From: Burkholderiales bacterium
GTDB taxonomy: Bacteria > Pseudomonadota > Gammaproteobacteria > Burkholderiales > Burkholderiaceae_C
DNA length: 64,000 nucleotides
Reading direction: 5' to 3'
Assembly (NCBI GenBank): GCA_013044035.1
Contig: JABEVE010000080.1
Span: 1-64,000 of the forward strand
This document shows positions 1-64,000 of this stretch, piece by piece. Position 1 is the first letter of the stretch, and each line of letters starts with the position of its first letter. The translations under genes and the position numbers were made by a program. The notes under the pieces are model-generated. The model was not told where the DNA came from and made no database searches. It worked only from the letters and a program-made list of their open reading frames with translations.

Positions 1-130
1 CGGCATTATTGACCTGTTGCTGAGCTGCCTTAATCTCCTTTGACTTGCTCTCGAGTTCTGCCACCCGCACCGTGCGGCCCTGGCACTTGCTTTCGAACAC
101 ATATCTGCCCGAAAACGACTGGCCGTGCAT
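1..130 (-). CDS. Partial coiled-coil-like hypothetical protein, cut by window edge
   Basis: An open minus-strand frame runs from an ATG at 128-130 off the left edge without a stop. It gives about 43 residues, from MHGQSFSGRYVF to a charged, Gln/Ala-rich tail (ELESKSKEIKAAQQQVNNA) that looks like the start of a coiled coil. It is divergent from the gene starting at 178, with 47 bases between. No clear ribosome-binding site is visible. The natural-looking composition is the only evidence, so function is unknown and the call is tentative. Confidence 0.4.
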   Translation of the reverse strand, partial: MHGQSFSGRYVFESKCQGRTVRVAELESKSKEIKAAQQQVNNA

Positions 131-145
131 GTGCCGGTCGACGCG

Positions 146-156
146 TTTGCGACAAT
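146..156 (+). promoter_or_regulatory. TTTGCGACAAT -10-like element before the BtuF-like gene
   Basis: The 11-mer TTTGCGACAAT is identical to the one just before hemE at 27542-27552, and its GACAAT core also precedes the genes at 3175 and 61360. Here it lies 21 bases before the ATG at 178. I infer a -10 region; no good -35 is visible. Confidence 0.4.
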
Positions 157-177
157 CGTCTGTCCCCGTATCTGACC

Positions 178-1059
178 ATGCAGGCCACCCGCACATCCCC
201 TCCCGGGAACCGCGGCGCCATCGACGCGCTAGGCCAGCGTTTTGCTCCGGCGGGCGCCGATGCGCGCATCGCCAGCCTGGTTCCCAGCCTGACCGAGACC
301 CTGTTCGATCTCGGCCTGGGGGCGCAGGTCGTGGCGCGCACCGGCTTTTGCATCCACCCAGCCGAAGCTGTTCGCGCCATCCCCAAGGTGGGTGGCACCA
401 AGGACGTGAACCTCGCGCGCCTGCGTGCGCTGGCCCCCAGCCATGTGCTGGTGAATGTGGACGAGAACACGCGCGAAACCGTGGCGGCGCTGCGCAGCTT
501 CGTGCCGCACGTGGTAGTGACACATCCACAAGTGCCGGCTGACAACCTCGCTCTACTGCAGTTCTTGGGTGAACTCTTTGGGAGTGTGCCAGAGGTGAAT
601 GCTCGTGCACGGGTGCTGGCCGCTGCGCTGCGGGTGCAACTCACCGACCTGGCTGCCCAGTTCTGGCCGGCACGCCGCGTGCTCTACCTCATCTGGCGCG
701 AGCCGTGGATGACCGTGGCGCGCGACACCTATATCGCGCGCACCCTGGCCTGCGTTGGCTGGAGCACGTTGCCGGAGGTGGCGGGTGGTGACGGCATGGC
801 CACACCCGGTGCGGCGCGCTACCCGGTGTTCGACTGGGATGCGCCCTGGTTGCGCGAAGTGGATCTGGTGCTGCTCTCGACCGAGCCTTACCGCTTTCAA
901 CCTCGCCACATGGACGCGGTTCGCGACCTGCTCGCGGTCCGCGGCCTACGCCCTGAGGCGCGCTTGATCGACGGCGAATGGTGCTCCTGGTACGGCAGTC
1001 GCGCGGCGCGAAGCCTGCCGCGACTGGCGGCGCTGGCCGCTTCGGTCAACACCGCCTAG
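178..1059 (+). CDS. BtuF/TroA-like helical-backbone metal/cobalamin-binding protein
   Basis: A 293-residue protein of the periplasmic-binding-protein fold used by cobalamin and iron-chelate ABC importers. Near residue 30 it carries IASLVPSLTETLFDLGL, the typical first strand and helix of BtuF-like proteins, followed by VVARTGFCIHP and a G-G-T-K-D-V-N segment. The ATG at 178 is chosen because similarity starts soon after it; an upstream in-frame start at 40 would add unlikely sequence. No signal peptide is visible, which is odd for a periplasmic receptor but common in this solo subgroup. No permease or ATPase gene is adjacent. It could instead be a cytoplasmic corrinoid-binding protein. Confidence 0.75.
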   Translation: MQATRTSPPGNRGAIDALGQRFAPAGADARIASLVPSLTETLFDLGLGAQVVARTGFCIHPAEAVRAIPKVGGTKDVNLARLRALAPSHVLVNVDENTRETVAALRSFVPHVVVTHPQVPADNLALLQFLGELFGSVPEVNARARVLAAALRVQLTDLAAQFWPARRVLYLIWREPWMTVARDTYIARTLACVGWSTLPEVAGGDGMATPGAARYPVFDWDAPWLREVDLVLLSTEPYRFQPRHMDAVRDLLAVRGLRPEARLIDGEWCSWYGSRAARSLPRLAALAASVNTA

Positions 1060-1598
1060 AGCCGCGAACGCGCGAACACGCTGCGTCGGCTTTGCGCCTT
1101 GGCTTGCCAGGCGAGCAGGGCGAAGCCAACGAGGGGGACGAGGATGTCGGTGCCGAGCATGGCACCGACATTACCCAGTGCATCGTCATGCACTGGGTGC
1201 GGCTGCACCCCATGGCCGATGGCCGCGCCCCAAAGGAAGGCCGTGGGCCCGAGCACGGCGGCGAGGCGCAAACCCAGGCCACCGAAGGCCGCGAAAACCC
1301 CCACCAGCGCGAAGCCCAGGCAGGCCGTCCCCACCTCGTACTGGAAGGGGCTGGGTGCCCAGCCGATCCAACGCGCGGCCAGGTCGCCATACAAGCTGTG
1401 GAACACGAAGTTGACGAAAAAACTCAGGCCCACCGAGCACAGCAGGAACCAGCGCAGGAAGGTGGAGGCGATGCGTTCGGAGGTGCGCTCGCGCCGCGTG
1501 AGCGCGAGTGACACCATGGCCAGCAACACGCCGAGCAGCAGCAGGCTGAGCGGGAAATGCTCGAGCGCGAGACGGATCAACGAGGCCATGGGCAGCAC
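1056..1598 (-). CDS. DUF6790-like integral membrane protein
   Basis: A 180-residue, very hydrophobic protein with four or five predicted membrane helices, starting with MLPMASLIRLALEHFPLSLLL. A conserved-looking stretch around FVFHSLYGDLAARWIGW and a later GHGVQPHPVHDD loop resemble the DUF6790 family, whose function is unknown. It converges with the preceding gene, and their stop codons overlap by four bases (1056-1059). The family name is from memory; the membrane topology is plain from the sequence. Confidence 0.65.
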   Translation of the reverse strand: MLPMASLIRLALEHFPLSLLLLGVLLAMVSLALTRRERTSERIASTFLRWFLLCSVGLSFFVNFVFHSLYGDLAARWIGWAPSPFQYEVGTACLGFALVGVFAAFGGLGLRLAAVLGPTAFLWGAAIGHGVQPHPVHDDALGNVGAMLGTDILVPLVGFALLAWQAKAQSRRSVFARSRL

Positions 1599-1692
1599 TC
1601 CGGTTCAGTCGGTGATGGCGCCGCACCCGGCAAGATGGAGCGTTGCAGATGCGGCAGCCGATGCAGTTTCGGGCCCTGGCGCTTGCGCAGGC

Positions 1693-2316
1693 TCACGCAC
1701 TGCCCCTGGGCGGCAGTGCGGCGAGATCATCGAGCGAGATGCCGATGGCCGTTTCGAACACCCCGGCCTCGGATGTCTGCGCCGGGGTCTCGATGTCGAC
1801 CCCGAGCGCCACGAGAAAACGCGACACCATGTTGTAGGTGGCAATCACGCCCACCAGTTCCACCACCTGCTGTGGCGGCATGGCGGCGCGCGCGGCAGCG
1901 AAATAGGCTTCGTTGACTTTCACCCGCCGGGTCATCTCGTACGCAATCGCCAGGGTCACACGCTGCGCCGGGGAGAACAGCACGGCGTCGTCCACCGCAT
2001 GCGGCACATTCGCCAGGGCGGCGAGTTGTGTCGCGGTGCCGCCGGCGGCGAGAAACTCGGGCGCGTGATGGGCGAATTCGTACTGCGCATGATTGAGCAG
2101 GGCAACGGTGCAGATGGCGAGTTCGCGCAGCAGCGGATCGAGGTCGAGTTGTGTGCGCACGGCACCGAGAAAGCCGTTCCAGCCGCGCGCGAAAGCCGGG
2201 CTGTGCAGCAACATGCGATCGAGGTTGAGGAGCTTGCCGCCGCGACGGGCGCGAATGGCGTCCACCAGATCGGCCGGCTCGTCCAGGTCGACAGGGGTGT
2301 AGGCAATACGTGGCAT
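1693..2316 (-). CDS. Carboxymuconolactone decarboxylase (AhpD-like) family protein
   Basis: A 207-residue all-helical protein. The core at residues 60-110 (LLRELAICTVALLNHAQYEFAHHAP is the diagnostic stretch, with its Glu and two His) matches the carboxymuconolactone decarboxylase/AhpD fold. The redox CxxC pair of true AhpD is absent, so peroxidase-adaptor activity is unlikely. The non-redox subgroup includes gamma-carboxymuconolactone decarboxylases and many uncharacterised proteins. A gene on the same strand lies about 95 bases downstream. Substrate cannot be named. Confidence 0.8.
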   Translation of the reverse strand: MPRIAYTPVDLDEPADLVDAIRARRGGKLLNLDRMLLHSPAFARGWNGFLGAVRTQLDLDPLLRELAICTVALLNHAQYEFAHHAPEFLAAGGTATQLAALANVPHAVDDAVLFSPAQRVTLAIAYEMTRRVKVNEAYFAAARAAMPPQQVVELVGVIATYNMVSRFLVALGVDIETPAQTSEAGVFETAIGISLDDLAALPPRGSA

Positions 2317-2529
2317 GTCTAGGTCGCTCCTCGGGTTTGCAGGCGTCAGGTTCGCACGACAGCACTACTGTAACGGCAGGTGCGCGCGCTACCAAGCGGC
2401 AGCGCTGCCGTCGGCCTTTCGGGGCCCTGGTGGCTACCCCCTCGGATTGAACTTCGTGACGCCGCCCTCAAGTGGCTTGACTCAAAGCTCGGGCCTAGCT
2501 GCACATGGGCGATACCACCTGGAGTTGTC

Positions 2530-2946
2530 ATGCTGATCGTCTGCCCACATTGCCACAGCCTCAACCGCGTCCCACCCGAGCGCGTGGCGAACGATCCGCA
2601 ATGCGGAAGCTGCCATCGCGCTCTCCTGAGCGGCGAGCCGCTGGAGTTGAGCGATGCCGACTTCGAGCGCTTCGTCAGCAAGAACGAACTGCCGGCGATC
2701 GCCGATTTCTGGGCGCCCCGGGTGCGGACCCTGCCGCCAGATGGGGCCGCAGTTCGAGCAAGCCGCCAGACTGCTCAAGGGCCGTGCCTTGCTGGTGAAA
2801 GTCAACTCCACGATCAACCGCGCGCCACGGCGCGTCACCGCATCCGTAGCATCCCCACGCTGCTGCTGTACCGGGGCGGGCATGAGGCCAAACGCCAACC
2901 AGGCGTGATCCCCGCGCAGGAACTGGTGCGTTGGGCCGGCGCCTAG
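2530..2946 (+). CDS. trxC: Thioredoxin 2 (TrxC-type), active-site segment out of frame
   Basis: The 138-codon frame starts at an ATG preceded by GGAG. Its N-terminal zinc module is typical of thioredoxin 2 (C5-P-H-C8 and C25-G-S-C28), followed by the thioredoxin core start (PAIADFWAP) and end (IRSIPTLLLYRGG). Between about 2719 and 2810 the annotated frame reads nonsense, while the +1 frame reads GCGPCRQMGPQFEQAARLLK, the expected active site and next helix. One surplus base in the C run 2716-2719 and one missing base near 2807-2812 explain this. As given, the product lacks the redox cysteines. Either two sequencing errors or a real compensated frameshift pair is possible. Confidence 0.8.
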   Translation: MLIVCPHCHSLNRVPPERVANDPQCGSCHRALLSGEPLELSDADFERFVSKNELPAIADFWAPRVRTLPPDGAAVRASRQTAQGPCLAGESQLHDQPRATARHRIRSIPTLLLYRGGHEAKRQPGVIPAQELVRWAGA

Positions 2947-3040
2947 AACAACCGGCATAACAAGCGCGGTGGCACCCGCCGAACTGGTCGCGAGTCGTCA
3001 TCGCCCCTTGCGCGATGCTGCATGTTGCTTGCACAAGACG

Positions 3041-3125
3041 AATTGTGCGAATTGTGCGCTCGCAACATTCAATATTGTGACTGTTTGATACAGATCAATT
3101 TCCGCCGATCGAGCCGCTCGACAAT
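3041..3125 (+). promoter_or_regulatory. FNR/ANR-type class II promoter of the cytochrome-barrel gene
   Basis: A perfect FNR consensus (TTGAT-ACAG-ATCAA) lies at 3085-3098. A GACAAT -10-like hexamer at 3120-3125 would put the transcription start near 3132, so the box centre falls about 41 bases upstream, the classic class II activator position. Just upstream, AATTGTGCG is repeated in tandem at 3041-3058. I infer activation under low oxygen by an FNR-family protein. Confidence 0.75.
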
Positions 3126-3174
3126 GGTTCCAGGGCAGGTCTTCGCCTGCTCGAACTTAGGGAAAGGAACCATC

Positions 3175-4500
3175 ATGAAATCCTCAGCACTTGGCGTCGC
3201 GCCTTGCGTCTCGCGCGCGCCAGGGTCCGTTTGGCGCCAGGCATGGCAATCCATCACGTTGGCTCTTCTCGCCCTGCTGGGCATAGGGCTGCTGAGCACC
3301 CCCGCGCAGGCTGTGCCGGCCTTTGCCCGCCAGACCGGCCAGGCTTGCATTGCCTGCCACGTCGGTGGCTTCGGCCCGCAACTCACGCCGTTTGGCAGAG
3401 CCTTCAAGCTCAGCGGCTATACCCTGAGCAACGGCAAGAAGCACATCCCCCTGTCGGCGATGCTCGTGTCCTCGTTCACGCACACGACCGAGGATCAGAC
3501 CCCCTTCTACAACGGCATGCATGGCAACGATAACTTTGTGGCCTTGCAACAAGCCTCCATTTTTCTCGCCGGGCGGCTGACCGACCACATCGGGATGCTC
3601 GGGCAGGCCACTTACGCGCAGACGGCCGAGCCGGCCAACCTGGCGTGGGACAACACCGACATCCGTTACGCCCACAACTACGCCTTCGGCAACACCTCGG
3701 GGATCTTTGGCATCTCCGTGAACAACAACCCGACCGTCTCGGATGTCTGGAACACCGTGCCCGCATGGCAATACGGTTTCATGACCAGCCCGATCAGCCG
3801 CGGGGTTCCGTTCACGCCGCTGATGGCGAGCCTGGGCGGTACCGTGATGGGAACGACGGCCTACACGCTCATCGACAACCATTGGTATCTCGAGGGCGGC
3901 GCCTACCACGCACTGTCGAACCGATGGGGAAACCTGCTGCATACCGGGTCATGGGGCATCACCGGGTACGCGCCCTACCTGCGCGCGAACTACTCGACCA
4001 CCGTGGGCCAAAGCACCTATGAGGGTGGCATCATCGGCATGAGCCTGAAACCCCCATTCTTGACCGGAAGCTCCGGCACGGACCAGGTGAACGACATCGG
4101 CATCGACGGGACTTACCAGTTCATCAACGGCGATACCCACAGCGTCACGGTCAATGGCCTGTATATGCAGGAGAAAACCAGCTACGACCAGTCCCTAGGC
4201 TCCGTGCCGAGCGACACCGCGAAGACGCTGAACATGAATGTCGCGTATTGGATTCACAACACCTATGGCGCGACCATCCAATATTTCAACGTGAACGGCA
4301 CCGCAGCCCTCGGCTCGAACGTCCAGAGCAACGGCGTGGTCTGGGAACTCGATTGGAACCCCTACGGACAAAGCTGGGCCAACCAGGAAAAAAATCTTCG
4401 GCTGGGGCTTCAGTACACCACCTACAACAAGCTCAACGGCAGCAGCCTTGGCGCCAGCGCCAACAACAGCTTGTACATGTATATGTGGTTTGCCATCTGA
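3175..4500 (+). CDS. Cyc2-like monohaem cytochrome c fused to an outer-membrane barrel
   Basis: A 441-residue exported protein. A signal peptide ends near residue 46 (STPAQA). The mature N-terminus PAFARQTGQACIACH carries one c-type haem motif at C58-C61-H62. The remaining 370 residues are rich in aromatic, Gly, Asn and Thr alternations and end in an aromatic-rich terminal strand (LYMYMWFAI), as in outer-membrane barrels. This layout matches the fused cytochrome-porin of the Cyc2 type, known from iron oxidisers, and a wider related family of uncertain function. The start at 3175 is set by AAAGGA and the signal peptide. The FNR-type promoter suggests use at low oxygen. Which substrate it oxidises or reduces is not evident. 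Confidence 0.75.
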   Translation: MKSSALGVAPCVSRAPGSVWRQAWQSITLALLALLGIGLLSTPAQAVPAFARQTGQACIACHVGGFGPQLTPFGRAFKLSGYTLSNGKKHIPLSAMLVSSFTHTTEDQTPFYNGMHGNDNFVALQQASIFLAGRLTDHIGMLGQATYAQTAEPANLAWDNTDIRYAHNYAFGNTSGIFGISVNNNPTVSDVWNTVPAWQYGFMTSPISRGVPFTPLMASLGGTVMGTTAYTLIDNHWYLEGGAYHALSNRWGNLLHTGSWGITGYAPYLRANYSTTVGQSTYEGGIIGMSLKPPFLTGSSGTDQVNDIGIDGTYQFINGDTHSVTVNGLYMQEKTSYDQSLGSVPSDTAKTLNMNVAYWIHNTYGATIQYFNVNGTAALGSNVQSNGVVWELDWNPYGQSWANQEKNLRLGLQYTTYNKLNGSSLGASANNSLYMYMWFAI

Positions 4501-4519
4501 AGCAATAGGCTGCAAGATC

Positions 4520-4594
4520 CGGGACGGCTTCGACCATGAAACAGACTCCATGCCAGAGTTCTGGTCGAAGCGGTTGCAAAAACGACACGTCCCG
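4520..4594. other. Large imperfect inverted repeat after the cytochrome-barrel gene
   Basis: A perfect 10-base arm pair (GCTTCGACCA at 4527-4536, TGGTCGAAGC at 4562-4571) is framed by a 7-base pair (CGGGACG at 4520-4526, CGTCCCG at 4588-4594). No U-run follows the outer arm, so it may be an mRNA stabiliser or a factor-dependent terminator rather than an intrinsic one. Confidence 0.5.
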
Positions 4595-4738
4595 GGTGTC
4601 AAAAGTTTTGTTGCGCCGCACAATTTTACTTGAGGCGGTGTCCAAGCCAACGACATCGGCACGCTGGGCAGCGATGTCTGGACTGTGATTCGAGGGTCGC
4701 TCAAGCCACCACGTCACACCGCAAACAAGGAAACCATC

Positions 4739-5014
4739 ATGTCCTCCACCCCAAGCGACCTGTATTGCGCCCAGGCTTTCCACCACGGTGAGCGCGAGCA
4801 CCACAGCTACGTTGTGGTCATCGGCCACAAGGAGCAGGTTCAAGCACTGGCTCGTACCGAGCACGCCAGACAATTCGGCGAATATGGCATCGCGCTGTAC
4901 CGGGTTGAACTCGATGCACCGATGCAGGAGCACCTTCATCTGGTGAGCTATCTGGGCTCGAACATGGGTGAACGCTGGATCGACAGCCAGCCATCCAGCA
5001 GGCAGGCGGCCTGA
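4739..5014 (+). CDS. Small histidine-rich hypothetical protein
   Basis: A 91-residue soluble protein, starting MSSTPSDLYCAQAFHHGERE. The leader AAGGAAACCATCATG is nearly the same as that of the cytochrome-barrel gene upstream, which supports the start at 4739. It has several His residues (HH at 15-16, HH near 21-22, HLH near 66), one Cys, and no signal peptide or membrane segment. I recognise no family. Its position in the same direction, 238 bases after the cytochrome-barrel gene, hints at a linked role but does not show one. Confidence 0.6.
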   Translation: MSSTPSDLYCAQAFHHGEREHHSYVVVIGHKEQVQALARTEHARQFGEYGIALYRVELDAPMQEHLHLVSYLGSNMGERWIDSQPSSRQAA

Positions 5015-5023
5015 AAGCCGGTC

Positions 5024-5065
5024 GTTGAACCTCTGGACGGCGCGAGCGCCGCCCAGAGGTTCAAC
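5024..5065. terminator. Convergent hairpin between the small His-rich gene and dctM
   Basis: GTTGAACCTCTGG (5024-5036) pairs with CCAGAGGTTCAAC (5053-5065). An inner CGGCG/CGCCG pair extends the stem, leaving a four-base loop. The right arm includes the dctM stop codon. No long U-run is present on either strand, but the position between converging genes suits a shared terminator. Confidence 0.6.
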
Positions 5066-6347
5066 GCATCATGGCCAGCGCGCGCGGCAATGCCAGCGAC
5101 AAAGCCGGCCAGTAGGTCACCAGGCCCAGGAAGCCCAGCATGGTGAGCAGCCACGGCCAGACCGCGATGGTCAGCTCGGTGATGCCCATTTTGGCGATGC
5201 CGCTGGCCACATACAGGTTCAGCCCCACGGGCGGGTGGCACATGCCCACCTCCATGTTCACCACCATGATGATGCCGAAGTGAATGGGATCGATGCACAG
5301 CTTCATCGCCACCGGAAACAGGATGGGCGCCATGATCAGGGTGATGGATGAAGGCTCCATCACATTGCCCGCCACCAGCAGCAGCACGTTCACCAGCAAC
5401 AGGAAGGCAATGGGGCCGACGCCGGCGTCCAGCAGCCATTGGGCCATGGTCTGCGGAATGTGCTCCGAGGTCATCAGGAACGAGAACAGGATGGCGTTGG
5501 TGATGATGTAGAGCAGCATTGCGCTCATATTCGCCGAGGCCAGCAGCACCCGTGGCACGTCCCTCAGGCGCATGTCCTTGTAGACGAACACGGCGACGAT
5601 GAAGGCATACACCGCGCTCACCGCCGCTGCTTCGGTCGGCGTGAACAGCCCGGTGTAGATGCCGCCCAGTACCAGCACGATCAGCAGCAGGCCCCACAGG
5701 CTTTCGCGCAGAGCCCGGCCGCGTTCGGCCCAGGTTGCGCGCGGATTGCGCGGAAAGCCGCCGCGCCACGCCCGCCACCAGGTGGTGAGGCCGAGCAGGA
5801 AAGCCAACACCAAGCCCGGCACCACGCCGGCCATGAACAGCGCGCCCACCGAGGAGTTGGTGGAAACGGCGTACAGCACCATGACGATGGACGGCGGAAT
5901 CAGGATGCCCAGCGCTCCCGAAGTCGTCACCACGCCGGCGCCGAAGCGCGGCGGGTAGCCGGCCTTGAGCATGGCCGGGATCAGGATGGAGCCGATCGCC
6001 ACCACCGTGGCCGGGCTCGATCCCGAGACGGCGGCGAACAGCGCGCAGGCCACCACCGCAGCCAGCCCCAGCCCGCCCGGCCAGTGGCCCACCATGCTGG
6101 TGGCAAAGGCGATCATGCGGCGCGCCACGCCGCCGTGGGTGAGAAAGTTGCCGGCGAGGATGAAAAACGGGATCGCCATGATCTCGAAGCTCTCGATCCC
6201 GGTGAACAGCTTCATTGCCACCGCCTGAATCGGCACTTCCGTCATGGTGAACAGGAAGGTCAGGACCGTCAGACCCAGCGCGATGGAGATGGGCATGCCC
6301 GTGAGCATGAGGGCAAGCAACAGCCCGAAAATGATGGCGGCGCTCAC
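5061..6347 (-). CDS. dctM: TRAP transporter large permease DctM
   Basis: A 428-residue membrane protein with about 12 hydrophobic segments, starting MSAAIIFGLLLALMLTGMPI. Residues near 130-175 (GAGVVTTSGALGILIPPSI) carry the Gly/Pro-rich motif of DctM permeases, and the C-terminal half has the HPPVGLNLYVASG stretch. DctM forms the sodium-coupled channel subunit of a TRAP importer with DctQ. It overlaps dctQ by four bases (6344-6347), so translation is probably coupled. Confidence 0.93.
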   Translation of the reverse strand: MSAAIIFGLLLALMLTGMPISIALGLTVLTFLFTMTEVPIQAVAMKLFTGIESFEIMAIPFFILAGNFLTHGGVARRMIAFATSMVGHWPGGLGLAAVVACALFAAVSGSSPATVVAIGSILIPAMLKAGYPPRFGAGVVTTSGALGILIPPSIVMVLYAVSTNSSVGALFMAGVVPGLVLAFLLGLTTWWRAWRGGFPRNPRATWAERGRALRESLWGLLLIVLVLGGIYTGLFTPTEAAAVSAVYAFIVAVFVYKDMRLRDVPRVLLASANMSAMLLYIITNAILFSFLMTSEHIPQTMAQWLLDAGVGPIAFLLLVNVLLLVAGNVMEPSSITLIMAPILFPVAMKLCIDPIHFGIIMVVNMEVGMCHPPVGLNLYVASGIAKMGITELTIAVWPWLLTMLGFLGLVTYWPALSLALPRALAMMR

Positions 6348-6961
6348 TTGGTACCTCCGGCCAACGGATGGATGTTGTCAGCCCCGGGCGCAATGTCCAT
6401 CGGCTCATCCAGGCCCTCCACCTGTCCAGGGTCGTGGTGGGGCAATTCGCCGTCGCGGTTGAAACACCGGGCCACTTGCAGAAAGCGAAAGCACATCAGT
6501 CCCGAGCCGAGAGGAATCGCGAGATAGACGATCCACATCGGCCATTCCAGGTCGGACGAGACCTGCGAGGTGTGACCGATCTTCCACACCATGATGCCGC
6601 CCAGTGTGGCGATGATGCCAGTGAACAAGGCGCCAGCCAGCAGGCCAAACAGAATCATCACCTTGCGTCGCGCGGGCGCCAGGCGGTTGACCAGCACGTC
6701 GACGCCGACGTGGATGCCGGTGCGCACGCCGTAGGCGGCACCGAACTTGGCCATCCACACGAACATGAAAATGCACAACTCCTGCGCCCAGCTCAGGTGG
6801 ATGCGCAGCAGCCAGTCCTGCAGGCCGGGGAGGGGCATGCCGGCAAGGTAGCGATGCACGACGGCGACGAAGATCAGCAGCGTGGCAGCAGCCATCAGTG
6901 TGGCGATCAGCGTTTCTTCAAGCCGGTCGAGCACGCGTCCGGCAAGATTCAGGGGATTCAT
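6344..6961 (-). CDS. dctQ: TRAP transporter small permease DctQ
   Basis: A 205-residue protein with four hydrophobic helices and the DctQ-typical stretch WAQELCIFMFVWMAKFGAAY, followed by GIHVGVDVLVNRL. The start at 6961 (MNPLNLAGRV) has GGAG a few bases upstream; the longer frame to 7003 would run into the dctP-dctQ hairpin. It sits between dctP and dctM in the order dctP-dctQ-dctM. The hydrophilic tail after residue 175 (GELPHHDPG onwards) is longer than in minimal DctQ proteins. Confidence 0.9.
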   Translation of the reverse strand: MNPLNLAGRVLDRLEETLIATLMAAATLLIFVAVVHRYLAGMPLPGLQDWLLRIHLSWAQELCIFMFVWMAKFGAAYGVRTGIHVGVDVLVNRLAPARRKVMILFGLLAGALFTGIIATLGGIMVWKIGHTSQVSSDLEWPMWIVYLAIPLGSGLMCFRFLQVARCFNRDGELPHHDPGQVEGLDEPMDIAPGADNIHPLAGGTK

Positions 6962-6987
6962 CGAAAGACTCCACAGGGATCGGAAAA

Positions 6988-7032
6988 GCGATGAGGCCCG
7001 CACGCCTAGAACGGCGCCACGGGCCTCATCGC
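6988..7032 (-). terminator. Hairpin attenuator between dctP and dctQ
   Basis: GCGATGAGGCCCG (6988-7000) and CGGGCCTCATCGC (7020-7032) form a perfect 13-base stem with a 19-base loop. Read on the transcribed minus strand it is followed by CTTTTCC. It resembles a leaky intrinsic terminator that would let the binding protein be made in excess of the permease, as is common in binding-protein operons. Confidence 0.65.
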
Positions 7033-7044
7033 GCCATCAGGCGA

Positions 7045-8055
7045 TCACAACTTGGCCGGATCGAACCCAGTGGCCTTGAACACCTCCTCCATCAGTGCCT
7101 TGGGCACGCGCGCCTGGGCCTCGGCATAGACCGGGGCCATGGCCTTTTTCCACGCCAGCCGCTCCGCCGGGGTGAGTGCCACCACCTGGCATCTGCCGGA
7201 CTTGCGTACGGCTTCGGTGGCTTCCTCGTTGTCTTTGCGTGCCACGCCGTTGGCGAAGTCGGTGGATTCCTTCATCGCCTGATCCAGCGTCTTGCGGATG
7301 TCAGCCGGCAGGCCCTCCCAGAACGGCTTGTTGACGATCACCGCATAGCCCAGATAACCATGCTGGGTCTGGGTCATGAACTTCTGCACCTCGAAGAATT
7401 TCTGGGTGTAGAAATTCGACGGCGGGTTCTCGGTGCCGTCGACCACCCCGGTCTGCAGGGCCTGGTACACCTCGGAGAAGGCCAGCACCTGTGGAATACC
7501 GCCGATGGCGCGCATTTCCATTTCCAGAATCTTGCTCGATTGGATGCGCATCTTCAGGCCCTTGGCATCCGCCGGGCTGCGCAGAGCGCGGTTGGCGCTC
7601 ATGTCCTTGAACCCGTTGTCCCAGTAGGCCAGACCGAGGATGCCCTTGCTGTCGAGTTTTTTCAGCAGCCCCTGACCAATCGGGCCTTGGGTGATCTTGT
7701 GCAACTCCTCGTAGCTATCGAAGATGTAAGGCAGATCGAACAATTCGAATTCCTTCGCTCCCAGCGGCCCGAACTTCGCCAAGGATGGCGCGAGCATCTG
7801 CACCGAACCGAGTTGAAGCGCCTCCAGTTCTTCTTTGTCCTTGTAAAGTTGACTGTTGGGGTACACCTCGACCTTGACTCGCCCTTGCGTGCGCTCCTCG
7901 GCGAGCTTCTTGAAATGCTCGGCCGCCGCGCCCTTGGGCGTGTTCGGCGCAACCACGTGGCTGAATTTGATGACAATGGGTTGCTGCGCCCGCAGGATGG
8001 CGGGGGCCAGGAGCAAAGGGGCGGCGGTGATGAGTCGACGGCGTGAAATGGGCAT
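7045..8055 (-). CDS. dctP: TRAP solute-binding protein DctP (C4-dicarboxylate type)
   Basis: A 336-residue periplasmic receptor. It begins MPISRRRLITAAPLLLAPAI, a twin-Arg-like or Sec signal with RAQQ near the cleavage site, followed by IVIKFSHVVAPNTPKG. The motif VVDGTENPPSNFYTQKFFEV is characteristic of the DctP subfamily, which binds malate, succinate and fumarate. The start at 8055 is chosen because the signal peptide begins there; an upstream in-frame ATG at 8103 adds an unlikely extension. First gene of dctPQM. The C4-dicarboxylate assignment follows family membership and was not tested. Confidence 0.9.
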   Translation of the reverse strand: MPISRRRLITAAPLLLAPAILRAQQPIVIKFSHVVAPNTPKGAAAEHFKKLAEERTQGRVKVEVYPNSQLYKDKEELEALQLGSVQMLAPSLAKFGPLGAKEFELFDLPYIFDSYEELHKITQGPIGQGLLKKLDSKGILGLAYWDNGFKDMSANRALRSPADAKGLKMRIQSSKILEMEMRAIGGIPQVLAFSEVYQALQTGVVDGTENPPSNFYTQKFFEVQKFMTQTQHGYLGYAVIVNKPFWEGLPADIRKTLDQAMKESTDFANGVARKDNEEATEAVRKSGRCQVVALTPAERLAWKKAMAPVYAEAQARVPKALMEEVFKATGFDPAKL

Positions 8056-8330
8056 GATGGGTGTTGTGAACGAAGTGTTTCGGATAGCGACAAATTGTTG
8101 CAATTGAAACTATACCGCCTCACACGGAGGCTCTCAGCAGCACATGACCCCGAGCTTTCCTACAGTAGGGAGTATGTGGAGCGCCACTGAAAAAGATGTC
8201 GCCGCGCCGAGAGGGCAGAGCGTCATGGCCCGTCTGCAGCGACATCGCGACGGTCGCGGCACAATCGTGTCGCATTCATTCAGCTCCCTGCGTTGTCTCC
8301 ACGGACTGTTTCCACCCCTCGTACGCCGTC

Positions 8331-8876
8331 ATGTCCTCGCCTGCCGACACCGTCAACCAAGCCCATGCAGATGCGCCGCTTTCCGCGTGGATCGTGGCCC
8401 TGGGCTGGGCCGGAATCATTCCCTTTGCCGTCCTCGCTGCGACATCCTGGGCCAGCGCGGCCGATGCCTTGATGCAGCCCTTCGCCCTCGGCATGCTCAG
8501 CGCCTATGCGGCGCTGGTGCTGAGCTTCCTCGGCGCCGTGCATTGGGGTGTGGTGTTGGCACGGCCGCTGCATGACCTGCCTCTGCAACGCCTCGCGTTG
8601 CTCTGGGGCGTGGCTCCCGGCCTGATGGCGCTGGGCTGCCTGTTGATGCCGCGTGCCTGGGGCCTGCTGGCCCTGGCTTTGGTGATGTTGCTGGCACGCG
8701 CCCTGGACGGCCTGCTCTGGCCCGGCTACGCCCGCGCGGCACAGGCCGCAGGCTGGCCGGATGCCTCACGCTGGACTGGGCTTGCGGTCGGTTGGCTGCG
8801 CTTGCGCACGCGCCTGACCGCGGTCGTCGTGCTGTGCCTGGCGACGGGCTGGGCGTCGGCCTATTTCCGTGCGTAA
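8331..8876 (+). CDS. DUF3429 family membrane protein
   Basis: A 181-residue protein with about five membrane helices. The stretch SFLGAVHWGVVL at residues 63-74 is the hallmark of DUF3429 proteins (related to eukaryotic TMEM69), whose function is unknown. The ATG at 8331 gives a short polar N-terminus before the first helix; the in-frame start at 8196 would add a poorly conserved Cys-rich leader. It stands alone between dctP and the MocR regulator. Confidence 0.8.
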   Translation: MSSPADTVNQAHADAPLSAWIVALGWAGIIPFAVLAATSWASAADALMQPFALGMLSAYAALVLSFLGAVHWGVVLARPLHDLPLQRLALLWGVAPGLMALGCLLMPRAWGLLALALVMLLARALDGLLWPGYARAAQAAGWPDASRWTGLAVGWLRLRTRLTAVVVLCLATGWASAYFRA

Positions 8877-9025
8877 ACCCTGCGGGTGTCGAGGCGCCAA
8901 GGCCGAGTCTGGCGCGATGAACCAAGGCAACTCGCTGCCCTGATGGTTGCGCGGTCACCGGGCCGTTTGAAGATGCGACGGCGCGGACGGCCCGCTGAGC
9001 GCAGCGGATAGCGCGTAGCAGCGGG

Positions 9026-10480
9026 TCACGCGCGCAACTCGGTCACTGCCGAGGCGTAGGCCTTCCAGAACGCGACATCCAGCGCATGGGCGAAATTCAG
9101 ACGCATGCGGCTACTGGGTTCGGCCTGCGGGTCGAACAAGCGGCCCGGCGCGAGCAAATAACCTCGATCCAACAGGCGCTGGGCCAGACGATCGGCGTCC
9201 ACGCCCGTGTCCACCCAGCCGAACATGCCTTGCGCCGGAGCCTCGAAGCGGCAGCCCTGTGCCAGCGCCTGACGCACAGCCTGTTTGCGCGCAACGCCCA
9301 GGCGTTCGCGCAGTTGCTGCGCCTGCCGCCGCAGCACGCCTTGCTGCAGCAGCATCGCCAAGCTGCGCTCGGTCAAGGCCGGTGAAGTGAGGTTGCTCAG
9401 CAGCTTCTGGTCGGTCAGGCGCGCGATGCGCTCGCGCGAGGCTGCCACATAGCCCACCCGCCAGCCCGGAGCCAGCAGTTTGGAAAAACCGCTGATGAAG
9501 AGGGTGTGATCGAGCGCATCCATTGCCGTCAGCAACGGTGAGGGCTGCTCGCTCAGAGGGCCGTAGACATCGTCTTCGACGATCAGAAAGCCATGCTCGC
9601 GCGCCAGTTGCAGCAAGCGGTGCGCATTGGCCGCGCTCAGGCCATGGCCGGTGGGGTTGTGCAGCCGGCTGACGACCACCATGAGCTTGGGGCGGCGCGT
9701 GCGCGCCCAATGCGCCACACGATCCAGATCGGGCCCGTCGGCGCCACGCGGCACCGGCAGCGGGTCGAGGCCGCATTGGTCGAGCTGGGCGAACTGCGCC
9801 GACCAGCCCGGCTGCTCCACCAGCACCGCGTCGCCCGGCCGGGTGAAGGCACGCGCGATCAGGTCCAGCGCCTGCGTCGCACCCAGGCAGGTGAGCAGTT
9901 GCTCAGGCCGGGCGCGAATGTCCATCTGCGCCAATTGCTGCGCCAGCGCGTTGCGCAGCGCCGGGTCACCCTGCGGGTCGCCGTAGTGCAGGCTGACGTT
10001 CTCCAGTTCGCCCTCCCGCAGCACGCGGCGAACGGCCTGGGCCAGTGCCGGGGTGTGCAACCAATCCGCGGGTAAGGTGCCGGAACCGGGCATGCCACGC
10101 AGGCCGGGTGAGCCCGCGGCATGCATTTGCGCAAACATGCCGCGCATCAGCGCGGTGGCGTGGGTGGGAAGGGGCGCCGCGGCAGCCGACAAGGCGGACT
10201 GTCGCAGTGCCTGTTGCGTGGCGCGGACGAAAAAACCACGCTTCGGCCTGGCCTCGACCAAGCCTCGGGCCTGCAGCAAGTCGTAGGCCGCAACCACCGT
10301 CTGAGGACTCACACGGTGTTGCCGAGCGCAGGCGCGCACCGAGGGCAGACGGCTGCCCGCCGCCAGCAATTGCGCCTGGATTTGCTGGGCGAAGCGGGCG
10401 GCGATGCGCGTCTGCAGGTTCTCTCCGGCCTGCAAAGTGTTGGCCGCAAGGAACGGAAAAGAGGTTTCTGTCATGCTCAT
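9026..10480 (-). CDS. MocR-type regulator: GntR domain fused to aminotransferase domain
   Basis: A 484-residue protein. Residues 20-85 form a GntR winged helix (LPSVRACARQHRVSPQTVVAAYDLLQARGLVEARPKRGFF follows the family pattern). Residues 120-484 form a class I aminotransferase-like domain with the PLP lysine in FISGFSKLLAPGWRVGY. MocR proteins sense PLP or PLP-bound amino acids or amines and usually control a divergent gene. Here the divergent genes are an exporter, an aminotransferase and a PhzF enzyme. A repeat-rich 75-base gap (10481-10555) is the likely operator. Confidence 0.9.
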   Translation of the reverse strand: MSMTETSFPFLAANTLQAGENLQTRIAARFAQQIQAQLLAAGSRLPSVRACARQHRVSPQTVVAAYDLLQARGLVEARPKRGFFVRATQQALRQSALSAAAAPLPTHATALMRGMFAQMHAAGSPGLRGMPGSGTLPADWLHTPALAQAVRRVLREGELENVSLHYGDPQGDPALRNALAQQLAQMDIRARPEQLLTCLGATQALDLIARAFTRPGDAVLVEQPGWSAQFAQLDQCGLDPLPVPRGADGPDLDRVAHWARTRRPKLMVVVSRLHNPTGHGLSAANAHRLLQLAREHGFLIVEDDVYGPLSEQPSPLLTAMDALDHTLFISGFSKLLAPGWRVGYVAASRERIARLTDQKLLSNLTSPALTERSLAMLLQQGVLRRQAQQLRERLGVARKQAVRQALAQGCRFEAPAQGMFGWVDTGVDADRLAQRLLDRGYLLAPGRLFDPQAEPSSRMRLNFAHALDVAFWKAYASAVTELRA

Positions 10481-10484
10481 AGGA

Positions 10485-10533
10485 CCAATACAGATTCATG
10501 ATCTGAAGGTTGAAGTGTATGGTTTCTGTATGG
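10485..10533. promoter_or_regulatory. Candidate MocR operator between divergent genes
   Basis: TGTATGG occurs twice, at 10516-10522 and 10527-10533, one helical turn apart. An inverted copy of the core (CCAATACAGA) lies at 10485-10494, facing TCTGTAT at 10525-10531. Repeats of this kind, spaced by whole helical turns, are typical of MocR-family binding sites such as those of GabR and PdxR. Confidence 0.5.
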
Positions 10534-10555
10534 GCGGCTCGCTTAGGCTATTGGG

Positions 10556-11743
10556 GTGATCCAACCCCTCGACCCATCGCCCGACAAGGCAGCAAAATCG
10601 GCTCACGCAGATCCGGGCATCACCCAGCTGCCCGTCTCGCTGACGCATGCTGCGTGCGCGCAGACAGTCACGCCACATGACCGCCAGGAGGTGCCCGTTC
10701 CCGGTCGAGCCTGGCTCCTGGGACTGCTTGGGACGGCGCTCTTCGCCCTCAGCTTGCCGGCAACGCGTCTGGCGGTGGGCTCGTCGGCGGCACCAGAGCT
10801 CGCGCCGCTGTTTGTGGCGCTGGCGCGTGCAGCCTTGGCCGGTTTGCTGGCCGCAGCCTGGCTGGCATGGCGCCGAACACCTTGGCCACCGCGCCGGCTG
10901 TGGCTGACCATCGTTTCGGTGGCGGCGGGCGTGGTGTTCGGTTTTCCGCTGTTCACCAGTTTGGCGTTGCGCCAGGTCGATGCGGTGCACGCCTCCCTGA
11001 TGCTGGGTCTGCTGCCCTTGGCAACGGCAGCGATCGGCGCCAGGCTGGCGCGACAGCGGCCGAGCACCGCCTTCTGGCTCTGGGCGGCAGCCGGCAGTGC
11101 GCTCGTCTGTGTCTACGCCCTGCGCCAGGGCGGCCAGGTGGCGCATCCCGGTCCGTCGGGTCTGGGCCTGCACCTTCAAGCAGCCGATGCCTTGCTCGGG
11201 CTGGCGATGCTGGCAGGTGGCTGGGGCTACGCGCGCGGCGCGCTGCTGGCGCGGCAGTTGCCGTCCGAGCAAGTCATCAGCTGGGCCGTGGTGTTCAGTC
11301 TGCCCATCACGCTGCCCGCCGCGTACTGGCTGTGGCCGCAGCATCCGGCGGCAATCACGCCGACAGCCTGGGGCGCGCTGGGCTATCTCGGCATCGTCTC
11401 GATGTGGCTGGGTTTTTTCGCCTGGTACCGAGCCCTGGCCCTTGGTGGCACGGTACGCGTGTCGCAGGTGCAGTTGCTGCAGCCGTTTTTGTCCATGCTC
11501 GCCGCCGGCCTGTTGCTCGGTGAACGGCTGGACGCCACCACCCTGCTGTTCGCCCTGGCCGTGATGGCCACGGTGCTGGCGGGGCGGCGGGCGCGGGTGC
11601 ATCCCGCAGCGGCTGCAGTGGCCACAGCGGATGAGGCCACAGCAACGTTCGCCACGCCAGCTACCCCGGGGGCTGCGGCGCCCATGCCTCCAACCCTCGC
11701 CAAGCCCAACTCCATCCTCAACACCAAGGACGCCGTTCGATGA
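10556..11743 (+). CDS. EamA/DMT-family transporter, probable amino acid or amine exporter
   Basis: A 395-residue protein with ten predicted membrane helices in two EamA repeats (from about residue 50 and residue 205). The first repeat starts GRAWLLGLLGTALFALSLPA. The GTG at 10556 gives a 48-residue polar N-terminus, so a later GTG near 10688 is possible. The C-terminal 50 residues are Ala/Thr-rich and low in complexity. Its stop overlaps the ATG of the aminotransferase gene (ATGA at 11740-11743). With the MocR regulator and PLP enzyme next door, export of an amino acid-like compound is the likely role. Confidence 0.85.
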   Translation: MIQPLDPSPDKAAKSAHADPGITQLPVSLTHAACAQTVTPHDRQEVPVPGRAWLLGLLGTALFALSLPATRLAVGSSAAPELAPLFVALARAALAGLLAAAWLAWRRTPWPPRRLWLTIVSVAAGVVFGFPLFTSLALRQVDAVHASLMLGLLPLATAAIGARLARQRPSTAFWLWAAAGSALVCVYALRQGGQVAHPGPSGLGLHLQAADALLGLAMLAGGWGYARGALLARQLPSEQVISWAVVFSLPITLPAAYWLWPQHPAAITPTAWGALGYLGIVSMWLGFFAWYRALALGGTVRVSQVQLLQPFLSMLAAGLLLGERLDATTLLFALAVMATVLAGRRARVHPAAAAVATADEATATFATPATPGAAAPMPPTLAKPNSILNTKDAVR

Positions 11744-12984
11744 CCTTCCCCTCTACCCAATCCAAGCTTCCGCCCCTGGCGCAGCGTGCCGAGCGGTTGC
11801 GTTCCTCGGCCATCCGCGACCTGTTGCATCTGGCTGAGCGCGCCGATGTGGTGTCGCTGGCCGGCGGCTTGCCCGACGCCGCCAGCTTCCCTGCCGAGGC
11901 CTTGCGCGAAGCCGCCGACCGCGTGCTGCGCGAGCGCCCGCGGGCCGCACTGCAGTACGGCCCCACCGAGGGCATCGCACCGCTACGCGAATGGGTGGCG
12001 ACGTCATTGCGCACCCAGGGCATGGACTTCACCCCGGCGCAAGTGCTCATCACCAGCGGCTCGCAGCAGGGCCTGGACTTGCTTGGCAAGGTGCTGATCG
12101 ACCCCGGCAGCCCGGTACTGGTCGAGCGCCCCAGCTACCTGGGGGCGTTGCAAGCCTTCGCGTTGTACGGCCCTCACCTGGTGGGTATCGAGGCGGACGA
12201 CGACGGCCCCTTGCCCGAGCAACTCGCCGCTGCCTTGCCCAGGGCGCGCATGGCGTATCTGCAGCCGCGCTTCTCCAACCCTGCCGGACGCAGCATCGCC
12301 ACCGCGCGCGCCGACGCCCTGGCTGCGCAACTCGCCGCATCCGACGCCTGGCTGGTGGAGGACGATCCCTATGGCGAGTTGTGGTTCGACACCCCGCCCG
12401 CGCCCGGCCTGATCGCGCGCGGCGTGGCGCAGGGCGCGCACCTCGGCACCTTCTCCAAGGTGCTCGCGCCCGGCCTGCGCCTGGGCTGGATCGCCGGGCC
12501 ACAAGTGCTGATCGACAAGCTCGCGCAAGCCAAGCAGGCGGCTGACCTGCAGACTGCCAGCTTCAACCAATGGGTGCTACTCCAAGCACTGCAAGCCGGC
12601 GTGATCGAGCGCGGCCTGCCAGGGCTGCGCTCGATCTACCGCACACGGCGCGACGCCATGTTGCAAGCCCTGGCCGACCACATGCCAGCGGGCGTGAGCT
12701 GGACCCGGCCCGCAGGCGGCCTGTTCGTCTGGCTCACCCTGCCCACCGGCATGGACGCAGCGAGCCTGCTGCCGCAGGCCGTGGCGCGCGGCGTGGCCTA
12801 TGTGCCGGGCGACACCTTCAACGTCGGCGCCGCCGCGCCCAACACCTTGCGCCTGTCGTTCTCCAACGTCGAGGCGGGCATCCTTCGAGACGCCATCGCC
12901 CGGCTCGGCCTCCTGTTGCGCCAGGCCTTGGAGCTCGAACAGACCCGCCCAGTCCCTGCCCCGTCGCTGACGCCAACAGCCTGA
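11740..12984 (+). CDS. PLP-dependent aminotransferase (LysN/2-aminoadipate type)
   Basis: A 414-residue fold-type I aminotransferase without a GntR domain. It shows VVSLAGGLPDAASFP near the start, YGPTEGIAPLREWV, the LITSGSQQGLDL stretch, and the PLP lysine in LGTFSKVLAPGLRLGW. This pattern matches the 2-aminoadipate/aromatic/branched-chain aminotransferases related to LysN. It is translationally coupled to the exporter upstream, and the PhzF gene begins ten bases after its stop. The exact amino donor and acceptor cannot be told from sequence. Confidence 0.88.
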   Translation: MTFPSTQSKLPPLAQRAERLRSSAIRDLLHLAERADVVSLAGGLPDAASFPAEALREAADRVLRERPRAALQYGPTEGIAPLREWVATSLRTQGMDFTPAQVLITSGSQQGLDLLGKVLIDPGSPVLVERPSYLGALQAFALYGPHLVGIEADDDGPLPEQLAAALPRARMAYLQPRFSNPAGRSIATARADALAAQLAASDAWLVEDDPYGELWFDTPPAPGLIARGVAQGAHLGTFSKVLAPGLRLGWIAGPQVLIDKLAQAKQAADLQTASFNQWVLLQALQAGVIERGLPGLRSIYRTRRDAMLQALADHMPAGVSWTRPAGGLFVWLTLPTGMDAASLLPQAVARGVAYVPGDTFNVGAAAPNTLRLSFSNVEAGILRDAIARLGLLLRQALELEQTRPVPAPSLTPTA

Positions 12985-12994
12985 AAGTCACGCC

Positions 12995-13864
12995 ATGAAC
13001 CTGCCCTTCATGCAACTCGATGTGTTCGCTCCCCGGTCCTTCTGCGGCAACCCGCTGGCAGTGGTGTTGGATGCCGACGCGCTGGACGGCGCCTGCATGC
13101 AGACCGTCGCCACATGGCTGGGCTTGTCGGAAACCACGTTCGTGCTCCGCCCCACCGAGCCCGGCGCCGACTACCGGCTGCGCATCTTCACCCCCGGTGG
13201 CGAGTTGCCCTTCGCGGGTCATCCGACGCTGGGCACTTGCTCCGCCTGGCTGCAGCACGGCGGCGTGCCGGCCCGGGCCGACACAGTGATGCAGCAATCC
13301 GCCATCGGTCTGGTGCCGGTGAAGCGCAGCGACGCGACGAACGCCGTGGCGGCCCAGCGCCTGGCTTTCGCGGCGCCACCGATGCGCCCCGAGGCGGTGA
13401 AACCGGATCTGCTCCACCAGGTCTGCACTGCCCTCGGCCTGACGCCCGCCGACGTGCGCGCCAGTGCCTGGCTGGACAACGGCCCGCGCTGGCTTACGCT
13501 CTGGCTGGGCACGGCGGACACCGTGCTGCAACTCGAACCCGACCATGTCGCGCTCAAGCGCCTGCGCGTCAAGGTCGGCGTGGCCGCGCCGCAGGCGCCA
13601 GGCCATGAAACGGCCATCGAAGTGCGCGCCTTCGTCTCGCCTGCAGGCGTGCTCGAAGACCCCGTCACCGGCAGCCTCAACGCCAGCCTGGCGCAGTGGC
13701 TGATCGGCAACGGCGAACAACCGGCGCACTACGTCGCCGCTCAGGGCACGCGCCTGGGCCGCAGCGGCCGCGTGCACATCGCGCAGGACACGCAGGGCCA
13801 GGTCTGGGTCGGCGGCGATGTGCGCATGGTGCTGCAGGGTCAGATCGACGTCCATGCGCTCTGA
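12995..13864 (+). CDS. PhzF-family isomerase/epimerase
   Basis: A 289-residue protein of the diaminopimelate-epimerase-like PhzF fold. The first lobe contains FCGNPLAVVLDAD, the catalytic Glu in LSETTFVL, and FTPGGELPFAGHPTLGTC. The second contains EDPVTGSLNASLAQWL. Phenazine PhzF isomerises a dihydro-anthranilate, but most relatives, as here, lie outside phenazine operons and have unknown substrates. Third gene of the exporter-aminotransferase-PhzF operon. No phenazine genes are nearby, so a phenazine product is not supported. Confidence 0.88.
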   Translation: MNLPFMQLDVFAPRSFCGNPLAVVLDADALDGACMQTVATWLGLSETTFVLRPTEPGADYRLRIFTPGGELPFAGHPTLGTCSAWLQHGGVPARADTVMQQSAIGLVPVKRSDATNAVAAQRLAFAAPPMRPEAVKPDLLHQVCTALGLTPADVRASAWLDNGPRWLTLWLGTADTVLQLEPDHVALKRLRVKVGVAAPQAPGHETAIEVRAFVSPAGVLEDPVTGSLNASLAQWLIGNGEQPAHYVAAQGTRLGRSGRVHIAQDTQGQVWVGGDVRMVLQGQIDVHAL

Positions 13865-14007
13865 AATCCGCTGCACCAAAAGCCACGCGCCCCGCGCGGT
13901 GATCGACTGTGAAGGCATTTCGCAGCGCGCTCGAGCGGTTGTGCAAGACGCTGGATCCAGGCCATGCGGCGCGGCGGCCTGGCCCCTGACGCCCAAGGCG
14001 GCGCGGT

Positions 14008-14037
14008 TTGCCGCTCCCGGGCGCGCTGGGCTATAAG
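14008..14037 (+). promoter_or_regulatory. Probable sigma-70-like promoter of the SWIB gene
   Basis: TTGCCG (14008-14013) and TATAAG (14032-14037) are separated by 18 bases, about 110 bases before the SWIB start codon. The 13865-14146 interval otherwise holds nothing I recognise. Confidence 0.5.
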
Positions 14038-14146
14038 ATGCGGGGTCGGAGCTTTCATGGCACCGCTGTGCCGACCAGCACACAGAACGCGCGCCTGCCG
14101 CCGCAAGCCGGGTGCGCCCCCTCAAGCAATCGATGGAGTTTGAAAC

Positions 14147-14443
14147 ATGGCAACTGCAAAACCAGCCGCAGCCAAGACGGCGGCCCCCGCCAAACGCGCG
14201 CCGAACCCCGCGTTCATGAAGCCCCTGACCCCCAGTCCGCAACTGGCCGCCGTGGTGGGTGCCGCGCCGCTGCCGCGCACCGAGGTGGTGAAGAAGGTCT
14301 GGGCGCACATCAAGGCCGCCAATCTGCAGGATCCGACCAATAAGCGCATGATCAATGCAGACGCCAAGCTCAAGGCCGTGTTCGGCAAGCCCCAGGTCAC
14401 GATGTTCGAAATGACCAAGCTGCTCAATACGCATCTGAAGTAA
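14147..14443 (+). CDS. SWIB/MDM2 domain protein
   Basis: A 98-residue basic protein. Residues 1-25 are Ala/Lys/Pro-rich, like a histone tail. Residues 26-98 are a SWIB domain (LAAVVGAAPLPRTEVVKKVW, then NKRMINADAKLKAVFG and MFEMTKLLNTHLK). SWIB domains are known from eukaryotic chromatin remodelers and from chlamydial and betaproteobacterial proteins; the bacterial role is unclear, though a nucleoid role has been suggested. It is monocistronic and followed by two perfect hairpins. Confidence 0.9.
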   Translation: MATAKPAAAKTAAPAKRAPNPAFMKPLTPSPQLAAVVGAAPLPRTEVVKKVWAHIKAANLQDPTNKRMINADAKLKAVFGKPQVTMFEMTKLLNTHLK

Positions 14444-14466
14444 ACGCACCTCGCAAGCCGGCGCGA

Positions 14467-14500
14467 GCGTGTCATCGCCGGAGCGCCGGCGATGACACGC
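14467..14500. terminator. Perfect 15-base hairpin after the SWIB gene
   Basis: GCGTGTCATCGCCGG (14467-14481) pairs with its exact complement at 14486-14500 around an AGCG loop. No U-run follows. It is the first of two tandem hairpins 24 bases after the SWIB stop. Confidence 0.5.
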
Positions 14501-14528
14501 TGCCAGCGACGTTGTCCGCGGTGCGTGC

Positions 14529-14576
14529 AAAGCAAACAGCCGGTGCCGGCCTCGCTCGGCACCGGCTGTTTGCTTT
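14529..14576 (+). terminator. Strong rho-independent-type terminator
   Basis: A perfect 20-base stem (14529-14548 with 14557-14576) with an eight-base loop. The outer pairs are AAAGC/GCTTT, so a U-tract ends the right arm on the plus strand. It would end transcription of the SWIB gene. Confidence 0.8.
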
Positions 14577-14626
14577 ACGCGCCACCTGCTCACCTCAGCC
14601 CCTCTTTGCTGCCTGAACTGCACCCC

Positions 14627-15235
14627 ATGACCGCCTGTTGCAAGCTCCGGCTTCGCTGCATCCCTTGGTTCTTCATCGCCCTGCTGCTGGCCGCCACGGG
14701 GCCGGCACAAGCTGACGACAGGGCTCGGTTCCAGGAGCCGCGGCCCGGATCGCAGGACCTGCGCGCCACCGTCTCGGCGGGCTTCTCGCCCGACGGCAGC
14801 GCCGAGCGCCTGGTGCTCTCCACGATTGCCGGTGCGCGCCACAGCATCCAGCTTGCAGCCTACAGTTTCACGGCGTCGGCGGTGGCCAAGGCGCTGATCG
14901 CGGCCCACAAGCGCGGCGTGAACGTGCGCGTGCTGCTGGACTGGAAAACCAACTTCGAGGACGACCGGCGCTACGCCCGTCATGCCGTCAACGCCCTGCT
15001 TCTGGCAGGCGTCGCGGTGCGCTCGATCGACGTCTATCCCATCTTCCACGACAAGTTCATGGTGATCGACGGCCGCAGCGTGCAGACCGGCAGCTACAAC
15101 TACAGCGTGTCCGCGGCGCGCTACAACGCCGAGAACGTGCTTGTGGTGCGAAACGACCCGGCGGTGGCCGAAGCCTACGCCCACCACTGGGAAACCAACT
15201 GGCAACTGGGGCGCGTGGTCAAGCCGAGCCCTTGA
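14627..15235 (+). CDS. Phospholipase D-family nuclease, exported
   Basis: A 202-residue protein with a signal peptide (CIPWFFIALLLAATGPAQA). It has one HKD half: HDKFMVIDGRSVQTGSYNYS, followed by AENVLVV. The region before it (SIQLAAYSFTASAVAKALIAAH) matches the small Nuc-type endonucleases of the PLD superfamily, which act as dimers with one HKD each. The start at 14627 gives a clean signal peptide; the longer frame would begin inside the upstream terminator. The location is probably periplasmic. DNA or phosphodiester cleavage is inferred from the family. Confidence 0.85.
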   Translation: MTACCKLRLRCIPWFFIALLLAATGPAQADDRARFQEPRPGSQDLRATVSAGFSPDGSAERLVLSTIAGARHSIQLAAYSFTASAVAKALIAAHKRGVNVRVLLDWKTNFEDDRRYARHAVNALLLAGVAVRSIDVYPIFHDKFMVIDGRSVQTGSYNYSVSAARYNAENVLVVRNDPAVAEAYAHHWETNWQLGRVVKPSP

Positions 15236-15477
15236 ACGCTCCGTGGACGGCGCGCTCTCACGGCAACGCAGGCAGGGCCGCCCCCAAGTTTCCCTGACCC
15301 CATGCGGGACGGGTCAGCGAGCAGGCCCTGGGACCCCAGGACTTGCAGCAGTTCAATGTGGGCGAACTTTTCGCTGGTTTGATCTTCAAACAGCCAGCGC
15401 CCGCCAGCCTGAGCAAAACTTCCCGTGGCGCCTAAAATTGCATGATCAAAGGCGCAGGTGCGCCATGTGAGCCCGTG

Positions 15478-16002
15478 ATGCAAGCATCGTTGAAAAAATG
15501 GACAGCTTTGATGGTGTTGGTTGCCGTGGTCCTGGCCGGCTATCTGGCCTGGAATGCGATAGGTCGCGACCCGAAAGCCCCGGAGGTGCGTTACACCCTG
15601 CTCGACGGCAAAACCCTCACCTCGCAAAACCTGCTGGGTAAAGTGGTGCTGGTGAACTTTTGGGCCACGAGTTGCACCACTTGCATCAGCGAAATGCCCC
15701 ACATGGTGCAGACCTATGATCGGTTTGCACCCAAGGGCTTCGAGTTGGTCGCCGTCTCGATGAATTACGACCGACCCGATTATGTGAAAACCTTCGCCAC
15801 GGCCGGCCCCCTGGGCTCGCTGCCATTCCCGGTGGCGATGGACACCAGCGGCAGCATCGCCAAAGCCTTCCACGATGTGCGCCTCACGCCCACCAGCTTC
15901 CTGATCGACAAGTCTGGCCACATCGTGAAGCAGTATGTCGGGCCGCCGAATTTCGCCGAGTTGCACGGCCTGATCAGCCAGTTGCTGGCGCAGCAGGCCT
16001 AA
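15478..16002 (+). CDS. TlpA/ResA-like membrane-anchored thioredoxin
   Basis: A 174-residue protein with an N-terminal membrane anchor (ALMVLVAVVLAGYLAW) and a periplasmic thioredoxin domain of the AhpC/TSA-redoxin type. The active site is FWATSCTTCISEMP, a CTTC pair. VSMNYDRPDYVKTF and the cis-proline region (RLTPTSFLIDKSG) complete the fold. ATG 15478 gives a short cytoplasmic tail; ATG 15442 is in frame too but lies three bases after a TAAAAT -10-like hexamer (15433-15438). TlpA-like proteins reduce disulfides for cytochrome c or oxidase assembly, or other periplasmic partners. Confidence 0.85.
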   Translation: MQASLKKWTALMVLVAVVLAGYLAWNAIGRDPKAPEVRYTLLDGKTLTSQNLLGKVVLVNFWATSCTTCISEMPHMVQTYDRFAPKGFELVAVSMNYDRPDYVKTFATAGPLGSLPFPVAMDTSGSIAKAFHDVRLTPTSFLIDKSGHIVKQYVGPPNFAELHGLISQLLAQQA

Positions 16003-16089
16003 GGTCGACGGGCCGTTCGATGCGGTGACTGGGCCCGAGTCAAGCCGCAGTCACTCGGGAAAACCCCGAGATGGCGCTACGATAGATGG

Positions 16090-16929
16090 ATGGACCGTTC
16101 CGTTCCCTACCGCGATGCTGCAGCGTCCGCTGCAGCATCGCGGTATTTGGCGGAGCGTACGGCCATCGAGGGTTTGACCCGACTTCATCCCGGCCTCAAA
16201 GCCGACCAGCAGACGCTGGAGCGAGCCATGGCGCGTGCACCGCAGGCGCTGCCCGGCGGGATCGGTCTGCGCCAACTTGGCCTGCAGGCTTATGTGCCCG
16301 TCTGGGACGCGATGCGCGCCTTCACGGCCGCGCGCCTGCCCACCACGCCCGATGAAATCTGGCTGCTCGAACACCTGCCTGTCTACACCCTGGGACAAGC
16401 TGGCCAAGCCCAGCATGTGCTGGATGCGCAAGGCATCGACGTGGTGCAAACCGACCGTGGTGGACAAGTCACCTACCACGGCCCGGGACAGGCGGTGGTC
16501 TATGTGCTGATGGATCTGCGCCGTCGGCACTGGATGGTGCGCGAGACCGTGCATCGTCTGGAGGAGGCGGTGATTCGCACCCTCACACGCCTGGGCGTGG
16601 TGGGCGTGAGGCGCCCCGGCGCACCCGGCATCTACCTGGGCGCCCCCCACCCACGCGCGGGTGCCAAGATTTCCGCGCTCGGCCTGAAGGTGCGTCAGGG
16701 CTGCACCTATCATGGCGTCGCCATCAACGTCGACATGGATCTCTCCCCCTTCGCCGGCATCAACCCCTGCGGATTCTCCGGGCTCGACGTGGTGGATCTG
16801 GCCCAACTCGGCGTGCACACCCGGGCCGACGCGGTGGGCATGTGCTTCGCCACCGAGTTGGCGATGCTGGCTGACACCACATCCGACATCGTGCCGGTCG
16901 CCAAGCCCAACACCCCATCGCAGGCATGA
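16090..16929 (+). CDS. lipB: Octanoyltransferase LipB
   Basis: LipB moves octanoyl groups from acyl carrier protein to apo-lipoyl domains, step one of lipoate synthesis. The [12 protein letters not shown] motif, the lysine in [11 protein letters not shown] and the catalytic cysteine in INPCGFSGL are present. The full frame (279 residues) has about 50 more N-terminal residues than usual. An internal ATG at 16228 would give 233 residues, closer to family length. The long start follows TACGAT by exactly six bases, a spacing also seen at hemE, so a leaderless start at 16090 is possible. lipA follows after 19 bases. Confidence 0.93.
16108..16145. repeat. Perfect 38-base palindrome at the 5' end of lipB
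   Basis: Two 18-base arms, TACCGCGATGCTGCAGCG and its exact complement, are separated by only TC. It lies just inside the long lipB frame, or in the leader if lipB starts at 16228. It could fold over the ribosome-binding region or bind a dimeric regulator. Confidence 0.8.
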
Positions 16930-16948
16930 ACCTCACACCCCATTGCCC

Positions 16949-17965
16949 ATGAACGCTCAGCTCGACGCAAACCCCGAAGCCACACCGGGCAACATCCACA
17001 TGGCCAAGCCACTGTCGGCGGATGCCTCGGTCAAACAGAAGGGTCAGTCCAAAACCGCGCGCATCCCGATCAAGATCGTGGCCGAAGGCCCGGCGCTGAA
17101 AAAGCCGGACTGGATTCGTGTCAAGGCTGCCGCGCCTTCGTCGCGTTTCTACGAAATCAAGGGCCTGCTGCGCGAGCGCAAGCTGGTCACAGTGTGCGAG
17201 GAGGCATCGTGCCCGAACATCGGCGAATGCTTCGGTCACGGTACAGCCACCTTCATGATCATGGGCGACAAGTGCACCCGCCGCTGCCCGTTCTGCGATG
17301 TCGGACACGGCCGGCCCGATCCGCTCGATGCCGACGAGCCGCGCAACCTGGCCCAGGCCATCGCCGCACTCAAACTGCGTTATGTGGTGGTCACCAGTGT
17401 CGACCGTGACGACTTGCGCGACGGCGGGGCGCAGCATTTCGTCGACTGCATCCGCGCCACGCGCGAGCTGTCGCCCGCCACACAGATCGAAGTGCTGGTG
17501 CCCGACTTCCGCGGTCGACTCGACAAAGCGCTCGATGTGTTTGCCACTGGCCTGCCGGACGTGATGAACCACAATCTGGAAACCGTGCCGCGCCTCTACA
17601 AGCAGGCCCGCCCCGGTGCCGACTACGCCCACTCGCTCAAGCTGCTGGCTGATTTCAAACTCCGCCACCCCGGCATCCCCACCAAGAGCGGGCTGATGGT
17701 GGGCCTGGGCGAAACCGACGATGAAATCCTGGAGGTGATGCGCGATATGCGTGCCCACCACATCGACCTGCTCACCATTGGCCAGTACCTCGCCCCCAGC
17801 GGCCACCATCTGCCGGTGGCGCGCTATGTGCCGCCCGAAACTTTTGCTATGTTCGAGCGCGAAGCCCGCGCCATGGGCTTCACCCACGCCGCCGTCGGCC
17901 CGCTGGTACGCTCGAGCTATCACGCCGACCAACAAGCCCGCGACGGCGGCTTCTTCAGCGGCTGA
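16949..17965 (+). CDS. lipA: Lipoyl synthase LipA
   Basis: A 338-residue radical-SAM enzyme that inserts two sulfurs into protein-bound octanoyl groups. Both iron-sulfur cluster motifs are visible: [12 protein letters not shown] (auxiliary cluster) and [13 protein letters not shown] (SAM cluster). The C-terminal serine ligand lies in RSSYHADQ. The start at 16949 gives the usual hydrophilic leader; MAKPL at 17000 is an alternative. Directly follows lipB, so the two are probably one operon. Confidence 0.96.
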
Positions 17966-17991
17966 TTTTCACAACCCCACCAGGACTCACA

Positions 17992-18195
17992 TTGGCCAAG
18001 CCGAATTACTCCTACGAGAAACGCCAGAAGGAACTCGCCAAGCAACGCAAGAAGCAAGAGAAGCTGCAGCGCAAGCAGCACAAGCCCGATGGCTCGCCGC
18101 ACGCCCCCGAGGGGCAGGACGCCGAATCGAGCAGCGGCGCTGCTGCCGGCAACGGCTCGATCTCCGGTCCTTCGGACTCCGGGCCTTCGGCCTGA
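17992..18195 (+). CDS. Small Lys/Gln-rich basic protein with a TTG start
   Basis: A 67-residue protein starting MAKPNYSYEKRQKELAKQRK. Residues 8-31 are a run of K, R, Q and E that would form a charged helix; the C-terminal half is Ser/Gly-rich and disordered. Similar short proteins with a MAKPNYSYEKRQKELAKK-like start are familiar in betaproteobacteria, without known function. No ATG is available in frame near this start, so TTG at 17992 is used. It follows lipA by 26 bases. Confidence 0.7.
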   Translation: MAKPNYSYEKRQKELAKQRKKQEKLQRKQHKPDGSPHAPEGQDAESSSGAAAGNGSISGPSDSGPSA

Positions 18196-18238
18196 AGCCG
18201 TTGCCTGGCAGACGGCGCCTGGCGCGTTGCCGCAGTGT

Positions 18239-19825
18239 TCAGCCGAGTTCCTCGTACAGCGGCAGGGTGAGGAATTCCATGAAATCCTTGCCCGTGGCCA
18301 TACGCTCGAAAATCAGAGCGGCCTTGTCGAACCGACCTTCAGCGCCGCTGGCCTTGATCTTGGCCAATTCTTCAGGAATCAACCCGCGTACCAACTCCGC
18401 CGTGACCTTGCGGCCATCGGTCAACACGCCCTTGGGGCTTTGAATCCACTGCCACACCTGGCTGCGGGAGATTTCGGCTGTCGCTGCGTCTTCCATCAGG
18501 TTGTGGATGGGCACGGCGCCACTGCCTGACAGCCACGCGCCGAGGTAATGGATGCCGACGTTGATGTTGTTGCGCAGACCCGTTTCGGTGATGGGCGTCT
18601 CGGGCCGGAAGTCCAGCAGGTCGGCGGCGGCCACCGCCACGTCGTCGCGGGTCTTGTCGATCTGGTTCGGCCTGTCGCCGAGCACGGCGACGAATTCTTC
18701 CATGGCCGACGCCACCAGTCCGGGATGGGCGACCCAGCCACCGTCGTAGCCATCGGTGGCGTCGCGTCGTTTGTCCAGGCGTATGCCTTCCATCGCCTTG
18801 GCGTTTTTCTCCGGGTCGTTCTTGATGGGAATGAGCGCGCTCATGCCGCCGATGGCGGGAGCGTGCCGCTTGTGACAAGTCTTGAGCAGCAGCAGGGCGT
18901 AGGCGCGCATGAACGGCACATTCATGGTGATCTGGCCGCGTTCAGCGAGGCAGAAGTCACGGTTCACCTTGAATTTCTTGATGGCACTGAAGATGTAATC
19001 CCAGCGCCCGGCGTTCAAGCCGGCGCTGTGCTCGCGTAGTTCGTACAGAATTTCGTCCATCTCGAAGGCCGCGAGGATGGTTTCCACCAGCACCGTGGCC
19101 TTGATCGTGCCTTGCGCCAGGCCCAAGGCGTCTTGCGCCAGTACGAAGACGTCGTTCCACAGCCGCGCCTCCAGATGGCTTTCCATCTTCGGCAGATACA
19201 GAAACGGGCCGGCGCCGCGCGCGATCAGTTCTTTCGCGTTGTGGAACAGGAACAGGCCGCAGTCAAACAGGCCGCCGCTCACCCGCTGGCCGTCCACCAG
19301 CATGTGTTTTTCGTCCAGATGCCAGCCCCGCGGGCGGACCTGCAGCGTGGCCACGGTGTCGTTCAGCCGGTAGGTCTTGCCGTTCTGCTCCAGCACGATG
19401 CGACGGCGGATGGCCTCGCTCAGGTTGATCTGCCCCTGGATCTGGTTATCCCAGTTCGGTGTGTTGGCATCTTCGAAATCGGCCATGTAGCTGTCGGCGC
19501 CTGAATTGAAGGCGTTGATGACCATCTTGCGATCCACCGGACCGGTGATTTCCACGCGGCGGCGCTGCAAGGTGGGGGGCAGGGGCGCGATGGTCCAGTC
19601 ACCCTCGCGGATGGAGCGGGTTTCGGGCAGAAAATCGGGTTTCTCACCGGCATCCAGACGGGCCGTCTGTATCTTGCGCGCGTTCAGCAATGCCTGGCGC
19701 CGTGGCTCGAAGGCCCGGTGCAAGGTGGCGACGAAAGCCAGCGCCTCGGGGCTGAGCACGGCGTCGAAGGCCGGGTTGTGCGGGGCGACGATGCGGATGC
19801 CCTGGGGCAGATCATTGGCTTTCAT
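18239..19825 (-). CDS. aceB: Malate synthase A
   Basis: A 528-residue enzyme that condenses glyoxylate with acetyl-CoA to malate, the second glyoxylate-bypass step. The family signature is present (EHSAGLNAGRWDYIFSAI), as are VRPRGWHLDEKHM and the C-terminal SGSGAVPIHNLMEDAATAEI stretch. The start at 19825 has AGGAG just upstream and matches the usual length of form A. Isocitrate lyase is not in the window. A divergent LysR-type regulator begins 296 bases away and may control it. Confidence 0.95.
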   Translation of the reverse strand: MKANDLPQGIRIVAPHNPAFDAVLSPEALAFVATLHRAFEPRRQALLNARKIQTARLDAGEKPDFLPETRSIREGDWTIAPLPPTLQRRRVEITGPVDRKMVINAFNSGADSYMADFEDANTPNWDNQIQGQINLSEAIRRRIVLEQNGKTYRLNDTVATLQVRPRGWHLDEKHMLVDGQRVSGGLFDCGLFLFHNAKELIARGAGPFLYLPKMESHLEARLWNDVFVLAQDALGLAQGTIKATVLVETILAAFEMDEILYELREHSAGLNAGRWDYIFSAIKKFKVNRDFCLAERGQITMNVPFMRAYALLLLKTCHKRHAPAIGGMSALIPIKNDPEKNAKAMEGIRLDKRRDATDGYDGGWVAHPGLVASAMEEFVAVLGDRPNQIDKTRDDVAVAAADLLDFRPETPITETGLRNNINVGIHYLGAWLSGSGAVPIHNLMEDAATAEISRSQVWQWIQSPKGVLTDGRKVTAELVRGLIPEELAKIKASGAEGRFDKAALIFERMATGKDFMEFLTLPLYEELG

Positions 19826-20121
19826 GCGAATCTCCTGAGTTGGGTGATGTGTTTTATGTTGCGGCGCGCAAGGCGGTGATGCAGGCCATCTCGCTTGATC
19901 CGAAGGGGCAAAACTTCTCGAACAGCGAGCAAGACGGGGAGTGGCTGTCGCGTTGCGGCACTGCGATGTTGCATTGCAAAGTGTAAGTTGATTTGGCGCA
20001 ATCGCCAGAACCATGGCGTAAGTCACTATTGACTTTGATGGTGGTAATGATGCCGAATATTGGCGCGAGTACCTAACTGATGCACAATGCCAGCCAGAGT
20101 TGGCGGGCTCAAGAGAGCGAT
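19826..20121. promoter_or_regulatory. Divergent aceB/LysR control region
   Basis: This 296-base gap separates aceB from the LysR-type gene. It holds the palindrome TTGCATTGCAA at 19969-19979 in an AT-richer stretch, a plausible LysR-type or other dimer site. No promoter hexamers are convincing by eye. Confidence 0.4.
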
Positions 20122-21066
20122 ATGGACCGACTCAAGCAGATTGAAACGTTCGTCGCCGTGGCGGGCCGCGGCAGTCTGACGGCAGCAGCCAACGCCGAGG
20201 GCGTGGCACCGGCCATCATCGGGCGACGCATCGACGCGCTGGAAACGCGTCTCGGAGTCAAGCTCCTCGTGCGGACCACGCGGCGCATCAGCCTCACGCA
20301 TGAGGGTGTGGCCTTTCTGGAAGATTGCCAACGCCTGCTGGCCGATCTGCAAAGCGCCGAAGCCAGTGTCACAGCGGGCGGGGTCAAAGCCAGTGGACAT
20401 CTGCGCATCACCGCCCCAGCCGGGTTCGGCCGCAAGCATGTGGCGCCGCTCGTGCCCGAATTCCGGCAGCGCAACCCCGACGTCACCCTGTCTCTGGACC
20501 TCACCGACCGCCTGGTCGATCTGGTCAACGAAGGCTACGACTGCGCCATACGCGTTGGCGCGCTGGCCGACTCAAGCCTGGTGAGCGTGCGACTGGGGGA
20601 AAGCCGCCGCGCCTGCGTCGCGTCGCCGGATTACATTCGCCGCTTCGGTGCTCCGCAAGCGCCGCAGGACCTGCAGCGGCACTGCTGCCTGGCCTATTCC
20701 AGCGTGGCCAGCCAGCCGCGCGGCTGGGTGTTCCAGCAGGCTGGCGAGTCTTTGCACCTGCGCCTGAGCGGGCCCCTCGATTGCACCGACGGCGCCGTCT
20801 TGCACCAATGGTGCATCCAAGGCCACGGCCTGGCCTGGCGCTCGATGTGGGAGGTCGGCGACGACTTGGCCACGGGCGGCCTGGTCGAGGTGCTGGCCGA
20901 CTACGCCGCGCCACCGGTCGGCATCCACATCGTGTTCGCCCAGCGCAAGCACATGCCCTTGCGCCAGCGGCTGTGGATCGATTACCTGAAGCGGTGCTTC
21001 GCCGACCCTGCGCTCTGGCCCTGGTCGCAGACGGACTCGAACAGGGCGTCGGCCGAGCCGGTTTGA
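20122..21066 (+). CDS. LysR-family transcriptional regulator
   Basis: A 314-residue regulator. The N-terminal helix-turn-helix covers residues 1-60 (MDRLKQIETFVAVAGRGSLT, then RRIDALETRLGVKLLVRTTR). The effector domain starts near residue 90 (GHLRITAPAGFGRKHVAP) and belongs to the CrgA/DsdC-like subgroup with the YDCAIRVGALADSSL pattern. The start at 20122 is set by the usual MDRLKQIETFV beginning. Divergence from aceB suggests a link to glyoxylate metabolism, but such regulators often act elsewhere. Confidence 0.9.
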   Translation: MDRLKQIETFVAVAGRGSLTAAANAEGVAPAIIGRRIDALETRLGVKLLVRTTRRISLTHEGVAFLEDCQRLLADLQSAEASVTAGGVKASGHLRITAPAGFGRKHVAPLVPEFRQRNPDVTLSLDLTDRLVDLVNEGYDCAIRVGALADSSLVSVRLGESRRACVASPDYIRRFGAPQAPQDLQRHCCLAYSSVASQPRGWVFQQAGESLHLRLSGPLDCTDGAVLHQWCIQGHGLAWRSMWEVGDDLATGGLVEVLADYAAPPVGIHIVFAQRKHMPLRQRLWIDYLKRCFADPALWPWSQTDSNRASAEPV

Positions 21067-21167
21067 GGAGCCGGCCGCCAGCCGTTACAGCCGCACACAG
21101 CCGGGCGCTCCGACGTTGCCGATAATCCCTGCGTCATCAACGCGACTTTCCTGCTCCGTTCTGCACC

Positions 21168-21329
21168 ATGTTGGGTCTGGCTGTCTCCTTCGTGTCCTAT
21201 CCTTTTGCAGTCTGGTGGCTCAAGCGCCTGTTCGAGAACATCGGCCTGGAAACCAACACCAAATTCCTCATTTTTTTGCTGGCCAGCGTGGTGTCCTGGG
21301 TGGCGGGTACGGCGGCTGCGCATCTCTGA
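21168..21329 (+). CDS. 53-residue small membrane protein
   Basis: The frame ATG 21168 to TGA 21327 gives MLGLAVSFVSYPFAVWWLKR, then LFENIGLETNTKFLIFLLAS and VVSWVAGTAAAHL. There are two hydrophobic helices around a short charged turn (KRLFENIGLETNTK). The composition is convincing for a real small protein, but no function is recognised. It sits between the LysR gene and the convergent znuB. Confidence 0.6.
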   Translation: MLGLAVSFVSYPFAVWWLKRLFENIGLETNTKFLIFLLASVVSWVAGTAAAHL

Positions 21330-21403
21330 GCCCGGCCTGCCGCAGCCCCTCGGTTTGCCCACGCGGGCGATCCAGGTTCGTCTCCGATGCCACCACGGCG
21401 GAC

Positions 21404-22219
21404 TTAGCCAGCGGCACGCGCAGCCCAGTGTGGCCGCACGGCTTGGGCCGCGAGGTACAGGGCAAAGCTGAACGAGGCGATCCAGGTGCTGGCCGGATAG
21501 CCGATGTAGTACGCAGCCGCCAGGCCTGCCCAGGTGAGCAGCAGCCCGAACACCATGGCCAGCAGCACGCCCCGCGCCATGCCCCGCGCCATCGCCTGCG
21601 CCGCGGCTGCGGGGCCGATGAGGAAGGCAAAGATGAGCAGCGCGCCGATGACCGGGACGGCGATGGCCACCACCGCCGCCACCAGGGCGACGAACAGCAG
21701 GTCGAGCGCCCGTACCGGCACGCCACGCGCTCGCGCCGCTTCAGGGTTGAGACTGGCGAAGGCCAATGGCCGGTAGATGGCCGCCAGCGCCAGCAGGCAC
21801 GCCAGCGCCACTCCCAGCGACAGCCCGGCTTGAGCCGCCGTGATGCCGACGATGCTGCCGAACAGGATGCTCATGGCCGCCTGGGCATTGGCGGTGTAGA
21901 GGTTGAGGAACAGCACGCCCAGGCCGAGGGCGAACATCAAGACCATGCCGATGCCGATGTCGCGCTCACGCAGCCGGCTGCCAGCGAGTGCCAGGGCGAA
22001 GCCCGCCGCCAGGGTGAAGCCGAACAGGCCGAGGTAGGGGCTGACACCCAGCAGAATGGCCCCCGCCGCGCCGGTGAAGCCGACATGCGACAGCGCGTGT
22101 GCCGCAAACGCCTGGCGCCGCAAGGTGACGAAATAGCCCACCGCGGCGCAAGCCACGGCAATGCTGCTGCCGGCCAGCAGGGCGTGGCGCATGAACCCAT
22201 ATTCCAGACCGAGGATCAT
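21404..22219 (-). CDS. znuB: Zinc/manganese ABC transporter permease ZnuB
   Basis: A 271-residue membrane protein with seven to nine helices and the ABC-3 family pattern (AFAAHALSHVGFTGAAGAIL near residue 40, and VPVIGALLIFAFLIGPAAAA near 190). It overlaps znuC by four bases (22216-22219). Last gene of the znuA-znuC-znuB operon. Zinc is favoured over manganese because a Zur-like gene heads the locus. Confidence 0.9.
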   Translation of the reverse strand: MILGLEYGFMRHALLAGSSIAVACAAVGYFVTLRRQAFAAHALSHVGFTGAAGAILLGVSPYLGLFGFTLAAGFALALAGSRLRERDIGIGMVLMFALGLGVLFLNLYTANAQAAMSILFGSIVGITAAQAGLSLGVALACLLALAAIYRPLAFASLNPEAARARGVPVRALDLLFVALVAAVVAIAVPVIGALLIFAFLIGPAAAAQAMARGMARGVLLAMVFGLLLTWAGLAAAYYIGYPASTWIASFSFALYLAAQAVRPHWAARAAG

Positions 22220-23238
22220 GGACGTCCACCCGTGGTTTCCACGGCGCCCGGCCGTTTGCTTCGCACCCCGCCCTCCTCTGTTGGCGCAGGGGCGGCGACG
22301 GAGCCTCGAGGCGCCTGACCCTGTGACTCTGCGCGACTTTGACTGAGGGCGTGGCCGCCATGCGGTGACTCTTCGGACATGAAGCCGCGTGCCGGGTTGA
22401 TGAACACATAGCCGTCATGCCGCGCCACCGCCATCGGCAGGCCGTAAAGCTCGGTGAGCGATGCAGCGTTGACCACCGCGTCCACCGTGCCGATGCGCCC
22501 GCGGCCGGCGGCGAGATACAACACCTGATCCATCACCGGCAGCAGCGGGTTGATGTCGTGCGCGCTGAGCATCACCGCCAGTTGCTGCGCATCGCACAAC
22601 CGCCGCACCAGCGCCAGAACGCCTTGCTGCGAACGCGGGTCGAGGTTGGACAGCGGCTCGTCCAGCAACAACAGGCTCACCGGGTTGACCAGCGCCTGGG
22701 CGATGCACACGCGCTGGCGCTCGCCGCCCGAGAGCGCATCCATCGGTCGCGCCGCCAGATGCTGCGCCTCCACGCGGCGCAGCGCTTGTTGCGTCGCCTG
22801 CCGCCGCTCGGCGGCGTGGCGCAGGCCCAGTCCCCAGCGCTCGCCCTGCCAGGCAGCGGCGACGAAGCTGGCCGCGTCGATGCGGCCGAATGCGCCTTCC
22901 GGCACCGTCTGCGCCACATAGCCGATGCGGGTGCGCGCTGTCGCCAGGGGTTGGCCAAGCAGCTCCAGGCTGCCGCCACCCACAGGCAGGATGCCGGCCA
23001 GGGTTTGCAGGAGCGTGGTCTTGCCCGAGCCGTTGGTGCCGAACACGCCCACGAGCTGGCCGGGGGCCAGTGCCAGGTCCAGTGCGGTGATCACGGCCTG
23101 CTCGCCGTGCCGGCAGCTCAGGCCGCGCGCTTGCACGGCCCAAACGGCCGACGCACCCCTGTTCGCGCCCACTTGGTTGTCGCCGATTTCTGTGGTGTCT
23201 GCCGCCATTCCAGCATGCGTGTGGGCTGGTGCGTTCAT
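22216..23238 (-). CDS. znuC: Zinc ABC transporter ATP-binding protein ZnuC
   Basis: A 340-residue ATPase. Walker A is GVFGTNGSGKTTLL, the signature LSGGERQRVCIAQAL, Walker B LLLLDEPLSNLD, and the H-loop SAHDINPLL. Both ends are extended beyond a minimal ATPase: about 30 residues before the domain and about 60 after it, the latter Ser/Pro/Gly-rich. It overlaps znuA by four bases (23235-23238). Confidence 0.92.
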   Translation of the reverse strand: MNAPAHTHAGMAADTTEIGDNQVGANRGASAVWAVQARGLSCRHGEQAVITALDLALAPGQLVGVFGTNGSGKTTLLQTLAGILPVGGGSLELLGQPLATARTRIGYVAQTVPEGAFGRIDAASFVAAAWQGERWGLGLRHAAERRQATQQALRRVEAQHLAARPMDALSGGERQRVCIAQALVNPVSLLLLDEPLSNLDPRSQQGVLALVRRLCDAQQLAVMLSAHDINPLLPVMDQVLYLAAGRGRIGTVDAVVNAASLTELYGLPMAVARHDGYVFINPARGFMSEESPHGGHALSQSRAESQGQAPRGSVAAPAPTEEGGVRSKRPGAVETTGGRP

Positions 23239-24164
23239 CGCCCACCCTCGGCCAGTGTTTGCCGCACGGCGTGCAGGCTGCTCAGCAACCAGCCCGGGTA
23301 GTCCATGCCAGGCGGCGCGAATTCGCTCACGCCGACCCTGGGGATGCCACTTTGGCGCGCGATGTCGCGCATGCGCACGGTCAGCGGGTCGCTCACCTGG
23401 CTGTTGTAGACCAGCAGGGCGACGCGGTGCAGCCGCAGTTCGTCTTCATAGCGGGCCACCACGCGCGGCGCCGGTTCGGTGCCATTCATCACATTGAATT
23501 GGAACGTCTCACCCAGGCTGCGCCAGCCGAGCTGCCGCAGCATGTAGCCATACACCGGCTCGGTCGCCAGCACCGCCAGGCCGGGATGCAGTGCGGCGAG
23601 TCGGCGCACCACGCCGTCCACCTGCTGCAGGCGCTGCTCGAAGGCCTGCAGATTGCGCTTGAAGTCGGCCGCATGGGTCGGGTCGGCCTGCTGCAGCAGC
23701 GCGGCCAGTCGCTGGGCCACCAGAGCGCCTAAGTGCGGGTCGTAGAACACATGCGGGTTCTGGTCGGGCATCACCAGCGCGGGATCGAGCGCTGAGGCGA
23801 CGATCACCACCCGCCCGGGCGCCGGGTTGGCGGCGAGCAACTTGCGCATCCAGTCGTCGTAGCCCAGCCCGTTCATCACCACGATGGCGGCGTGTGCCAC
23901 GTGGCGCGCCGTCTGCGGCGTGGCCTCGAACTGGTGCGGGTCGACATTGGGGTTCTGAATGATGCTGCTGACCTGCACATACGGCCCGCCGATGGCTTGG
24001 GCAATCGCTCCATATGTGCTCTCGGCTGCCACCACCGTGATCGGCGCAGCATGCACGCCGGTGAGCGGCCACAGCGCAACAACCAGGGCGAGGCCAACAT
24101 AGCCACGGAGACGCCGGTGTATGGCACGCAGGGTTCGGGCAGGTATGGGGGGAAGCCAGTTCAT
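23235..24164 (-). CDS. znuA: Zinc-binding periplasmic protein ZnuA
   Basis: A 309-residue receptor of cluster A-I. It has a signal peptide ending near TGVHAAPITV, the metal-site stretch NPNVDPHQFEATP, and later GLGYDDWMRKLL and the DPHLGALVAQ His. The His-rich loop of enterobacterial ZnuA is missing, which leaves manganese or iron possible, but the linked Zur-like regulator favours zinc. First gene of znuACB, 112 bases after zur. Confidence 0.88.
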   Translation of the reverse strand: MNWLPPIPARTLRAIHRRLRGYVGLALVVALWPLTGVHAAPITVVAAESTYGAIAQAIGGPYVQVSSIIQNPNVDPHQFEATPQTARHVAHAAIVVMNGLGYDDWMRKLLAANPAPGRVVIVASALDPALVMPDQNPHVFYDPHLGALVAQRLAALLQQADPTHAADFKRNLQAFEQRLQQVDGVVRRLAALHPGLAVLATEPVYGYMLRQLGWRSLGETFQFNVMNGTEPAPRVVARYEDELRLHRVALLVYNSQVSDPLTVRMRDIARQSGIPRVGVSEFAPPGMDYPGWLLSSLHAVRQTLAEGGR

Positions 24165-24276
24165 GTTGATTGTGGATGGAATGGATGCACGCGCTGACGG
24201 GCATATGCCGCTACGTGCTCGACGGTGTTGCAGCCGTCGGCGCCGTTGGAAATCCGCCGGAGCGCGAGCGGCTGCA

Positions 24277-24669
24277 TCAGCCCTGGTCTTGCAGCCGGCA
24301 TTGTGGGCACAGCCCCTCCAGCACGATCTCGTGGTCGGTCACGCGGTAGCCGGTGCTTTGCTCCAGCGCCCCCAGACCCAGGCCTGTCGCCAGGCAGGGC
24401 ACCGGTGTCATGGCGTCACAGGTGGTGCAATGCAAATGGTCGTGATGCGGACCGTACAGCTCGTAGCGCGCCGCCGCCGCGTGCAATTGCACCTTGCGCA
24501 GCGCCTTGTCGGCCAGCAAACGCTCGACGGCACGAAACACCGACGAGAAGTCGACCCGCAAGCCCTGGGCGGCAAGGTCGGCATGGATCTGCTCCAGCGT
24601 CCAGGCGTGGCGCGACGCAGCGCGCATGAGCGTGAGAATCGCCGTGGATAGGTGCGAAGGGCGTGCCAT
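24277..24669 (-). CDS. zur: Fur-family zinc regulator (Zur-like)
   Basis: A 130-residue regulator. The N-terminal winged helix (TLEQIHADLAAQGLRVDFSS) is followed by the metal-binding HHDHLHCTTCDAM stretch and a C-terminal CPQC, the structural zinc pairs of Fur proteins. The start at 24669 is preferred over 24705 because a 17-base dyad at 24700-24716 would otherwise lie inside the gene. Placement before znuACB makes zinc-dependent repression of the operon the likely role; naming it Zur rather than Fur or PerR rests on that. Confidence 0.85.
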   Translation of the reverse strand: MARPSHLSTAILTLMRAASRHAWTLEQIHADLAAQGLRVDFSSVFRAVERLLADKALRKVQLHAAAARYELYGPHHDHLHCTTCDAMTPVPCLATGLGLGALEQSTGYRVTDHEIVLEGLCPQCRLQDQG

Positions 24670-24699
24670 GGCCACATGATGCCGCCGACCAGCCCAATA

Positions 24700-24716
24700 A
24701 CGCAAGTTATTTGCGT
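24700..24716. promoter_or_regulatory. Zur/Fur-like dyad before zur
   Basis: ACGCAA-GTTAT-TTGCGT, an inverted repeat with an AT-rich centre, lies 31 bases before the zur start. It fits self-regulation of zur-znuACB by a Fur-family dimer. Confidence 0.5.
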
Positions 24717-24744
24717 AATGATCGGGGCACGCCGAGTTCCGATC

Positions 24745-26637
24745 TCAGCGTCCGCGCTGATGCTGGTCGAGCAGATGTTCGCGCCACACGGCCAGGATGT
24801 CGCTGCGGGTCAGCATGCCGACCAGGCGACCTGAGCCGTCTTGCGCCGTCACAGGCAGGCGGCCAATGTCGTGAACCGCGAGCTTGCGCATGGCCTCGGC
24901 CAGGCTGGCGTCCTCGCGCACGATCACGGCCGGCTGCCGCACCAGGCTGCCCATGACTTGACTGGGGTCGACCTCGGCTTTGAACACATCCTTGCGCGTG
25001 AGCACACCCAGCAACGCACCCCCAGCGCCGAGCACCGGATAACCAAGATGGCGGCTACCAGGTGCATCGGTATCCAGCCAGGCGCGCACCTCGCCGACTT
25101 GCTGCGTCGCCTGCAGGACCACCGGGGCGCGGCTGGCATAGTCGCGCACGCGGGCTTGGGCCAGTGGGTCGGCCTGGTAGGTGTCGGGCACCTGCACACC
25201 GCGGCGGATGATTTTCTCGGTCATGATGGTCTGGCGCATCAACAGGCTGGACACCAGGAAGGCGGTGCCGCAGCCGATGAGCAGCGGCAGCAGCCCCGGG
25301 AGTTGCCAGGTGGTTTCCAGCGCGAACACCACCGACATGAACAGCGCCCGCGACGCCCCGGCGAATATGGCCGCCATGCCGACCAGAGCGGCCAGATTCG
25401 GGCTCAGTCCGAGTTGCGGAAAGATCAGGGCTGTGGCATGGCCGAGTGCGGCGCCCAGACAGGCGCCCACGGTCATGAGCGGTGCCAGCGTGCCGCCTGA
25501 CGTGCCGCTGCCCAGCGCAAGCGTCCACGACACGAGCTTGGATATGCCCAGCAACCACAACGCCGGGCCGATCAGACCGCCGGATAAGCCACCCGACAGG
25601 GCGTCCGTGATGTTGTCGTAACCCACCCCCAGCGTGCGCGGCTGCCACCAGCCGATCAGGCCCACAGCCACGGCGCCGAGTGCTGGCCACCACATCCAGT
25701 GCATGGGCAAATGGTCGAAGGCATCCTCCACCGCATACACCGCACGGGTGACGAGCACCGCCACCAGCCCCACCACCGCACCCAGCGGGATGCAGGCCAG
25801 CAAAGCCGGCCCATGCGGCCAGGCCAGTGCCGGCATGGGAAAAAAGGGCACAAAGCCGACGAACAGCGTGCGAACACCAGCAGCCGTGGCACAGGCGGCC
25901 AGCACCGGCAACAGGGATGCGGGGCGGAACTCGAACAAGAGCAGTTCGAGAGCCAGCATCACCGCGGCCAGCGGCGTGCCGAACACGGCGCTCATGCCAG
26001 CCGCGGCCCCGGCAGCCAGCAGCGTCTTGCGCTCGTCAGGGGTGATGTGGACCCATTGCCCGACCACCGAACCGAGCGCGCCGCCCGTGGCGATGATGGG
26101 TCCTTCCGCGCCGAAGGGCCCACCGGTGCCGATGGAGATGGCAGCCGACAGCGGCTTGAGAAACAACACCCGCAGCGGGATGCGGCTGCGGTTGGTGAGA
26201 ATTTGCTCCATCGCTTCGGGAATGCCGTGTCCGCGGATGGCCGGCGAGCCGTAGCGCGCCATGACGCCGATGATGAGTGCGCCGATCACCGGCACCGCAA
26301 TCACCCAGGCCCCCAGCGCGTTGTGCGCCGGATCCGCCAGCGTCCAGCCGATGCGGCCCTGAAAGCTGAGATGGGTGATGAGCCCGATGAGGGCCAGCAG
26401 TCCCTGCGCGACGAAGGCGGCAGCCACACCAATCCCCAGCGCCAGCAGACCGATGAACAGGGTGCGACGGTTGATACCGCCAGGGTCAGGGCCCGCGTGC
26501 GCTGCCTGCAACAACGGCCCCAGCGAGGGAGCCAGGGGCAGGGATTGCGGCGGCTGGGGCGGTGAAGTGGGCATGGGACGCGCGGAGAGGCGGGCTGGGC
26601 GATGGGCCATGGCGCGCGCCGCCCTGCTTTCGTCCAT
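24745..26637 (-). CDS. ClC-family chloride channel/antiporter with two CBS domains
   Basis: About 630 residues with ten or more membrane helices, then two CBS domains. The ClC signatures are GHGIPE (usual GSGIP), GPFGAEGPII with the gating glutamate, and GSGTSGGTLAPLM. The C-terminal CBS pair (RHLGYPVLGAGGALLGVLTR and HDIGRLPVTAQDGSGRLVG) probably binds an adenine nucleotide. Starts at 26637 or 26574 are both plausible; the frame runs further upstream into the divergent promoter region. It may be a chloride/proton antiporter or a channel. Confidence 0.9.
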   Translation of the reverse strand: MDESRAARAMAHRPARLSARPMPTSPPQPPQSLPLAPSLGPLLQAAHAGPDPGGINRRTLFIGLLALGIGVAAAFVAQGLLALIGLITHLSFQGRIGWTLADPAHNALGAWVIAVPVIGALIIGVMARYGSPAIRGHGIPEAMEQILTNRSRIPLRVLFLKPLSAAISIGTGGPFGAEGPIIATGGALGSVVGQWVHITPDERKTLLAAGAAAGMSAVFGTPLAAVMLALELLLFEFRPASLLPVLAACATAAGVRTLFVGFVPFFPMPALAWPHGPALLACIPLGAVVGLVAVLVTRAVYAVEDAFDHLPMHWMWWPALGAVAVGLIGWWQPRTLGVGYDNITDALSGGLSGGLIGPALWLLGISKLVSWTLALGSGTSGGTLAPLMTVGACLGAALGHATALIFPQLGLSPNLAALVGMAAIFAGASRALFMSVVFALETTWQLPGLLPLLIGCGTAFLVSSLLMRQTIMTEKIIRRGVQVPDTYQADPLAQARVRDYASRAPVVLQATQQVGEVRAWLDTDAPGSRHLGYPVLGAGGALLGVLTRKDVFKAEVDPSQVMGSLVRQPAVIVREDASLAEAMRKLAVHDIGRLPVTAQDGSGRLVGMLTRSDILAVWREHLLDQHQRGR

Positions 26638-26807
26638 CGAGCCTTGCTCGGGCCGTGGATCGGGATGCGGCCGGATGCAGCTTGCCGGATCGCGCACCAT
26701 AACGATGCACAGAATACGCAATGCCGCGGCATGGTGATGTATCGGAATGCTGCAACAGCATTCGGGGCGGGCTGGAAAGCGGCCTGGACGCGAGCCATCC
26801 TGGTGAG

Positions 26808-26837
26808 TTGCTGTGCAGTCTTGTCGCCCACTATGCT
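26808..26837 (+). promoter_or_regulatory. Probable promoter of the DUF3108-like gene
   Basis: TTGCTG (26808-26813) and TATGCT (26832-26837) are 18 bases apart, and the predicted start site lies about 30 bases before the ATG at 26873. Confidence 0.5.
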
Positions 26838-26872
26838 TGGTCCATGCGACCAGCCCCCGAGGCACCACTCCC

Positions 26873-27505
26873 ATGCCCATGTCCCCACCCGCCAGCGCCG
26901 GCTCATCCTTGAGCCAACTGCCCCACCCCGACATCCGCGTCGGCGATGAATGGCTGTTTCTGACCCGGACCCTGGACGACAGCGACAAGCAGGACGCGGG
27001 GTTGTTGATCCGCAGCCGTGTGGTGGATTTGCTGCCCGACGGACAGATCCACATGAACGTGAACAATGGTGACAAGGCCGATGCCACCTGGCTCAAAAGC
27101 ATCTACGACAACCAGTTCGACCTGCTCTCGCGCGAAATCACCCCCGGTGAACCCATTCTCTACAAACCTGCGTTTCCGCAATTCAAGTTCCCCATGTCCA
27201 GCGGCGAGGCATGGGATGAGGTTATCGTCCAGAGCCAGCCCGAGTGGTGGCAGGAGTCGCACATCGGCGTGCGGGTGCAGGTGCAGGCCAGCGAGGAGGT
27301 CAGCGTGCCTGCCGGCCACTTTGTCGCCATCCGCCTGCACGGGGTCTACACCACGCCCAACGCCACGGTCACCAGCCGGTATTGGTATGCGCCTGCGGCC
27401 GGCCGCTCGGTCAAGGGCATCGAGACCACGGTGGACAAGGCGACCCAGTCCAGCGTGAGCACCCAGTACGAACTGCAGCAACTCAACCGCTTGCGTCAGG
27501 TGTGA
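26873..27505 (+). CDS. Beta-rich hypothetical protein, DUF3108/TapB-like
   Basis: A 210-residue protein without a signal peptide. It reads as successive beta strands: [35 protein letters not shown], and [20 protein letters not shown] followed by [18 protein letters not shown]. The last two resemble the strands of DUF3108-like proteins, where a modified residue or lipid may bind. Function unknown. The gene lies divergent from the ClC gene and is followed by hemE after 53 bases. Confidence 0.65.
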
Positions 27506-27541
27506 GGCCAGGCCCGGCGCCGGGCTGGCGCGCCGCGGGGG

Positions 27542-27552
27542 TTTGCGACAAT
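27542..27552 (+). promoter_or_regulatory. TTTGCGACAAT -10-like element, six bases before the hemE ATG
   Basis: The GACAAT core ends at 27552 and the ATG is at 27559. If GACAAT is the -10, transcription would start at or near the A of ATG, giving a leaderless message. No ribosome-binding site is visible between. Confidence 0.5.
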
Positions 27553-27558
27553 ACCCCC

Positions 27559-28647
27559 ATGACCGCCATCGCCAACGACACCTTCCTGCGCGCCCTGCTG
27601 CGCCAACCCACCGACTACACCCCCATCTGGCTGATGCGCCAAGCCGGGCGCTACCTGCCGGAGTACAACGCCACCCGCGCGCGCGCCGGCAGTTTCCTGG
27701 GACTGGCGCAGAACCCCGATTTCGCCACCGAGGTCACGCTGCAGCCGCTGGACCGCTTCCCGCTGGACGCGGCCATCCTGTTCTCGGACATCCTCACCGT
27801 GCCCGACGCCATGGGCCTGGAGCTGCGCTTCGAGGCTGGCGAAGGGCCCCGCTTCGAGCGCCCGCTGCGCACCGAGGCCGACATCCTCGCCCTGCGCACC
27901 CCTGACCTGAACCAGCTGCGCTACGTGTTCGACGCCGTGGCGCAGATTCGCCACGCCCTGGTGCAAAACGGCACCCAGCGCGTGCCGCTGATCGGTTTTT
28001 CCGGCAGCCCCTGGACCCTGGCCTGCTACATGGTGGAAGGCCGCGGCAGCGACGACTGGCGCGCCACCAAGACCCTGCTGTATGCGCGCCCCGACCTGAT
28101 GCACCACATCCTGGCGGTGAACGCCGACGCCGTGGCGGCCTACCTTAACGCCCAGATCGACGCCGGGGCGCAAGCCGCGATGGTCTTCGACTCCTGGGGC
28201 GGGGCGTTAGCCGACGGGGCCTTCCAGGAGTTCTCGCTGGCCTACAGCCAGCGCGTCATCAGCCAGCTCCAACGCGAGCACGAAAGCCGCAAGGTTCCCA
28301 TCATCCTGTTCACCAAGGGCGGTGGCCCCTGGTTGCAGGCCATGAGCCACAGCGGCGCCGACGCCCTGGGACTGGACTGGACCGTGAGCCTCGGCGCTGC
28401 GCGAGCGCAGATCGGTCACCGCGTCGCGCTGCAAGGCAACCTCGACCCCAACATCCTGTTCGCACCCCCGCAAAAAGTGGCCGAGCAGGCGCGCGCCGTG
28501 CTCGACAGCTTCGGCACCATAGGCCCGGGCGAAGCCGTGGGCCATGTGTTCAACCTGGGCCACGGCATTTCGCAGTTCACGCCACCCGAGCATGTCAGCG
28601 CCCTCGTCGAAGCCGTGCACCGCCACAGCCGCACCTTGCGCCGTTGA
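27559..28647 (+). CDS. hemE: Uroporphyrinogen decarboxylase
   Basis: A 362-residue haem-pathway enzyme that removes four carboxyls from uroporphyrinogen III. Both family signatures are present: [15 protein letters not shown] near the N-terminus and [16 protein letters not shown] near residue 150. Length is normal. The start at 27559 is supported by the family-typical N-terminus. It lies upstream of priA with a 452-base AT-rich gap between. Confidence 0.97.
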
Positions 28648-29099
28648 GCCGGTGGCTGCTCGGCGGCACCGTTAGCAGGACATGCCGGTCCATTGGCAGC
28701 CAGGCCAAGTGGTCAATGTCGCGCTGATTGAAGCCAGGATGTCAAGATCGGTGTGCCCTTATGCACAATTTTCGATACCATGCAGCGCAGCAAACAAATC
28801 ACAAGTACAACATGAAGTTACATAGTTTAAGTATTTGATTATTCAGGATTATTATGAGTGTGATTGTCGTGGCCTGAATTTGCGCACAAACTTATCCACA
28901 GCCCGGAAGTGCAGCAGAGCACGGACTATTCACAAAGTTATTCACAGCATGGCTTGACCATTTCTCAAACGTCCTGGACCTCGAAAAGGCTGTGCGCCGC
29001 AAGCGAGTCGACACTCACTTAGCCAAGACCGATGGCATCGAATTTCGTGGTAAACCCGGATGCTGACCCGCCCGCCGACACCTCGCCATCCACCTCGCC
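28648..29099. other. AT-rich gap between hemE and priA with three DnaA boxes
   Basis: Three plus-strand matches to TTWTNCACA occur: TTATGCACA at 28759-28767, TTATCCACA (perfect) at 28892-28900 and TTATTCACA at 28938-28946, with a weaker CTATTCACA at 28926-28934. Between them, 28791-28860 is strikingly AT-rich for this genome. This looks like a small replication-origin or DnaA-binding region. A 30-base stretch at 29011-29040 resembles part of the IS110-type transposase at 52563. No gene is evident. Confidence 0.6.
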
Positions 29100-31652
29100 A
29101 TGACCCTGCATCGCATTGCGGTGGACGCCCCACTTTGGGATGCCCTGGACTACCTCCATGCGGGGACGTTGCCGCGCGGCTGCCTGGTGCGGGTGCCGCT
29201 CGGGCGGCAAAACGTCTTGGGCGTGGTGCTGGGCCCGGCCGACAACAGCGCCACGCCGGAGGCGTCGCTGCGCGCGGTGAGTGAGGTGGTGTCAGCCTTG
29301 CCTGCGCTGGACGCCGACTGGCTGGATTTGCTGCAGTTCGCCGCGACCTATTACCAACGTCCTCTCGGCGAACTCATGGCTGCGGCCCTGCCCACCTGGC
29401 TGCGTAACCACGCTGCCGCTGCGGTCGCCAAGCGCGTGGCCGGCTTGCATCGGCGGCGCGAACCCCAGGCGTATCGCCTCACTCCGGCGGGCGGCACGGC
29501 CCTGGCGCAAGAACTGTCCCCACGCCATGCAGCGCTGTGGCGGCTGGCCACAGCGCTGGGGTTCACCCCCCCCCACGCCGCCAGCACCGCAACCCCCGAC
29601 GCGGCAACAGCGCAAGCCCTCATCCACCATGATGCCGCGCCACGGCTGCAACTCGACGTGGCGCGTAGGCTGCACCCCAAGGCCGCCGCCTTGCTACGTG
29701 ACTGGGCCGCGCGGGGCTGGCTGGAAACAGTGCCGGATGTCGCCCAGGACAGTGGCCGAGACCATGTGCGCAACACGTTGCCGATGGCCATGCACGGCGT
29801 GGCGCCCGGCACTGTGCACGACGATGCTTCGCAGGCGCCTCAAACCAAACCAGACGCATCGCCCCCGACGCGACAAGCCGCTTTGCCCCCTGCACTGCAA
29901 GCAGCGCAGCAAGCCGCCGTCGATGCCGTCTGCGCGGCCCGGGGCTACGCGACTTTCCTGCTGTTCGGCGTCACCGGCAGCGGCAAGACCGAGGTGTATT
30001 TGCAACTCTCCGCGCACGTTCTGGCGCAAGACCCGCAGGCGCAGGTGCTGGTGCTCACGCCCGAAATCAATCTCACCCCGCAGTTGGTGCAGCGCTTCGC
30101 AGAACGTTTTCCCGGTGAAGCGCTTGCGGTGCTGCACAGTGGCCTGGCCGAGGCCGAGCGTTTTGACCACTGGTACGCCGCTCACAGCGGCGCGGCACGC
30201 ATCGTGCTGGGCACGCGGCTGGCGGCACTGGCCTCGCTGCCGCAACTGGCGTTGATCGTGGTGGACGAGGAGCACGACGCCTCCTACAAGCAGCAAGAAG
30301 GGGCACGCTACTCGGCGCGCGACCTGGCGGTGTGGCGCGCGCGGCAACGCGGCATCGCCGTGGTGCTGGGATCGGCGACCCCCTCGCTGGAGAGTTGGCG
30401 CGCCGCGCAGCGTGGCCGATACCGTCTGTTGGAAATGCCTGAGCGCGCCAGCGGCAGCCTGCCGGCGGTACGTCTGCTGCACGCCGGCCAGGACCCGCTG
30501 CTGCGTCAGGGCGGACTCATCGGCCAGGTGCTGTTCGATGCGATCGAGCAGCGCCTGGCGCGCGGCGAGCAAAGCCTGTTGTTTCTCAACCGCCGTGGTT
30601 ACGCGCCGGTGCTCCGCTGCCCGGATTGCGGCTGGCTCAGCGACTGTCCACATTGCGACGCCCACCTCGTCTACCACCGCACCGACCGCAGCCTGCGCTG
30701 CCACCACTGCGGCCACCGCGCCGCCGTGCCCCGCGCCTGCCCCGATTGCGGCAGCCTCGATCTGCAACCGCTGGGGCGCGGCACGCAGCGTGTGGAGGAG
30801 GCCCTGGCCGTGCTGTTCCCGCAAGCGCGCATTGCCCGCATCGACGCCGACACCGCCCGACGCAAGGGGGCGGCGCAGGCCGGCTTCGCGCAGATGCACG
30901 CGGGCGAAGTCGACATCCTGGTCGGCACACAGATGATCACCAAGGGCCACGACTTTCAGCGCGTCACCCTGGTGGCAGCGCTCAACCCCGACGCCGGCCT
31001 GTTCACCCACGATCTGCGCGGCCCCGAGCGCCTGTTCGCCCAACTGATGCAGGCCGCCGGCCGCGCCGGCCGGGTCGATGCCTTGCCGATCGATCGCAAC
31101 CCAGGCCCTGCCGACGCGCTTGATTGCTGCGAGGCCAAACCCGACGCAGCCGATTTGCACCGTCCATCCTCCACCCCCGAAATGCTGGTGCAGACCGCCT
31201 ACCCCGAGCACTCGCTGTACAGCGCCCTGGTGGCGTACGACTACCCAGGTTTCGCTGCGCGAGAGCTAGCAGAGCGCCGGAGCGCCGGCATGCCGCCCTT
31301 CAGCCACCAGGCGCTGCTGCGCGCCGAACATAAAAAGACCGAAGTGCTCGACGCCTTTCTGGCCCAAGCCAGCAAGCTCGCGGCGGACATCCTCGCCACC
31401 CCCGCAGACAGCTTGAGTGCGGCGCCCGGTCAAACGGACGGGAATGTCGGTGGCGCCGCCGGCGGCTTGATGGTCTACCCGCCCGTACCCGCCAGTCTGG
31501 CTCGCGTGGCCGATGTGCACCGCCAGCATGTGCTGGTGGAAGGCAATCACCGTATCGCATTGCACGGGTTCCTCGCGCAATGGCGCGCCGCGCTGCTGCA
31601 TGCCAAGGCGCGCGTGCGCTGGGCCATCGACGTCGACCCGACCGAGTTTTGA
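29100..31652 (+). CDS. priA: Primosomal replication helicase PriA
   Basis: An 850-residue helicase that restarts stalled forks. It has the N-terminal DNA-binding domain (PLWDALDYLHAGTLPRGCLV), Walker A GVTGSGKTEVYLQ with K296, a DEEH box (VVDEEHDASYKQQEGARYS), and paired zinc cysteines (CPDCGWLSDCPHCDAHLVYH, then LRCHHCGHRA and CPDCGSL). It is longer than the usual 730 residues: extra sequence lies before Walker A, between AAGRAGRVDALP and MLVQTAYPEH (about 35 residues), and near the C-terminus. The core motifs are intact. Confidence 0.95.
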   Translation: MTLHRIAVDAPLWDALDYLHAGTLPRGCLVRVPLGRQNVLGVVLGPADNSATPEASLRAVSEVVSALPALDADWLDLLQFAATYYQRPLGELMAAALPTWLRNHAAAAVAKRVAGLHRRREPQAYRLTPAGGTALAQELSPRHAALWRLATALGFTPPHAASTATPDAATAQALIHHDAAPRLQLDVARRLHPKAAALLRDWAARGWLETVPDVAQDSGRDHVRNTLPMAMHGVAPGTVHDDASQAPQTKPDASPPTRQAALPPALQAAQQAAVDAVCAARGYATFLLFGVTGSGKTEVYLQLSAHVLAQDPQAQVLVLTPEINLTPQLVQRFAERFPGEALAVLHSGLAEAERFDHWYAAHSGAARIVLGTRLAALASLPQLALIVVDEEHDASYKQQEGARYSARDLAVWRARQRGIAVVLGSATPSLESWRAAQRGRYRLLEMPERASGSLPAVRLLHAGQDPLLRQGGLIGQVLFDAIEQRLARGEQSLLFLNRRGYAPVLRCPDCGWLSDCPHCDAHLVYHRTDRSLRCHHCGHRAAVPRACPDCGSLDLQPLGRGTQRVEEALAVLFPQARIARIDADTARRKGAAQAGFAQMHAGEVDILVGTQMITKGHDFQRVTLVAALNPDAGLFTHDLRGPERLFAQLMQAAGRAGRVDALPIDRNPGPADALDCCEAKPDAADLHRPSSTPEMLVQTAYPEHSLYSALVAYDYPGFAARELAERRSAGMPPFSHQALLRAEHKKTEVLDAFLAQASKLAADILATPADSLSAAPGQTDGNVGGAAGGLMVYPPVPASLARVADVHRQHVLVEGNHRIALHGFLAQWRAALLHAKARVRWAIDVDPTEF

Positions 31653-31934
31653 GTGCCCCACAGGCGATCCGATGTTTGCTTGTGAGTGCCCGATGGACGG
31701 CACGCCTGCGATGCGACAAGCGTAGGAGAGGTCCGCGCTGGATCGACGACGACGTCATCAAAGTCAGCGCCACCAGGAGCGTGAGCAGAAGAAGGCGATG
31801 AAGCCGCGATGAGCCGTTGATGGCAGCAGGCTGGCCGGTTTTCCCGGCCCGATCGGCGTGGTTGTCCCATCGGAAGGCCCCCAGAGGACAGCAGCGGGCG
31901 CGTTGTGCGCGGTGACCTCTAGCGTATGTCCCGC

Positions 31935-32717
31935 TCAGGCGGGGATCAAGGTGGCCATTCGCCGCAGATTCAGTGCGGCGCAGACGAGTTTCCACTCGGC
32001 GCGTACACGCTCGATCGGCGCATCGCGCAGGTTGTCCTCGCTGCGATAGCCCGCGTCGGCCAGGCCCAGCGCGGGCAGCGCACCGAGGTTGCCGAATCGC
32101 GTCCAGCCTGGCCTCGCGTCGCGCGATCTCGGTCGGGATGTCGATCTCGGGCTCCTGCGCCTCGGCCTCGTCGCTGGCCTTTGCCCGTGCCAGCAGCGCG
32201 TCGATCTGCTTCTTCAACTCGGCCTCGGTGTGCTGCATGCGCCCGTGGCTATCGCCTTGTGGCGGCTCGCATGGGCCTTGACCTTGGTGCCGTCGATGGC
32301 CACCGTGCCCAGCTTGACCAGGCCCATCTCGCGCGCCAGACGCACCACCTGCACGAACAGGTTCGAGAACACCTTGAGGTGCAGCGCACGGAAATCCCGA
32401 ATCGTGCGGTGCTTGGGGAAGTTGCCCGCCGCCAGCATCCGCAACGCCAGGTCCTCGTGCAGACGTCGCTCGATCTTGCGCGAACAGAACACCCCGGTGG
32501 CGTAGCCGTACACCAGCTCCTTGACCATCATCGCCGGATGGAAGGGCTGGTTGCGCGCTCCGCCGCCCTCATTGCGCGCGTAGAACGCGCTCAGGTCCAG
32601 CGTGTCGATCATGTCGTGGATGAAGTAGGCCAAGTGGCCCGGCGGCAGCCAGTCCTGCAGCGCCGCCGGCAGCAGCATCGCCTGGCCCGGCTCATAGGGG
32701 CGATCACTCGTGGGCAT
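31935..32717 (-). mobile_element. IS1182-type transposase remnant, frameshifted and internally deleted
   Basis: The N-terminal part (32717 to about 32215, starting MPTSDRPYEPGQAMLLPAAL) is typical of IS1182/DUF772 transposases, up to VAIDGTKVKAHASRHKA. It then shifts frame to QHTEAELKKQIDALLARAKA, and after IARREARLDAI a large internal part is missing. A third frame ends with GYRSEDNLRDAPIERVRAEW and CAALNLRRMATLIPA, then TGA at 31935. The usual length is about 450-500 residues, so this copy cannot be active. The 31653-31934 stretch beyond it holds no gene I can support. It marks the left side of the exopolysaccharide region. Confidence 0.85.
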
Positions 32718-32797
32718 GCCGTATGCACGCACGCCCACCGTCCTACGTCGACTTCAACAACCTTCTGCCGCCCACGCTGCTAGGCCCTGCCTGCTGT

Positions 32798-33424
32798 TCA
32801 GCCGCCGGGATGGGTCAAATCGGCGCGGGTATAGGGCCGTGCCCGCCCGCTGAGCTGGCAGGCAATATTTTCCAGCAACTTGTAGGACGGGAAGACCTCC
32901 CCGTAGTTCAAGACCAGTGGCAGCAGAATGGCGATGGGAAGAAACCAAGCCCGCCTGTGCAGGTTGATGCGCTGCCGGGGCAGTCGCCACAAGGCCAAAA
33001 CAGCCATGACCCCACCCCAGAGCGCGCCCGATACAGCTTCAATCGGGGTGTGGAAGTTGGTCTTCAGTCGCGACACCACGATGACAGCAGCCAGTAGCGC
33101 GCCCAGCAGCGGCAACGCCCAGCGTACGCTGGCTCGGCGGCCGGCGCCGAGCAACTGCCCAAGGGTCGGAAACACCAGCATGGACAAAGCGCTATGCCCG
33201 CTCAATCCGGTGAAATCGAACCCTTCGGGATGCAGGCCCCATCCCATGAAAAGTAGCTTGCTCAGGATGACTCCCGCCCCATCGGCGCAGAACAGCGCCG
33301 CCCAAAATGCAGCGGCGCGCCAGCACTGCGATCCCAGCCAGAGGACGATGACCAAGGCAAGCGGCAACAGCACGGCGCTGTCGCCCAGATCCGTCACGTG
33401 CACCCAGAGCGACTCGATACCCAT
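32798..33424 (-). CDS. PAP2-superfamily membrane phosphatase
   Basis: A 208-residue protein with five or six membrane helices. The phosphatase motifs 2 and 3 are visible as LSGHSALSMLVFP and SRLKTNFHTPIEAVSG (the catalytic His residues); the first motif is degenerate. Such enzymes recycle undecaprenyl pyrophosphate or act on other lipid phosphates. Position beside an exopolysaccharide cluster that uses undecaprenyl carriers fits carrier recycling, but it lies 106 bases beyond the lipoprotein gene and may be separate. Confidence 0.8.
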   Translation of the reverse strand: MGIESLWVHVTDLGDSAVLLPLALVIVLWLGSQCWRAAAFWAALFCADGAGVILSKLLFMGWGLHPEGFDFTGLSGHSALSMLVFPTLGQLLGAGRRASVRWALPLLGALLAAVIVVSRLKTNFHTPIEAVSGALWGGVMAVLALWRLPRQRINLHRRAWFLPIAILLPLVLNYGEVFPSYKLLENIACQLSGRARPYTRADLTHPGG

Positions 33425-33530
33425 GCAACGATCTTAAGCACAACCCGCAGCACTGAGTCCCGCACCTCAGCGATCGGGGTCAGCTCCAGGACTGGACGCA
33501 AGCGTGGGATGATGAGGCAGACCCTTCCCG

Positions 33531-34652
33531 TCAGTTCGGCTGGCCGTAGTTGTTCGGCATGAACTGCATTTTGTTCCAGGGGAAATTCTGCAGCACCTGC
33601 CAGGACGCCATGCCACCGAACAGCGCGGGATAGGGATCGGGCTTGCCTGCGAGGGTATAGGTATTGGGGTTGACCATGCGCAGTGACACTGCACCGGCCT
33701 TGTCCCAGATGACGAAGCCATAAGTCTGCGCTGCTTTGGCGATCATGCGGCCGACTGGAGTGAGATTAAGCGCATCGACGTTAACACTGGGGTCGAGCCT
33801 CAAACGCGTCCCTTCGGGGATCTGGTTTGGTGCGTTGGACGGGTTGTAGCCATCCGAGCGGTTGGCCGGCCAGGAGAACACATTCCAGGTCGCCGCATTG
33901 ACCAGTGAGATTCCCATGACGTGATTGATTTGTCCTTTCGCCAAATCTTCGGCCGAAATCTCACCGCCGATGAAGGGCAGTCCGGTTGCCGTGGTGCCGT
34001 AGGGATTGGGGAACATGCCCGCGTTCTGCGTGGTGTTCTGGATCCGCCCGCCCCAGCAGGCTTGCCATTGCCCGTTGGTCTGACTCATCACCCAGAAATC
34101 CCACAGGGTATGGGTGCTGAGGTCGTAGATGGACATTTCACTATCTGTGCCGCTGGCCGGCTTTGCCCCGACTGGAATCGGCACGTTCTGCCATTGCGCA
34201 ATTAGGTTTGGGTCGGTCCAACCCTTGTTCTGGCAATCGTTGAACCCGACGTTCACGGTCTTGGCGACCGGATAGACCGGCGTTCCGTCGACCCAGGTCA
34301 CATCCTTTGCACCGCCATTCGTTTGCACAAAATAGATCGAGGCGGCATAGCTGGTGGTATTGAGGTTGACGTTGTTGTAATGGGTCTGGATCTGATCAAC
34401 CAGATTCTGGGTGTAGGCCGCAGAATTCGGGTTCAACGGCGCATTGGCCGGAATCGGCTGGTACCAGAAACTCTGCGGTGAGAACACACGGTACAGCGAA
34501 ATCGACGATGTCGTCACAGCAGGAGTGGCGCTGGCACTGTTCGTGGTTGGAGTCGTCGTGGCGGCGATCGCTTCGTTGCCACCTCCACCACCACAGCCGC
34601 CAAGGACTGTGACCAAAAGCAAGACGGCAAACACATTCAAGACTTGGCGCAT
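33531..34652 (-). CDS. Secreted lipoprotein of unknown function at the end of the polysaccharide cluster
   Basis: A 373-residue protein with a lipoprotein signal (NVFAVLLLVTVLGGCGGGGG, Cys after LGG) and a Thr/Ser-rich linker to about residue 50. The rest is a globular secreted domain rich in Trp, Asn and Thr, with FSPQSFWYQPIPANAPLNP, the WDFWVMSQTNGQWQACWGGR stretch and GGEISAEDLAKGQINHVMGI. I recognise no catalytic family. The domain resembles secreted carbohydrate-associated proteins in composition only. Start at 34652 is set by the signal peptide. A role in anchoring or trimming the polymer is conjecture. Confidence 0.65.
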   Translation of the reverse strand: MRQVLNVFAVLLLVTVLGGCGGGGGNEAIAATTTPTTNSASATPAVTTSSISLYRVFSPQSFWYQPIPANAPLNPNSAAYTQNLVDQIQTHYNNVNLNTTSYAASIYFVQTNGGAKDVTWVDGTPVYPVAKTVNVGFNDCQNKGWTDPNLIAQWQNVPIPVGAKPASGTDSEMSIYDLSTHTLWDFWVMSQTNGQWQACWGGRIQNTTQNAGMFPNPYGTTATGLPFIGGEISAEDLAKGQINHVMGISLVNAATWNVFSWPANRSDGYNPSNAPNQIPEGTRLRLDPSVNVDALNLTPVGRMIAKAAQTYGFVIWDKAGAVSLRMVNPNTYTLAGKPDPYPALFGGMASWQVLQNFPWNKMQFMPNNYGQPN

Positions 34653-34891
34653 GACGGATCCTTGGGGACACGCGCTGAATTGCCATCCTGCTGCGACAAT
34701 ATGCGCAGCGACCACCACAATCCAAGCAACACGACCGGTTGAAAAACTTCGGAAGTGCGGATGCTACAAGCTAGAACGCTCCAGATTGCGTAAGCAAATG
34801 ATGATTTTAGTTTAAGAAAATTCCTACGTTATGTGGCGAAATCTTCATCATGACTTCTATTTTTGCACCCAATGAATGCATTTTTCGATAT

Positions 34892-34910
34892 TGCCATTTA
34901 AGCAATGGCA
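34892..34910. terminator. Weak hairpin in the low-GC gap after the WecG-type gene
   Basis: TGCCATT-TAAGC-AATGGCA forms a 7-base stem in a low-GC tract (about 34770-34925) between the WecG-type gene and the lipoprotein gene. No clear U-run follows, so it may or may not separate the lipoprotein gene from the operon. Confidence 0.35.
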
Positions 34911-34929
34911 CCAAAAACACACGTCAGAT

Positions 34930-35739
34930 TCAGCCCGTGAGTGACTCATGGGTCAAAGCCTCACGCCTTCGCAGGCGACGCCAGAGGACACGGGCGAGGA
35001 ACTGAGGATTCCCCAGCACATAGCGTGCGAACAGGCGCCGCGGCTCGATTAAAAAACGAAACAACCATTCCATCCCCAGTCTGCGCAACATCCTTGGCGC
35101 TCTGGGAACCGCACCGGAGTAAAAATCGAACAAGGCTCCGACCCCCAAGCGCACTGTGGCGCCCAGTGCATCGCCATGTTGGTGGATGAACTGTTCTTGC
35201 CGGGGTACCCCCATGGCAACGAAAACCAGTTGTGCCTGTGACTCGCGCAGGGCCTGAAGCACAGCGTCGGTCTGCGCGGCCGGGAAGTATCCGTCCTGAA
35301 CGTAGGCGACCTTCAACCCAGGGTGCGCCACGACCACATTGCGCGCGCAGGCCTGCGCGACGCCTGGTTTGCCGCCGATGAACGCCAACGCCAGCCCAGC
35401 CTGCGTTGCCCCGGCGCAAAGCAGGGGAAACAAGTCGGTGCCGTTGACGTTGTCCCGCACGCGGCCACCCGCCACGCGGGCGGCAATCCGCATGCCGATG
35501 CCGTCGGCAAAGAGAAGATCGCCCGCGCGCAGCGTGCCGTCAAAGTCGGCATTGGAGGCTGCGAGATTGACGCAATGTGCATTGACGAAATAGACGTTGC
35601 GGCACTGCCCCTGTGCAGCGGCCCGAAGTAGCACATCGGCGGCCAAGTCCAGAGTCGTGTTCTGCAAGGGCAGGCCGAAGAGATACAGCACCTCATCGCC
35701 CGCGCATGCCGTCAGACTGCCTGATAGGTCGGGTTTCAT
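34930..35739 (-). CDS. WecG/TagA/CpsF-family glycosyltransferase
   Basis: A 269-residue GT26 enzyme. The family pattern is plain: NVYFVNAHCVNLAASNADF, LLFADGIGMRIAAR, LAFIGGKPGVAQ and VFVAMGVPRQEQFIHQHGD. These enzymes add an N-acetyl-mannosamine or glucose-type sugar to a lipid-linked acceptor. Start at 35739 overlaps the stop of the preceding GT2 gene by four bases (ATGA). Last glycosyltransferase of the operon. Confidence 0.9.
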   Translation of the reverse strand: MKPDLSGSLTACAGDEVLYLFGLPLQNTTLDLAADVLLRAAAQGQCRNVYFVNAHCVNLAASNADFDGTLRAGDLLFADGIGMRIAARVAGGRVRDNVNGTDLFPLLCAGATQAGLALAFIGGKPGVAQACARNVVVAHPGLKVAYVQDGYFPAAQTDAVLQALRESQAQLVFVAMGVPRQEQFIHQHGDALGATVRLGVGALFDFYSGAVPRAPRMLRRLGMEWLFRFLIEPRRLFARYVLGNPQFLARVLWRRLRRREALTHESLTG

Positions 35740-36926
35740 TTCTTGCCCTCCCTTGCCGACCGCACCCAGTTGCGTTCGCGCCGTAGTGCAAAGCGGAGAT
35801 AGACCGGCACCTTCCAGAGCACATAGAGCGGGATGCCTGCCATTTCGGTGAAACTCAGCATGTCGCGGCCGAAGCGTGTCCATGCGACCAGGACGGCCGC
35901 CACAAACCCCAGACAGGAAACCCAGGCGATCACGGCCGGCGCAGTCCAGTGCAAAACCCACCAAGCGAGAGTGGACGTTGTGACTGCCGCCGTCATCAGC
36001 AAGACCAACAGGGCGAGCGGCGGAATGCACAGATCCACCGCCAAAGCCAGCAAGCCGAGGTTGGCGCTGCATAGCCCCTGCCACAGCAGGCGCGGCGCCA
36101 CACCAAACAGCATGCCCAGATGCCCATGTTCCCAGCGCCTGCGCTGAGTCGCCACTCCCGCAGCGCTGGTGGGAAAGACACTGCTGACTTCGGCTTGCGG
36201 GACAAACCTGGGCGCGGTGCGGTTGCAGGCAAACTCAAGCCCGAGTTTGAGGTCTTCGACAAGATCGCCGTCAGCCAGATCGGCTTGCGCGATCAATGTC
36301 CACGGAAATGCCATCCCGCTGCCCATGAGTTGGCAAGGCAAACCCAGGCGGAGATAGCCCAGCGGACGAACCAGGTTCTTGACACGCCAGGCGAAGGCGG
36401 CGATCTTGATCTTCAGTCCGGCATCCGGCGGCAGCTCCATGCGGTAGTAGGCCTGCGCAGGCGCGCCGGTCTTCAGGGCAGCAACGGCAATGCAGGCGAT
36501 GGACCCAGGTTGCACCGTGCAATCCGCATCGATGATGACTACGACATCTGGCGGGTTCAAGGCCAGATGTCGTATGCCGAAATCCAAGGCGTATCCCTTG
36601 CCACGACGCATCGGATCCTGCCGCTCGACCACCTCCGCGCCCACCGCGCGCGCCATGGCAGCGGTGTCATCGCCGCAGTTATCGGCCACCACCAGCAAGC
36701 GGTCCTGTGGGCGCAAATCAAGGCGCACACTCTTCACCACGGAGCGAATGTTCAGGGCTTCGTCATGCGCGGGCATCAGCACTGCAAAGCACCCTGTCGC
36801 ATCGGGGCAAGGAGGCGCAGTCCGTCTCGGCAGCCACGCGCTCAAGACCTGCAACAGCAGCAGGCCAACCGGCAGCGCCAGCGCGATGCACGCCAGCAGC
36901 AAGAGGCCGTAGAGCAGCGCGCTCAC
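35736..36926 (-). CDS. Membrane GT2 glycosyltransferase
   Basis: A 396-residue protein with an N-terminal membrane helix, a GT-A domain and C-terminal helices. The nucleotide-sugar motifs are VLMPAHDEALNI, the IIDADCTV DxD and the acceptor motif GDLVEDLKLG, followed by TQRRRWEHGH (QxxRW type). This is the layout of processive or membrane-bound GT2 enzymes related to BcsA and EpsO. It overlaps the downstream GT26 gene by four bases and the upstream GT4 gene by four bases (36923-36926). Confidence 0.88.
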   Translation of the reverse strand: MSALLYGLLLLACIALALPVGLLLLQVLSAWLPRRTAPPCPDATGCFAVLMPAHDEALNIRSVVKSVRLDLRPQDRLLVVADNCGDDTAAMARAVGAEVVERQDPMRRGKGYALDFGIRHLALNPPDVVVIIDADCTVQPGSIACIAVAALKTGAPAQAYYRMELPPDAGLKIKIAAFAWRVKNLVRPLGYLRLGLPCQLMGSGMAFPWTLIAQADLADGDLVEDLKLGLEFACNRTAPRFVPQAEVSSVFPTSAAGVATQRRRWEHGHLGMLFGVAPRLLWQGLCSANLGLLALAVDLCIPPLALLVLLMTAAVTTSTLAWWVLHWTAPAVIAWVSCLGFVAAVLVAWTRFGRDMLSFTEMAGIPLYVLWKVPVYLRFALRRERNWVRSAREGKK

Positions 36927-38284
36927 TGGATGCCCCCCTCGTCACTGCGCGCCTTGTTCCCCAAGCGAGGTAGGACGCGCTCTTCGGGTGGCCGGGCGGT
37001 GGCGATCATGGCGTCTGCGCACACACTGTTGGCAGCCGCCCGGAACAAGCGCCCGAGTTGCTGCGCCTCCACATCGGCGTCATGGCGGGACAACACGACG
37101 GCGCGGGCATGCGCACCCATGACCGTGAGTTGCTCCGCGCTGGTGTGCAGGCAGCGCCGCATGGCTGCAGCCAGCGCGGCCACGTCTCCCGCCGGGCAGA
37201 GCCAGCCGCTGCGGCCATCGTCCACCAGCTCAGCCATTGCGGCGATTTGCGTGGCCACGACCGGGCGCCCCAAGGCCATCGCCTCCATCACGACCACCGG
37301 CAAGCCTTCGGCGAAACTCGACAGCACCAGGGCCCGCGCGCCGAGAAGCTGATTCCGGACCTCCGCACTGCCGATCCAGCCGGTGATCACGACGCGGTCG
37401 CCCAGGCCGCACCGGGCAATAGCCGCCTCGATCTGTGGGCGCAATTCGCCGTCGCCCGCCAGGGTCAGCGTGAACGCCTCACCTTCCGCAGCAAGCAAGG
37501 CGACCGCCTCGATGAGCAGCAGGTGGCCCTTCTGCTCGCTCAGGCGCCCGACGCAGACCAACTGCCTGTTGGGGTTGCTTTGCATCTCGACGCCACTGTG
37601 AAAACCCGGCTCAATGCCACAGCGCACCACCCGCACTTTGCCCCAATGCGCCGAACCCACCCAGCGGTACAACTGGCTGCGGCAAAACGAACTGATCGCC
37701 ACAACGAAGGCGCTGTGTTCGATTTTTTCTCGGAGGTGGATGCCCAGCGGTTTGTCGAACTCCTCCGGCCCGTGGACCGTGAAGCTGTACGGCGGCCCGC
37801 CCAGCAGCCGCGCCAGCATCACGACCTCCGCCGAATTGGTGCCGAAGTGCGCATGCACATGGGCGGCACCTGCTGCCTGCACCCATTGCACGAGCTGGCA
37901 AGCCTCGGCGAGATAGATCCAGTGATAGGGAAGACTGCGCTCGTTGAGCCGTGCCAGCCGCCCCGCCCAGATCAACGCCCGAGCCATGCGCACAGGGTGG
38001 TGCAGTGCCATCTTGAGCACCGGACCCGACAAACCACGCGCCCCATGCCGCAGCACATAGTGCGTCTGCTCACGTTCGGCGAGGTCCGCCGCATCCACCA
38101 GTTCGGCATCCCAGCCGCGCAGTGCAATGCGCAGCACCGCAATGCCCTGACGCTCCAGCGCCTGGATCTCCCGCCGGATGAAGGTGTGGCTGACTTTGGG
38201 ATATTGATTGATGAAGTAGGCAACCTGCATCAACGCCTGCGCCTCGGCAGGTTGGAATTCGACTGGATCGACCAAGGCGCGCAT
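36923..38284 (-). CDS. GT4 glycosyltransferase (retaining)
   Basis: A 453-residue GT-B enzyme. The N-terminal half has VSHTFIRREIQALERQGI, AHVHAHFGTNSAEVVMLARL and YSFTVHGPEEFDKP. The C-terminal half has the GT4 pattern LVCVGRLSEQKGHLLLIEAV, LAGDGELRPQIEAAI and SSFAEGLPVVVMEAMALGRP (EX7E). A start at 38284 (MRALVDP) is used; MQVAYFINQYP a few residues on is an alternative. One base separates it from the acetyltransferase gene upstream. Confidence 0.88.
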   Translation of the reverse strand: MRALVDPVEFQPAEAQALMQVAYFINQYPKVSHTFIRREIQALERQGIAVLRIALRGWDAELVDAADLAEREQTHYVLRHGARGLSGPVLKMALHHPVRMARALIWAGRLARLNERSLPYHWIYLAEACQLVQWVQAAGAAHVHAHFGTNSAEVVMLARLLGGPPYSFTVHGPEEFDKPLGIHLREKIEHSAFVVAISSFCRSQLYRWVGSAHWGKVRVVRCGIEPGFHSGVEMQSNPNRQLVCVGRLSEQKGHLLLIEAVALLAAEGEAFTLTLAGDGELRPQIEAAIARCGLGDRVVITGWIGSAEVRNQLLGARALVLSSFAEGLPVVVMEAMALGRPVVATQIAAMAELVDDGRSGWLCPAGDVAALAAAMRRCLHTSAEQLTVMGAHARAVVLSRHDADVEAQQLGRLFRAAANSVCADAMIATARPPEERVLPRLGNKARSDEGGIQ

Positions 38285-38285
38285 C

Positions 38286-38855
38286 TCAGGAGTCCGTCTG
38301 CCGACCTTGCGGCCTCTGCAGCAAAACCAACCCGGGCGCACGCGCATGCAAAGGCCGAGCTGGTGCGCCCGCCACGGTCACGCCAGCTTCGACATCATGG
38401 ACGACGACGGACAAGGCACCCACACGGCAGCCGGAGCGAAGCACTACGCCGCCCAACACTTGCGCGTAGGCGCCCAATTCCACATCGTCCTCCAGGACGG
38501 GGGCCGGGCCCCCTTCGGTCTTGTTGCCGATGGTCACGCCTTGCCGAAGGGTGCAATTCATTCCGATCCGAGCCTCGGGATGCACGAAGATGCCGCCGAA
38601 GTGGAAGATGCGCAGCCCACCGCCGATCACCGCCTCCTTCGGCAGGCTGATGCCGATGCAGGTCTCTACGACACGGAACAGAAACCAGTACCAGCGCATC
38701 GCGAGGCGCTTGCGCAAGCCATCGGGCCGAGCCTGCACTCTTCGACCGTAACGGTAGACCCAGATGGCCCAAAGCGATTGCTCTTTGAACAGCGGCCGTG
38801 GCTGGTTCACGCGGCGCAGATCAGCCTGCCAATCGGGGTCGTCACGGCCGGGCAT
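38286..38855 (-). CDS. Serine acetyltransferase-like hexapeptide-repeat acetyltransferase
   Basis: A 189-residue left-handed beta-helix acyltransferase. The repeat region runs from about residue 85 (IFHFGGIFVHPEARIGMNCT) to residue 165, with the CysE-like GVTIGNKTEGGPAPVLEDDV. Within an exopolysaccharide operon, O-acetylation of a sugar is more likely than cysteine synthesis. The start overlaps the stop of the preceding gene by one base (TGATG). Confidence 0.85.
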   Translation of the reverse strand: MPGRDDPDWQADLRRVNQPRPLFKEQSLWAIWVYRYGRRVQARPDGLRKRLAMRWYWFLFRVVETCIGISLPKEAVIGGGLRIFHFGGIFVHPEARIGMNCTLRQGVTIGNKTEGGPAPVLEDDVELGAYAQVLGGVVLRSGCRVGALSVVVHDVEAGVTVAGAPARPLHARAPGLVLLQRPQGRQTDS

Positions 38856-40330
38856 CAGAGTTCTTCTCGTCGCAATGGCATGGCGACGACTGGTGACCGG
38901 ATCGCGGGGTGCCTCGGTACAGCGCCCGGAGTTTCGGGTCCGCCACGCCGTGCCAAGTGCAGACTGATACCCGCCCCTAGAACGAACCACAGATACCAGT
39001 TGTAGACCAGGTAGTCGAGCATGTTGTCGGACACCGAGACGAGCGCGAACTCCAGTACCAGCATCACGAGCAGAAAGCCCTCCATGCGGTCGGTCTTGCG
39101 CACGCCTGCGGCGAGCGCCCCCGTACCGATGAGCAGCCAGACGAAGCCGGCCAGGCCCATCACACCACCGTCGAAGAACACCTGCATATAAACGTTGTGC
39201 GCTGGCGGGCCTTCGCCATTGCCCAATGGGTAGAACAGTCGCGAATAGAACGCATAGGACTCCTTGCCGTAGCCAAACAGGTAATGTGAAGGTTCCATGA
39301 AGTGCAGCGCGGCCATCCACATGTCCTTGCGCCAGGCGAAGGAGTTGAGCTGCTGGTAGTACATGCCGCTGTTGCCGGTGGTCAGTTCGGTCATGCGCTC
39401 ACGCACATCGGGCATGAGCAGCGAGGCCAGGCCAGCGAGAATTAACAGAGGAAGCAGTTTGCGCTCCATCACCAGGCTGTAGACGAGAAAGAAGACCGCC
39501 ATCGCACCCCAGGCGCTGCGGGTCTTGGTGGTCATCAGCAGGAACAGCAGCAGCAGGATGTAAGGCGGCAGCAGCCTGCGCACGCGCGTGCTGACCGGCA
39601 GCAGGCCGCCGCGCCAGACAACAAACAGCAACGACACCATCAGCACCAGGTAGAACGCAAAGATGTTGGGGTGCGAGAAGGTGCTGTTGATGCGCATCCC
39701 CACCTGGGGGTCGTAAAAGCCCTGATGGGTCGCGATCTGATACCAGCCGTAGAGCAGAGGGCCGATGGTCGACAGCAGCACGGCGCGCATCCAAACGTCA
39801 TGGCTGGCCTTGTCGCGCACGTACACGAAGGCCAGCAGGAAAATGCCCGCATTGGACAGCAGCGCAAGGTCATTCTTGATCCCGGGCACCAGCCGCGGGG
39901 TGATGACCAGGGTGCCGACCATGACCACCAGCAGTGGCAGCCAGGTCTGCAGCAGCAGACGGGCCACCGGGATGCGGTGGCGGTTGAACAGCTCGATGGC
40001 AATGAGGCCGAGGATCAGACCGTTGAGCAAACCGCCCAGGCCGATAGCCGCGCCGCCGCCACCGATCTTGGTCATGTTCAGCATGGGGTCGAGGTTGGCG
40101 CGGAACAGGATGATGAGAAGCAGCAGGGTCTGCCGCGCGTAGACGAACAACAGGCCGAGGGCCAAGGCGGCTGGCAAGGCAACGAGCAGCGCCAGATGGG
40201 TGCCATCGTCCAGTGCCAGCTTGCCGGCGCCGTAGCCCGCCAGGAGCGCCAGCGCCCCCCCCCCCAGAACCGTCAGCGCCATGCGCGCGCGTTGGCGGTT
40301 TTGCGATGGGGCGTCGAAGGGCAGTGCCAT
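38855..40330 (-). CDS. O-antigen ligase/Wzy-like polysaccharide polymerase
   Basis: A 491-residue protein with 11-13 membrane helices and one large loop (about residues 320-400) containing YQQLNSFAWRKDMWMAALHF and YLFGYGKESYAFYSR, followed by GEGPPAHNVYMQVFFDGGV. The loop pattern (R, H and N-x-Y) is that of the Wzy_C/O-antigen-ligase superfamily. In this cluster it probably polymerises the repeat unit at the periplasmic face. The 16-base gap to the EpsG-like gene suggests cotranscription. Confidence 0.88.
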   Translation of the reverse strand: MALPFDAPSQNRQRARMALTVLGGGALALLAGYGAGKLALDDGTHLALLVALPAALALGLLFVYARQTLLLLIILFRANLDPMLNMTKIGGGGAAIGLGGLLNGLILGLIAIELFNRHRIPVARLLLQTWLPLLVVMVGTLVITPRLVPGIKNDLALLSNAGIFLLAFVYVRDKASHDVWMRAVLLSTIGPLLYGWYQIATHQGFYDPQVGMRINSTFSHPNIFAFYLVLMVSLLFVVWRGGLLPVSTRVRRLLPPYILLLLFLLMTTKTRSAWGAMAVFFLVYSLVMERKLLPLLILAGLASLLMPDVRERMTELTTGNSGMYYQQLNSFAWRKDMWMAALHFMEPSHYLFGYGKESYAFYSRLFYPLGNGEGPPAHNVYMQVFFDGGVMGLAGFVWLLIGTGALAAGVRKTDRMEGFLLVMLVLEFALVSVSDNMLDYLVYNWYLWFVLGAGISLHLARRGGPETPGAVPRHPAIRSPVVAMPLRREEL

Positions 40331-40346
40331 GGTCTGCCGGAGCCCT

Positions 40347-41309
40347 TCAGCGCTGGTTGAGCACGCTGCCCACCAGGGTCAGCCCGGCGTGCTGGATGGC
40401 GCCGGCGGTTGCTCGCACATCAGCAGCGGCGCTGTGATGCTGATCCACCAGGAGCAGTGCACCCTGCGTGACCGCGCAAACGGGGAGAATTTCGGCGAGG
40501 TGGGTCGGCGCCGTGTTGACGAGGATGACGTCAAACTGGTCTTCGCAACGCCCCAGCAGCGCCGCAAAGGCCGGCCGCGCCAGCAGTTCCGCTGGATTGG
40601 GCGGCTGAGTGCCCGCGCTCAGCACCGTGAGGCCAAGCAGCGGCTCGATGCGCACCGCCACATCGACGCCGGCACGGCCGATCAGCACGTCCGACAACCC
40701 CTGGCGCGCCGGCAGATTGAACATGCGCTGCAGCATCGGCCGACGCAGATTGGCATCGATCAGCAGGGTACGTTCGCCGAGCTGGGAGAACACCACGGCC
40801 AGGTTGGCCGCCAGATTGCTCATCGTGTCCGTTGGCCCGGTGCCAATCAGGGCGAGACTGCGTTGCCCGGCGCCGAACCAGCGCAGCATGAGCTGGCTGC
40901 GCAGCGCCCGCAACTGCTCGACCTGGGGCGTGAAGGGCTGGTAGGCCGCAACGAGTTCCTCGCTGAAGCCATTGGCCCTCGGGGCGAGATAGGGGTAGTC
41001 GAACTGCCGCGCCAAGGCGAGCAAGATGTCCTGCTCGCTCACCAGGCCCAGGCGCACGGCGGCATCGCCAAAACGCAGGTTTTCAGCCTTCTGCAGCCAC
41101 AGCACGCGCTCCGAGTCTGCCGCGCTGAGCTTGCCAGAATCCAGCAGCAGCTGGCCAAGCTTGACATCCTTGTGCAGAGCCACAGGAATGGTGGAGTTGG
41201 ATCGCGGTTCGACGGGGACGGCGCTCATGGGGGCCTCCAGGTTGTTTGCCGTGAGGCGGCGCGCGAAGCGCACCGGAAGCGGCTCTTGGGCAACAGGGGT
41301 GTCCATCAT
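40347..41309 (-). CDS. epsG: EpsG-like tyrosine autokinase homologue with ruined P-loop
   Basis: A 320-residue protein. Residues 50-110 are a MshEN-type domain (LGQLLLDSGKLSAADSERVL). Residues 150-320 align with bacterial tyrosine kinases of the EpsG/CpsD type (NLAANLAVVFSQLGERTLLI). The P-loop position reads GTGPTDTMSN (156-165) with no Lys or Arg, and Walker A' reads LLIDAN with N187 instead of Asp. No tyrosine cluster is seen at the C-terminus, which ends VGSVLNQR. I infer a non-catalytic partner of the chain-length protein. Overlaps epsF by four bases. Confidence 0.8.
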   Translation of the reverse strand: MMDTPVAQEPLPVRFARRLTANNLEAPMSAVPVEPRSNSTIPVALHKDVKLGQLLLDSGKLSAADSERVLWLQKAENLRFGDAAVRLGLVSEQDILLALARQFDYPYLAPRANGFSEELVAAYQPFTPQVEQLRALRSQLMLRWFGAGQRSLALIGTGPTDTMSNLAANLAVVFSQLGERTLLIDANLRRPMLQRMFNLPARQGLSDVLIGRAGVDVAVRIEPLLGLTVLSAGTQPPNPAELLARPAFAALLGRCEDQFDVILVNTAPTHLAEILPVCAVTQGALLLVDQHHSAAADVRATAGAIQHAGLTLVGSVLNQR

Positions 41310-42652
41310 CGCAACAGCAGGGGGCGGATCTGCACGGTGCCCAGCAACGGCGCGCCGGTCAAGTCGATGACTTCCTGTACCGAGCGCACCTTGCGTTGCA
41401 ACTGCTCCAGCACCAAGGCCAGTGACAAGCCAAGAATGAGGCCGAGTACCCCGCCCAGCGCCACGCTGACCAAGGCCCGCGGACCGACTGGCTCCATCGG
41501 TGCAACAGCGCGGCTGAGCACCGACATATCGGTCTGGTCCGACTTGGACTGCAATTCGCTGTCCTGATAGCTGCGCAGCGTGACGTCGTAAATCCGCTGG
41601 GCGTTGGCAACCTGCTGCACCAGAAACTGGCCCTCGGCTTTGAGCGTGTTGTCGGCCATCAGCCGCTGCTGCTGCACGCGTACGGCGGACTGCAGCTCGG
41701 CCATGCTCTGCTGCGACACCTGCGCCGAGTTCTGCACTGTGCGCTGCACCGAGGCGATCTGCTGGTTCAGCCGCTGCTGCAGGCTGCTCACCTCCGCCTG
41801 CGCGCTGAGGTATTGCGGGTTGTTGGCGCCCTCGGTCTGGGCGAGCTGGCTGAGCTTGGCCTGGGCCTGGGCAAGATTGGTCTTAAGCGCCTGCACCACC
41901 GGGTCGTTCATCACGTTGGCGTTGTGCTCGCCCAAGTGCTGCGCCTTGGACAGATCGCCATAGTTTTGCGCCGCAGCAAGGGCCTGCTGCGTGACCAGCG
42001 CCTGCAACGGCATCTCAGCCTGCAAGCCCTGGTCGGTGAGGATGACGCCATGCTCCTTCTGGTACGAGATGAGCCTGTACTGCGCCTGTTCCAGCTGGGT
42101 CTGCATGGTCTTGAGCTGGCCCGCGTACCACTGTGCCGTGTGCTGTGCTGGCCCGGTCTTGAGTGCCAGATTGGTTTGCACATAAGCATCGAGAAAAGCA
42201 TTGGTGACGCGAGCAGCCAGCGCGGGGTCTTGCGCGGTGTAGCTGAAGCTGATGATGTTGTCGCGGTCCGAGGTGTTGACCTTGAATTTCGACAGCAGCT
42301 TCTGCGCGAGCCATTCCTGGAACGTCCCGGCATTTTTGGGCTGGGCGGCGTAGAGCGCCTGATACGCCGGGTCGTCTGTCAGGCGCAGCATATCCACCAC
42401 TTTCAGCGCCGTGGTGCGGTTGGTCAGGATCATGCCCTGGGTGTTGAGATAGGCCGGCAGCAGCATGCCCTGCATCTGCGCACCGGTCACCGGGTTGACG
42501 TACTGGCTGTTGATCACCACCGAAGCGCTGGCCATGTAGTGCTTGGGCAGCAGCTTCGCGGTGATGCCGGCCGCCGTTGCGGCGAGCAGGGTCAGCGCCG
42601 CGATCGTGAGCCAGCGCGCGCGCAGAACGAACAAAAATCCCTGGAGGTCCAT
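41306..42652 (-). CDS. epsF: Chain-length determinant protein EpsF (Wzz-type)
   Basis: A 448-residue inner-membrane protein with one helix near each end (WLTIAALTLLAATAAGITAK and ALVSVALGGVLGLILGLSLA) and a long periplasmic coiled-coil between (residues 185-370, rich in Gln, Ala and Leu). The C-terminal helix is preceded by RAVAPMEPVGPRA, the conserved Pro/Gly motif of Wzz proteins. It sets polymer length and bridges to the export pore. The start at 42652 has CTAGGAG upstream. Confidence 0.92.
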   Translation of the reverse strand: MDLQGFLFVLRARWLTIAALTLLAATAAGITAKLLPKHYMASASVVINSQYVNPVTGAQMQGMLLPAYLNTQGMILTNRTTALKVVDMLRLTDDPAYQALYAAQPKNAGTFQEWLAQKLLSKFKVNTSDRDNIISFSYTAQDPALAARVTNAFLDAYVQTNLALKTGPAQHTAQWYAGQLKTMQTQLEQAQYRLISYQKEHGVILTDQGLQAEMPLQALVTQQALAAAQNYGDLSKAQHLGEHNANVMNDPVVQALKTNLAQAQAKLSQLAQTEGANNPQYLSAQAEVSSLQQRLNQQIASVQRTVQNSAQVSQQSMAELQSAVRVQQQRLMADNTLKAEGQFLVQQVANAQRIYDVTLRSYQDSELQSKSDQTDMSVLSRAVAPMEPVGPRALVSVALGGVLGLILGLSLALVLEQLQRKVRSVQEVIDLTGAPLLGTVQIRPLLLR

Positions 42653-42660
42653 GGTCGCTC

Positions 42661-43455
42661 CTAGAACAGACTTTGGCCAATGTCGATCACGTCGTTGGCG
42701 CGGATCAAGGCATCCTTGCCCGCCGCGATCGCTTCGAGCTGGTTGCCGCTGCCGGGACGATGGATCTCCGCGCCACGGTCGGTTCCGCGCCGCGTGAGCC
42801 CACCACCCAGCGCAATCGCTTGCAATAACGTCATCCCAGGCTCCAGCCGATAGGCACCCGGTTTTTGCACCTCACCCTCGATGTAGAAGACTGAGGCCTG
42901 TGGCACGTAGATGACGTCGCCGCTGGCGATCGGCGGATCCGTCACAGGAGAAGTGCTTGCAAACAGTCCGTCGAGCCGGATCGACGTGTCGACCCGCTTG
43001 CCACCTTGATCGCGCTGCAGGATCACCGTGTTCGCGCCCGTGGGGCTCACGCCTCCGGCCTGCGCGAGCAGGTCAGTGAGGCGGCTGCCACGTTGCAGCA
43101 CATATTGGCCGGGCTTGTTGACTTGGCCGAGCACCACGGCCTGTTGGCTGTCGTACTTGACCACTAACAGGTTGACGTAAGGCTTGAGGATGAATCCGCC
43201 TTCTTTGAGCTTGGCGGCAACGGCCTTGCCCGCGCCTGTAGGGCTCATGCCGCCGATGGCGACATAGCCCAGCAACGGCAGCACCACCTCACCCTTGGCG
43301 TCGACCTCAACGGCCTTCACCTCGAGTTCGGGATGGCCATAAACACTCACGCTGACGATGTCGCCAGTGCCCAGCATGTACTCCCCGGCGTTGGCCTGAC
43401 CGAGCGTCAGGGCAAACACAAAACCGGTCAAAAGCAACAAATCACGGATAGACAT
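42661..43455 (-). CDS. epsE: Polysaccharide export protein EpsE (OPX, Wza-like)
   Basis: A 264-residue periplasmic protein with a signal peptide (LLLLTGFVFALTLGQANAGE). It has a poly-export domain (YMLGTGDIVSVSVYGHPELE, residues 26-110) and SLBB-type repeats (VVLGQVNKPGQYVLQRGSRL, then FYIEGEVQKPGAYRLEPGMT). No lipobox is present, unlike Wza, as is usual for EpsE. It pairs with EpsF and the EpsL barrel for export. Confidence 0.92.
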   Translation of the reverse strand: MSIRDLLLLTGFVFALTLGQANAGEYMLGTGDIVSVSVYGHPELEVKAVEVDAKGEVVLPLLGYVAIGGMSPTGAGKAVAAKLKEGGFILKPYVNLLVVKYDSQQAVVLGQVNKPGQYVLQRGSRLTDLLAQAGGVSPTGANTVILQRDQGGKRVDTSIRLDGLFASTSPVTDPPIASGDVIYVPQASVFYIEGEVQKPGAYRLEPGMTLLQAIALGGGLTRRGTDRGAEIHRPGSGNQLEAIAAGKDALIRANDVIDIGQSLF

Positions 43456-43480
43456 GGCAGATCAGCCTCGGGTCAGTGGG

Positions 43481-44725
43481 TCAAAAAGCTTGTTGCAGGC
43501 TGACGCTCACGCTGTGACTGGCATAGCTGGCGTTGGCGGCGTTGGAACTGCGGTTCGTCCTTGCGTACTGCAAGGCAAGTTGCGTGCCCGGCAATGGCAG
43601 ATAGGCCAGGGTGAAGGCACCACCCTGGATGCGGTCTCGCCGGACGGTGCCAGGAAAGATCGCCTGGTCGTGGGTGAAATCGGCCAGCAGTCGCACGGCG
43701 GTGTCGACATGCCAGGCGGCGCTCAGGCGTGCGCCGGTGACCACCTCGTAGTTGGTGGTGGCGGTGTTGTAGGCCGCGAATTCGCGATAAATCTGCATCC
43801 CCAGTGCCGTCTTGTCGGTCAGTGCGAGTTTGGTCTGCACATTGGCCACGGAGCCGCTGAAGTTCAGTGACGGCAGACTGGGCGCGGTGTATTGCAGGAA
43901 GCCCGCCGTGCCCGACACCTGCCAGAAAGCACCGTCCGACCAGTTGAACTGCGCACCGTTCTCGATCTGGCGGAAATCGGCCAGTGGCGCATTGCCCGTT
44001 TGCAGGGCTGCATTGGGATAGCGGCCCTGCAGCAGCGACAGCACGTAGCCGATGCTGTTGCCCGCCGCGCTGGTGTAACGCGGCCCCAGGCGCATCAGGT
44101 CAATGTCCATGTCGTAGGGACGCTGGCTGGCTGCGCCATTGGTAATGCGGATCAACGCTGTATCCGCGGTCATGTCCCACGGCCCGGCTATGCGACGTAC
44201 GCCCCCGGCGGTCAGCACCTGCTTGCGCACAAGGTCGGGCAAAGGCGCTTGCAGGATGGCCAGATTCTGCTGCTTGGAGCGGTCGCTGGCCGATGTATAC
44301 AAGCTCCATTGCGGCGCATGGTCAAGGTTGTAAGTCAGCGAGACATCGTGCCCGGTGAAATCCAGCGCGCGGTAGTGGCGGTACTGTGTACGCTCGATCA
44401 GCGCATGACCATGCAGACGGCCGATTTCGCCCTCGTTGTCGAAGCGCACACCGCCCTGCGCTGTGGTCCAGCAGTCTGCCAGAGTGGAATCGCCGAACAG
44501 CGCCTGCGCAGCCGCGCCGCTGCTCAGCCCAAAGAGATTGCCGCTGCAGGTGTGCTGGAATTGGGCCACTGGATGCAGGCCTGGCGACTCGGGCGGCAAA
44601 GGTGGCGGAAACTCCGCAGCTTGCGCACGAGGCGCAACCCAGAGCAGGGCCACGATTGCTGCCAGCCGCAGTCTGGGGCTGGCGATCGGCGGGAGTGCCG
44701 GGGAAAATCGGGCGAGAGAAATCAT
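43481..44725 (-). CDS. epsL: Exopolysaccharide outer-membrane barrel protein EpsL
   Basis: A 414-residue protein with an N-terminal signal (LAAIVALLWVAPRAQAAE). A beta-barrel pattern follows: alternating aromatic and polar residues across many strands, ending SYASHSVSVSLQQAF with a terminal Phe. It matches the EpsL family of betaproteobacterial exopolysaccharide operons, often described with exosortase B systems; no exosortase or PEP-CTERM gene is present here. It may be the outer-membrane exit pore that a Wza helix bundle would otherwise supply. Overlaps the flippase gene by four bases. Confidence 0.85.
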   Translation of the reverse strand: MISLARFSPALPPIASPRLRLAAIVALLWVAPRAQAAEFPPPLPPESPGLHPVAQFQHTCSGNLFGLSSGAAAQALFGDSTLADCWTTAQGGVRFDNEGEIGRLHGHALIERTQYRHYRALDFTGHDVSLTYNLDHAPQWSLYTSASDRSKQQNLAILQAPLPDLVRKQVLTAGGVRRIAGPWDMTADTALIRITNGAASQRPYDMDIDLMRLGPRYTSAAGNSIGYVLSLLQGRYPNAALQTGNAPLADFRQIENGAQFNWSDGAFWQVSGTAGFLQYTAPSLPSLNFSGSVANVQTKLALTDKTALGMQIYREFAAYNTATTNYEVVTGARLSAAWHVDTAVRLLADFTHDQAIFPGTVRRDRIQGGAFTLAYLPLPGTQLALQYARTNRSSNAANASYASHSVSVSLQQAF

Positions 44726-46200
44726 GTCGCGGTACCCGCCGCCGTCCGTCGCAGCAGCAGAAGTCGGAACAGGGAATCGACGAAAAAGCGGTTCGTCAGC
44801 AGGTTGAGCAGCAAATAAAGCGGCGCGGTGACCGCGGCGCCGACGACCAATTGCATGACAGGCTGGGCGAACGCGCGCGCCAGCAGCACAGCGGGCGCCA
44901 TGCTCAGCGCCGCCAGCAGCACCGGGCGCAGCACCAGCAGAGCGAATTCGCCGATGCCGATGCCAGCCAGAGGATGAAAGATGCCAACCCAGGCCGGAGC
45001 CAGCAGCAGCACAGTAGCAACCAAGAGCAGCACGGCCAATGACAGCGGCCCATACAGCGAGCCGACGACGATGGCGGGCAAATAGGCCGCGAAGATGACC
45101 AGGTTCCAGCGCAACTCGAGCCCGGCGAGGCCGACACCCAGGATCAGATCGCGGATAGGGCTGAACATCGCTCGCACATAACCCACCACGGCGAGGATGG
45201 CCAGCAGATGCCCGGTGTCATGCCATTCCCTGCCGAACAGCACGCGCACCAGCGGGTCGGCGAACAACGCCATGCCCACATACACCGGCGCATTGAGCGC
45301 ACCCACCAGATTGAGGGTCGATGCGGTGATGGTGCGCACTCGGGCACGGTCCGCCTGCACACTGGCGATCAGCGGAAAGCCAACCCGCGAAAGGATCGGG
45401 TTGACGAAAGTCTGCATCTGGTTCATGAAATTGCGTGGCACGCTGTAGAGCCCCAGATCAGCGGGCAGCACGAACTTGCCCAGCACCATGACGTCAAGGC
45501 TGCGATTGAGGTTGCCGATGAGCGCGCTGGACACCGCAGCCAGGCCGAAATGCACATAGGGCTTGAGCTCCCGCCAAGACAGGTGCCAGGCCGGCTTCCA
45601 GTCCGCCGACAGATAGATCCACGCCAGTCCACTATTGACCAGTGCGCCCGCAAGGCTGGCCCACACCAGGGTGTATGGCCCAGCGCCGGCCAGAGCCGTA
45701 AGCACCGCCACCGCCATGCTGAACGCAGCGGCGAGGGTTTCGATCACGGCCATGGCCTTGAAACGCAGATGCTTTTCCGCATTCATGCGGAACTGTGCGC
45801 CGACGCCGCTGACCAGAAATGTGGCCGAAGACAGGGCAAGCAATGGCAGCAGCCGGGCGTCGCCATAGGCCCAGGCGACGAGGGGTGCCAGCGCCAGCAC
45901 CACAGCACCCAGAAGAATGGCAAAAATCACCCCGGCCCAGAACAGGCTGGAGCGCTCGCCTTCGGTGACGTTGCGGCGGTGGATGAAGGCGCTGTTGAGC
46001 CCCGTGCCGTTGAGTACCCAGGGAAAGGTGAGCACAGCAGCGACGATGGCCATCACCCCGTAGTTCGCCGGGGTGAGGATGCGAGTGAGCATCACCACCT
46101 GCAGCAGTTGCACGATGGCGCCGGTGGCAGCGGACACCGCAGTCCAGCGCACGGCAGAGAAGACCTGCTCCTTCAGGTTGGGAGACGGTGCATTGCTCAT
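44722..46200 (-). CDS. Wzx-type lipid-linked oligosaccharide flippase
   Basis: A 492-residue protein with about 12-14 membrane helices, of the polysaccharide transport (MOP) superfamily. The start region (VFSAVRWTAVSAATGAIVQL, then VVMLTRILTPANYGVMAIVA) and NLNRSLDVMVLGKFVLPADL are typical. It would flip the lipid-linked repeat unit to the periplasm. The start at 46200 overlaps the upstream GT2 stop by four bases. Confidence 0.92.
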   Translation of the reverse strand: MSNAPSPNLKEQVFSAVRWTAVSAATGAIVQLLQVVMLTRILTPANYGVMAIVAAVLTFPWVLNGTGLNSAFIHRRNVTEGERSSLFWAGVIFAILLGAVVLALAPLVAWAYGDARLLPLLALSSATFLVSGVGAQFRMNAEKHLRFKAMAVIETLAAAFSMAVAVLTALAGAGPYTLVWASLAGALVNSGLAWIYLSADWKPAWHLSWRELKPYVHFGLAAVSSALIGNLNRSLDVMVLGKFVLPADLGLYSVPRNFMNQMQTFVNPILSRVGFPLIASVQADRARVRTITASTLNLVGALNAPVYVGMALFADPLVRVLFGREWHDTGHLLAILAVVGYVRAMFSPIRDLILGVGLAGLELRWNLVIFAAYLPAIVVGSLYGPLSLAVLLLVATVLLLAPAWVGIFHPLAGIGIGEFALLVLRPVLLAALSMAPAVLLARAFAQPVMQLVVGAAVTAPLYLLLNLLTNRFFVDSLFRLLLLRRTAAGTAT

Positions 46201-47165
46201 GACGTTGAGGCGGCGGCGCGTGCTCGATTGCCGGGCCGCGCTTGCAGGGCTAGGTACTGCATGAAGCCGCGTACCAGAAAAAAGAAGGGCCGGGTCGGCC
46301 GCCAGGTGTACTGAGCGCGCAGGGCTCGCAGCAGCATGGTGAAAATGGCCCATTTGAAGCGGCTGTGTAGTAGGGTCTTGGCGTACAGCGCGCCCTCTCC
46401 AATCAGATAGAAGCGCCACAGTGCGGGCACGTCGGGCGCCTTGCGGCCATGGTGATGCCAGACCAGCACGCTGGGCTCGTAGCGGCCGGCGCCGCCAGCG
46501 TCGCTGACGCGCATCGCGACCTCCCAGTCTTCTCCTGCAAAGCGCGTACCGGCGCCGAACACCGGGTCGAATCCGCCCTGCCGCAGCAGCGCATCGCGAC
46601 GAAAGGCCATGTTGGCGCCCTGGATGAAGGCACCGGGCACGGGGCGGTGTGCGGGCACGTCACGCGGCACAGTGGACTCGGCGATGGTCACCGGCGCGTC
46701 GTCCGCGTCATACAGCAGGATGCGCCCGGCGATGTAGTCCACCGGGTGCTCGCGGAAGGTGCGGGCGAGCTGCTCCACATAGTCGGCGGCGACGTAGCAG
46801 TCATCGTCGGTGAAGCCGATGACAGCGCCGCGCGCCCAGGGCAGTGCGGCATTGCGCCCTGCGCCGTTGCCTCGGGCGCCCTCGAACAGGGTGCAGGCAG
46901 GCGCATCGAGATCGTCGATGAAGGCGTTGGCCACGGCGCGCGTGTCGTCGGTCGAGGCGTTGTCGACGATCAGCAGTTCCCAGCGCACCGTGGTGCGCTG
47001 GTTGTAAAAACGCTCCAGGCAGTCGGTGAGCCGCCGTGACCGGTTGCGGGTGCAGATCACCACACTGATTTCGATGCCACCGGGCTCGGCCCAGTGCGCG
47101 TTGAAAGAGGGGGCTGCAACAGGGCTCATGGCGGCTCCAGCGGGGCCGGGCGTTTGGGCGACCAT
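46197..47165 (-). CDS. GT2 glycosyltransferase with GT-A fold
   Basis: A 322-residue cytoplasmic enzyme. It has ISVVICTRNRSRRLTDCLER at residues 33-52, LLIVDNASTDDTRAVANAF, the DxD region IGFTDDDCYVAADYVEQL and the FAGEDWEVAMRV catalytic stretch. It resembles succinoglycan- and rhamnan-type GT2 enzymes. Four bases separate it from the pyruvyltransferase gene upstream. Sugar specificity unknown. Confidence 0.88.
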   Translation of the reverse strand: MVAQTPGPAGAAMSPVAAPSFNAHWAEPGGIEISVVICTRNRSRRLTDCLERFYNQRTTVRWELLIVDNASTDDTRAVANAFIDDLDAPACTLFEGARGNGAGRNAALPWARGAVIGFTDDDCYVAADYVEQLARTFREHPVDYIAGRILLYDADDAPVTIAESTVPRDVPAHRPVPGAFIQGANMAFRRDALLRQGGFDPVFGAGTRFAGEDWEVAMRVSDAGGAGRYEPSVLVWHHHGRKAPDVPALWRFYLIGEGALYAKTLLHSRFKWAIFTMLLRALRAQYTWRPTRPFFFLVRGFMQYLALQARPGNRARAAASTS

Positions 47166-47169
47166 CGTG

Positions 47170-48072
47170 TCAGACCCTTATGCGGCCGAGGCCTTCGCGC
47201 CGCACGAACCAATCGAGCTGGCAGCTCATACGCGAATGTGCCGTGTCCAGGTCGGTGTCACGGCTCAGACTGGGCACGGCGCTATCGGCCAATTTGCGCA
47301 ATTGCTGCGCCGCACGCTCGACCCACCAGTCAGGCGTGTAATCGCGCAGGACTGCGGTGGCTCGCCGCCGCGCGGACAACGCGTTGGCCAGCACGCCCCC
47401 GCGTGGTGCGAGGCGCAGCGCCTGCTCGAGCAACGAACTGCGGGGCAGTTGCGCCCAATTGATGTGCAGATCCAGCGCCGAAGCCCAATCGTCCCACTTC
47501 ATGCGATGCGGCATTGCGGGCGAGGTCGCAACCCAAGGCGTGCGCAGCACGTCCGCGATGATCGCGCCATGCATGGCCTCGGTGAGCAGCAGTTCCGTGC
47601 CGGCAATTGCGGCCAGAACGGTATCCACGGAAGCTGTCGGGTCGATGAACTGCACATCGGCCAGGCGGCAGGCCTGCGCCCATCGCCCCGGCCAGACGCT
47701 TTCCCAATGCGGCATGAAGGAAACCCTGCCCGGTGTAGCCTGGCGCTGAATTCCCAGACTGCGGATCAGGATGCCCGCATCGCCAATGGCCTTATCGTCG
47801 CCCAGGCCGAGGGCGCGGGAGCTGAGTTTGCCGCGCACGAAATACACGTCCCAGGATGCATCCAGCGCGGGCATTGCCGTGTAGCCGCCGTAACCTGCAC
47901 CGAAGACCACCTTGCGTCGCCGCGGACTCAAGCCCGACAGAATGGTGGAGCCGATGCCGAGGAACAGATCGCCAGCACCATCGAACGCATCGCCGAGCAG
48001 GCGCGGCCAGAGCCAGTGGTTCAACTCGTCGCCGAAGTTCGGGCTGGCACCGCGGTATACAAAGAGTTCCAT
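47170..48072 (-). CDS. Polysaccharide pyruvyl transferase-family protein
   Basis: A 300-residue protein of the ketal-pyruvate transferase family. NFGDELNHWLWPRLLGDAF near the N-terminus, FLGIGSTILSG, VVFGAGYGG, and LLLTEAMHGAIIADVLRTPW near residue 170 match the family. These enzymes add 4,6- or 3,4-linked pyruvate ketals from phosphoenolpyruvate, making the polymer acidic. Confidence 0.87.
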   Translation of the reverse strand: MELFVYRGASPNFGDELNHWLWPRLLGDAFDGAGDLFLGIGSTILSGLSPRRRKVVFGAGYGGYTAMPALDASWDVYFVRGKLSSRALGLGDDKAIGDAGILIRSLGIQRQATPGRVSFMPHWESVWPGRWAQACRLADVQFIDPTASVDTVLAAIAGTELLLTEAMHGAIIADVLRTPWVATSPAMPHRMKWDDWASALDLHINWAQLPRSSLLEQALRLAPRGGVLANALSARRRATAVLRDYTPDWWVERAAQQLRKLADSAVPSLSRDTDLDTAHSRMSCQLDWFVRREGLGRIRV

Positions 48073-48096
48073 GGATTGATCCGGGTAGCGGCCGCG

Positions 48097-49062
48097 TCAG
48101 TCCTGCATCACGGGCACAGGCACGGCTACATGCTGGGGCGCGCTGCGCTGTGGCGTGGCGGATTCGCCGTCCAGCACTGCGTTGAGAAGCCTCAGCAGTT
48201 CACGCGACTCGGGGACGAATTTGCGTGCGAAGAGAAATGCGAGGGCGTCTGGATAAGCGTTGTTTGGCATGCGTGCGGGGGCGTGTGTCAAAAATTCGGC
48301 ATGCGCCAGGGTCAGGGGCTCGGGGCGATGCCGGTGGGTGCTCCAGTCGGTATAGGTCAGGCAGGGGCGGATACCGGTTGCGTAAGACGAGTTGCCCAGA
48401 ATGGTGTGAATGCAGGATTCGTCAGGACAGACGGTGTGCCGGAAAAATTCGGCGTAGTCGGGATGTGAGTCCAGAAAATCGATGACATGCGCCGCTGCCC
48501 CACGGCTGAGCGCCCACCAGGTGGAACCCGCATAGGGTTGTAGCCCGCCGAGCACGGGCACATAGTCGCGCTGCTGCGGCAGCAGGCCAACACGCTGCGC
48601 CACCTGCAGCAGGCGGTTGATCAGGGGCAAGGCGGTGTTGCGCGGCTGGTAGGTGGTCAGCAGAGAAAGCGGCTTGCTCCTTTCGATCGAGGGCATCTTT
48701 ACGAGATCGATGAACTCCTGATCGTCATGGGCCCTGAAGTGAGCATGGATCTCGGCGTTGCTGCGTACGGGGTAGTCGGCGCCGCTCAGCAGCACCAGCC
48801 GGGCCGGGGTCAAGCCGGGGTTGGACAAGGCAGCGCGCATCAGCCGCAAGATGGCTTCGACCTGAGAGTAGTCGCCCCAGAACACGCGCACACGGTCCTG
48901 CATCACATGGATGCGTGGATCGACCGGCAGTTGAAAATCTTCCAGGCGCGACTTGCGGTCGATATGCACATAGAACTGGCTGTCGGGCGTGATCAGGCGT
49001 GCGATCATTTCGCGCAGATGCGCGGGCTGGTCGTGCGCCAGGATGAGGTAGGCGAGGTGCAT
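48097..49062 (-). CDS. Core-2/I-branching-type GT14 glycosyltransferase
   Basis: A 321-residue enzyme of the GT14 family. It has LAYLILAHDQPAHLREMIAR at the N-terminus, FYVHIDRKSRLEDF, FWGDYSQVEAILRLMRAAL, and RLVLLSGADYPVRSNAEI. In bacteria these transferases add xylosyl, GlcNAc or related sugars to surface polymers. In bacterial clusters the acceptor is seldom known, and none is evident here. Gaps to both neighbours are about 20 bases. Confidence 0.88.
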   Translation of the reverse strand: MHLAYLILAHDQPAHLREMIARLITPDSQFYVHIDRKSRLEDFQLPVDPRIHVMQDRVRVFWGDYSQVEAILRLMRAALSNPGLTPARLVLLSGADYPVRSNAEIHAHFRAHDDQEFIDLVKMPSIERSKPLSLLTTYQPRNTALPLINRLLQVAQRVGLLPQQRDYVPVLGGLQPYAGSTWWALSRGAAAHVIDFLDSHPDYAEFFRHTVCPDESCIHTILGNSSYATGIRPCLTYTDWSTHRHRPEPLTLAHAEFLTHAPARMPNNAYPDALAFLFARKFVPESRELLRLLNAVLDGESATPQRSAPQHVAVPVPVMQD

Positions 49063-49081
49063 GGGCTGTCCAGGGAGGTGG

Positions 49082-50155
49082 TCAGGCGGCGACCAGGGTC
49101 TGTGGGGCCTGGGTGCTGGGCCCCTTGCGGCCGATGAGGTGCAGCTTCACTGTGGTCTGCTCGTTCATCGCCGGCCGGTGGCGGCTGCGGAACAGGGCGT
49201 AGCGCGCCAACATGGCAGGGCGGCTGCGCTGGGCCAGAACCTGGCGATAGGCAAGCTCGCGGTGGATGTGCGCAGGCTCGCCGTCCAGCCGCAGCAGCGC
49301 GGCGCTCAGCGTGGCGTACTCGGCGCGGAAGTCGCTGCGCGCGCCCAGGTCGTAGAGCATGCCGCCGTGGTTGCAGAAGGGCGTCGGGTCGAACGCGGCG
49401 GCTCCAGTCATGGCGCTCACGCGCGCGGCCAGTTGCAGCGACACGGTGTGCGAGGCGGCCATTTGCGCAGCGAACTTCTGCCGCCCCACCCCGCCCGCAT
49501 GCATGCGATAGCGAATGAGTCGTTGCGGCAGATTGGCCACCAGGCCAAGCAAGGCGAGCTGGCCGAACAGGAAGTAGTCCTCCACCAGGTTTTCGAACGC
49601 GGGAACAGGCTGCACTTGGCCGCCAGAGCCGAAGGCCACGCCGTAGCACGCGCCCAGAGCTTGCAGCCGGTCCAGCCGCAGCGCCACCGTGGGATGCGCC
49701 ACCGGATTGCAGAACAGCATGGCCGCCTTGATGCGCGCGGGCGCCAGCGGCAGCGGATGCTGCGCCAGGGCGCGGCCCTGGGCGTCGAAATTGGTGAGCT
49801 GGCCACCGAGCACCACGATGTTCGGATACGCTGCGAAGCCCTCGGCGGTATGGCGCAGTCGCTCGGGCAGGGCGATGTCATCGGCATCGTGGCGCACCAC
49901 GTACTTCGCGTCACACAACCCAAGCCCGGCGTTGAGCAGGCCAGACAGGCCCCGGGCATCGGGCAGGGAGTGGATGTGGATGCGGGCATCGAGCTGCGCA
50001 CGGGACTGGGCGATGTCCAGGGTGTGGTCGCTGGAGCCGTGGTCAAGCACGAGAAGGCGCCAGTCGGTCAAGGTCTGGGCGCGGATGCTGTCCAGGGCCT
50101 CGGCCAGATAGGCTGCGCCATTTTTCACCGGCAGCAGGATGTCGAAACACGCCAT
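49082..50155 (-). CDS. GT2 glycosyltransferase
   Basis: A 357-residue enzyme. It has FDILLPVKNGAAYLAEALDS, LVLDHGSSDHTLDIAQSRA, and the DxD segment KYVVRHDADDIALPERL. The C-terminal half (from about residue 230) is helical and unlike the core. It is encoded just after the priming transferase and may add the second sugar, but the acceptor is not evident. Confidence 0.88.
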   Translation of the reverse strand: MACFDILLPVKNGAAYLAEALDSIRAQTLTDWRLLVLDHGSSDHTLDIAQSRAQLDARIHIHSLPDARGLSGLLNAGLGLCDAKYVVRHDADDIALPERLRHTAEGFAAYPNIVVLGGQLTNFDAQGRALAQHPLPLAPARIKAAMLFCNPVAHPTVALRLDRLQALGACYGVAFGSGGQVQPVPAFENLVEDYFLFGQLALLGLVANLPQRLIRYRMHAGGVGRQKFAAQMAASHTVSLQLAARVSAMTGAAAFDPTPFCNHGGMLYDLGARSDFRAEYATLSAALLRLDGEPAHIHRELAYRQVLAQRSRPAMLARYALFRSRHRPAMNEQTTVKLHLIGRKGPSTQAPQTLVAA

Positions 50156-50194
50156 GGTCAGTGCGACTCTGGTGGAGTGATGCTGGGCGGGGAC

Positions 50195-51589
50195 TCAATA
50201 GGCATTCGCACTGCGAAAACCCTTGAAAATGGTCGCGGCAATGATGCGTACATCCATGACCAGCGACCAGTTGTGGATGTACTGCATGTCGTACTCCACC
50301 CGTTTGACCATCTTTTCCATACTGTCGGTCTCGCCACGCCAACCGTTGATCTGCGCCCATCCGGTGATGCCCGGCTTGACCTTGTGACGCAGCATGTAGC
50401 CGTGGATCAGCACGCGGTATTGCTCGTTGTGCGAGACAGCGTGGGGCCGCGGCCCCACGATGGACATATGCCCTTGCAGCACATTGAAGAACTGCGGCAG
50501 TTCATCCAGGGAAGTGCTGCGCAGAAAGGCGCCCACTGAGGTGATGCGGCGATCACCACGGGTGGCTTGCACCACGGTGTCGCCGTTCTCGGTGACGGTC
50601 ATGCTGCGGAACTTCCACACCTCGACAATCTGTCCATTGAGGCCATAGCGGCGCTGCTTGAAGATCACCGGTCCAGGCGAGGTGAAGCGCACCGCCGCGG
50701 CAATGGCCAAAAGCAGCGGGCTGATGAGCAGCAGGATCAGGGAGGACACCGCCACGTCCTCGATGCGTTTGAGTATGCCGCTGACGCCGAAGAACGGCGA
50801 GTCGTAGACGCTGATGATGGGATGACCGGCGACCTCACGCCAGTTGGCATGGTTACGTTCGAGGATGTAGGAGGCGGGAACGATGAATACCGAGGCTGTG
50901 GTGTCGGCCAGATCGCGCACGAGGTGGCTGATGCGCTGCTCGGCGTCGATTGGCAGGGTGATGAAGACAGAGTCCAGGTGCCCCGCCCGGGCGTCGCGCA
51001 CGAGGGCGGCGAAATCGCCGACCAGCGAGAGGTCGCTTATCTCCAGACGCTTCACGGCGCGATCGTCGTAGACGCCAGCAACACGCAGGCCCGACCAGAT
51101 GCGATTGTTGAAGTGCTGGGCCATGAGATCCGCGGTGCGGTTCGCGCCGACGAAGGCCAGGATGCGGATGCCCACGCCGTGGCGCGCATTGTGCTCGATG
51201 CGGTAGCGCAGAAACACCCGCAGCGACACCATCAGGACGGGCACCGCCAACACCCAGACTCCCAGAGAGATCCGCGAGTACTGGGACGTGACGTGCAGCG
51301 CAAAGCCTATTGCCAGCAGCAAGGCCAGGACGGTCAACCAGACGATGGCAATCTGGCGGGCTTCTTCGGGAAAGGGCAGAAGTTGCCTTGTCCCGTACAA
51401 GTTCCAGAACCGGGCACTCAGCTGAAAGCACAAAAGCGCCGTGGTGACCAGCATGTAGAAACGGTCGCCAACCCGACCGTCGTTGATCAGGATGCTGAGC
51501 ACCAACACGCCGACAATCAGCATGACGTCGAAGAGGCGGAGAAAAAGTTCCCCGTTGTCGTAGGACGATTGCACGGCTCCACGTTCCAT
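50195..51589 (-). CDS. Undecaprenyl-phosphate sugar phosphotransferase (WcaJ/EpsB-like)
   Basis: A 464-residue initiating enzyme. Four N-terminal membrane helices and a CoA-binding-like domain ([20 protein letters not shown]) precede the catalytic domain (from about residue 280), with the [27 protein letters not shown] and [20 protein letters not shown] motifs. It transfers a hexose-1-phosphate, often glucose, to undecaprenyl phosphate. The start at 51589 follows GGGAGG. It is the first gene of the operon, and the 694-base gap upstream should hold the main promoter. Confidence 0.93.
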
Positions 51590-52283
51590 GGTTCGATCCT
51601 CCCATGTGTTACCAAGCGCCCATTCGACGAGGGCAACTTCAAATGTGAACCGCAACGCCCAAAGCTTTCAAACCATCCTCAATGCAGCTGGTGGCGTCTG
51701 TGACAAGCCGATCAGTACGGATGATTGACCAACTGATGCGGCTTGAAACTCGTATCGGGTGATGTAGCAGTCGTCAGTATTAAAGTACGGCAGAAAACTT
51801 GTTCGCACTGTGCGCTGCCGCACATAAGACCGAAAATTTATGCTGCCGTCTTGAGCTTTACTCCCACAAAGTGATGCGTGGATGTGCTCTTCAAGCAATT
51901 TCCAGACCAGGCCGAAGCATGGCCAGACCTGGCTTCGTAGCCCTTGGATCTGCGGACGTTGATCGAGCTGCGGCTCGGGAACATGCCATCTTCGCAGCGG
52001 CACACCGATCGTGTGCATCGCACTGCTGCAGTGCAGCATGCACAAGAGCGATGCCGACGGCAGCCTTGTCCAGCTTGGATGTTTCATCCCAGGCCAGCGC
52101 GGTAGAGGTTTGACCGCCGTTGAAGCGGCCAGACCGGTCCGTGCAACCTGGTGATGGCTGGGGCTTTGAAGCCCGTCTCTGAGTGCTTCGCGCACGGTCG
52201 CCGTGCTGGGCTTCCTGCAGCCCGAACGGTGACGAGCGCCGGCGTGTCCGAGCGCGCCTTCACAAGCAAGGGCACTGAAGACC
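51590..52283. other. Gap holding the polysaccharide operon promoter and an IS edge
   Basis: No coding sequence is convincing here; the long minus-strand frame covering it has shadow-like composition. The left part should hold the promoter of the phosphotransferase gene, but no clear -35/-10 pair is visible by eye. The right part, next to 52284, is probably the outer end of the IS110-type element. Confidence 0.4.
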
Positions 52284-53246
52284 ATGTCTTTTATCTCCGT
52301 GGTGGTGGGCATCGACGTGGCCAAGGCACACACGGATGTCTCGGCGCTGGGCGCCAAGTTTGATGCCCAGCGTTTCGACAACGAAGCCGAGGCGCACTCG
52401 GCGCTGGCGGCGGCGGTGTTGAAGCCGCTGGGCGTGACGCTGGTGGTGATGGAGGCCACCGGTGGCTAAGAGGCGGCACTGGTCTGTACGTTGCAGGTGC
52501 AGGGCCTGCCCGAGGTGGTGGTCAACCGGCGCCAGGCACGCGACTTGGCAAAGTCCATGACCGTCTGGCCAAGACCGACTGCATCGACGCCCGCATGCTG
52601 GTCGAGTTTGCGGGCGTGTTGGTGCGCCGCGACGATCTGGCCAGCTTCATCCGCCCTCTGGCCGATGCGCGACAACAGGTGCTGGCCACGATGGTCACAC
52701 GCAGGCGCCGACTCGTGACGATGATGTTGTCGGAGCGACAACGGCCGCAACTGACCACTGCGGTCGTGCGCCCGGGCATCGAGACCATGATCGAGGCGAT
52801 CCACAAGCAACTCGACGATATGGAGGCTCACATGACCAGCCACGTCCAGGCTCATGACGCCGAGTTGGACAAACTGCTGCGCCCGGCTAGCGGCATCGGC
52901 ACGGTGGCCAGCGTCCCCCTGATTGCCGAACTGCCTGAACTCGGCAAACTCAATCGCCGCGAGATCGCAAGCCTGGTGGGCGTGGCACGCATGACCCACG
53001 ATTCGGGCAACTCCAAGGGACGACGATGTGTGCAGGGCGAACGCTTCGAGATACGCTGCGCGCGCTCCACGGCCACACTATCGGCCGCTAACCCCGCTAT
53101 CGAGACTTTCTACGACCGACAGTTGAACGCCGGCAAGCTGCCAAAGGTCACCTGGGTCGCCTGCATGCGCGAGCTCTTGAGCGCGCTCAACGCGATGGTC
53201 AAAACCAACAAACCTGGGATCAATCGCTTCACGGCGCCCGACTTCA
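52284..53246 (+). mobile_element. IS110/IS1111-type transposase remnant with a nonsense codon and a frameshift
   Basis: The frame starts MSFISVVVGIDVAKAHTDVS, the DEDD-type start of IS110 transposases. TAA at 52467-52469 replaces a Tyr codon after VVMEATGG. A frameshift near 52557 (after RQARDLAKS) follows, restored in another frame with RLAKTDCIDARMLVEFAGVL. The C-terminal part has the GIGTVASVPLIAELPELGKL helix-hairpin stretch and ACMRELLSALNAMVK. It cannot make a full product. It lies on the right side of the exopolysaccharide region. Confidence 0.85.
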
Positions 53247-53351
53247 AGGCCGTTACTCGGAGTTTTAGGAGCAGAATTTGCGTTGGATGGGTGGCCATTC
53301 CGGTTCCGGTTGGCGCCCTCTCCAGCGTTTGCATTCGATTCCGGAGGATTC

Positions 53352-54137
53352 ATGCAACTAGACCCGACCCCGTCTCGGCAGCCGACCGCGGAAGAGCACT
53401 GCCGCTGGCGGCGCGACGGTTACCTGACGTTGCCTGGGTTGTTCTCCCGCGAGGCTTTGGCTGATGTGGAGCGGTTGCTCGATCCCCTATTCGCCGCCCA
53501 CCAGGCCACCGCTCTCGACGACTGGACCCAACACCGCGAGGGTCAAGCCACGTCCGTGGAACTGCTGCGCACCATCGAGCGCGAACCCCGGTTGCTCCAC
53601 ACAGAGGTCTACCGGCGTTGCGAAAGCTATGCTGCGCAGTTGCTGGACATGCCGGTGGAATGTGTGTTCGAGCACGCCATTCGCAAACCCGGCGGGGTTG
53701 GAACAGCCACCTACTGGCATCAGGACTGCTACTACGAAAAGGTGGAGCCCTACCGTTGCAAGCATCGGGTGCATTTCTGGATTCCTATGGCCGACGTCGT
53801 ACTACAAGGCGGCGCCATGCGCTACATCCCCGGCACGCATGGCGGCAAGCGTTATCCGCACACGATGATTCCTTCAGGCCACGATACCCATTACGTCATG
53901 GCCACCGGGTTCGACGAAGCCACGGCCGTAGACGCGCCTGTTGACGCAGGAGGGGCCATTGCGCACCACCCACGCCTGCTGCATGCCAGCGGCCCGAATG
54001 CGTCGTCTCAGGTGCGAACCGCCTGGATCCTGCAGTTCGCCCGGCCACGCACCTTCACGCAGAAACTGTATTTCCGCGCGCTGGGCTGGAAAACGCAGAC
54101 CATCGCCCGGCTCAACCTCAAGCCTGCAGCCGATTGA
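53352..54137 (+). CDS. Phytanoyl-CoA dioxygenase (PhyH)-family protein
   Basis: A 261-residue non-haem Fe(II)/2-oxoglutarate dioxygenase. The iron ligands are H123-x-D125 (TYWHQDCYY) and H211 (RLLHASGPN); R222 would hold the 2-oxoglutarate. MRYIPGTHGGKRYPH is a family-typical loop. GGAGG lies six bases before the ATG at 53352. The substrate is unknown; relatives hydroxylate lipids, amino acids and natural products. It stands alone between two transposase remnants, so it may be a leftover of a larger transferred segment. Confidence 0.88.
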   Translation: MQLDPTPSRQPTAEEHCRWRRDGYLTLPGLFSREALADVERLLDPLFAAHQATALDDWTQHREGQATSVELLRTIEREPRLLHTEVYRRCESYAAQLLDMPVECVFEHAIRKPGGVGTATYWHQDCYYEKVEPYRCKHRVHFWIPMADVVLQGGAMRYIPGTHGGKRYPHTMIPSGHDTHYVMATGFDEATAVDAPVDAGGAIAHHPRLLHASGPNASSQVRTAWILQFARPRTFTQKLYFRALGWKTQTIARLNLKPAAD

Positions 54138-54264
54138 GCGGCTGCAACGCACGGCGCAACCGAGGGGCGCACGCGGTTGATCGACACGCCGTCCCTGGTT
54201 CCTTCACGGCGAGTCCCGCCGTAGCTTTCGGATCAGCGATGTCGAACGAAGGGGCTCTGAGCGC

Positions 54265-55034
54265 CCCAGGGTAGCCGGCATCCTTCACCGGCGCCTCAAA
54301 GAACGCGATCAGGCGCTCATGGTTGAAGGCCCCGTCGATGATCATCCAGCGCGCCTTGCCCTGGTTGGTGACGCTGGCGATCATCGACAGCCCCTGACGT
54401 GTGCCGCCCGCGGCCATCGCCGCCGGCGTCTTACCCCTGGGCGCAAAGCTGCGGCCCCTGACGTCGGTGTTGACCAGCGCCGTCTCGTCACTTCAATGGA
54501 TTTCACCCTTCTCGGCCTTGGCGCGTTCGGCAAGGGCTGGGTATTGCGCAGGCATCCAGGCCCGCACCGCAGCAGGGGACTGTTCATAGGCGCAGCGGAT
54601 GGGCTTTTGCAGGGTGAGCCCCCAGCGCGCCAGATACTTGCCCACCGAGCGCACCTGCAAGGCCATGCCGCATTCGCGCTCGATGAGTTGCATCACGTCC
54701 GCTCGGCTCCACAGGGCAAGGTCCATCTTGAGTTGCTCAGGGCGGTGATCACAGATCATGCGTTGGTGGGTGTGCGCTTTCTGTTCCGCGCTGAGCAACC
54801 GCTGCTCCCCCGCGCGGCGGCCTCTGCGCTGGGGGCCAACGCAGCCATGCCACCGGATTCATAGCGGTCAATCGTCTTGCTCACCGCCGTGTAGCTCAGT
54901 CCCGCATCGGCGGCAATCTGCGTGCGCGTGTGCCCACGTTTGTGCGCCCGTATGACCTGCCTGCGCCGCTCATGTTGTTCGGCTGGCGTCAGCCGTCTTG
55001 CATCGTTTTTGTCCACGCTATTTCGCACGCGCAT
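54265..55034 (-). mobile_element. IS630-type transposase remnant, frameshifted, interrupted and truncated
   Basis: The N-terminal helix-turn-helix (ARRLTPAEQHERRRQVIRAH, IAADAGLSYTAVSKTIDRYE) is in one frame. After a shift near 54800 the next part (DLALWSRADVMQLIERECGM and VRSVGKYLARWGL) is in another. A TGA at 54493-54495 replaces Trp after GEIH. The last recognisable piece, RWMIIDGAFNHERLIAFFEA, ends near 54265, so the C-terminal catalytic Asp/Glu part is missing. It lies just before the ATP-grasp cluster. Confidence 0.82.
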
Positions 55035-55298
55035 TCATCCCTAAAGTTCTATCGATTTATGGGCCGAATCTATAAACGGCTGGTTTCCAGGTTTTTTATT
55101 CCTTTGGAGCGGCTGCCGCATTGCGGCAGCCTGGAGCGCACGGACCGCAGCGTCACGCGCGGCTGGCACAATCAGGCGGAAGGAACCGGTTTTGTTAGGT
55201 TCGGCGCCCGTGGCTCGCAGCATGAGTCCAACTGGCCTGATTTTTGCACGCAAGAACAAGCCATCCCAACTTCCCTCCAAGCTGGTCACAAACGAACC

Positions 55299-56720
55299 AT
55301 GCGCCATTTCGACGAGATGCATGCGGCCGACGGTGCCGTGCGGCCCCATTACGCCAGCTACGACCAGTGGCTGGGGGCGCAGCCGCCTTTGGCGATGCAG
55401 GCCAAGCGCGAGGAGGCGGAGCTGATCTTTCGCCGCGTCGGCATCACCTTCGCGGTGTATGGCGACGACGCCGGCACCGAGCGCCTCATCCCCTTCGACC
55501 TGATTCCGCGCATCATCCCGGCGCACGAGTGGCGCCATCTGGAGGCCGGACTGAAGCAGCGCGTGGCGGCGCTCAACCGCTTTTTGCATGATATCTACCA
55601 CGACCAGGACATCCTGCGCGCCGGCGTCATCCCCGCCGAGCAGGTGCTGGGCAACGCGCAGTACCGGCCGCAGATGCGGGGCATCACCCTGCCGCAGCAG
55701 GTCTATGCGCAGATTGCCGGGGTGGACATCGTGCGCGCCGCCAACGCCCAGGGCGAAGGCGAGTTCTATGTGCTGGAAGACAATCTGCGCGTGCCCTCGG
55801 GAGTGAGTTACATGCTGGAAAACCGGCGCATGATGATGCGCCTGTTCCCCGGCCTGTTCGCCCGCCACCCGGTGGCTCCGGTGGCCCATTACCCCGACCT
55901 GCTGCTGGAAAAACTGCGCGCCGTGGCGCCGCCCGCGGTCAACGACCCCACGGTGGTGGTACTCACCCCGGGCATGTACAACTCGGCCTACTTCGAGCAT
56001 GCCTTTCTCGCGCAGCAAATGGGCATCGAGCTGGTGGAAGGCAAGGATCTGTACGTGGAGGACGACTTCGTCTACATGCGCACCACGCAGGGGCCGCAGC
56101 GGGTGGACGTGATCTACCGCCGCATCGACGATGACTTCCTCGACCCACAAGCCTTCCGCGCCGACTCCGCCATCGGCTGCACTGGGCTGATGGCGGCCTA
56201 CCGCGCCGGCAACGTCAACCTGGCCAACGCCATCGGCACCGGCGTGGCCGACGACAAATCCATCTACCCCTACGTGCCGGCGATGATCGCGTTCTATCTC
56301 GGCGAAGAACCCCTGCTCAACAACGTGCCCACCCACCAGTGCCGCGAGGCCGACGGTCTGGGCTATGTGCTGGCACATCTGCCCGAGCTGGTGGTCAAGG
56401 AGGTGCATGGCGCCGGCGGCTACGGCATGCTGGTTGGCCCGGCGGCAAGCCAGGCCGAGTTGGCCGAGTTCGCCGCCAGGCTCAAGGCACACCCCGAGCG
56501 CTACATCGCCCAGCCGACGCTGGCGCTGTCCACCTGCCCCATCTTCGTCGAGGTCGGCATCGCGCCACGCCACATCGACCTGCGGCCGTTCGTGTTGTCG
56601 GGAAAAACGGTTTCGCTGGTGCCCGGCGGCCTCACCCGCGTGGCGCTGGCCGAAGGGTCTCTGGTGGTCAATTCTTCCCAGGGCGGTGGCACCAAAGACA
56701 CCTGGGTCCTGGAGCGCTGA
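55299..56720 (+). CDS. Circularly permuted type 2 ATP-grasp protein
   Basis: A 473-residue soluble protein of the DUF404/DUF407 type. Landmarks are RVGITFAVYGDDAGTERLIP, GEGEFYVLEDNLRVPSGVSY, LPELVVKEVHGAGGYGMLVG and SSQGGGTKDTWVLER. The fold is predicted to activate a carboxylate with ATP and join it to an amine, as in peptide-bond formation. The start at 55299 (MRHFDEMHAADGAV) fits family length. Its stop abuts the ATG of the alpha-E gene at 56721. Homologous to the N-terminal 510 residues of the last gene in the window. Confidence 0.9.
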   Translation: MRHFDEMHAADGAVRPHYASYDQWLGAQPPLAMQAKREEAELIFRRVGITFAVYGDDAGTERLIPFDLIPRIIPAHEWRHLEAGLKQRVAALNRFLHDIYHDQDILRAGVIPAEQVLGNAQYRPQMRGITLPQQVYAQIAGVDIVRAANAQGEGEFYVLEDNLRVPSGVSYMLENRRMMMRLFPGLFARHPVAPVAHYPDLLLEKLRAVAPPAVNDPTVVVLTPGMYNSAYFEHAFLAQQMGIELVEGKDLYVEDDFVYMRTTQGPQRVDVIYRRIDDDFLDPQAFRADSAIGCTGLMAAYRAGNVNLANAIGTGVADDKSIYPYVPAMIAFYLGEEPLLNNVPTHQCREADGLGYVLAHLPELVVKEVHGAGGYGMLVGPAASQAELAEFAARLKAHPERYIAQPTLALSTCPIFVEVGIAPRHIDLRPFVLSGKTVSLVPGGLTRVALAEGSLVVNSSQGGGTKDTWVLER

Positions 56721-57698
56721 ATGCTGAGCCGCACTGCCGATCATCTGTTCTGGATGGCCCGCTACACCGAGCGCGCCGAAAACACCGCGCGCATGCTCGA
56801 CGTGCAGCACCAGGCCGCGCTCCTGCCCCAGCCCGACGCCGGCAGCGCCGCCGCGGCGCGCTCGGCGGAGCATCTCGACTGGCAAGGCCTGCTGGGCATC
56901 TCCGAGCTGACCGAGGCTTACACCGCGCGTCACGGTGACATCGAAGCCGGCAAGGTGCTGGACTTCATGGTCAGCGACATGGGCAACCTCTCGTCCATCC
57001 AGAGCTGTTTGCGCGCGGCGCGCGAAAACGCCCGCGCGGTGCGCGGCGCCATCACCACCGAGGTGTGGGAAACCATCAACCAGACCTGGCTGGAATCGTG
57101 GCGGCTGCTGGCCGACGGCCGCTTCGAGCGCGACCCGGGCGAGTACTTCGAGTGGGTGAAAAACCGCTCGCATCTCTCGCGCGGCGTCACCTCCGGCACC
57201 ATGCTGCAGGACGAGGCGTTTCACTTCCTGCGCATCGGCACCTTTCTGGAGCGCGCCGACAACACCGCGCGCCTGCTGGATGTGAAGTTCCACGCGCTGC
57301 AAGCCGAATTCCACGGCTCGGCCAACGGCAGGCTGCAGGAATACGACTTCTATTACTGGTCCAGCGTGCTGCGCTCGGTCTCGGGTTTCGAGGTGTACCG
57401 CAAGGTCTACCGCGACGTCATCACCCCCGAGCGCGTGGCCGAGTTGCTCATTTTGCGGCCCGACATGCCGCGCTCACTCGCCGCCTGCCTGCTGGAGGGC
57501 ACGGTGCATTTGCGCGCCGTGGCGAACCGCGGCTCGCAGGAAACCCTGCGCCGAGCCGGCCTGCTCAACGCCGAACTGCAATACGGCCAGGTGGCCGAAA
57601 TCATGGCCACCGGACTGCACGCCTGGCTCACCCGGTTTCTCGAACGCATCAACGACCTGGGCAACAGCATCAGCCAGGACTTTCTGGTGGCCTCCTGA
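56721..57698 (+). CDS. Alpha-E domain protein (DUF403)
   Basis: A 325-residue, mainly helical protein. It begins MLSRTADHLFWMARYTERAE and later has the FLRIGTFLERADNTARLLDV stretch. These E-R-A-x-N and R-Y-T-E-R-A-E runs are typical of the alpha-E family, which always appears beside circularly permuted ATP-grasp and transglutaminase-like genes. The biochemical role is unknown; it may bind the peptide substrate. It starts at the base after the ATP-grasp stop, so translation is coupled. The C-terminal third of the 860-residue gene is a second copy. Confidence 0.9.
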   Translation: MLSRTADHLFWMARYTERAENTARMLDVQHQAALLPQPDAGSAAAARSAEHLDWQGLLGISELTEAYTARHGDIEAGKVLDFMVSDMGNLSSIQSCLRAARENARAVRGAITTEVWETINQTWLESWRLLADGRFERDPGEYFEWVKNRSHLSRGVTSGTMLQDEAFHFLRIGTFLERADNTARLLDVKFHALQAEFHGSANGRLQEYDFYYWSSVLRSVSGFEVYRKVYRDVITPERVAELLILRPDMPRSLAACLLEGTVHLRAVANRGSQETLRRAGLLNAELQYGQVAEIMATGLHAWLTRFLERINDLGNSISQDFLVAS

Positions 57699-57834
57699 GC
57701 GCGCCCGATATCCCCACACATGCCGCTGCGATGATCCTCGACCCGACGTCGCCTCCAGTCGCACGCCCCCTGTCTCGCAACATCCCTTTCCGCCGCCTTC
57801 ACGCGCTCGCCGCCCCAAGTCCACAGGTGCCTCC

Positions 57835-60800
57835 ATGGCCATCCACGTCGCCTTAAGCCACATCACCACCTATCGCTTCGACCGGCCTGTCAACCTCTCC
57901 CCGCACGTGGTACGCCTGCGCCCGGCGCCGCATTGCCGCACCCCCATCCTGTCGTTCAGCCAGCGGGTCGAGCCGGGCGAGCATTTCGTCAACTGGCTGC
58001 AGGATCCGTTCGCCAACTACCAGGCGCGGCTGGTGTTCCCCGAGAAGACGCAACTGCTGCAGATCGCCGTCGACCTGGTGGCCGAGATGTCGGTCTACAA
58101 CCCCTTCGACTTTTTTCTCGAACCTGAGGCCGCCGAATTCCCCTTCCGCTACGCGCCCGAACTGCAGGAGGAACTGGCGCCTTACCTGCAGGCCGGCCCC
58201 CGCACCCCCAGGCTGGCGGCGCTGCTCGACAGCATCGACCTGAGCCAGCCGCGGCGCACGCAGGACTTCATCGTCGACATCAACCGCCGTCTGCAGCGCG
58301 ACATCAGCTACCTCATCCGCATGGAGCCCGGGGTGCAGACGCCCGAGCTGACCCTCGAACTCGCCTGCGGCTCCTGCCGCGACACCGGCTGGCTGCTGGT
58401 GCAGGTGCTGCGGCATCTGGGCCTGGCGGCACGCTTCGTCTCCGGCTATCTCATCCAGCTCACGCCCGACGTCAAGGCGCTCGACGGCCCCAGCGGCGCC
58501 ACGTCCGACTTCACCGACCTGCACGCCTGGTGCGAGGTGTTCCTACCCGGTGCCGGCTGGATCGGCCTCGACCCCACCTCCGGCCTGCTCACCGGCGAAG
58601 GCCACATCCCGCTGGCCTGCAGCCCGTCGCCATCCAGCGCTGCGCCGGTGGAGGGGCTGGTGGACGCATGCGAGGTCGACTTCAGCCACCACATGACCGT
58701 GACGCGGGTGTACGAGTCGCCGCGCGTCACCAAGCCCTACACCGACGACCAGTGGCAGGCCGTGCTGACCCTGGGCGAAGTCGTCGACCAGCAACTCAGG
58801 AACGGCGACGTGCGCCTGACCCAGGGCGGCGAACCCACCTTCGTCGCCATCACCGACCGCGACGCGCCGGAGTGGAACACCGACGCGCAAGGCCCCACCA
58901 AACGTGGCTACGCCGGCGAGCTGATCCACAAACTCATCGCCCGCTACGGCCCCGGCGGCTTTTTGCACTTCGGCCAGGGCAAGTGGTACCCGGGCGAGCA
59001 ACTGCCGCGCTGGGCGTTGTCGGCCGTGTGGCGGCGCGACGGCCAGCCCTGCTGGCACGACGCGTCGCTGTTCGCCGACGAGCGCCAGGGCGGCCAGGCC
59101 ACCCTGGCGGACGCCAACACCTTCATGCTCGCCCTGGTGGATGCCCTCGGCGTAAACCCGTCGCATGTGCAGCCTGGCTATGAAGATGCCTGGTACTACC
59201 TGTGGCGCGAGCGTCGCCTGCCGGTGAACGTCGACCCCTTCGACGCGCGGGTGGAGGACGAACTGGAACGCAAGCGCCTGCACCGCGTGTTCGAGCAGGG
59301 CCTGCGCACGCCCACCGGCTACGCCTTGCCGCTGCGGCGCGACGTGGCCAGCATGGGAGTTTCCCCAGGCCTCGGGGCGGCCAACGGCGTCGCCCTGCGC
59401 GGGCCGCACTGGGTCTCCGGCCCCTGGTTTTTCCGCGACGAGCGCATGTATCTGTTCCCCGGCGACTCGGCCATGGGCTGGCGCCTGCCGCTGGACTCGC
59501 TGCCCTGGGCGACTGCCGGCGACCGCCAGGCCGACTTCACCCCCGACCCGTTCGCGCCGCGCCGGCCGCTGCCCGACGCCGCGCCGTTGCGCCGCCAATT
59601 CGGCCCCGGCAGCGGTTGGGACGCGCACCGCACCGGGGACGGTTTCGCCCCAGACGGCACGGTCGCGGTGCAGAACCAGGAGCGTGGCGCACCAGCAGGG
59701 GGCGCAGGCAGGCCGGCGGCGGCGCCCACCGGCACGGCCGCCGCGGTCGAACTGCCGCCGGCCCGGTTCACCTCCGCCGCCAGCACCGTGCGCACCGCGC
59801 TGTGCGTGCAGGCGCGCGGGGGCATTCTCTATGTGTTCATGCCGCCGTTGGCCGAGGTGGAAGACTATCTCGAACTGCTCGCCGCCATCGAGTCCACGGC
59901 GCAGCGTCTGCAGGTCAAGCTGGTGCTCGAAGGCTACCCGCCGCCGCGCGACCCGCGCCTGGTACTGCTGCAGGTCACGCCCGACCCCGGAGTCATCGAA
60001 GTCAACATCCATCCGGCGCACAACTGGGCCGAAATCGTCGATCACACCGAGTTCCTGTACCAAGCGGCGTTCGAAACCCGCCTGGGGGCCGAGAAATTCA
60101 TGCTCGACGGCCGCCACACCGGAACCGGTGGCGGCAACCATGTGGTGCTGGGCGGCGCCACCCCGGCCGACAGCCCCTTCCTGCGCCGACCCGACCTGCT
60201 CGCCAGCCTGGTGGCCTACTGGCACAACCATCCATCCCTGAGCTATCTCTTCAGCGGCATGTTCATCGGCCCCACGAGCCAGGCGCCACGGGTGGACGAG
60301 GCGCGCAACGACCAGGTCTACGAGCTGGACATCGCCTTGGCGGAACTGCGCGCGCATCGGGAACGCCTGGCCCTTGATGCTCCACCATGGCTGGTGGACC
60401 GCACCCTGCGCAACATCCTCATCGACGTCACCGGCAACACCCACCGCAGCGAGTTCTGCATCGACAAGCTCTACAGCCCCGACAGCGCCACCGGGCGCCT
60501 GGGACTGCTGGAGCTGCGCGCCTTCGAGATGCCGCCACACGCGCGCATGAGCGTGGTCCAGCAACTGCTGCTGCGGGCGCTCATTGCCCGCTTCTGGAAT
60601 CAACCCTACACCGCGGCGCTGCAGCGCTGGGGCACGGCCCTGCACGACCGTTTCCTGCTGCCGACCTTCATCGCCATGGACTTCGACGACGTGCTCGCCG
60701 AGCTGCGCGACGCCGGCTTCGACTTCGATCCGCAGTGGTTCGCGCCGCACCACAGCTTCCGCTTCCCGCTGCTGGGCGAATACGCCGCCAGCGGCGTCAA

Positions 60801-61308
60801 GCTCGAGGTCCGCATGGCGCTGGAACCCTGGCATGTGATGGGCGAGGAAACCACGGCTGGCGGCACCGCGCGCTATGTCGATTCCTCGCTGGAACGGCTG
60901 GAGGTCAAGCTCAGCGGCATGGCCGACAGCCGCCATGTGCTCACCGTCAACGGCCGCGCCGTGCCGCTGCAGCCCACCGGGCGCAGCGGCGAGTTTGTGT
61001 GCGGCGTGCGCTACCGCGCCTGGCATCCGCCCTCCGCGCTCCACCCGAGCATCGGCGTGCATGCGCCGCTCACCTTCGACCTGGTCGACACCTGGATGGA
61101 GCGTTCGCTCGGTGGCTGTCAGTACTTCGTCGCCCACCCCGGGGGCCGCAGTTACGACACCTTTCCAGTGAACGCCTATGAGGCCGAGAGCCGGCGGCTG
61201 GCGCGCTTCACCGGCATCGGCCACACCCACGGGCGCATGGCGGTGGCGCCCGTCCGGCCCAGCCTGGAGTTCCCGTTCACGCTCGATTTGCGCCGGCGCA
61301 CAGGCTGA
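57835..61308 (+). CDS. Transglutaminase-like/DUF2126 fusion protein
   Basis: A 1157-residue protein. Residues 1-85 are a bacterial transglutaminase N-domain (IHVALSHITTYRFDRPVNLS). A transglutaminase/protease core follows with a putative triad C181 (ACGSCRDTGW), H230 (DLHAWCEV) and D246 (IGLDPTSG). DUF2126 occupies most of residues 290-1157, with RLTQGGEPTFVAITDRDAPE, FHFGQGKWYPGEQLPRWAL-like text, RHTGTGGGNHVVLGG and RFPLLGEYAASGVKLEVRM. An Ala/Pro/Gly-rich linker lies at about 610-640. No signal peptide. It may cleave or cross-link peptides made by the ATP-grasp partners. Confidence 0.88.
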   Translation: MAIHVALSHITTYRFDRPVNLSPHVVRLRPAPHCRTPILSFSQRVEPGEHFVNWLQDPFANYQARLVFPEKTQLLQIAVDLVAEMSVYNPFDFFLEPEAAEFPFRYAPELQEELAPYLQAGPRTPRLAALLDSIDLSQPRRTQDFIVDINRRLQRDISYLIRMEPGVQTPELTLELACGSCRDTGWLLVQVLRHLGLAARFVSGYLIQLTPDVKALDGPSGATSDFTDLHAWCEVFLPGAGWIGLDPTSGLLTGEGHIPLACSPSPSSAAPVEGLVDACEVDFSHHMTVTRVYESPRVTKPYTDDQWQAVLTLGEVVDQQLRNGDVRLTQGGEPTFVAITDRDAPEWNTDAQGPTKRGYAGELIHKLIARYGPGGFLHFGQGKWYPGEQLPRWALSAVWRRDGQPCWHDASLFADERQGGQATLADANTFMLALVDALGVNPSHVQPGYEDAWYYLWRERRLPVNVDPFDARVEDELERKRLHRVFEQGLRTPTGYALPLRRDVASMGVSPGLGAANGVALRGPHWVSGPWFFRDERMYLFPGDSAMGWRLPLDSLPWATAGDRQADFTPDPFAPRRPLPDAAPLRRQFGPGSGWDAHRTGDGFAPDGTVAVQNQERGAPAGGAGRPAAAPTGTAAAVELPPARFTSAASTVRTALCVQARGGILYVFMPPLAEVEDYLELLAAIESTAQRLQVKLVLEGYPPPRDPRLVLLQVTPDPGVIEVNIHPAHNWAEIVDHTEFLYQAAFETRLGAEKFMLDGRHTGTGGGNHVVLGGATPADSPFLRRPDLLASLVAYWHNHPSLSYLFSGMFIGPTSQAPRVDEARNDQVYELDIALAELRAHRERLALDAPPWLVDRTLRNILIDVTGNTHRSEFCIDKLYSPDSATGRLGLLELRAFEMPPHARMSVVQQLLLRALIARFWNQPYTAALQRWGTALHDRFLLPTFIAMDFDDVLAELRDAGFDFDPQWFAPHHSFRFPLLGEYAASGVKLEVRMALEPWHVMGEETTAGGTARYVDSSLERLEVKLSGMADSRHVLTVNGRAVPLQPTGRSGEFVCGVRYRAWHPPSALHPSIGVHAPLTFDLVDTWMERSLGGCQYFVAHPGGRSYDTFPVNAYEAESRRLARFTGIGHTHGRMAVAPVRPSLEFPFTLDLRRRTG

Positions 61309-61347
61309 GCCCACGCCCGGCCGGACGCCGGGCACCACCGACAATGT

Positions 61348-61353
61348 GACAAT
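61348..61353 (+). promoter_or_regulatory. GACAAT -10-like element six bases before ATG
   Basis: GACAAT ends at 61353 and the next ATG is 61360, the same spacing as at hemE. Another ACAAT lies at 61341-61345. It suggests that the fusion gene has its own promoter and perhaps a leaderless message, although it lies 51 bases after the preceding stop. Confidence 0.4.
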
Positions 61354-61359
61354 CGCTCC

Positions 61360-63942
61360 ATGGCAAGCCTGTTCCACACCGACCCCACCACGGATCCAGC
61401 CGACGCCCTGGTCGACCTTGCCGCTGACCTCGCCTCGCCGGTGCCACCCGGCCACTGGGACTCGCTGCGCTCGCGTCTGGGCGACGGCAGCACCGGCGCA
61501 CCCCTGGCTCCGCACTGGGCCCAGTTCTTCCGCCAGCTCGGGCCTGGGGGCTTCGACGGTCTGCCGGCGCGCGAAGCCCTGCTGCGCCAGCAGATCCACG
61601 ACGACGGCGTCACCTACAACGTCCACGCCGACGCCGAGCAGCCCAGCCGCGCTTGGTCGGTTGACCTGTTTCCACTGATCGTCAACGCCGCCTCCTGGGC
61701 CCAAATCGCCGCCGGCGCCGCGCAACGCGCCGCCCTGCTCAACACCATCCTGGCCGACATCTACACCGGGCCGCAACGCACCCTGCGCGAAGGCCTGTTG
61801 CCGCCAGCGCTGGTGCAGGGCAACCCCGGCTATCTGCGCGCGCTGCACGGCCACAGCCCACCGGGTGAGCTGTGGCTGCACATCGCCGCTTTCGACCTGG
61901 CGCGCGGGCCGGACGGCAACTGGCGCGTGGTCAACCAGCGGGTGCAGGCGCCATCGGGCCTGGGTTATCTGCTGGAGAACCGCCTGCTCATCTCGCGCCT
62001 ATTCCCCGAAGCCTTCAGCAGCCTGCGGGTGCAACGCCTGGCCGCCAGCTACCGCCTGGTGATGGACACGCTGCAGCGCCTCGCCCCGGGCGGACCGCAG
62101 GCGCGCATCGTGCTGCTCACGCCCGGCCCCTACAGCGAAACCTATTTCGAGCAGGTCTATCTCGCCCGCTACCTCGGCATCACCCTGGCTGAAGGCAACG
62201 ACCTGACGGTGCGCGAAGACCGCCTTTACCTCAAGACCCTGCGCGGCCTGGAGCCGGTGCACGCGGTGCTGCGCCGGCTCGACGACAGCTTTTGCGACCC
62301 GCTGGAGCTGCGGCCCGATTCCATGCTCGGCGTTCCCGGCCTGCTGCAGGCGGTTCGCGCCGGCAATGTGCTGCTGGCCAATGCCCTGGGCGCCGGCTTT
62401 CTCGAATCGCCCGCGGTGCACGGCTTCATGCCGCGGCTGTGCGAAACCCTGCTCGGCGAGCCGTTGATGCTGCCCTCGCTGCCCACCTGGTGGTGCGGCG
62501 AGCCTGGCGTGTGCGACGCGCCACTGGATGATCTGCGCGCCTGGGTGATCAAGCCGGTGCATGCCGAATGCGGCTTCGAAGCCGCCGTCACCGCCAGCCT
62601 CGACTTCGGCCAACTTCCGGCGTGGCGCCGCCGCGTGCAGACCCAGCCGGCGCAGGTGGCGCTGCAGCAATACCTGCCGCTGCCGCATGTGCCGGTGTGG
62701 AGCGACGGCCGCATGGGTGCGCGCGCCGCGATGCTGCGCGTCTATGCACTGGCCGACGGCCGCGGCGGCTGGCGCGTGCTGCCGGGCGGCCTGGTGCGCA
62801 CCGCGCCGCCCGGCGGCAACACGGTGTCGATGCAGCGCGGCGGCGGCAGCCAGGACGCCTGGATCATCACCGGCGAGGCGGTGGACGACAGCACCATGCT
62901 GCCCGCTCCCATGCGCCCGCAGGACCTGGTGCAGCGCCACCGCGCCGTCACCAGTCGCGCAGCGGAAAATCTCTTCTGGATCGGGCGCTACACCGAGCGC
63001 GCCGAGCACAGCACGCGTCTGGCCCAGCTCGCGCTACAGGCGCTCTCGGGCGACGACGACCTCGGCCCGGCGGTGCATGCCGTGCTCGACCAATGGTGCC
63101 GCCGCAGCGGCCTGGTGGACTTGGACACGCCCCAACTTGGCGAGCAGCCCCAGGGCTTCGAGCGCGCGCTCATTCGCGGCCTGGTGGCCGGGCGGCATGC
63201 CGGCGGCATCGTGCAGAACCTGCAGGCGCTGGGGCATGCGGCAGGGCAGGTGCGCGAGCGCCTGGGCGCCGAGCACCGGCAGTGGATCGGGGCCGCGGCC
63301 GCGGTCGAAATCCTGCCGCCGAGCAGCGCCCCGCAGCATGCCGATTGGCAGGAATGGCAGCCCAGCCAGGCGATGCAGGGGCTGGACCGCATCAGCGAAA
63401 TCCTCTGCGCCATCACTGGCGCGCAGACCGATCGCATGACCCGCGACGACGGCTGGCGCCTGCTCAGCATCGGCCGTCACATCGAACGCCTGATCCTCAT
63501 GGCCGATGCCCTGAACAGCGCCTTCGCCACCGGCGCGGTGCGCAGCGACAGCGGCTTCAACCTGCTGCTGCGCCTGTTCAACAGCATCATCACCTATCGC
63601 GCGCTCTACCAGAAGCGGCTGGAAGTCCCTCCCCTGCTCGACCTGCTGGTGCTCGACCGCGAGAACCCCCGTGCCCTGGGCTGGGTGGCGCAAACCCTGC
63701 AGGCGCGCCTGGCCAAGCTGCCCGGCAGCAGCACCGACCGCGAGGCCCTGCTGGCACTCGCGCCCGACCCCGACGCCTGGCATCTGCCCGAGCTGTGCGT
63801 GCACGACACCGCCCATCGCCACGCCTGGCTGGAACAGACTCTGACACAAATCAGCGCCACCACCTGGCGCCTGTCGGACGACATCAGCCGCCGTTACTTT
63901 GCCCATGTCGGTGCGGTCGATCGCAGCCTGGGCGGCTACTGA
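61360..63942 (+). CDS. Circularly permuted ATP-grasp/alpha-E fusion protein
   Basis: An 860-residue protein. Residues 1-510 are a circularly permuted ATP-grasp domain (WRVVNQRVQAPSGLGYLLEN, LRAWVIKPVHAECGFEAAVT, VSMQRGGGSQDAWIITGEAV). Residues 530-860 are an alpha-E domain (AAENLFWIGRYTERAEHSTR, later LLSIGRHIERLILMADALNS). The order is that of the two separate genes at 55299 and 56721. The ATP-grasp half is longer at its N-terminus. Some glycine-rich-loop residues differ between the copies, so the two may act on different substrates. The 58 bases after its stop hold no complete gene. Confidence 0.9.
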   Translation: MASLFHTDPTTDPADALVDLAADLASPVPPGHWDSLRSRLGDGSTGAPLAPHWAQFFRQLGPGGFDGLPAREALLRQQIHDDGVTYNVHADAEQPSRAWSVDLFPLIVNAASWAQIAAGAAQRAALLNTILADIYTGPQRTLREGLLPPALVQGNPGYLRALHGHSPPGELWLHIAAFDLARGPDGNWRVVNQRVQAPSGLGYLLENRLLISRLFPEAFSSLRVQRLAASYRLVMDTLQRLAPGGPQARIVLLTPGPYSETYFEQVYLARYLGITLAEGNDLTVREDRLYLKTLRGLEPVHAVLRRLDDSFCDPLELRPDSMLGVPGLLQAVRAGNVLLANALGAGFLESPAVHGFMPRLCETLLGEPLMLPSLPTWWCGEPGVCDAPLDDLRAWVIKPVHAECGFEAAVTASLDFGQLPAWRRRVQTQPAQVALQQYLPLPHVPVWSDGRMGARAAMLRVYALADGRGGWRVLPGGLVRTAPPGGNTVSMQRGGGSQDAWIITGEAVDDSTMLPAPMRPQDLVQRHRAVTSRAAENLFWIGRYTERAEHSTRLAQLALQALSGDDDLGPAVHAVLDQWCRRSGLVDLDTPQLGEQPQGFERALIRGLVAGRHAGGIVQNLQALGHAAGQVRERLGAEHRQWIGAAAAVEILPPSSAPQHADWQEWQPSQAMQGLDRISEILCAITGAQTDRMTRDDGWRLLSIGRHIERLILMADALNSAFATGAVRSDSGFNLLLRLFNSIITYRALYQKRLEVPPLLDLLVLDRENPRALGWVAQTLQARLAKLPGSSTDREALLALAPDPDAWHLPELCVHDTAHRHAWLEQTLTQISATTWRLSDDISRRYFAHVGAVDRSLGGY

Positions 63943-64000
63943 TCCCGTCGGACTCAGACCCACGCCGCCGACCCACTGCATGCCCCCATGATCCAGTCGC

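Follow-up and report, generated by a model that had tools for sequence, protein, structure and literature searches.

The cluster at the 3' end of the window (the whole stretch of DNA that was analysed, 64 000 nucleotides) raises the question of whether its two apparent ligases both form amide bonds, and to what end. A preliminary description had taken its genes for a likely peptide or amide system of the kind linked to Anbu, with two complete ligase/Alpha-E pairs that suggested two successive ligations. The link between such a system and Anbu goes back to Iyer et al. (2009), as represented in the available text of citing papers (among them PMC5666114 and PMC6376114), and a product has been predicted for it since 2009; in agreement with the preliminary description, the literature search, covering the text available of each source, found no paper that reports a product of an Anbu-linked ligase system. 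A search of the same material by locus tag and words returned no knock-out phenotype. The analysis below indicates that the cluster is a variant of this predicted Anbu-type amide system, probably a nitrogen-scavenging one. The features are listed in Table 1.

Table 1. Features of the cluster (window coordinates unless stated otherwise; Pfam E values)
Feature	Position	Strand	Description
Sigma-54 (-24/-12) promoter motif	55233..55248	+	TGGCCTGATTTTTGCA; 51-66 bp 5' of the G1 start codon
G1	55299..56720	+	473 aa circularly permuted ATP-grasp ligase; PF14403 CP_ATPgrasp_2, 4.6e-166
G2	56721..57698	+	325 aa Alpha-E protein, presumed partner of G1; PF04168, 2.6e-96
G3	57835..61308	+	Bact_transglu_N, 1.7e-22; Transglut_core, 4.4e-13; DUF2126, 0
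G4	61360..63942	+	860 aa fusion of CP_ATPgrasp_2 (4.1e-136) and Alpha-E (2.7e-57)
G5	63988..64926 (contig); only 63988..64000 in window	+	Predicted start; 312 aa transglutaminase-fold protein; Bact_transglu_N, 2.6e-23; Transglut_core, 1.4e-22

Coordinates and Pfam matches confirmed the four consecutive genes G1–G4 on the plus strand, which are separated by gaps of 0 (G1/G2), 136 (G2/G3) and 51 (G3/G4) bases. The preliminary description had advised looking beyond position 64 000 for Anbu or another transglutaminase; the transglutaminase is there as G5, and the rest of the contig, which ends at 66715, yielded no Anbu gene. The start of G5 at 63988 is a prediction: the gene finder favoured 64096, but the Pfam domain already begins at 64054. 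G1–G5 would be co-transcribed as a five-gene operon. An NCBIfam search of the four window proteins assigned no family. The cluster is made of two joined modules: an ATP-grasp/Alpha-E pair as in Anbu operons (G1, G2), and a transglutaminase–DUF2126 protein, a fusion and a transglutaminase (G3–G5). The latter order recurs in 65/80 loci, and the two modules are found apart in many relatives. These 80 loci ranked best among 591 candidates, with a skew to Burkholderiales and Pseudomonas, so that counts over them are not independent; three that were handled badly by the gene finder (L122, L127 and L128) were read by tblastn. This two-module make-up, like the sigma-54 motif and the nitrogen link described below, was absent from the preliminary description.

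By its residues, the G1/G2 pair looks intact. G1 retains D143, E160, N162, K320 and K367, which include the E-x-N pair and the ATP-binding lysines, and these residues, E160, N162 and K320 among them, are present in 41/41 G1-type proteins (window copy counted). The lysine roles are presumed by analogy with E. coli Gss. D318, E330-x-N332, K498 and K533 of Gss were matched to D143, E160-x-N162, K320 and K367 of G1 by motif order and spacing; the mapping depends on motif order because hhalign of G1 against Gss gave no significant match (probability 0.1%). The solved relative of G1 is 3N6X (phmmer E 4.3e-220), which was also the sole match of the G1 profile in the PDB. G2 carries E177-R178 and R101-E102-N103, kept in 34-35 of 35 sequences (window counted); an Alpha-E sequence search against solved structures gave no match below E 0.5. 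The purified Yersinia bercovieri homologue of G1 is reported to release phosphate from ATP, and in the available text its authors were unable to separate amide formation from plain hydrolysis (PMC6376114).

The second pair claimed by the preliminary description stands by its Pfam domain names, but it is one fused protein, G4, from which residues invariant in the G1-type and G2-type proteins are missing. G4 carries N, R and P at the positions of G1 E160, N162 and K320, and all three residues are missing in 73/73 G4-type fusions (window counted), as is D427. The glycine-rich loop is mostly gone from the G4-type ATP-grasp, and the Alpha-E half of G4 lacks R-E-N and other positions that are invariant among G2-type proteins. 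D143 and R429 (73/73) and K367 (52/73) are retained and the overall fold is kept: the G4 model (pLDDT 80) had 3N6X as its top match (E 2.6e-29), and the folds nearest to its ATP-grasp were 3N6X, glutathione and glutathionylspermidine synthetases, YgiC and the pseudodipeptide ligase Cp1B (9CJN, E 2.2e-8). Swapping the E-x-N residues of Cp1B (E163, N165) is reported to have abolished or weakened it (PMC12568646, available text). With the catalytic residues missing from the fused ligase half, two successive ligations probably do not occur, and it is very unlikely that both pairs are active and yield one peptide product in this way, even with two pairs by Pfam and a preserved fold in its favour.

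From the 80 loci, 34 proteins of the G1 type (420-560 aa) and 66 of the G4 type (>780 aa) entered the residue counts, with shorter and contig-cut copies excluded; three proteins from the genome itself and 11 from other genomes were added. A tree of 53 of these 114 proteins, in which some G4-type rows carried a long-branch warning, divides the G1 type from the G4 type by a single branch (support 100/100). One of the 41 G1-type rows (L127_a, 875 aa) is an Alpha-E fusion and yet keeps the residues, so fusion alone does not imply their loss. The dN/dS values of G4, 0.17 and 0.28, point to purifying selection; decay to a pseudogene was ruled out by these values and by the 66 intact proteins of >780 aa in the 80 loci. 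G4 is thus probably a pseudoenzyme retained under selection, devoid of ordinary catalysis. Some pseudoenzymes have proved to perform unusual chemistry, and the residue loss is therefore not proof of inactivity. No paper describing an inactive ATP-grasp was found in the literature text that was available, which did not include Iyer et al. (2009).

The transglutaminase-fold domain of G3 spans approximately residues 6-247 and DUF2126 residues 277-1153. The candidate triads, assigned by the general features of the transglutaminase fold, are C181-H230-D246 in G3 (invariant in 13/13 aligned sequences, window counted) and C204-H247-D263 in G5 (each position kept in no fewer than 95% of the 68 sequences aligned); both look intact. 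In a Foldseek search, the G3 model matched 3ISR, a putative cysteine protease (E 1.1e-8). The DUF2126 model was poor (pLDDT 62) and matched glutamine synthetases only at E 0.3-0.5, its remaining matches being noise (TM 0.06); DUF2126 is a putative amidoligase on the strength of its Pfam name, and a literature search for it gave no match. One ligase/Alpha-E pair and two transglutaminase triads that look intact agree with the earlier assignment to a peptide or amide system of the Anbu-linked kind.

A sigma-54-type promoter motif precedes the predicted operon. TGGCCTGATTTTTGCA scores 13.8, the next best site 5' of G1 scores 4.7, and the top scores 5' of G2, G3 and G4 are 5.1, 5.9 and 9.9; four sites in the window score at least 13.5 when both strands are counted. 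When the window is aligned with its two closest relatives (L036 and L037), TGGCCTGATTTTTGCA stands out as the one long conserved block in a diverged intergenic region. A score of at least 11 was reached by 76/91 first genes among the relatives, against 32/542 other genes of the same loci and 3/21 inner genes (promoter regions of <250 bases were excluded), and at least one site was present in 62/73 scored loci; 15 of the 91 first genes had no good site. When the 91 first-gene regions were rescored, 75 reached the cut-off on the forward strand (the difference from 76 being due to rounding), 12 on the reverse strand, and five with the spacer lengthened by 2. The third pair of the genome, on contig C16, has a motif site scoring 17.9, and the genome contains a sigma-54 gene. 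An NtrC-type palindrome (GCAC-N7-GTGC) lies within 400 bp of 15/91 first genes versus 9/752; the 400 bp scanned 5' of G1 contained none with fewer than two mismatches. A TGGCAC further 5' in the window, spotted by eye, was dropped as a promoter because its spacing is unfit.

Published data show counterpart operons in relatives to be strongly NtrC-dependent or nitrogen-induced, with partly conflicting evidence on sigma-54. In Burkholderia cenocepacia, I35_5080-5083 (ATP-grasp, Alpha-E, transglutaminase and large transglutaminase) are described as NtrC- and sigma-54-dependent, and mutation of ntrC lowers their expression by log2 8.2, 9.4, 9.4 and 6.0, respectively (PMC5491218, available text); the Burkholderia locus L039 matches this gene order. 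For Pseudomonas putida, the accessible parts of two papers give an increase of log2 4.44 and 3.99 for PP_2685 and PP_2688 on nitrate (PMC8050072) and of 11-15-fold for PP_2686-2688 under nitrogen limitation, with Anbu (PP_2685) flat at 1.12-fold in the wild type (PMC7801951). In the rpoN mutant PP_2686-2688 still rose 14-20-fold and urtA-D 7-17-fold (PMC7801951, same portion), and sigma-54 may therefore not be the sole route. By analogy, the operon in the window is apparently switched on at nitrogen shortage. In two loci (L117, L085) the G1-G2 pair is followed by one opposite-strand gene and then a urtA-like gene; the urea-transporter genes among the neighbours were named by eye, the Pfam search covering the first of them (Peripla_BP_5).

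Anbu was absent from the window, as the preliminary description had stated, and a search with an Anbu query (E up to 1e-20) found none in the 95%-complete assembly, whose sole match to the proteasome family is of the HslV type and lies next to an HslU-type gene (the latter identified by eye). As in an Anbu-type operon, a circularly permuted ATP-grasp gene is followed by an Alpha-E gene, and a transglutaminase is present as the N-terminal domain of G3 and as G5; with Anbu not found, the cluster is an Anbu-less relative of that operon and not a complete copy. This bears on the role proposed for the Anbu operon, in which the ligase would tag proteins with an amino acid or peptide; the tag would then be removed, or the tagged protein degraded to recover amino acids, by a protease or an enzyme of the transglutaminase fold. 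Anbu, sought with the same query, accompanies Alpha-E in 65/79 genomes of the class (survey fusions being defined crudely as open frames of at least 840 aa with an Alpha-E score of <246 bits), 10/80 loci have a zinc peptidase (Peptidase_Mx) close to the DUF2126 module, nitrogen induction is compatible with protein turnover, and inhibitor binding has been used to argue that Anbu is a protease (PMC5666114, available text). Such tagging is nevertheless considered rather unlikely here: Anbu is missing from 7/50 genomes with DUF2126, the window genome among them, and, in the part of the study that was available, purified Anbu proteins cleaved none of three standard peptides and Y. bercovieri Anbu did not specifically bind its operon partners (PMC6376114).

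Our preferred reading, held tentatively and at somewhat less than probable, is that of a sigma-54-type five-gene operon that makes and breaks amide bonds under nitrogen limitation for net nitrogen scavenging, with G4 as a pseudoenzyme. G1 with its Alpha-E partner G2 would be the working ATP-grasp ligase, using the acyl-phosphate chemistry of glutathione and glutathionylspermidine synthetases. G3 would contribute a second candidate ligase (DUF2126) with an attached transglutaminase-fold amidase or transferase, and G5 an additional transglutaminase-fold hydrolase or transferase. G4 would probably bind substrate, nucleotide or a partner and serve the DUF2126 module either as a scaffold or as a regulatory subunit. 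Amines or peptide amides would be conjugated at the ligase step and reopened at the transglutaminase-fold step, releasing usable nitrogen; every substrate, the partner role of G4 and the direction of flux are presumed in this scheme. Scavenging appears the most likely net role, and the facts are equally compatible with storage, signalling or protein tagging.

The folds nearest to the G4 model, together with YgiC and YjfC, described in the available text of PMC12568646 as peptidylpolyamine synthetases, would also suit the biosynthesis of a small peptide or polyamine conjugate resembling glutathionylspermidine, made for storage, signalling or stress protection and not for scavenging. Within the annotated part of the 40 largest clusters of neighbouring genes, an export gene is shared by at most three of the 80 loci, whereas genes for uptake-type ABC transporters turn up in 6-7 of 80, which suits scavenging better; storing nitrogen during nitrogen starvation is, moreover, hard to rationalize. 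Biosynthesis of such a conjugate is judged rather unlikely.

A further possibility, to which we give some credence but well short of acceptance, is that the transglutaminase–DUF2126, fusion and transglutaminase genes form a machine of their own for nitrogen starvation, one that does not depend on Anbu. In it, the old, conserved, dead fusion would be a subunit of the DUF2126 ligase that binds substrate or acts allosterically without catalysis. Joined in several arrangements to the active ATP-grasp/Alpha-E pair, this machine would conjugate an amine or peptide nitrogen source and release its nitrogen. Pseudoenzymes that regulate their active cousins offer a parallel.

For the Anbu-linked ligase system, nitrogen limitation now provides a concrete condition and TGGCCTGATTTTTGCA a concrete control element that is open to mutation. 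The cluster offers a simplified, Anbu-free form of the system to work on. Its division of labour can be tested, with inactivity predicted for one of the two apparent ligases. The question shifts from two ligations to what is joined, in nitrogen-starved cells, by DUF2126 and the one intact ATP-grasp.

Comparison with named systems places the cluster among its relatives. The Anbu operons of P. putida (PP_2685-2688) and Y. bercovieri share the G1 and G2 families in the same order, and that of P. putida is nitrogen-induced according to the accessible text (PMC8050072, PMC7801951); in the window, the third gene encodes the transglutaminase–DUF2126 protein instead of a short transglutaminase and is followed by the pseudo-ATP-grasp/Alpha-E fusion and a second transglutaminase. 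B. cenocepacia I35_5080-5083 likewise comprise, in the portion of the source available, an ATP-grasp, an Alpha-E and a large transglutaminase protein, but have between the latter two a short transglutaminase that the window lacks; this type follows Alpha-E in L039 and L044 and does not adjoin G2. 3N6X, glutathione synthetase, glutathionylspermidine synthetase and Cp1B have the ATP-grasp fold in common with the window ligases and no described Alpha-E partner; the last three have known substrates, and their E-x-N pair is missing from G4. Closest are Thiomonas delicata (L037) and a MAG (L036), which share the five-gene order and the promoter motif with the window and whose G3 proteins are 81% and 79% identical to that of the window, respectively. 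The 5' neighbourhood differs, a priA-like gene (identified by eye) preceding the cluster in T. delicata and transposase remnants and a PhyH gene preceding it in the window.

The coordinates and strand of the four genes of the preliminary description (G1–G4) were confirmed, and their Pfam matches scored so far over the curated cut-offs that chance was excluded. The contig runs 2.7 kb past the window end; the sequence beyond position 64000, where the preliminary description had advised looking for another transglutaminase, was found to contain most of a further transglutaminase-like gene, G5, the fifth of the set. The operon, its promoter motif and the neighbouring genes are listed in the table.

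Features of the operon and its surroundings
Feature	Start	End	Strand	Content
Upstream genes	49082	51655	−	Glycosyl transferase and sugar transferase genes; possibly an exopolysaccharide cluster
Upstream genes	52595	54864		IS110-type transposase fragment, PhyH dioxygenase gene, HTH_33 fragment
Promoter motif	55233	55248		Sigma-54 −24/−12 motif
G1	55299	56720	+	CP-ATP-grasp
G2	56721	57698	+	Alpha-E
G3	57835	61308	+	Transglutaminase N-terminal and core domains, DUF2126
G4	61360	63942	+	CP-ATP-grasp and Alpha-E within a single frame
G5	∼63988	64926		Transglutaminase-like, 312 aa
Genes after G5				YCII-type protein, then glyoxalase-type protein

Loci were compared using the best 80 of 591 related stretches, among which that of Thiomonas delicata (L037) was the nearest species-named locus. 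G3, G4 and G5 were all present in 67 of these 80 loci, in that order and on one strand in 65 of the 67; most of the other 13 were interrupted by contig ends. The G1–G2 pair lay upstream of this module on the same strand in 16 of the 80 loci, as in the window, upstream and divergent in 18 and downstream in two; it was partial in three and absent from the locus in 41, some of which were cut by contig ends. A Burkholderia locus (L039) has the order ATP-grasp, Alpha-E, short transglutaminase, TG-DUF2126, fusion, transglutaminase, with which the published descriptions of B. cenocepacia I35_5080–5083 agree; the window arrangement is similar but without the short transglutaminase. A third ATP-grasp/Alpha-E pair with intact catalytic residues was located elsewhere in the window's genome (contig C16, 5683–8143, equivalent to L116 4684–7144). 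A RidA/YjgF-family gene was observed near the cluster in 18 of the 80 loci, including L040, L041, L043 and L050; 19 tblastn matches were obtained, one of these in L119, and the gene was mostly downstream of G5, with a position upstream of G1 in L046, L060 and L064.

The distinctive part of the operon is the DUF2126 module with its apparently dead fusion. E160, N162 and K320 (G1 numbering) were all present in 41/41 G1-type ATP-grasps, and none of the three was found in any of the 73 G4-type fusions, position 162 being Arg in 70 of them. K367 was retained in 52/73 and D427 in 0/73 G4-type proteins, the glycine-rich loop (G373, G374, G376) was mostly gone (G374 retained in 19/67) and D143 and R429 were invariant in both types. 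In Cp1B, a structural relative, R139, D141, E163 and N165 encircle the adenosine and substitution of any of these by Ala abolished or clearly weakened activity (PMC12568646). Foldseek matches to the G4 model were led by 3N6X and glutathione synthetases, with Cp1B (9CJN) lower in the list. In E. coli Gss the equivalent segment has the sequence R-M-D...E-Y-N; the G1–Gss correspondence is by motif only, because no profile match of G1 to Gss was found. In the Alpha-E half of G4, R101, E102, N103, E117, N120 and R149 (G2 numbering) were lost in most copies, and E177-R178 was retained in 66–67 of 67.

A single branch divided the G1-type from the G4-type proteins with a support of 100/100 in a tree containing 53 of 114 proteins. 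In one locus (L127; G258 contig C5, tblastn 6385–8823) an 875-aa frame joins a G1-type ATP-grasp, its catalytic residues intact, to Alpha-E and adjoins a G4-type fusion; since this protein is fused and yet has kept all of the residues, the loss belongs to the G4 lineage and not to fusion as such. Compared with its two nearest relatives, G4 gave dN/dS values of 0.17 and 0.28, within the 0.11–0.32 spanned by the remaining four genes, which argues that G4 has been retained for some function. Judged by its residues, the G4 ATP-grasp looks dead and probably has a role other than ordinary ATP-grasp catalysis. The ATP-grasp/Alpha-E fusion itself may already have been claimed by Iyer et al. (2009) or others; a literature search covering papers other than Iyer et al. 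(2009) found none on the loss of catalytic residues in the fusion.

A sigma-54 motif, TGGCCTGATTTTTGCA, was identified upstream of G1 with a score of 13.8, one of four sites scoring at least 13.5 on both strands of the 64-kb window; the best scores before G2, G3 and G4 were 5.1, 5.9 and 9.9. In the relatives, the loci of which are kin to one another so that motif and palindrome counts are not independent trials, a score of at least 11 was reached by 76/91 first genes (the leading gene of either module), 3/21 inner genes and 32/542 other genes of the same loci, and NtrC-type palindromes were enriched (15/91 versus 9/752). Controls on the same 91 regions gave 12/91 for the reverse strand and 5/91 for a lengthened spacer; counted per locus, a site was present in 62 of 73 and absent from 11. 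No NtrC-type palindrome was found near G1 of the window. The motif was the sole long conserved block in an alignment of the window with its two nearest relatives (L036 and L037); because the upstream sequences have nothing in common outside the motif region, the window locus has probably been rearranged. When G1–G2 lies directly upstream, as in L036 and L037, no site precedes G3, which suggests one transcript. The C16 pair carries its own motif, TGGCATGGGGCTTGCT, which at 17.9 scores above that of the window.

Expression data have been published for relatives. In a B. cenocepacia ntrC mutant the four counterpart genes changed by log2 values of −8.2, −9.4, −9.4 and −6.0 (PMC5491218). In P. putida, PP_2685 (+4.44) and PP_2688 (+3.99) rose alongside urtA (+4.37) on nitrate versus ammonium (PMC8050072), PP_2686–2688 were 11–15-fold up under nitrogen limitation (PMC7801951) and PP2685–2687 were up 6.6–11.1-fold in one nutrient-limited comparison and 2.6–4.6-fold in the other (PMC3325844). 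A sigma-54 regulon survey includes COG3484, a proteasome-type protease (PMC12316311). As counter-evidence, PP_2686–2688 were 14–20-fold up even in an rpoN mutant and PP_2685 was flat in the wild type (PMC7801951), and the Anbu operon was unaltered under several other conditions (PMC5666114). An association of these domains with urea metabolism has been described in marine metagenomes (PMC3597751). In L117 (1607–11001) and L085 (2246–7303) the G1–G2 pair is followed by one opposite-strand gene (333–344 aa) and then by urtA-like and further transporter-like genes (urt names were given by eye, and Pfam assigned Peripla_BP_5); in L117 no separate sigma-54 motif precedes the urtA-like gene (score 1.7). 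Since control is by nitrogen and urea-type genes lie nearby, the role preferred for the operon, with moderate confidence, is to scavenge nitrogen from amines or peptides, with protein tagging and a small conjugate as live rivals.

ATP-grasp ligases form an acyl phosphate first and an amide second, and cysteine enzymes with the transglutaminase fold either hydrolyse amides or transfer them. G1 with G2 would perform an ATP-dependent joining and DUF2126 a second one, the transglutaminase domains would open or transfer the bond and G4 would have a non-catalytic binding or regulatory role. A G1 homologue has been described as releasing phosphate from ATP via amide formation or hydrolysis (PMC6376114).

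The ligase and Alpha-E parts of the window belong to the Anbu-linked amide system, from which the operon differs in having no Anbu. The domains are said to have been described by Iyer et al. in 2009. The absence of Anbu, previously noted for the window, extended to its 3.7-Mb, 95%-complete assembly, the sole proteasome-family match of which adjoins an HslU-like gene (named by eye) and was therefore taken as HslV. The query for Anbu was a 244-aa gene, taken as Anbu, adjoining an ATP-grasp/Alpha-E pair in L124 (Pfam assigns its L125 homologue to the Proteasome family); at E values of up to 1e-20 it matched 68 of 274 genomes of the class and gave no match in that of the window. Alpha-E was present in 79/274 and DUF2126 in 50/274 genomes, all 50 of the latter also having Alpha-E. 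Of the 79 Alpha-E genomes, 65 had Anbu, and seven of the 50 with DUF2126 had none; lack of Anbu is a minority condition and not an oddity. The G4-type fusion, for which frame length and score served as crude criteria, was present in 6/7 DUF2126 genomes without Anbu versus 14/43 with it. In L125 (G084 contig C5) a single run comprises an Anbu-like gene together with TG-DUF2126, ATP-grasp and Alpha-E, an organisation that falls between those of the two modules; another Anbu-like gene lies nearby. A zinc-ribbon Peptidase_Mx protein, possibly in place of Anbu, is encoded near the cluster in ten loci (L062, L065, L066, L067, L069, L071, L072, L078, L106 and L108).
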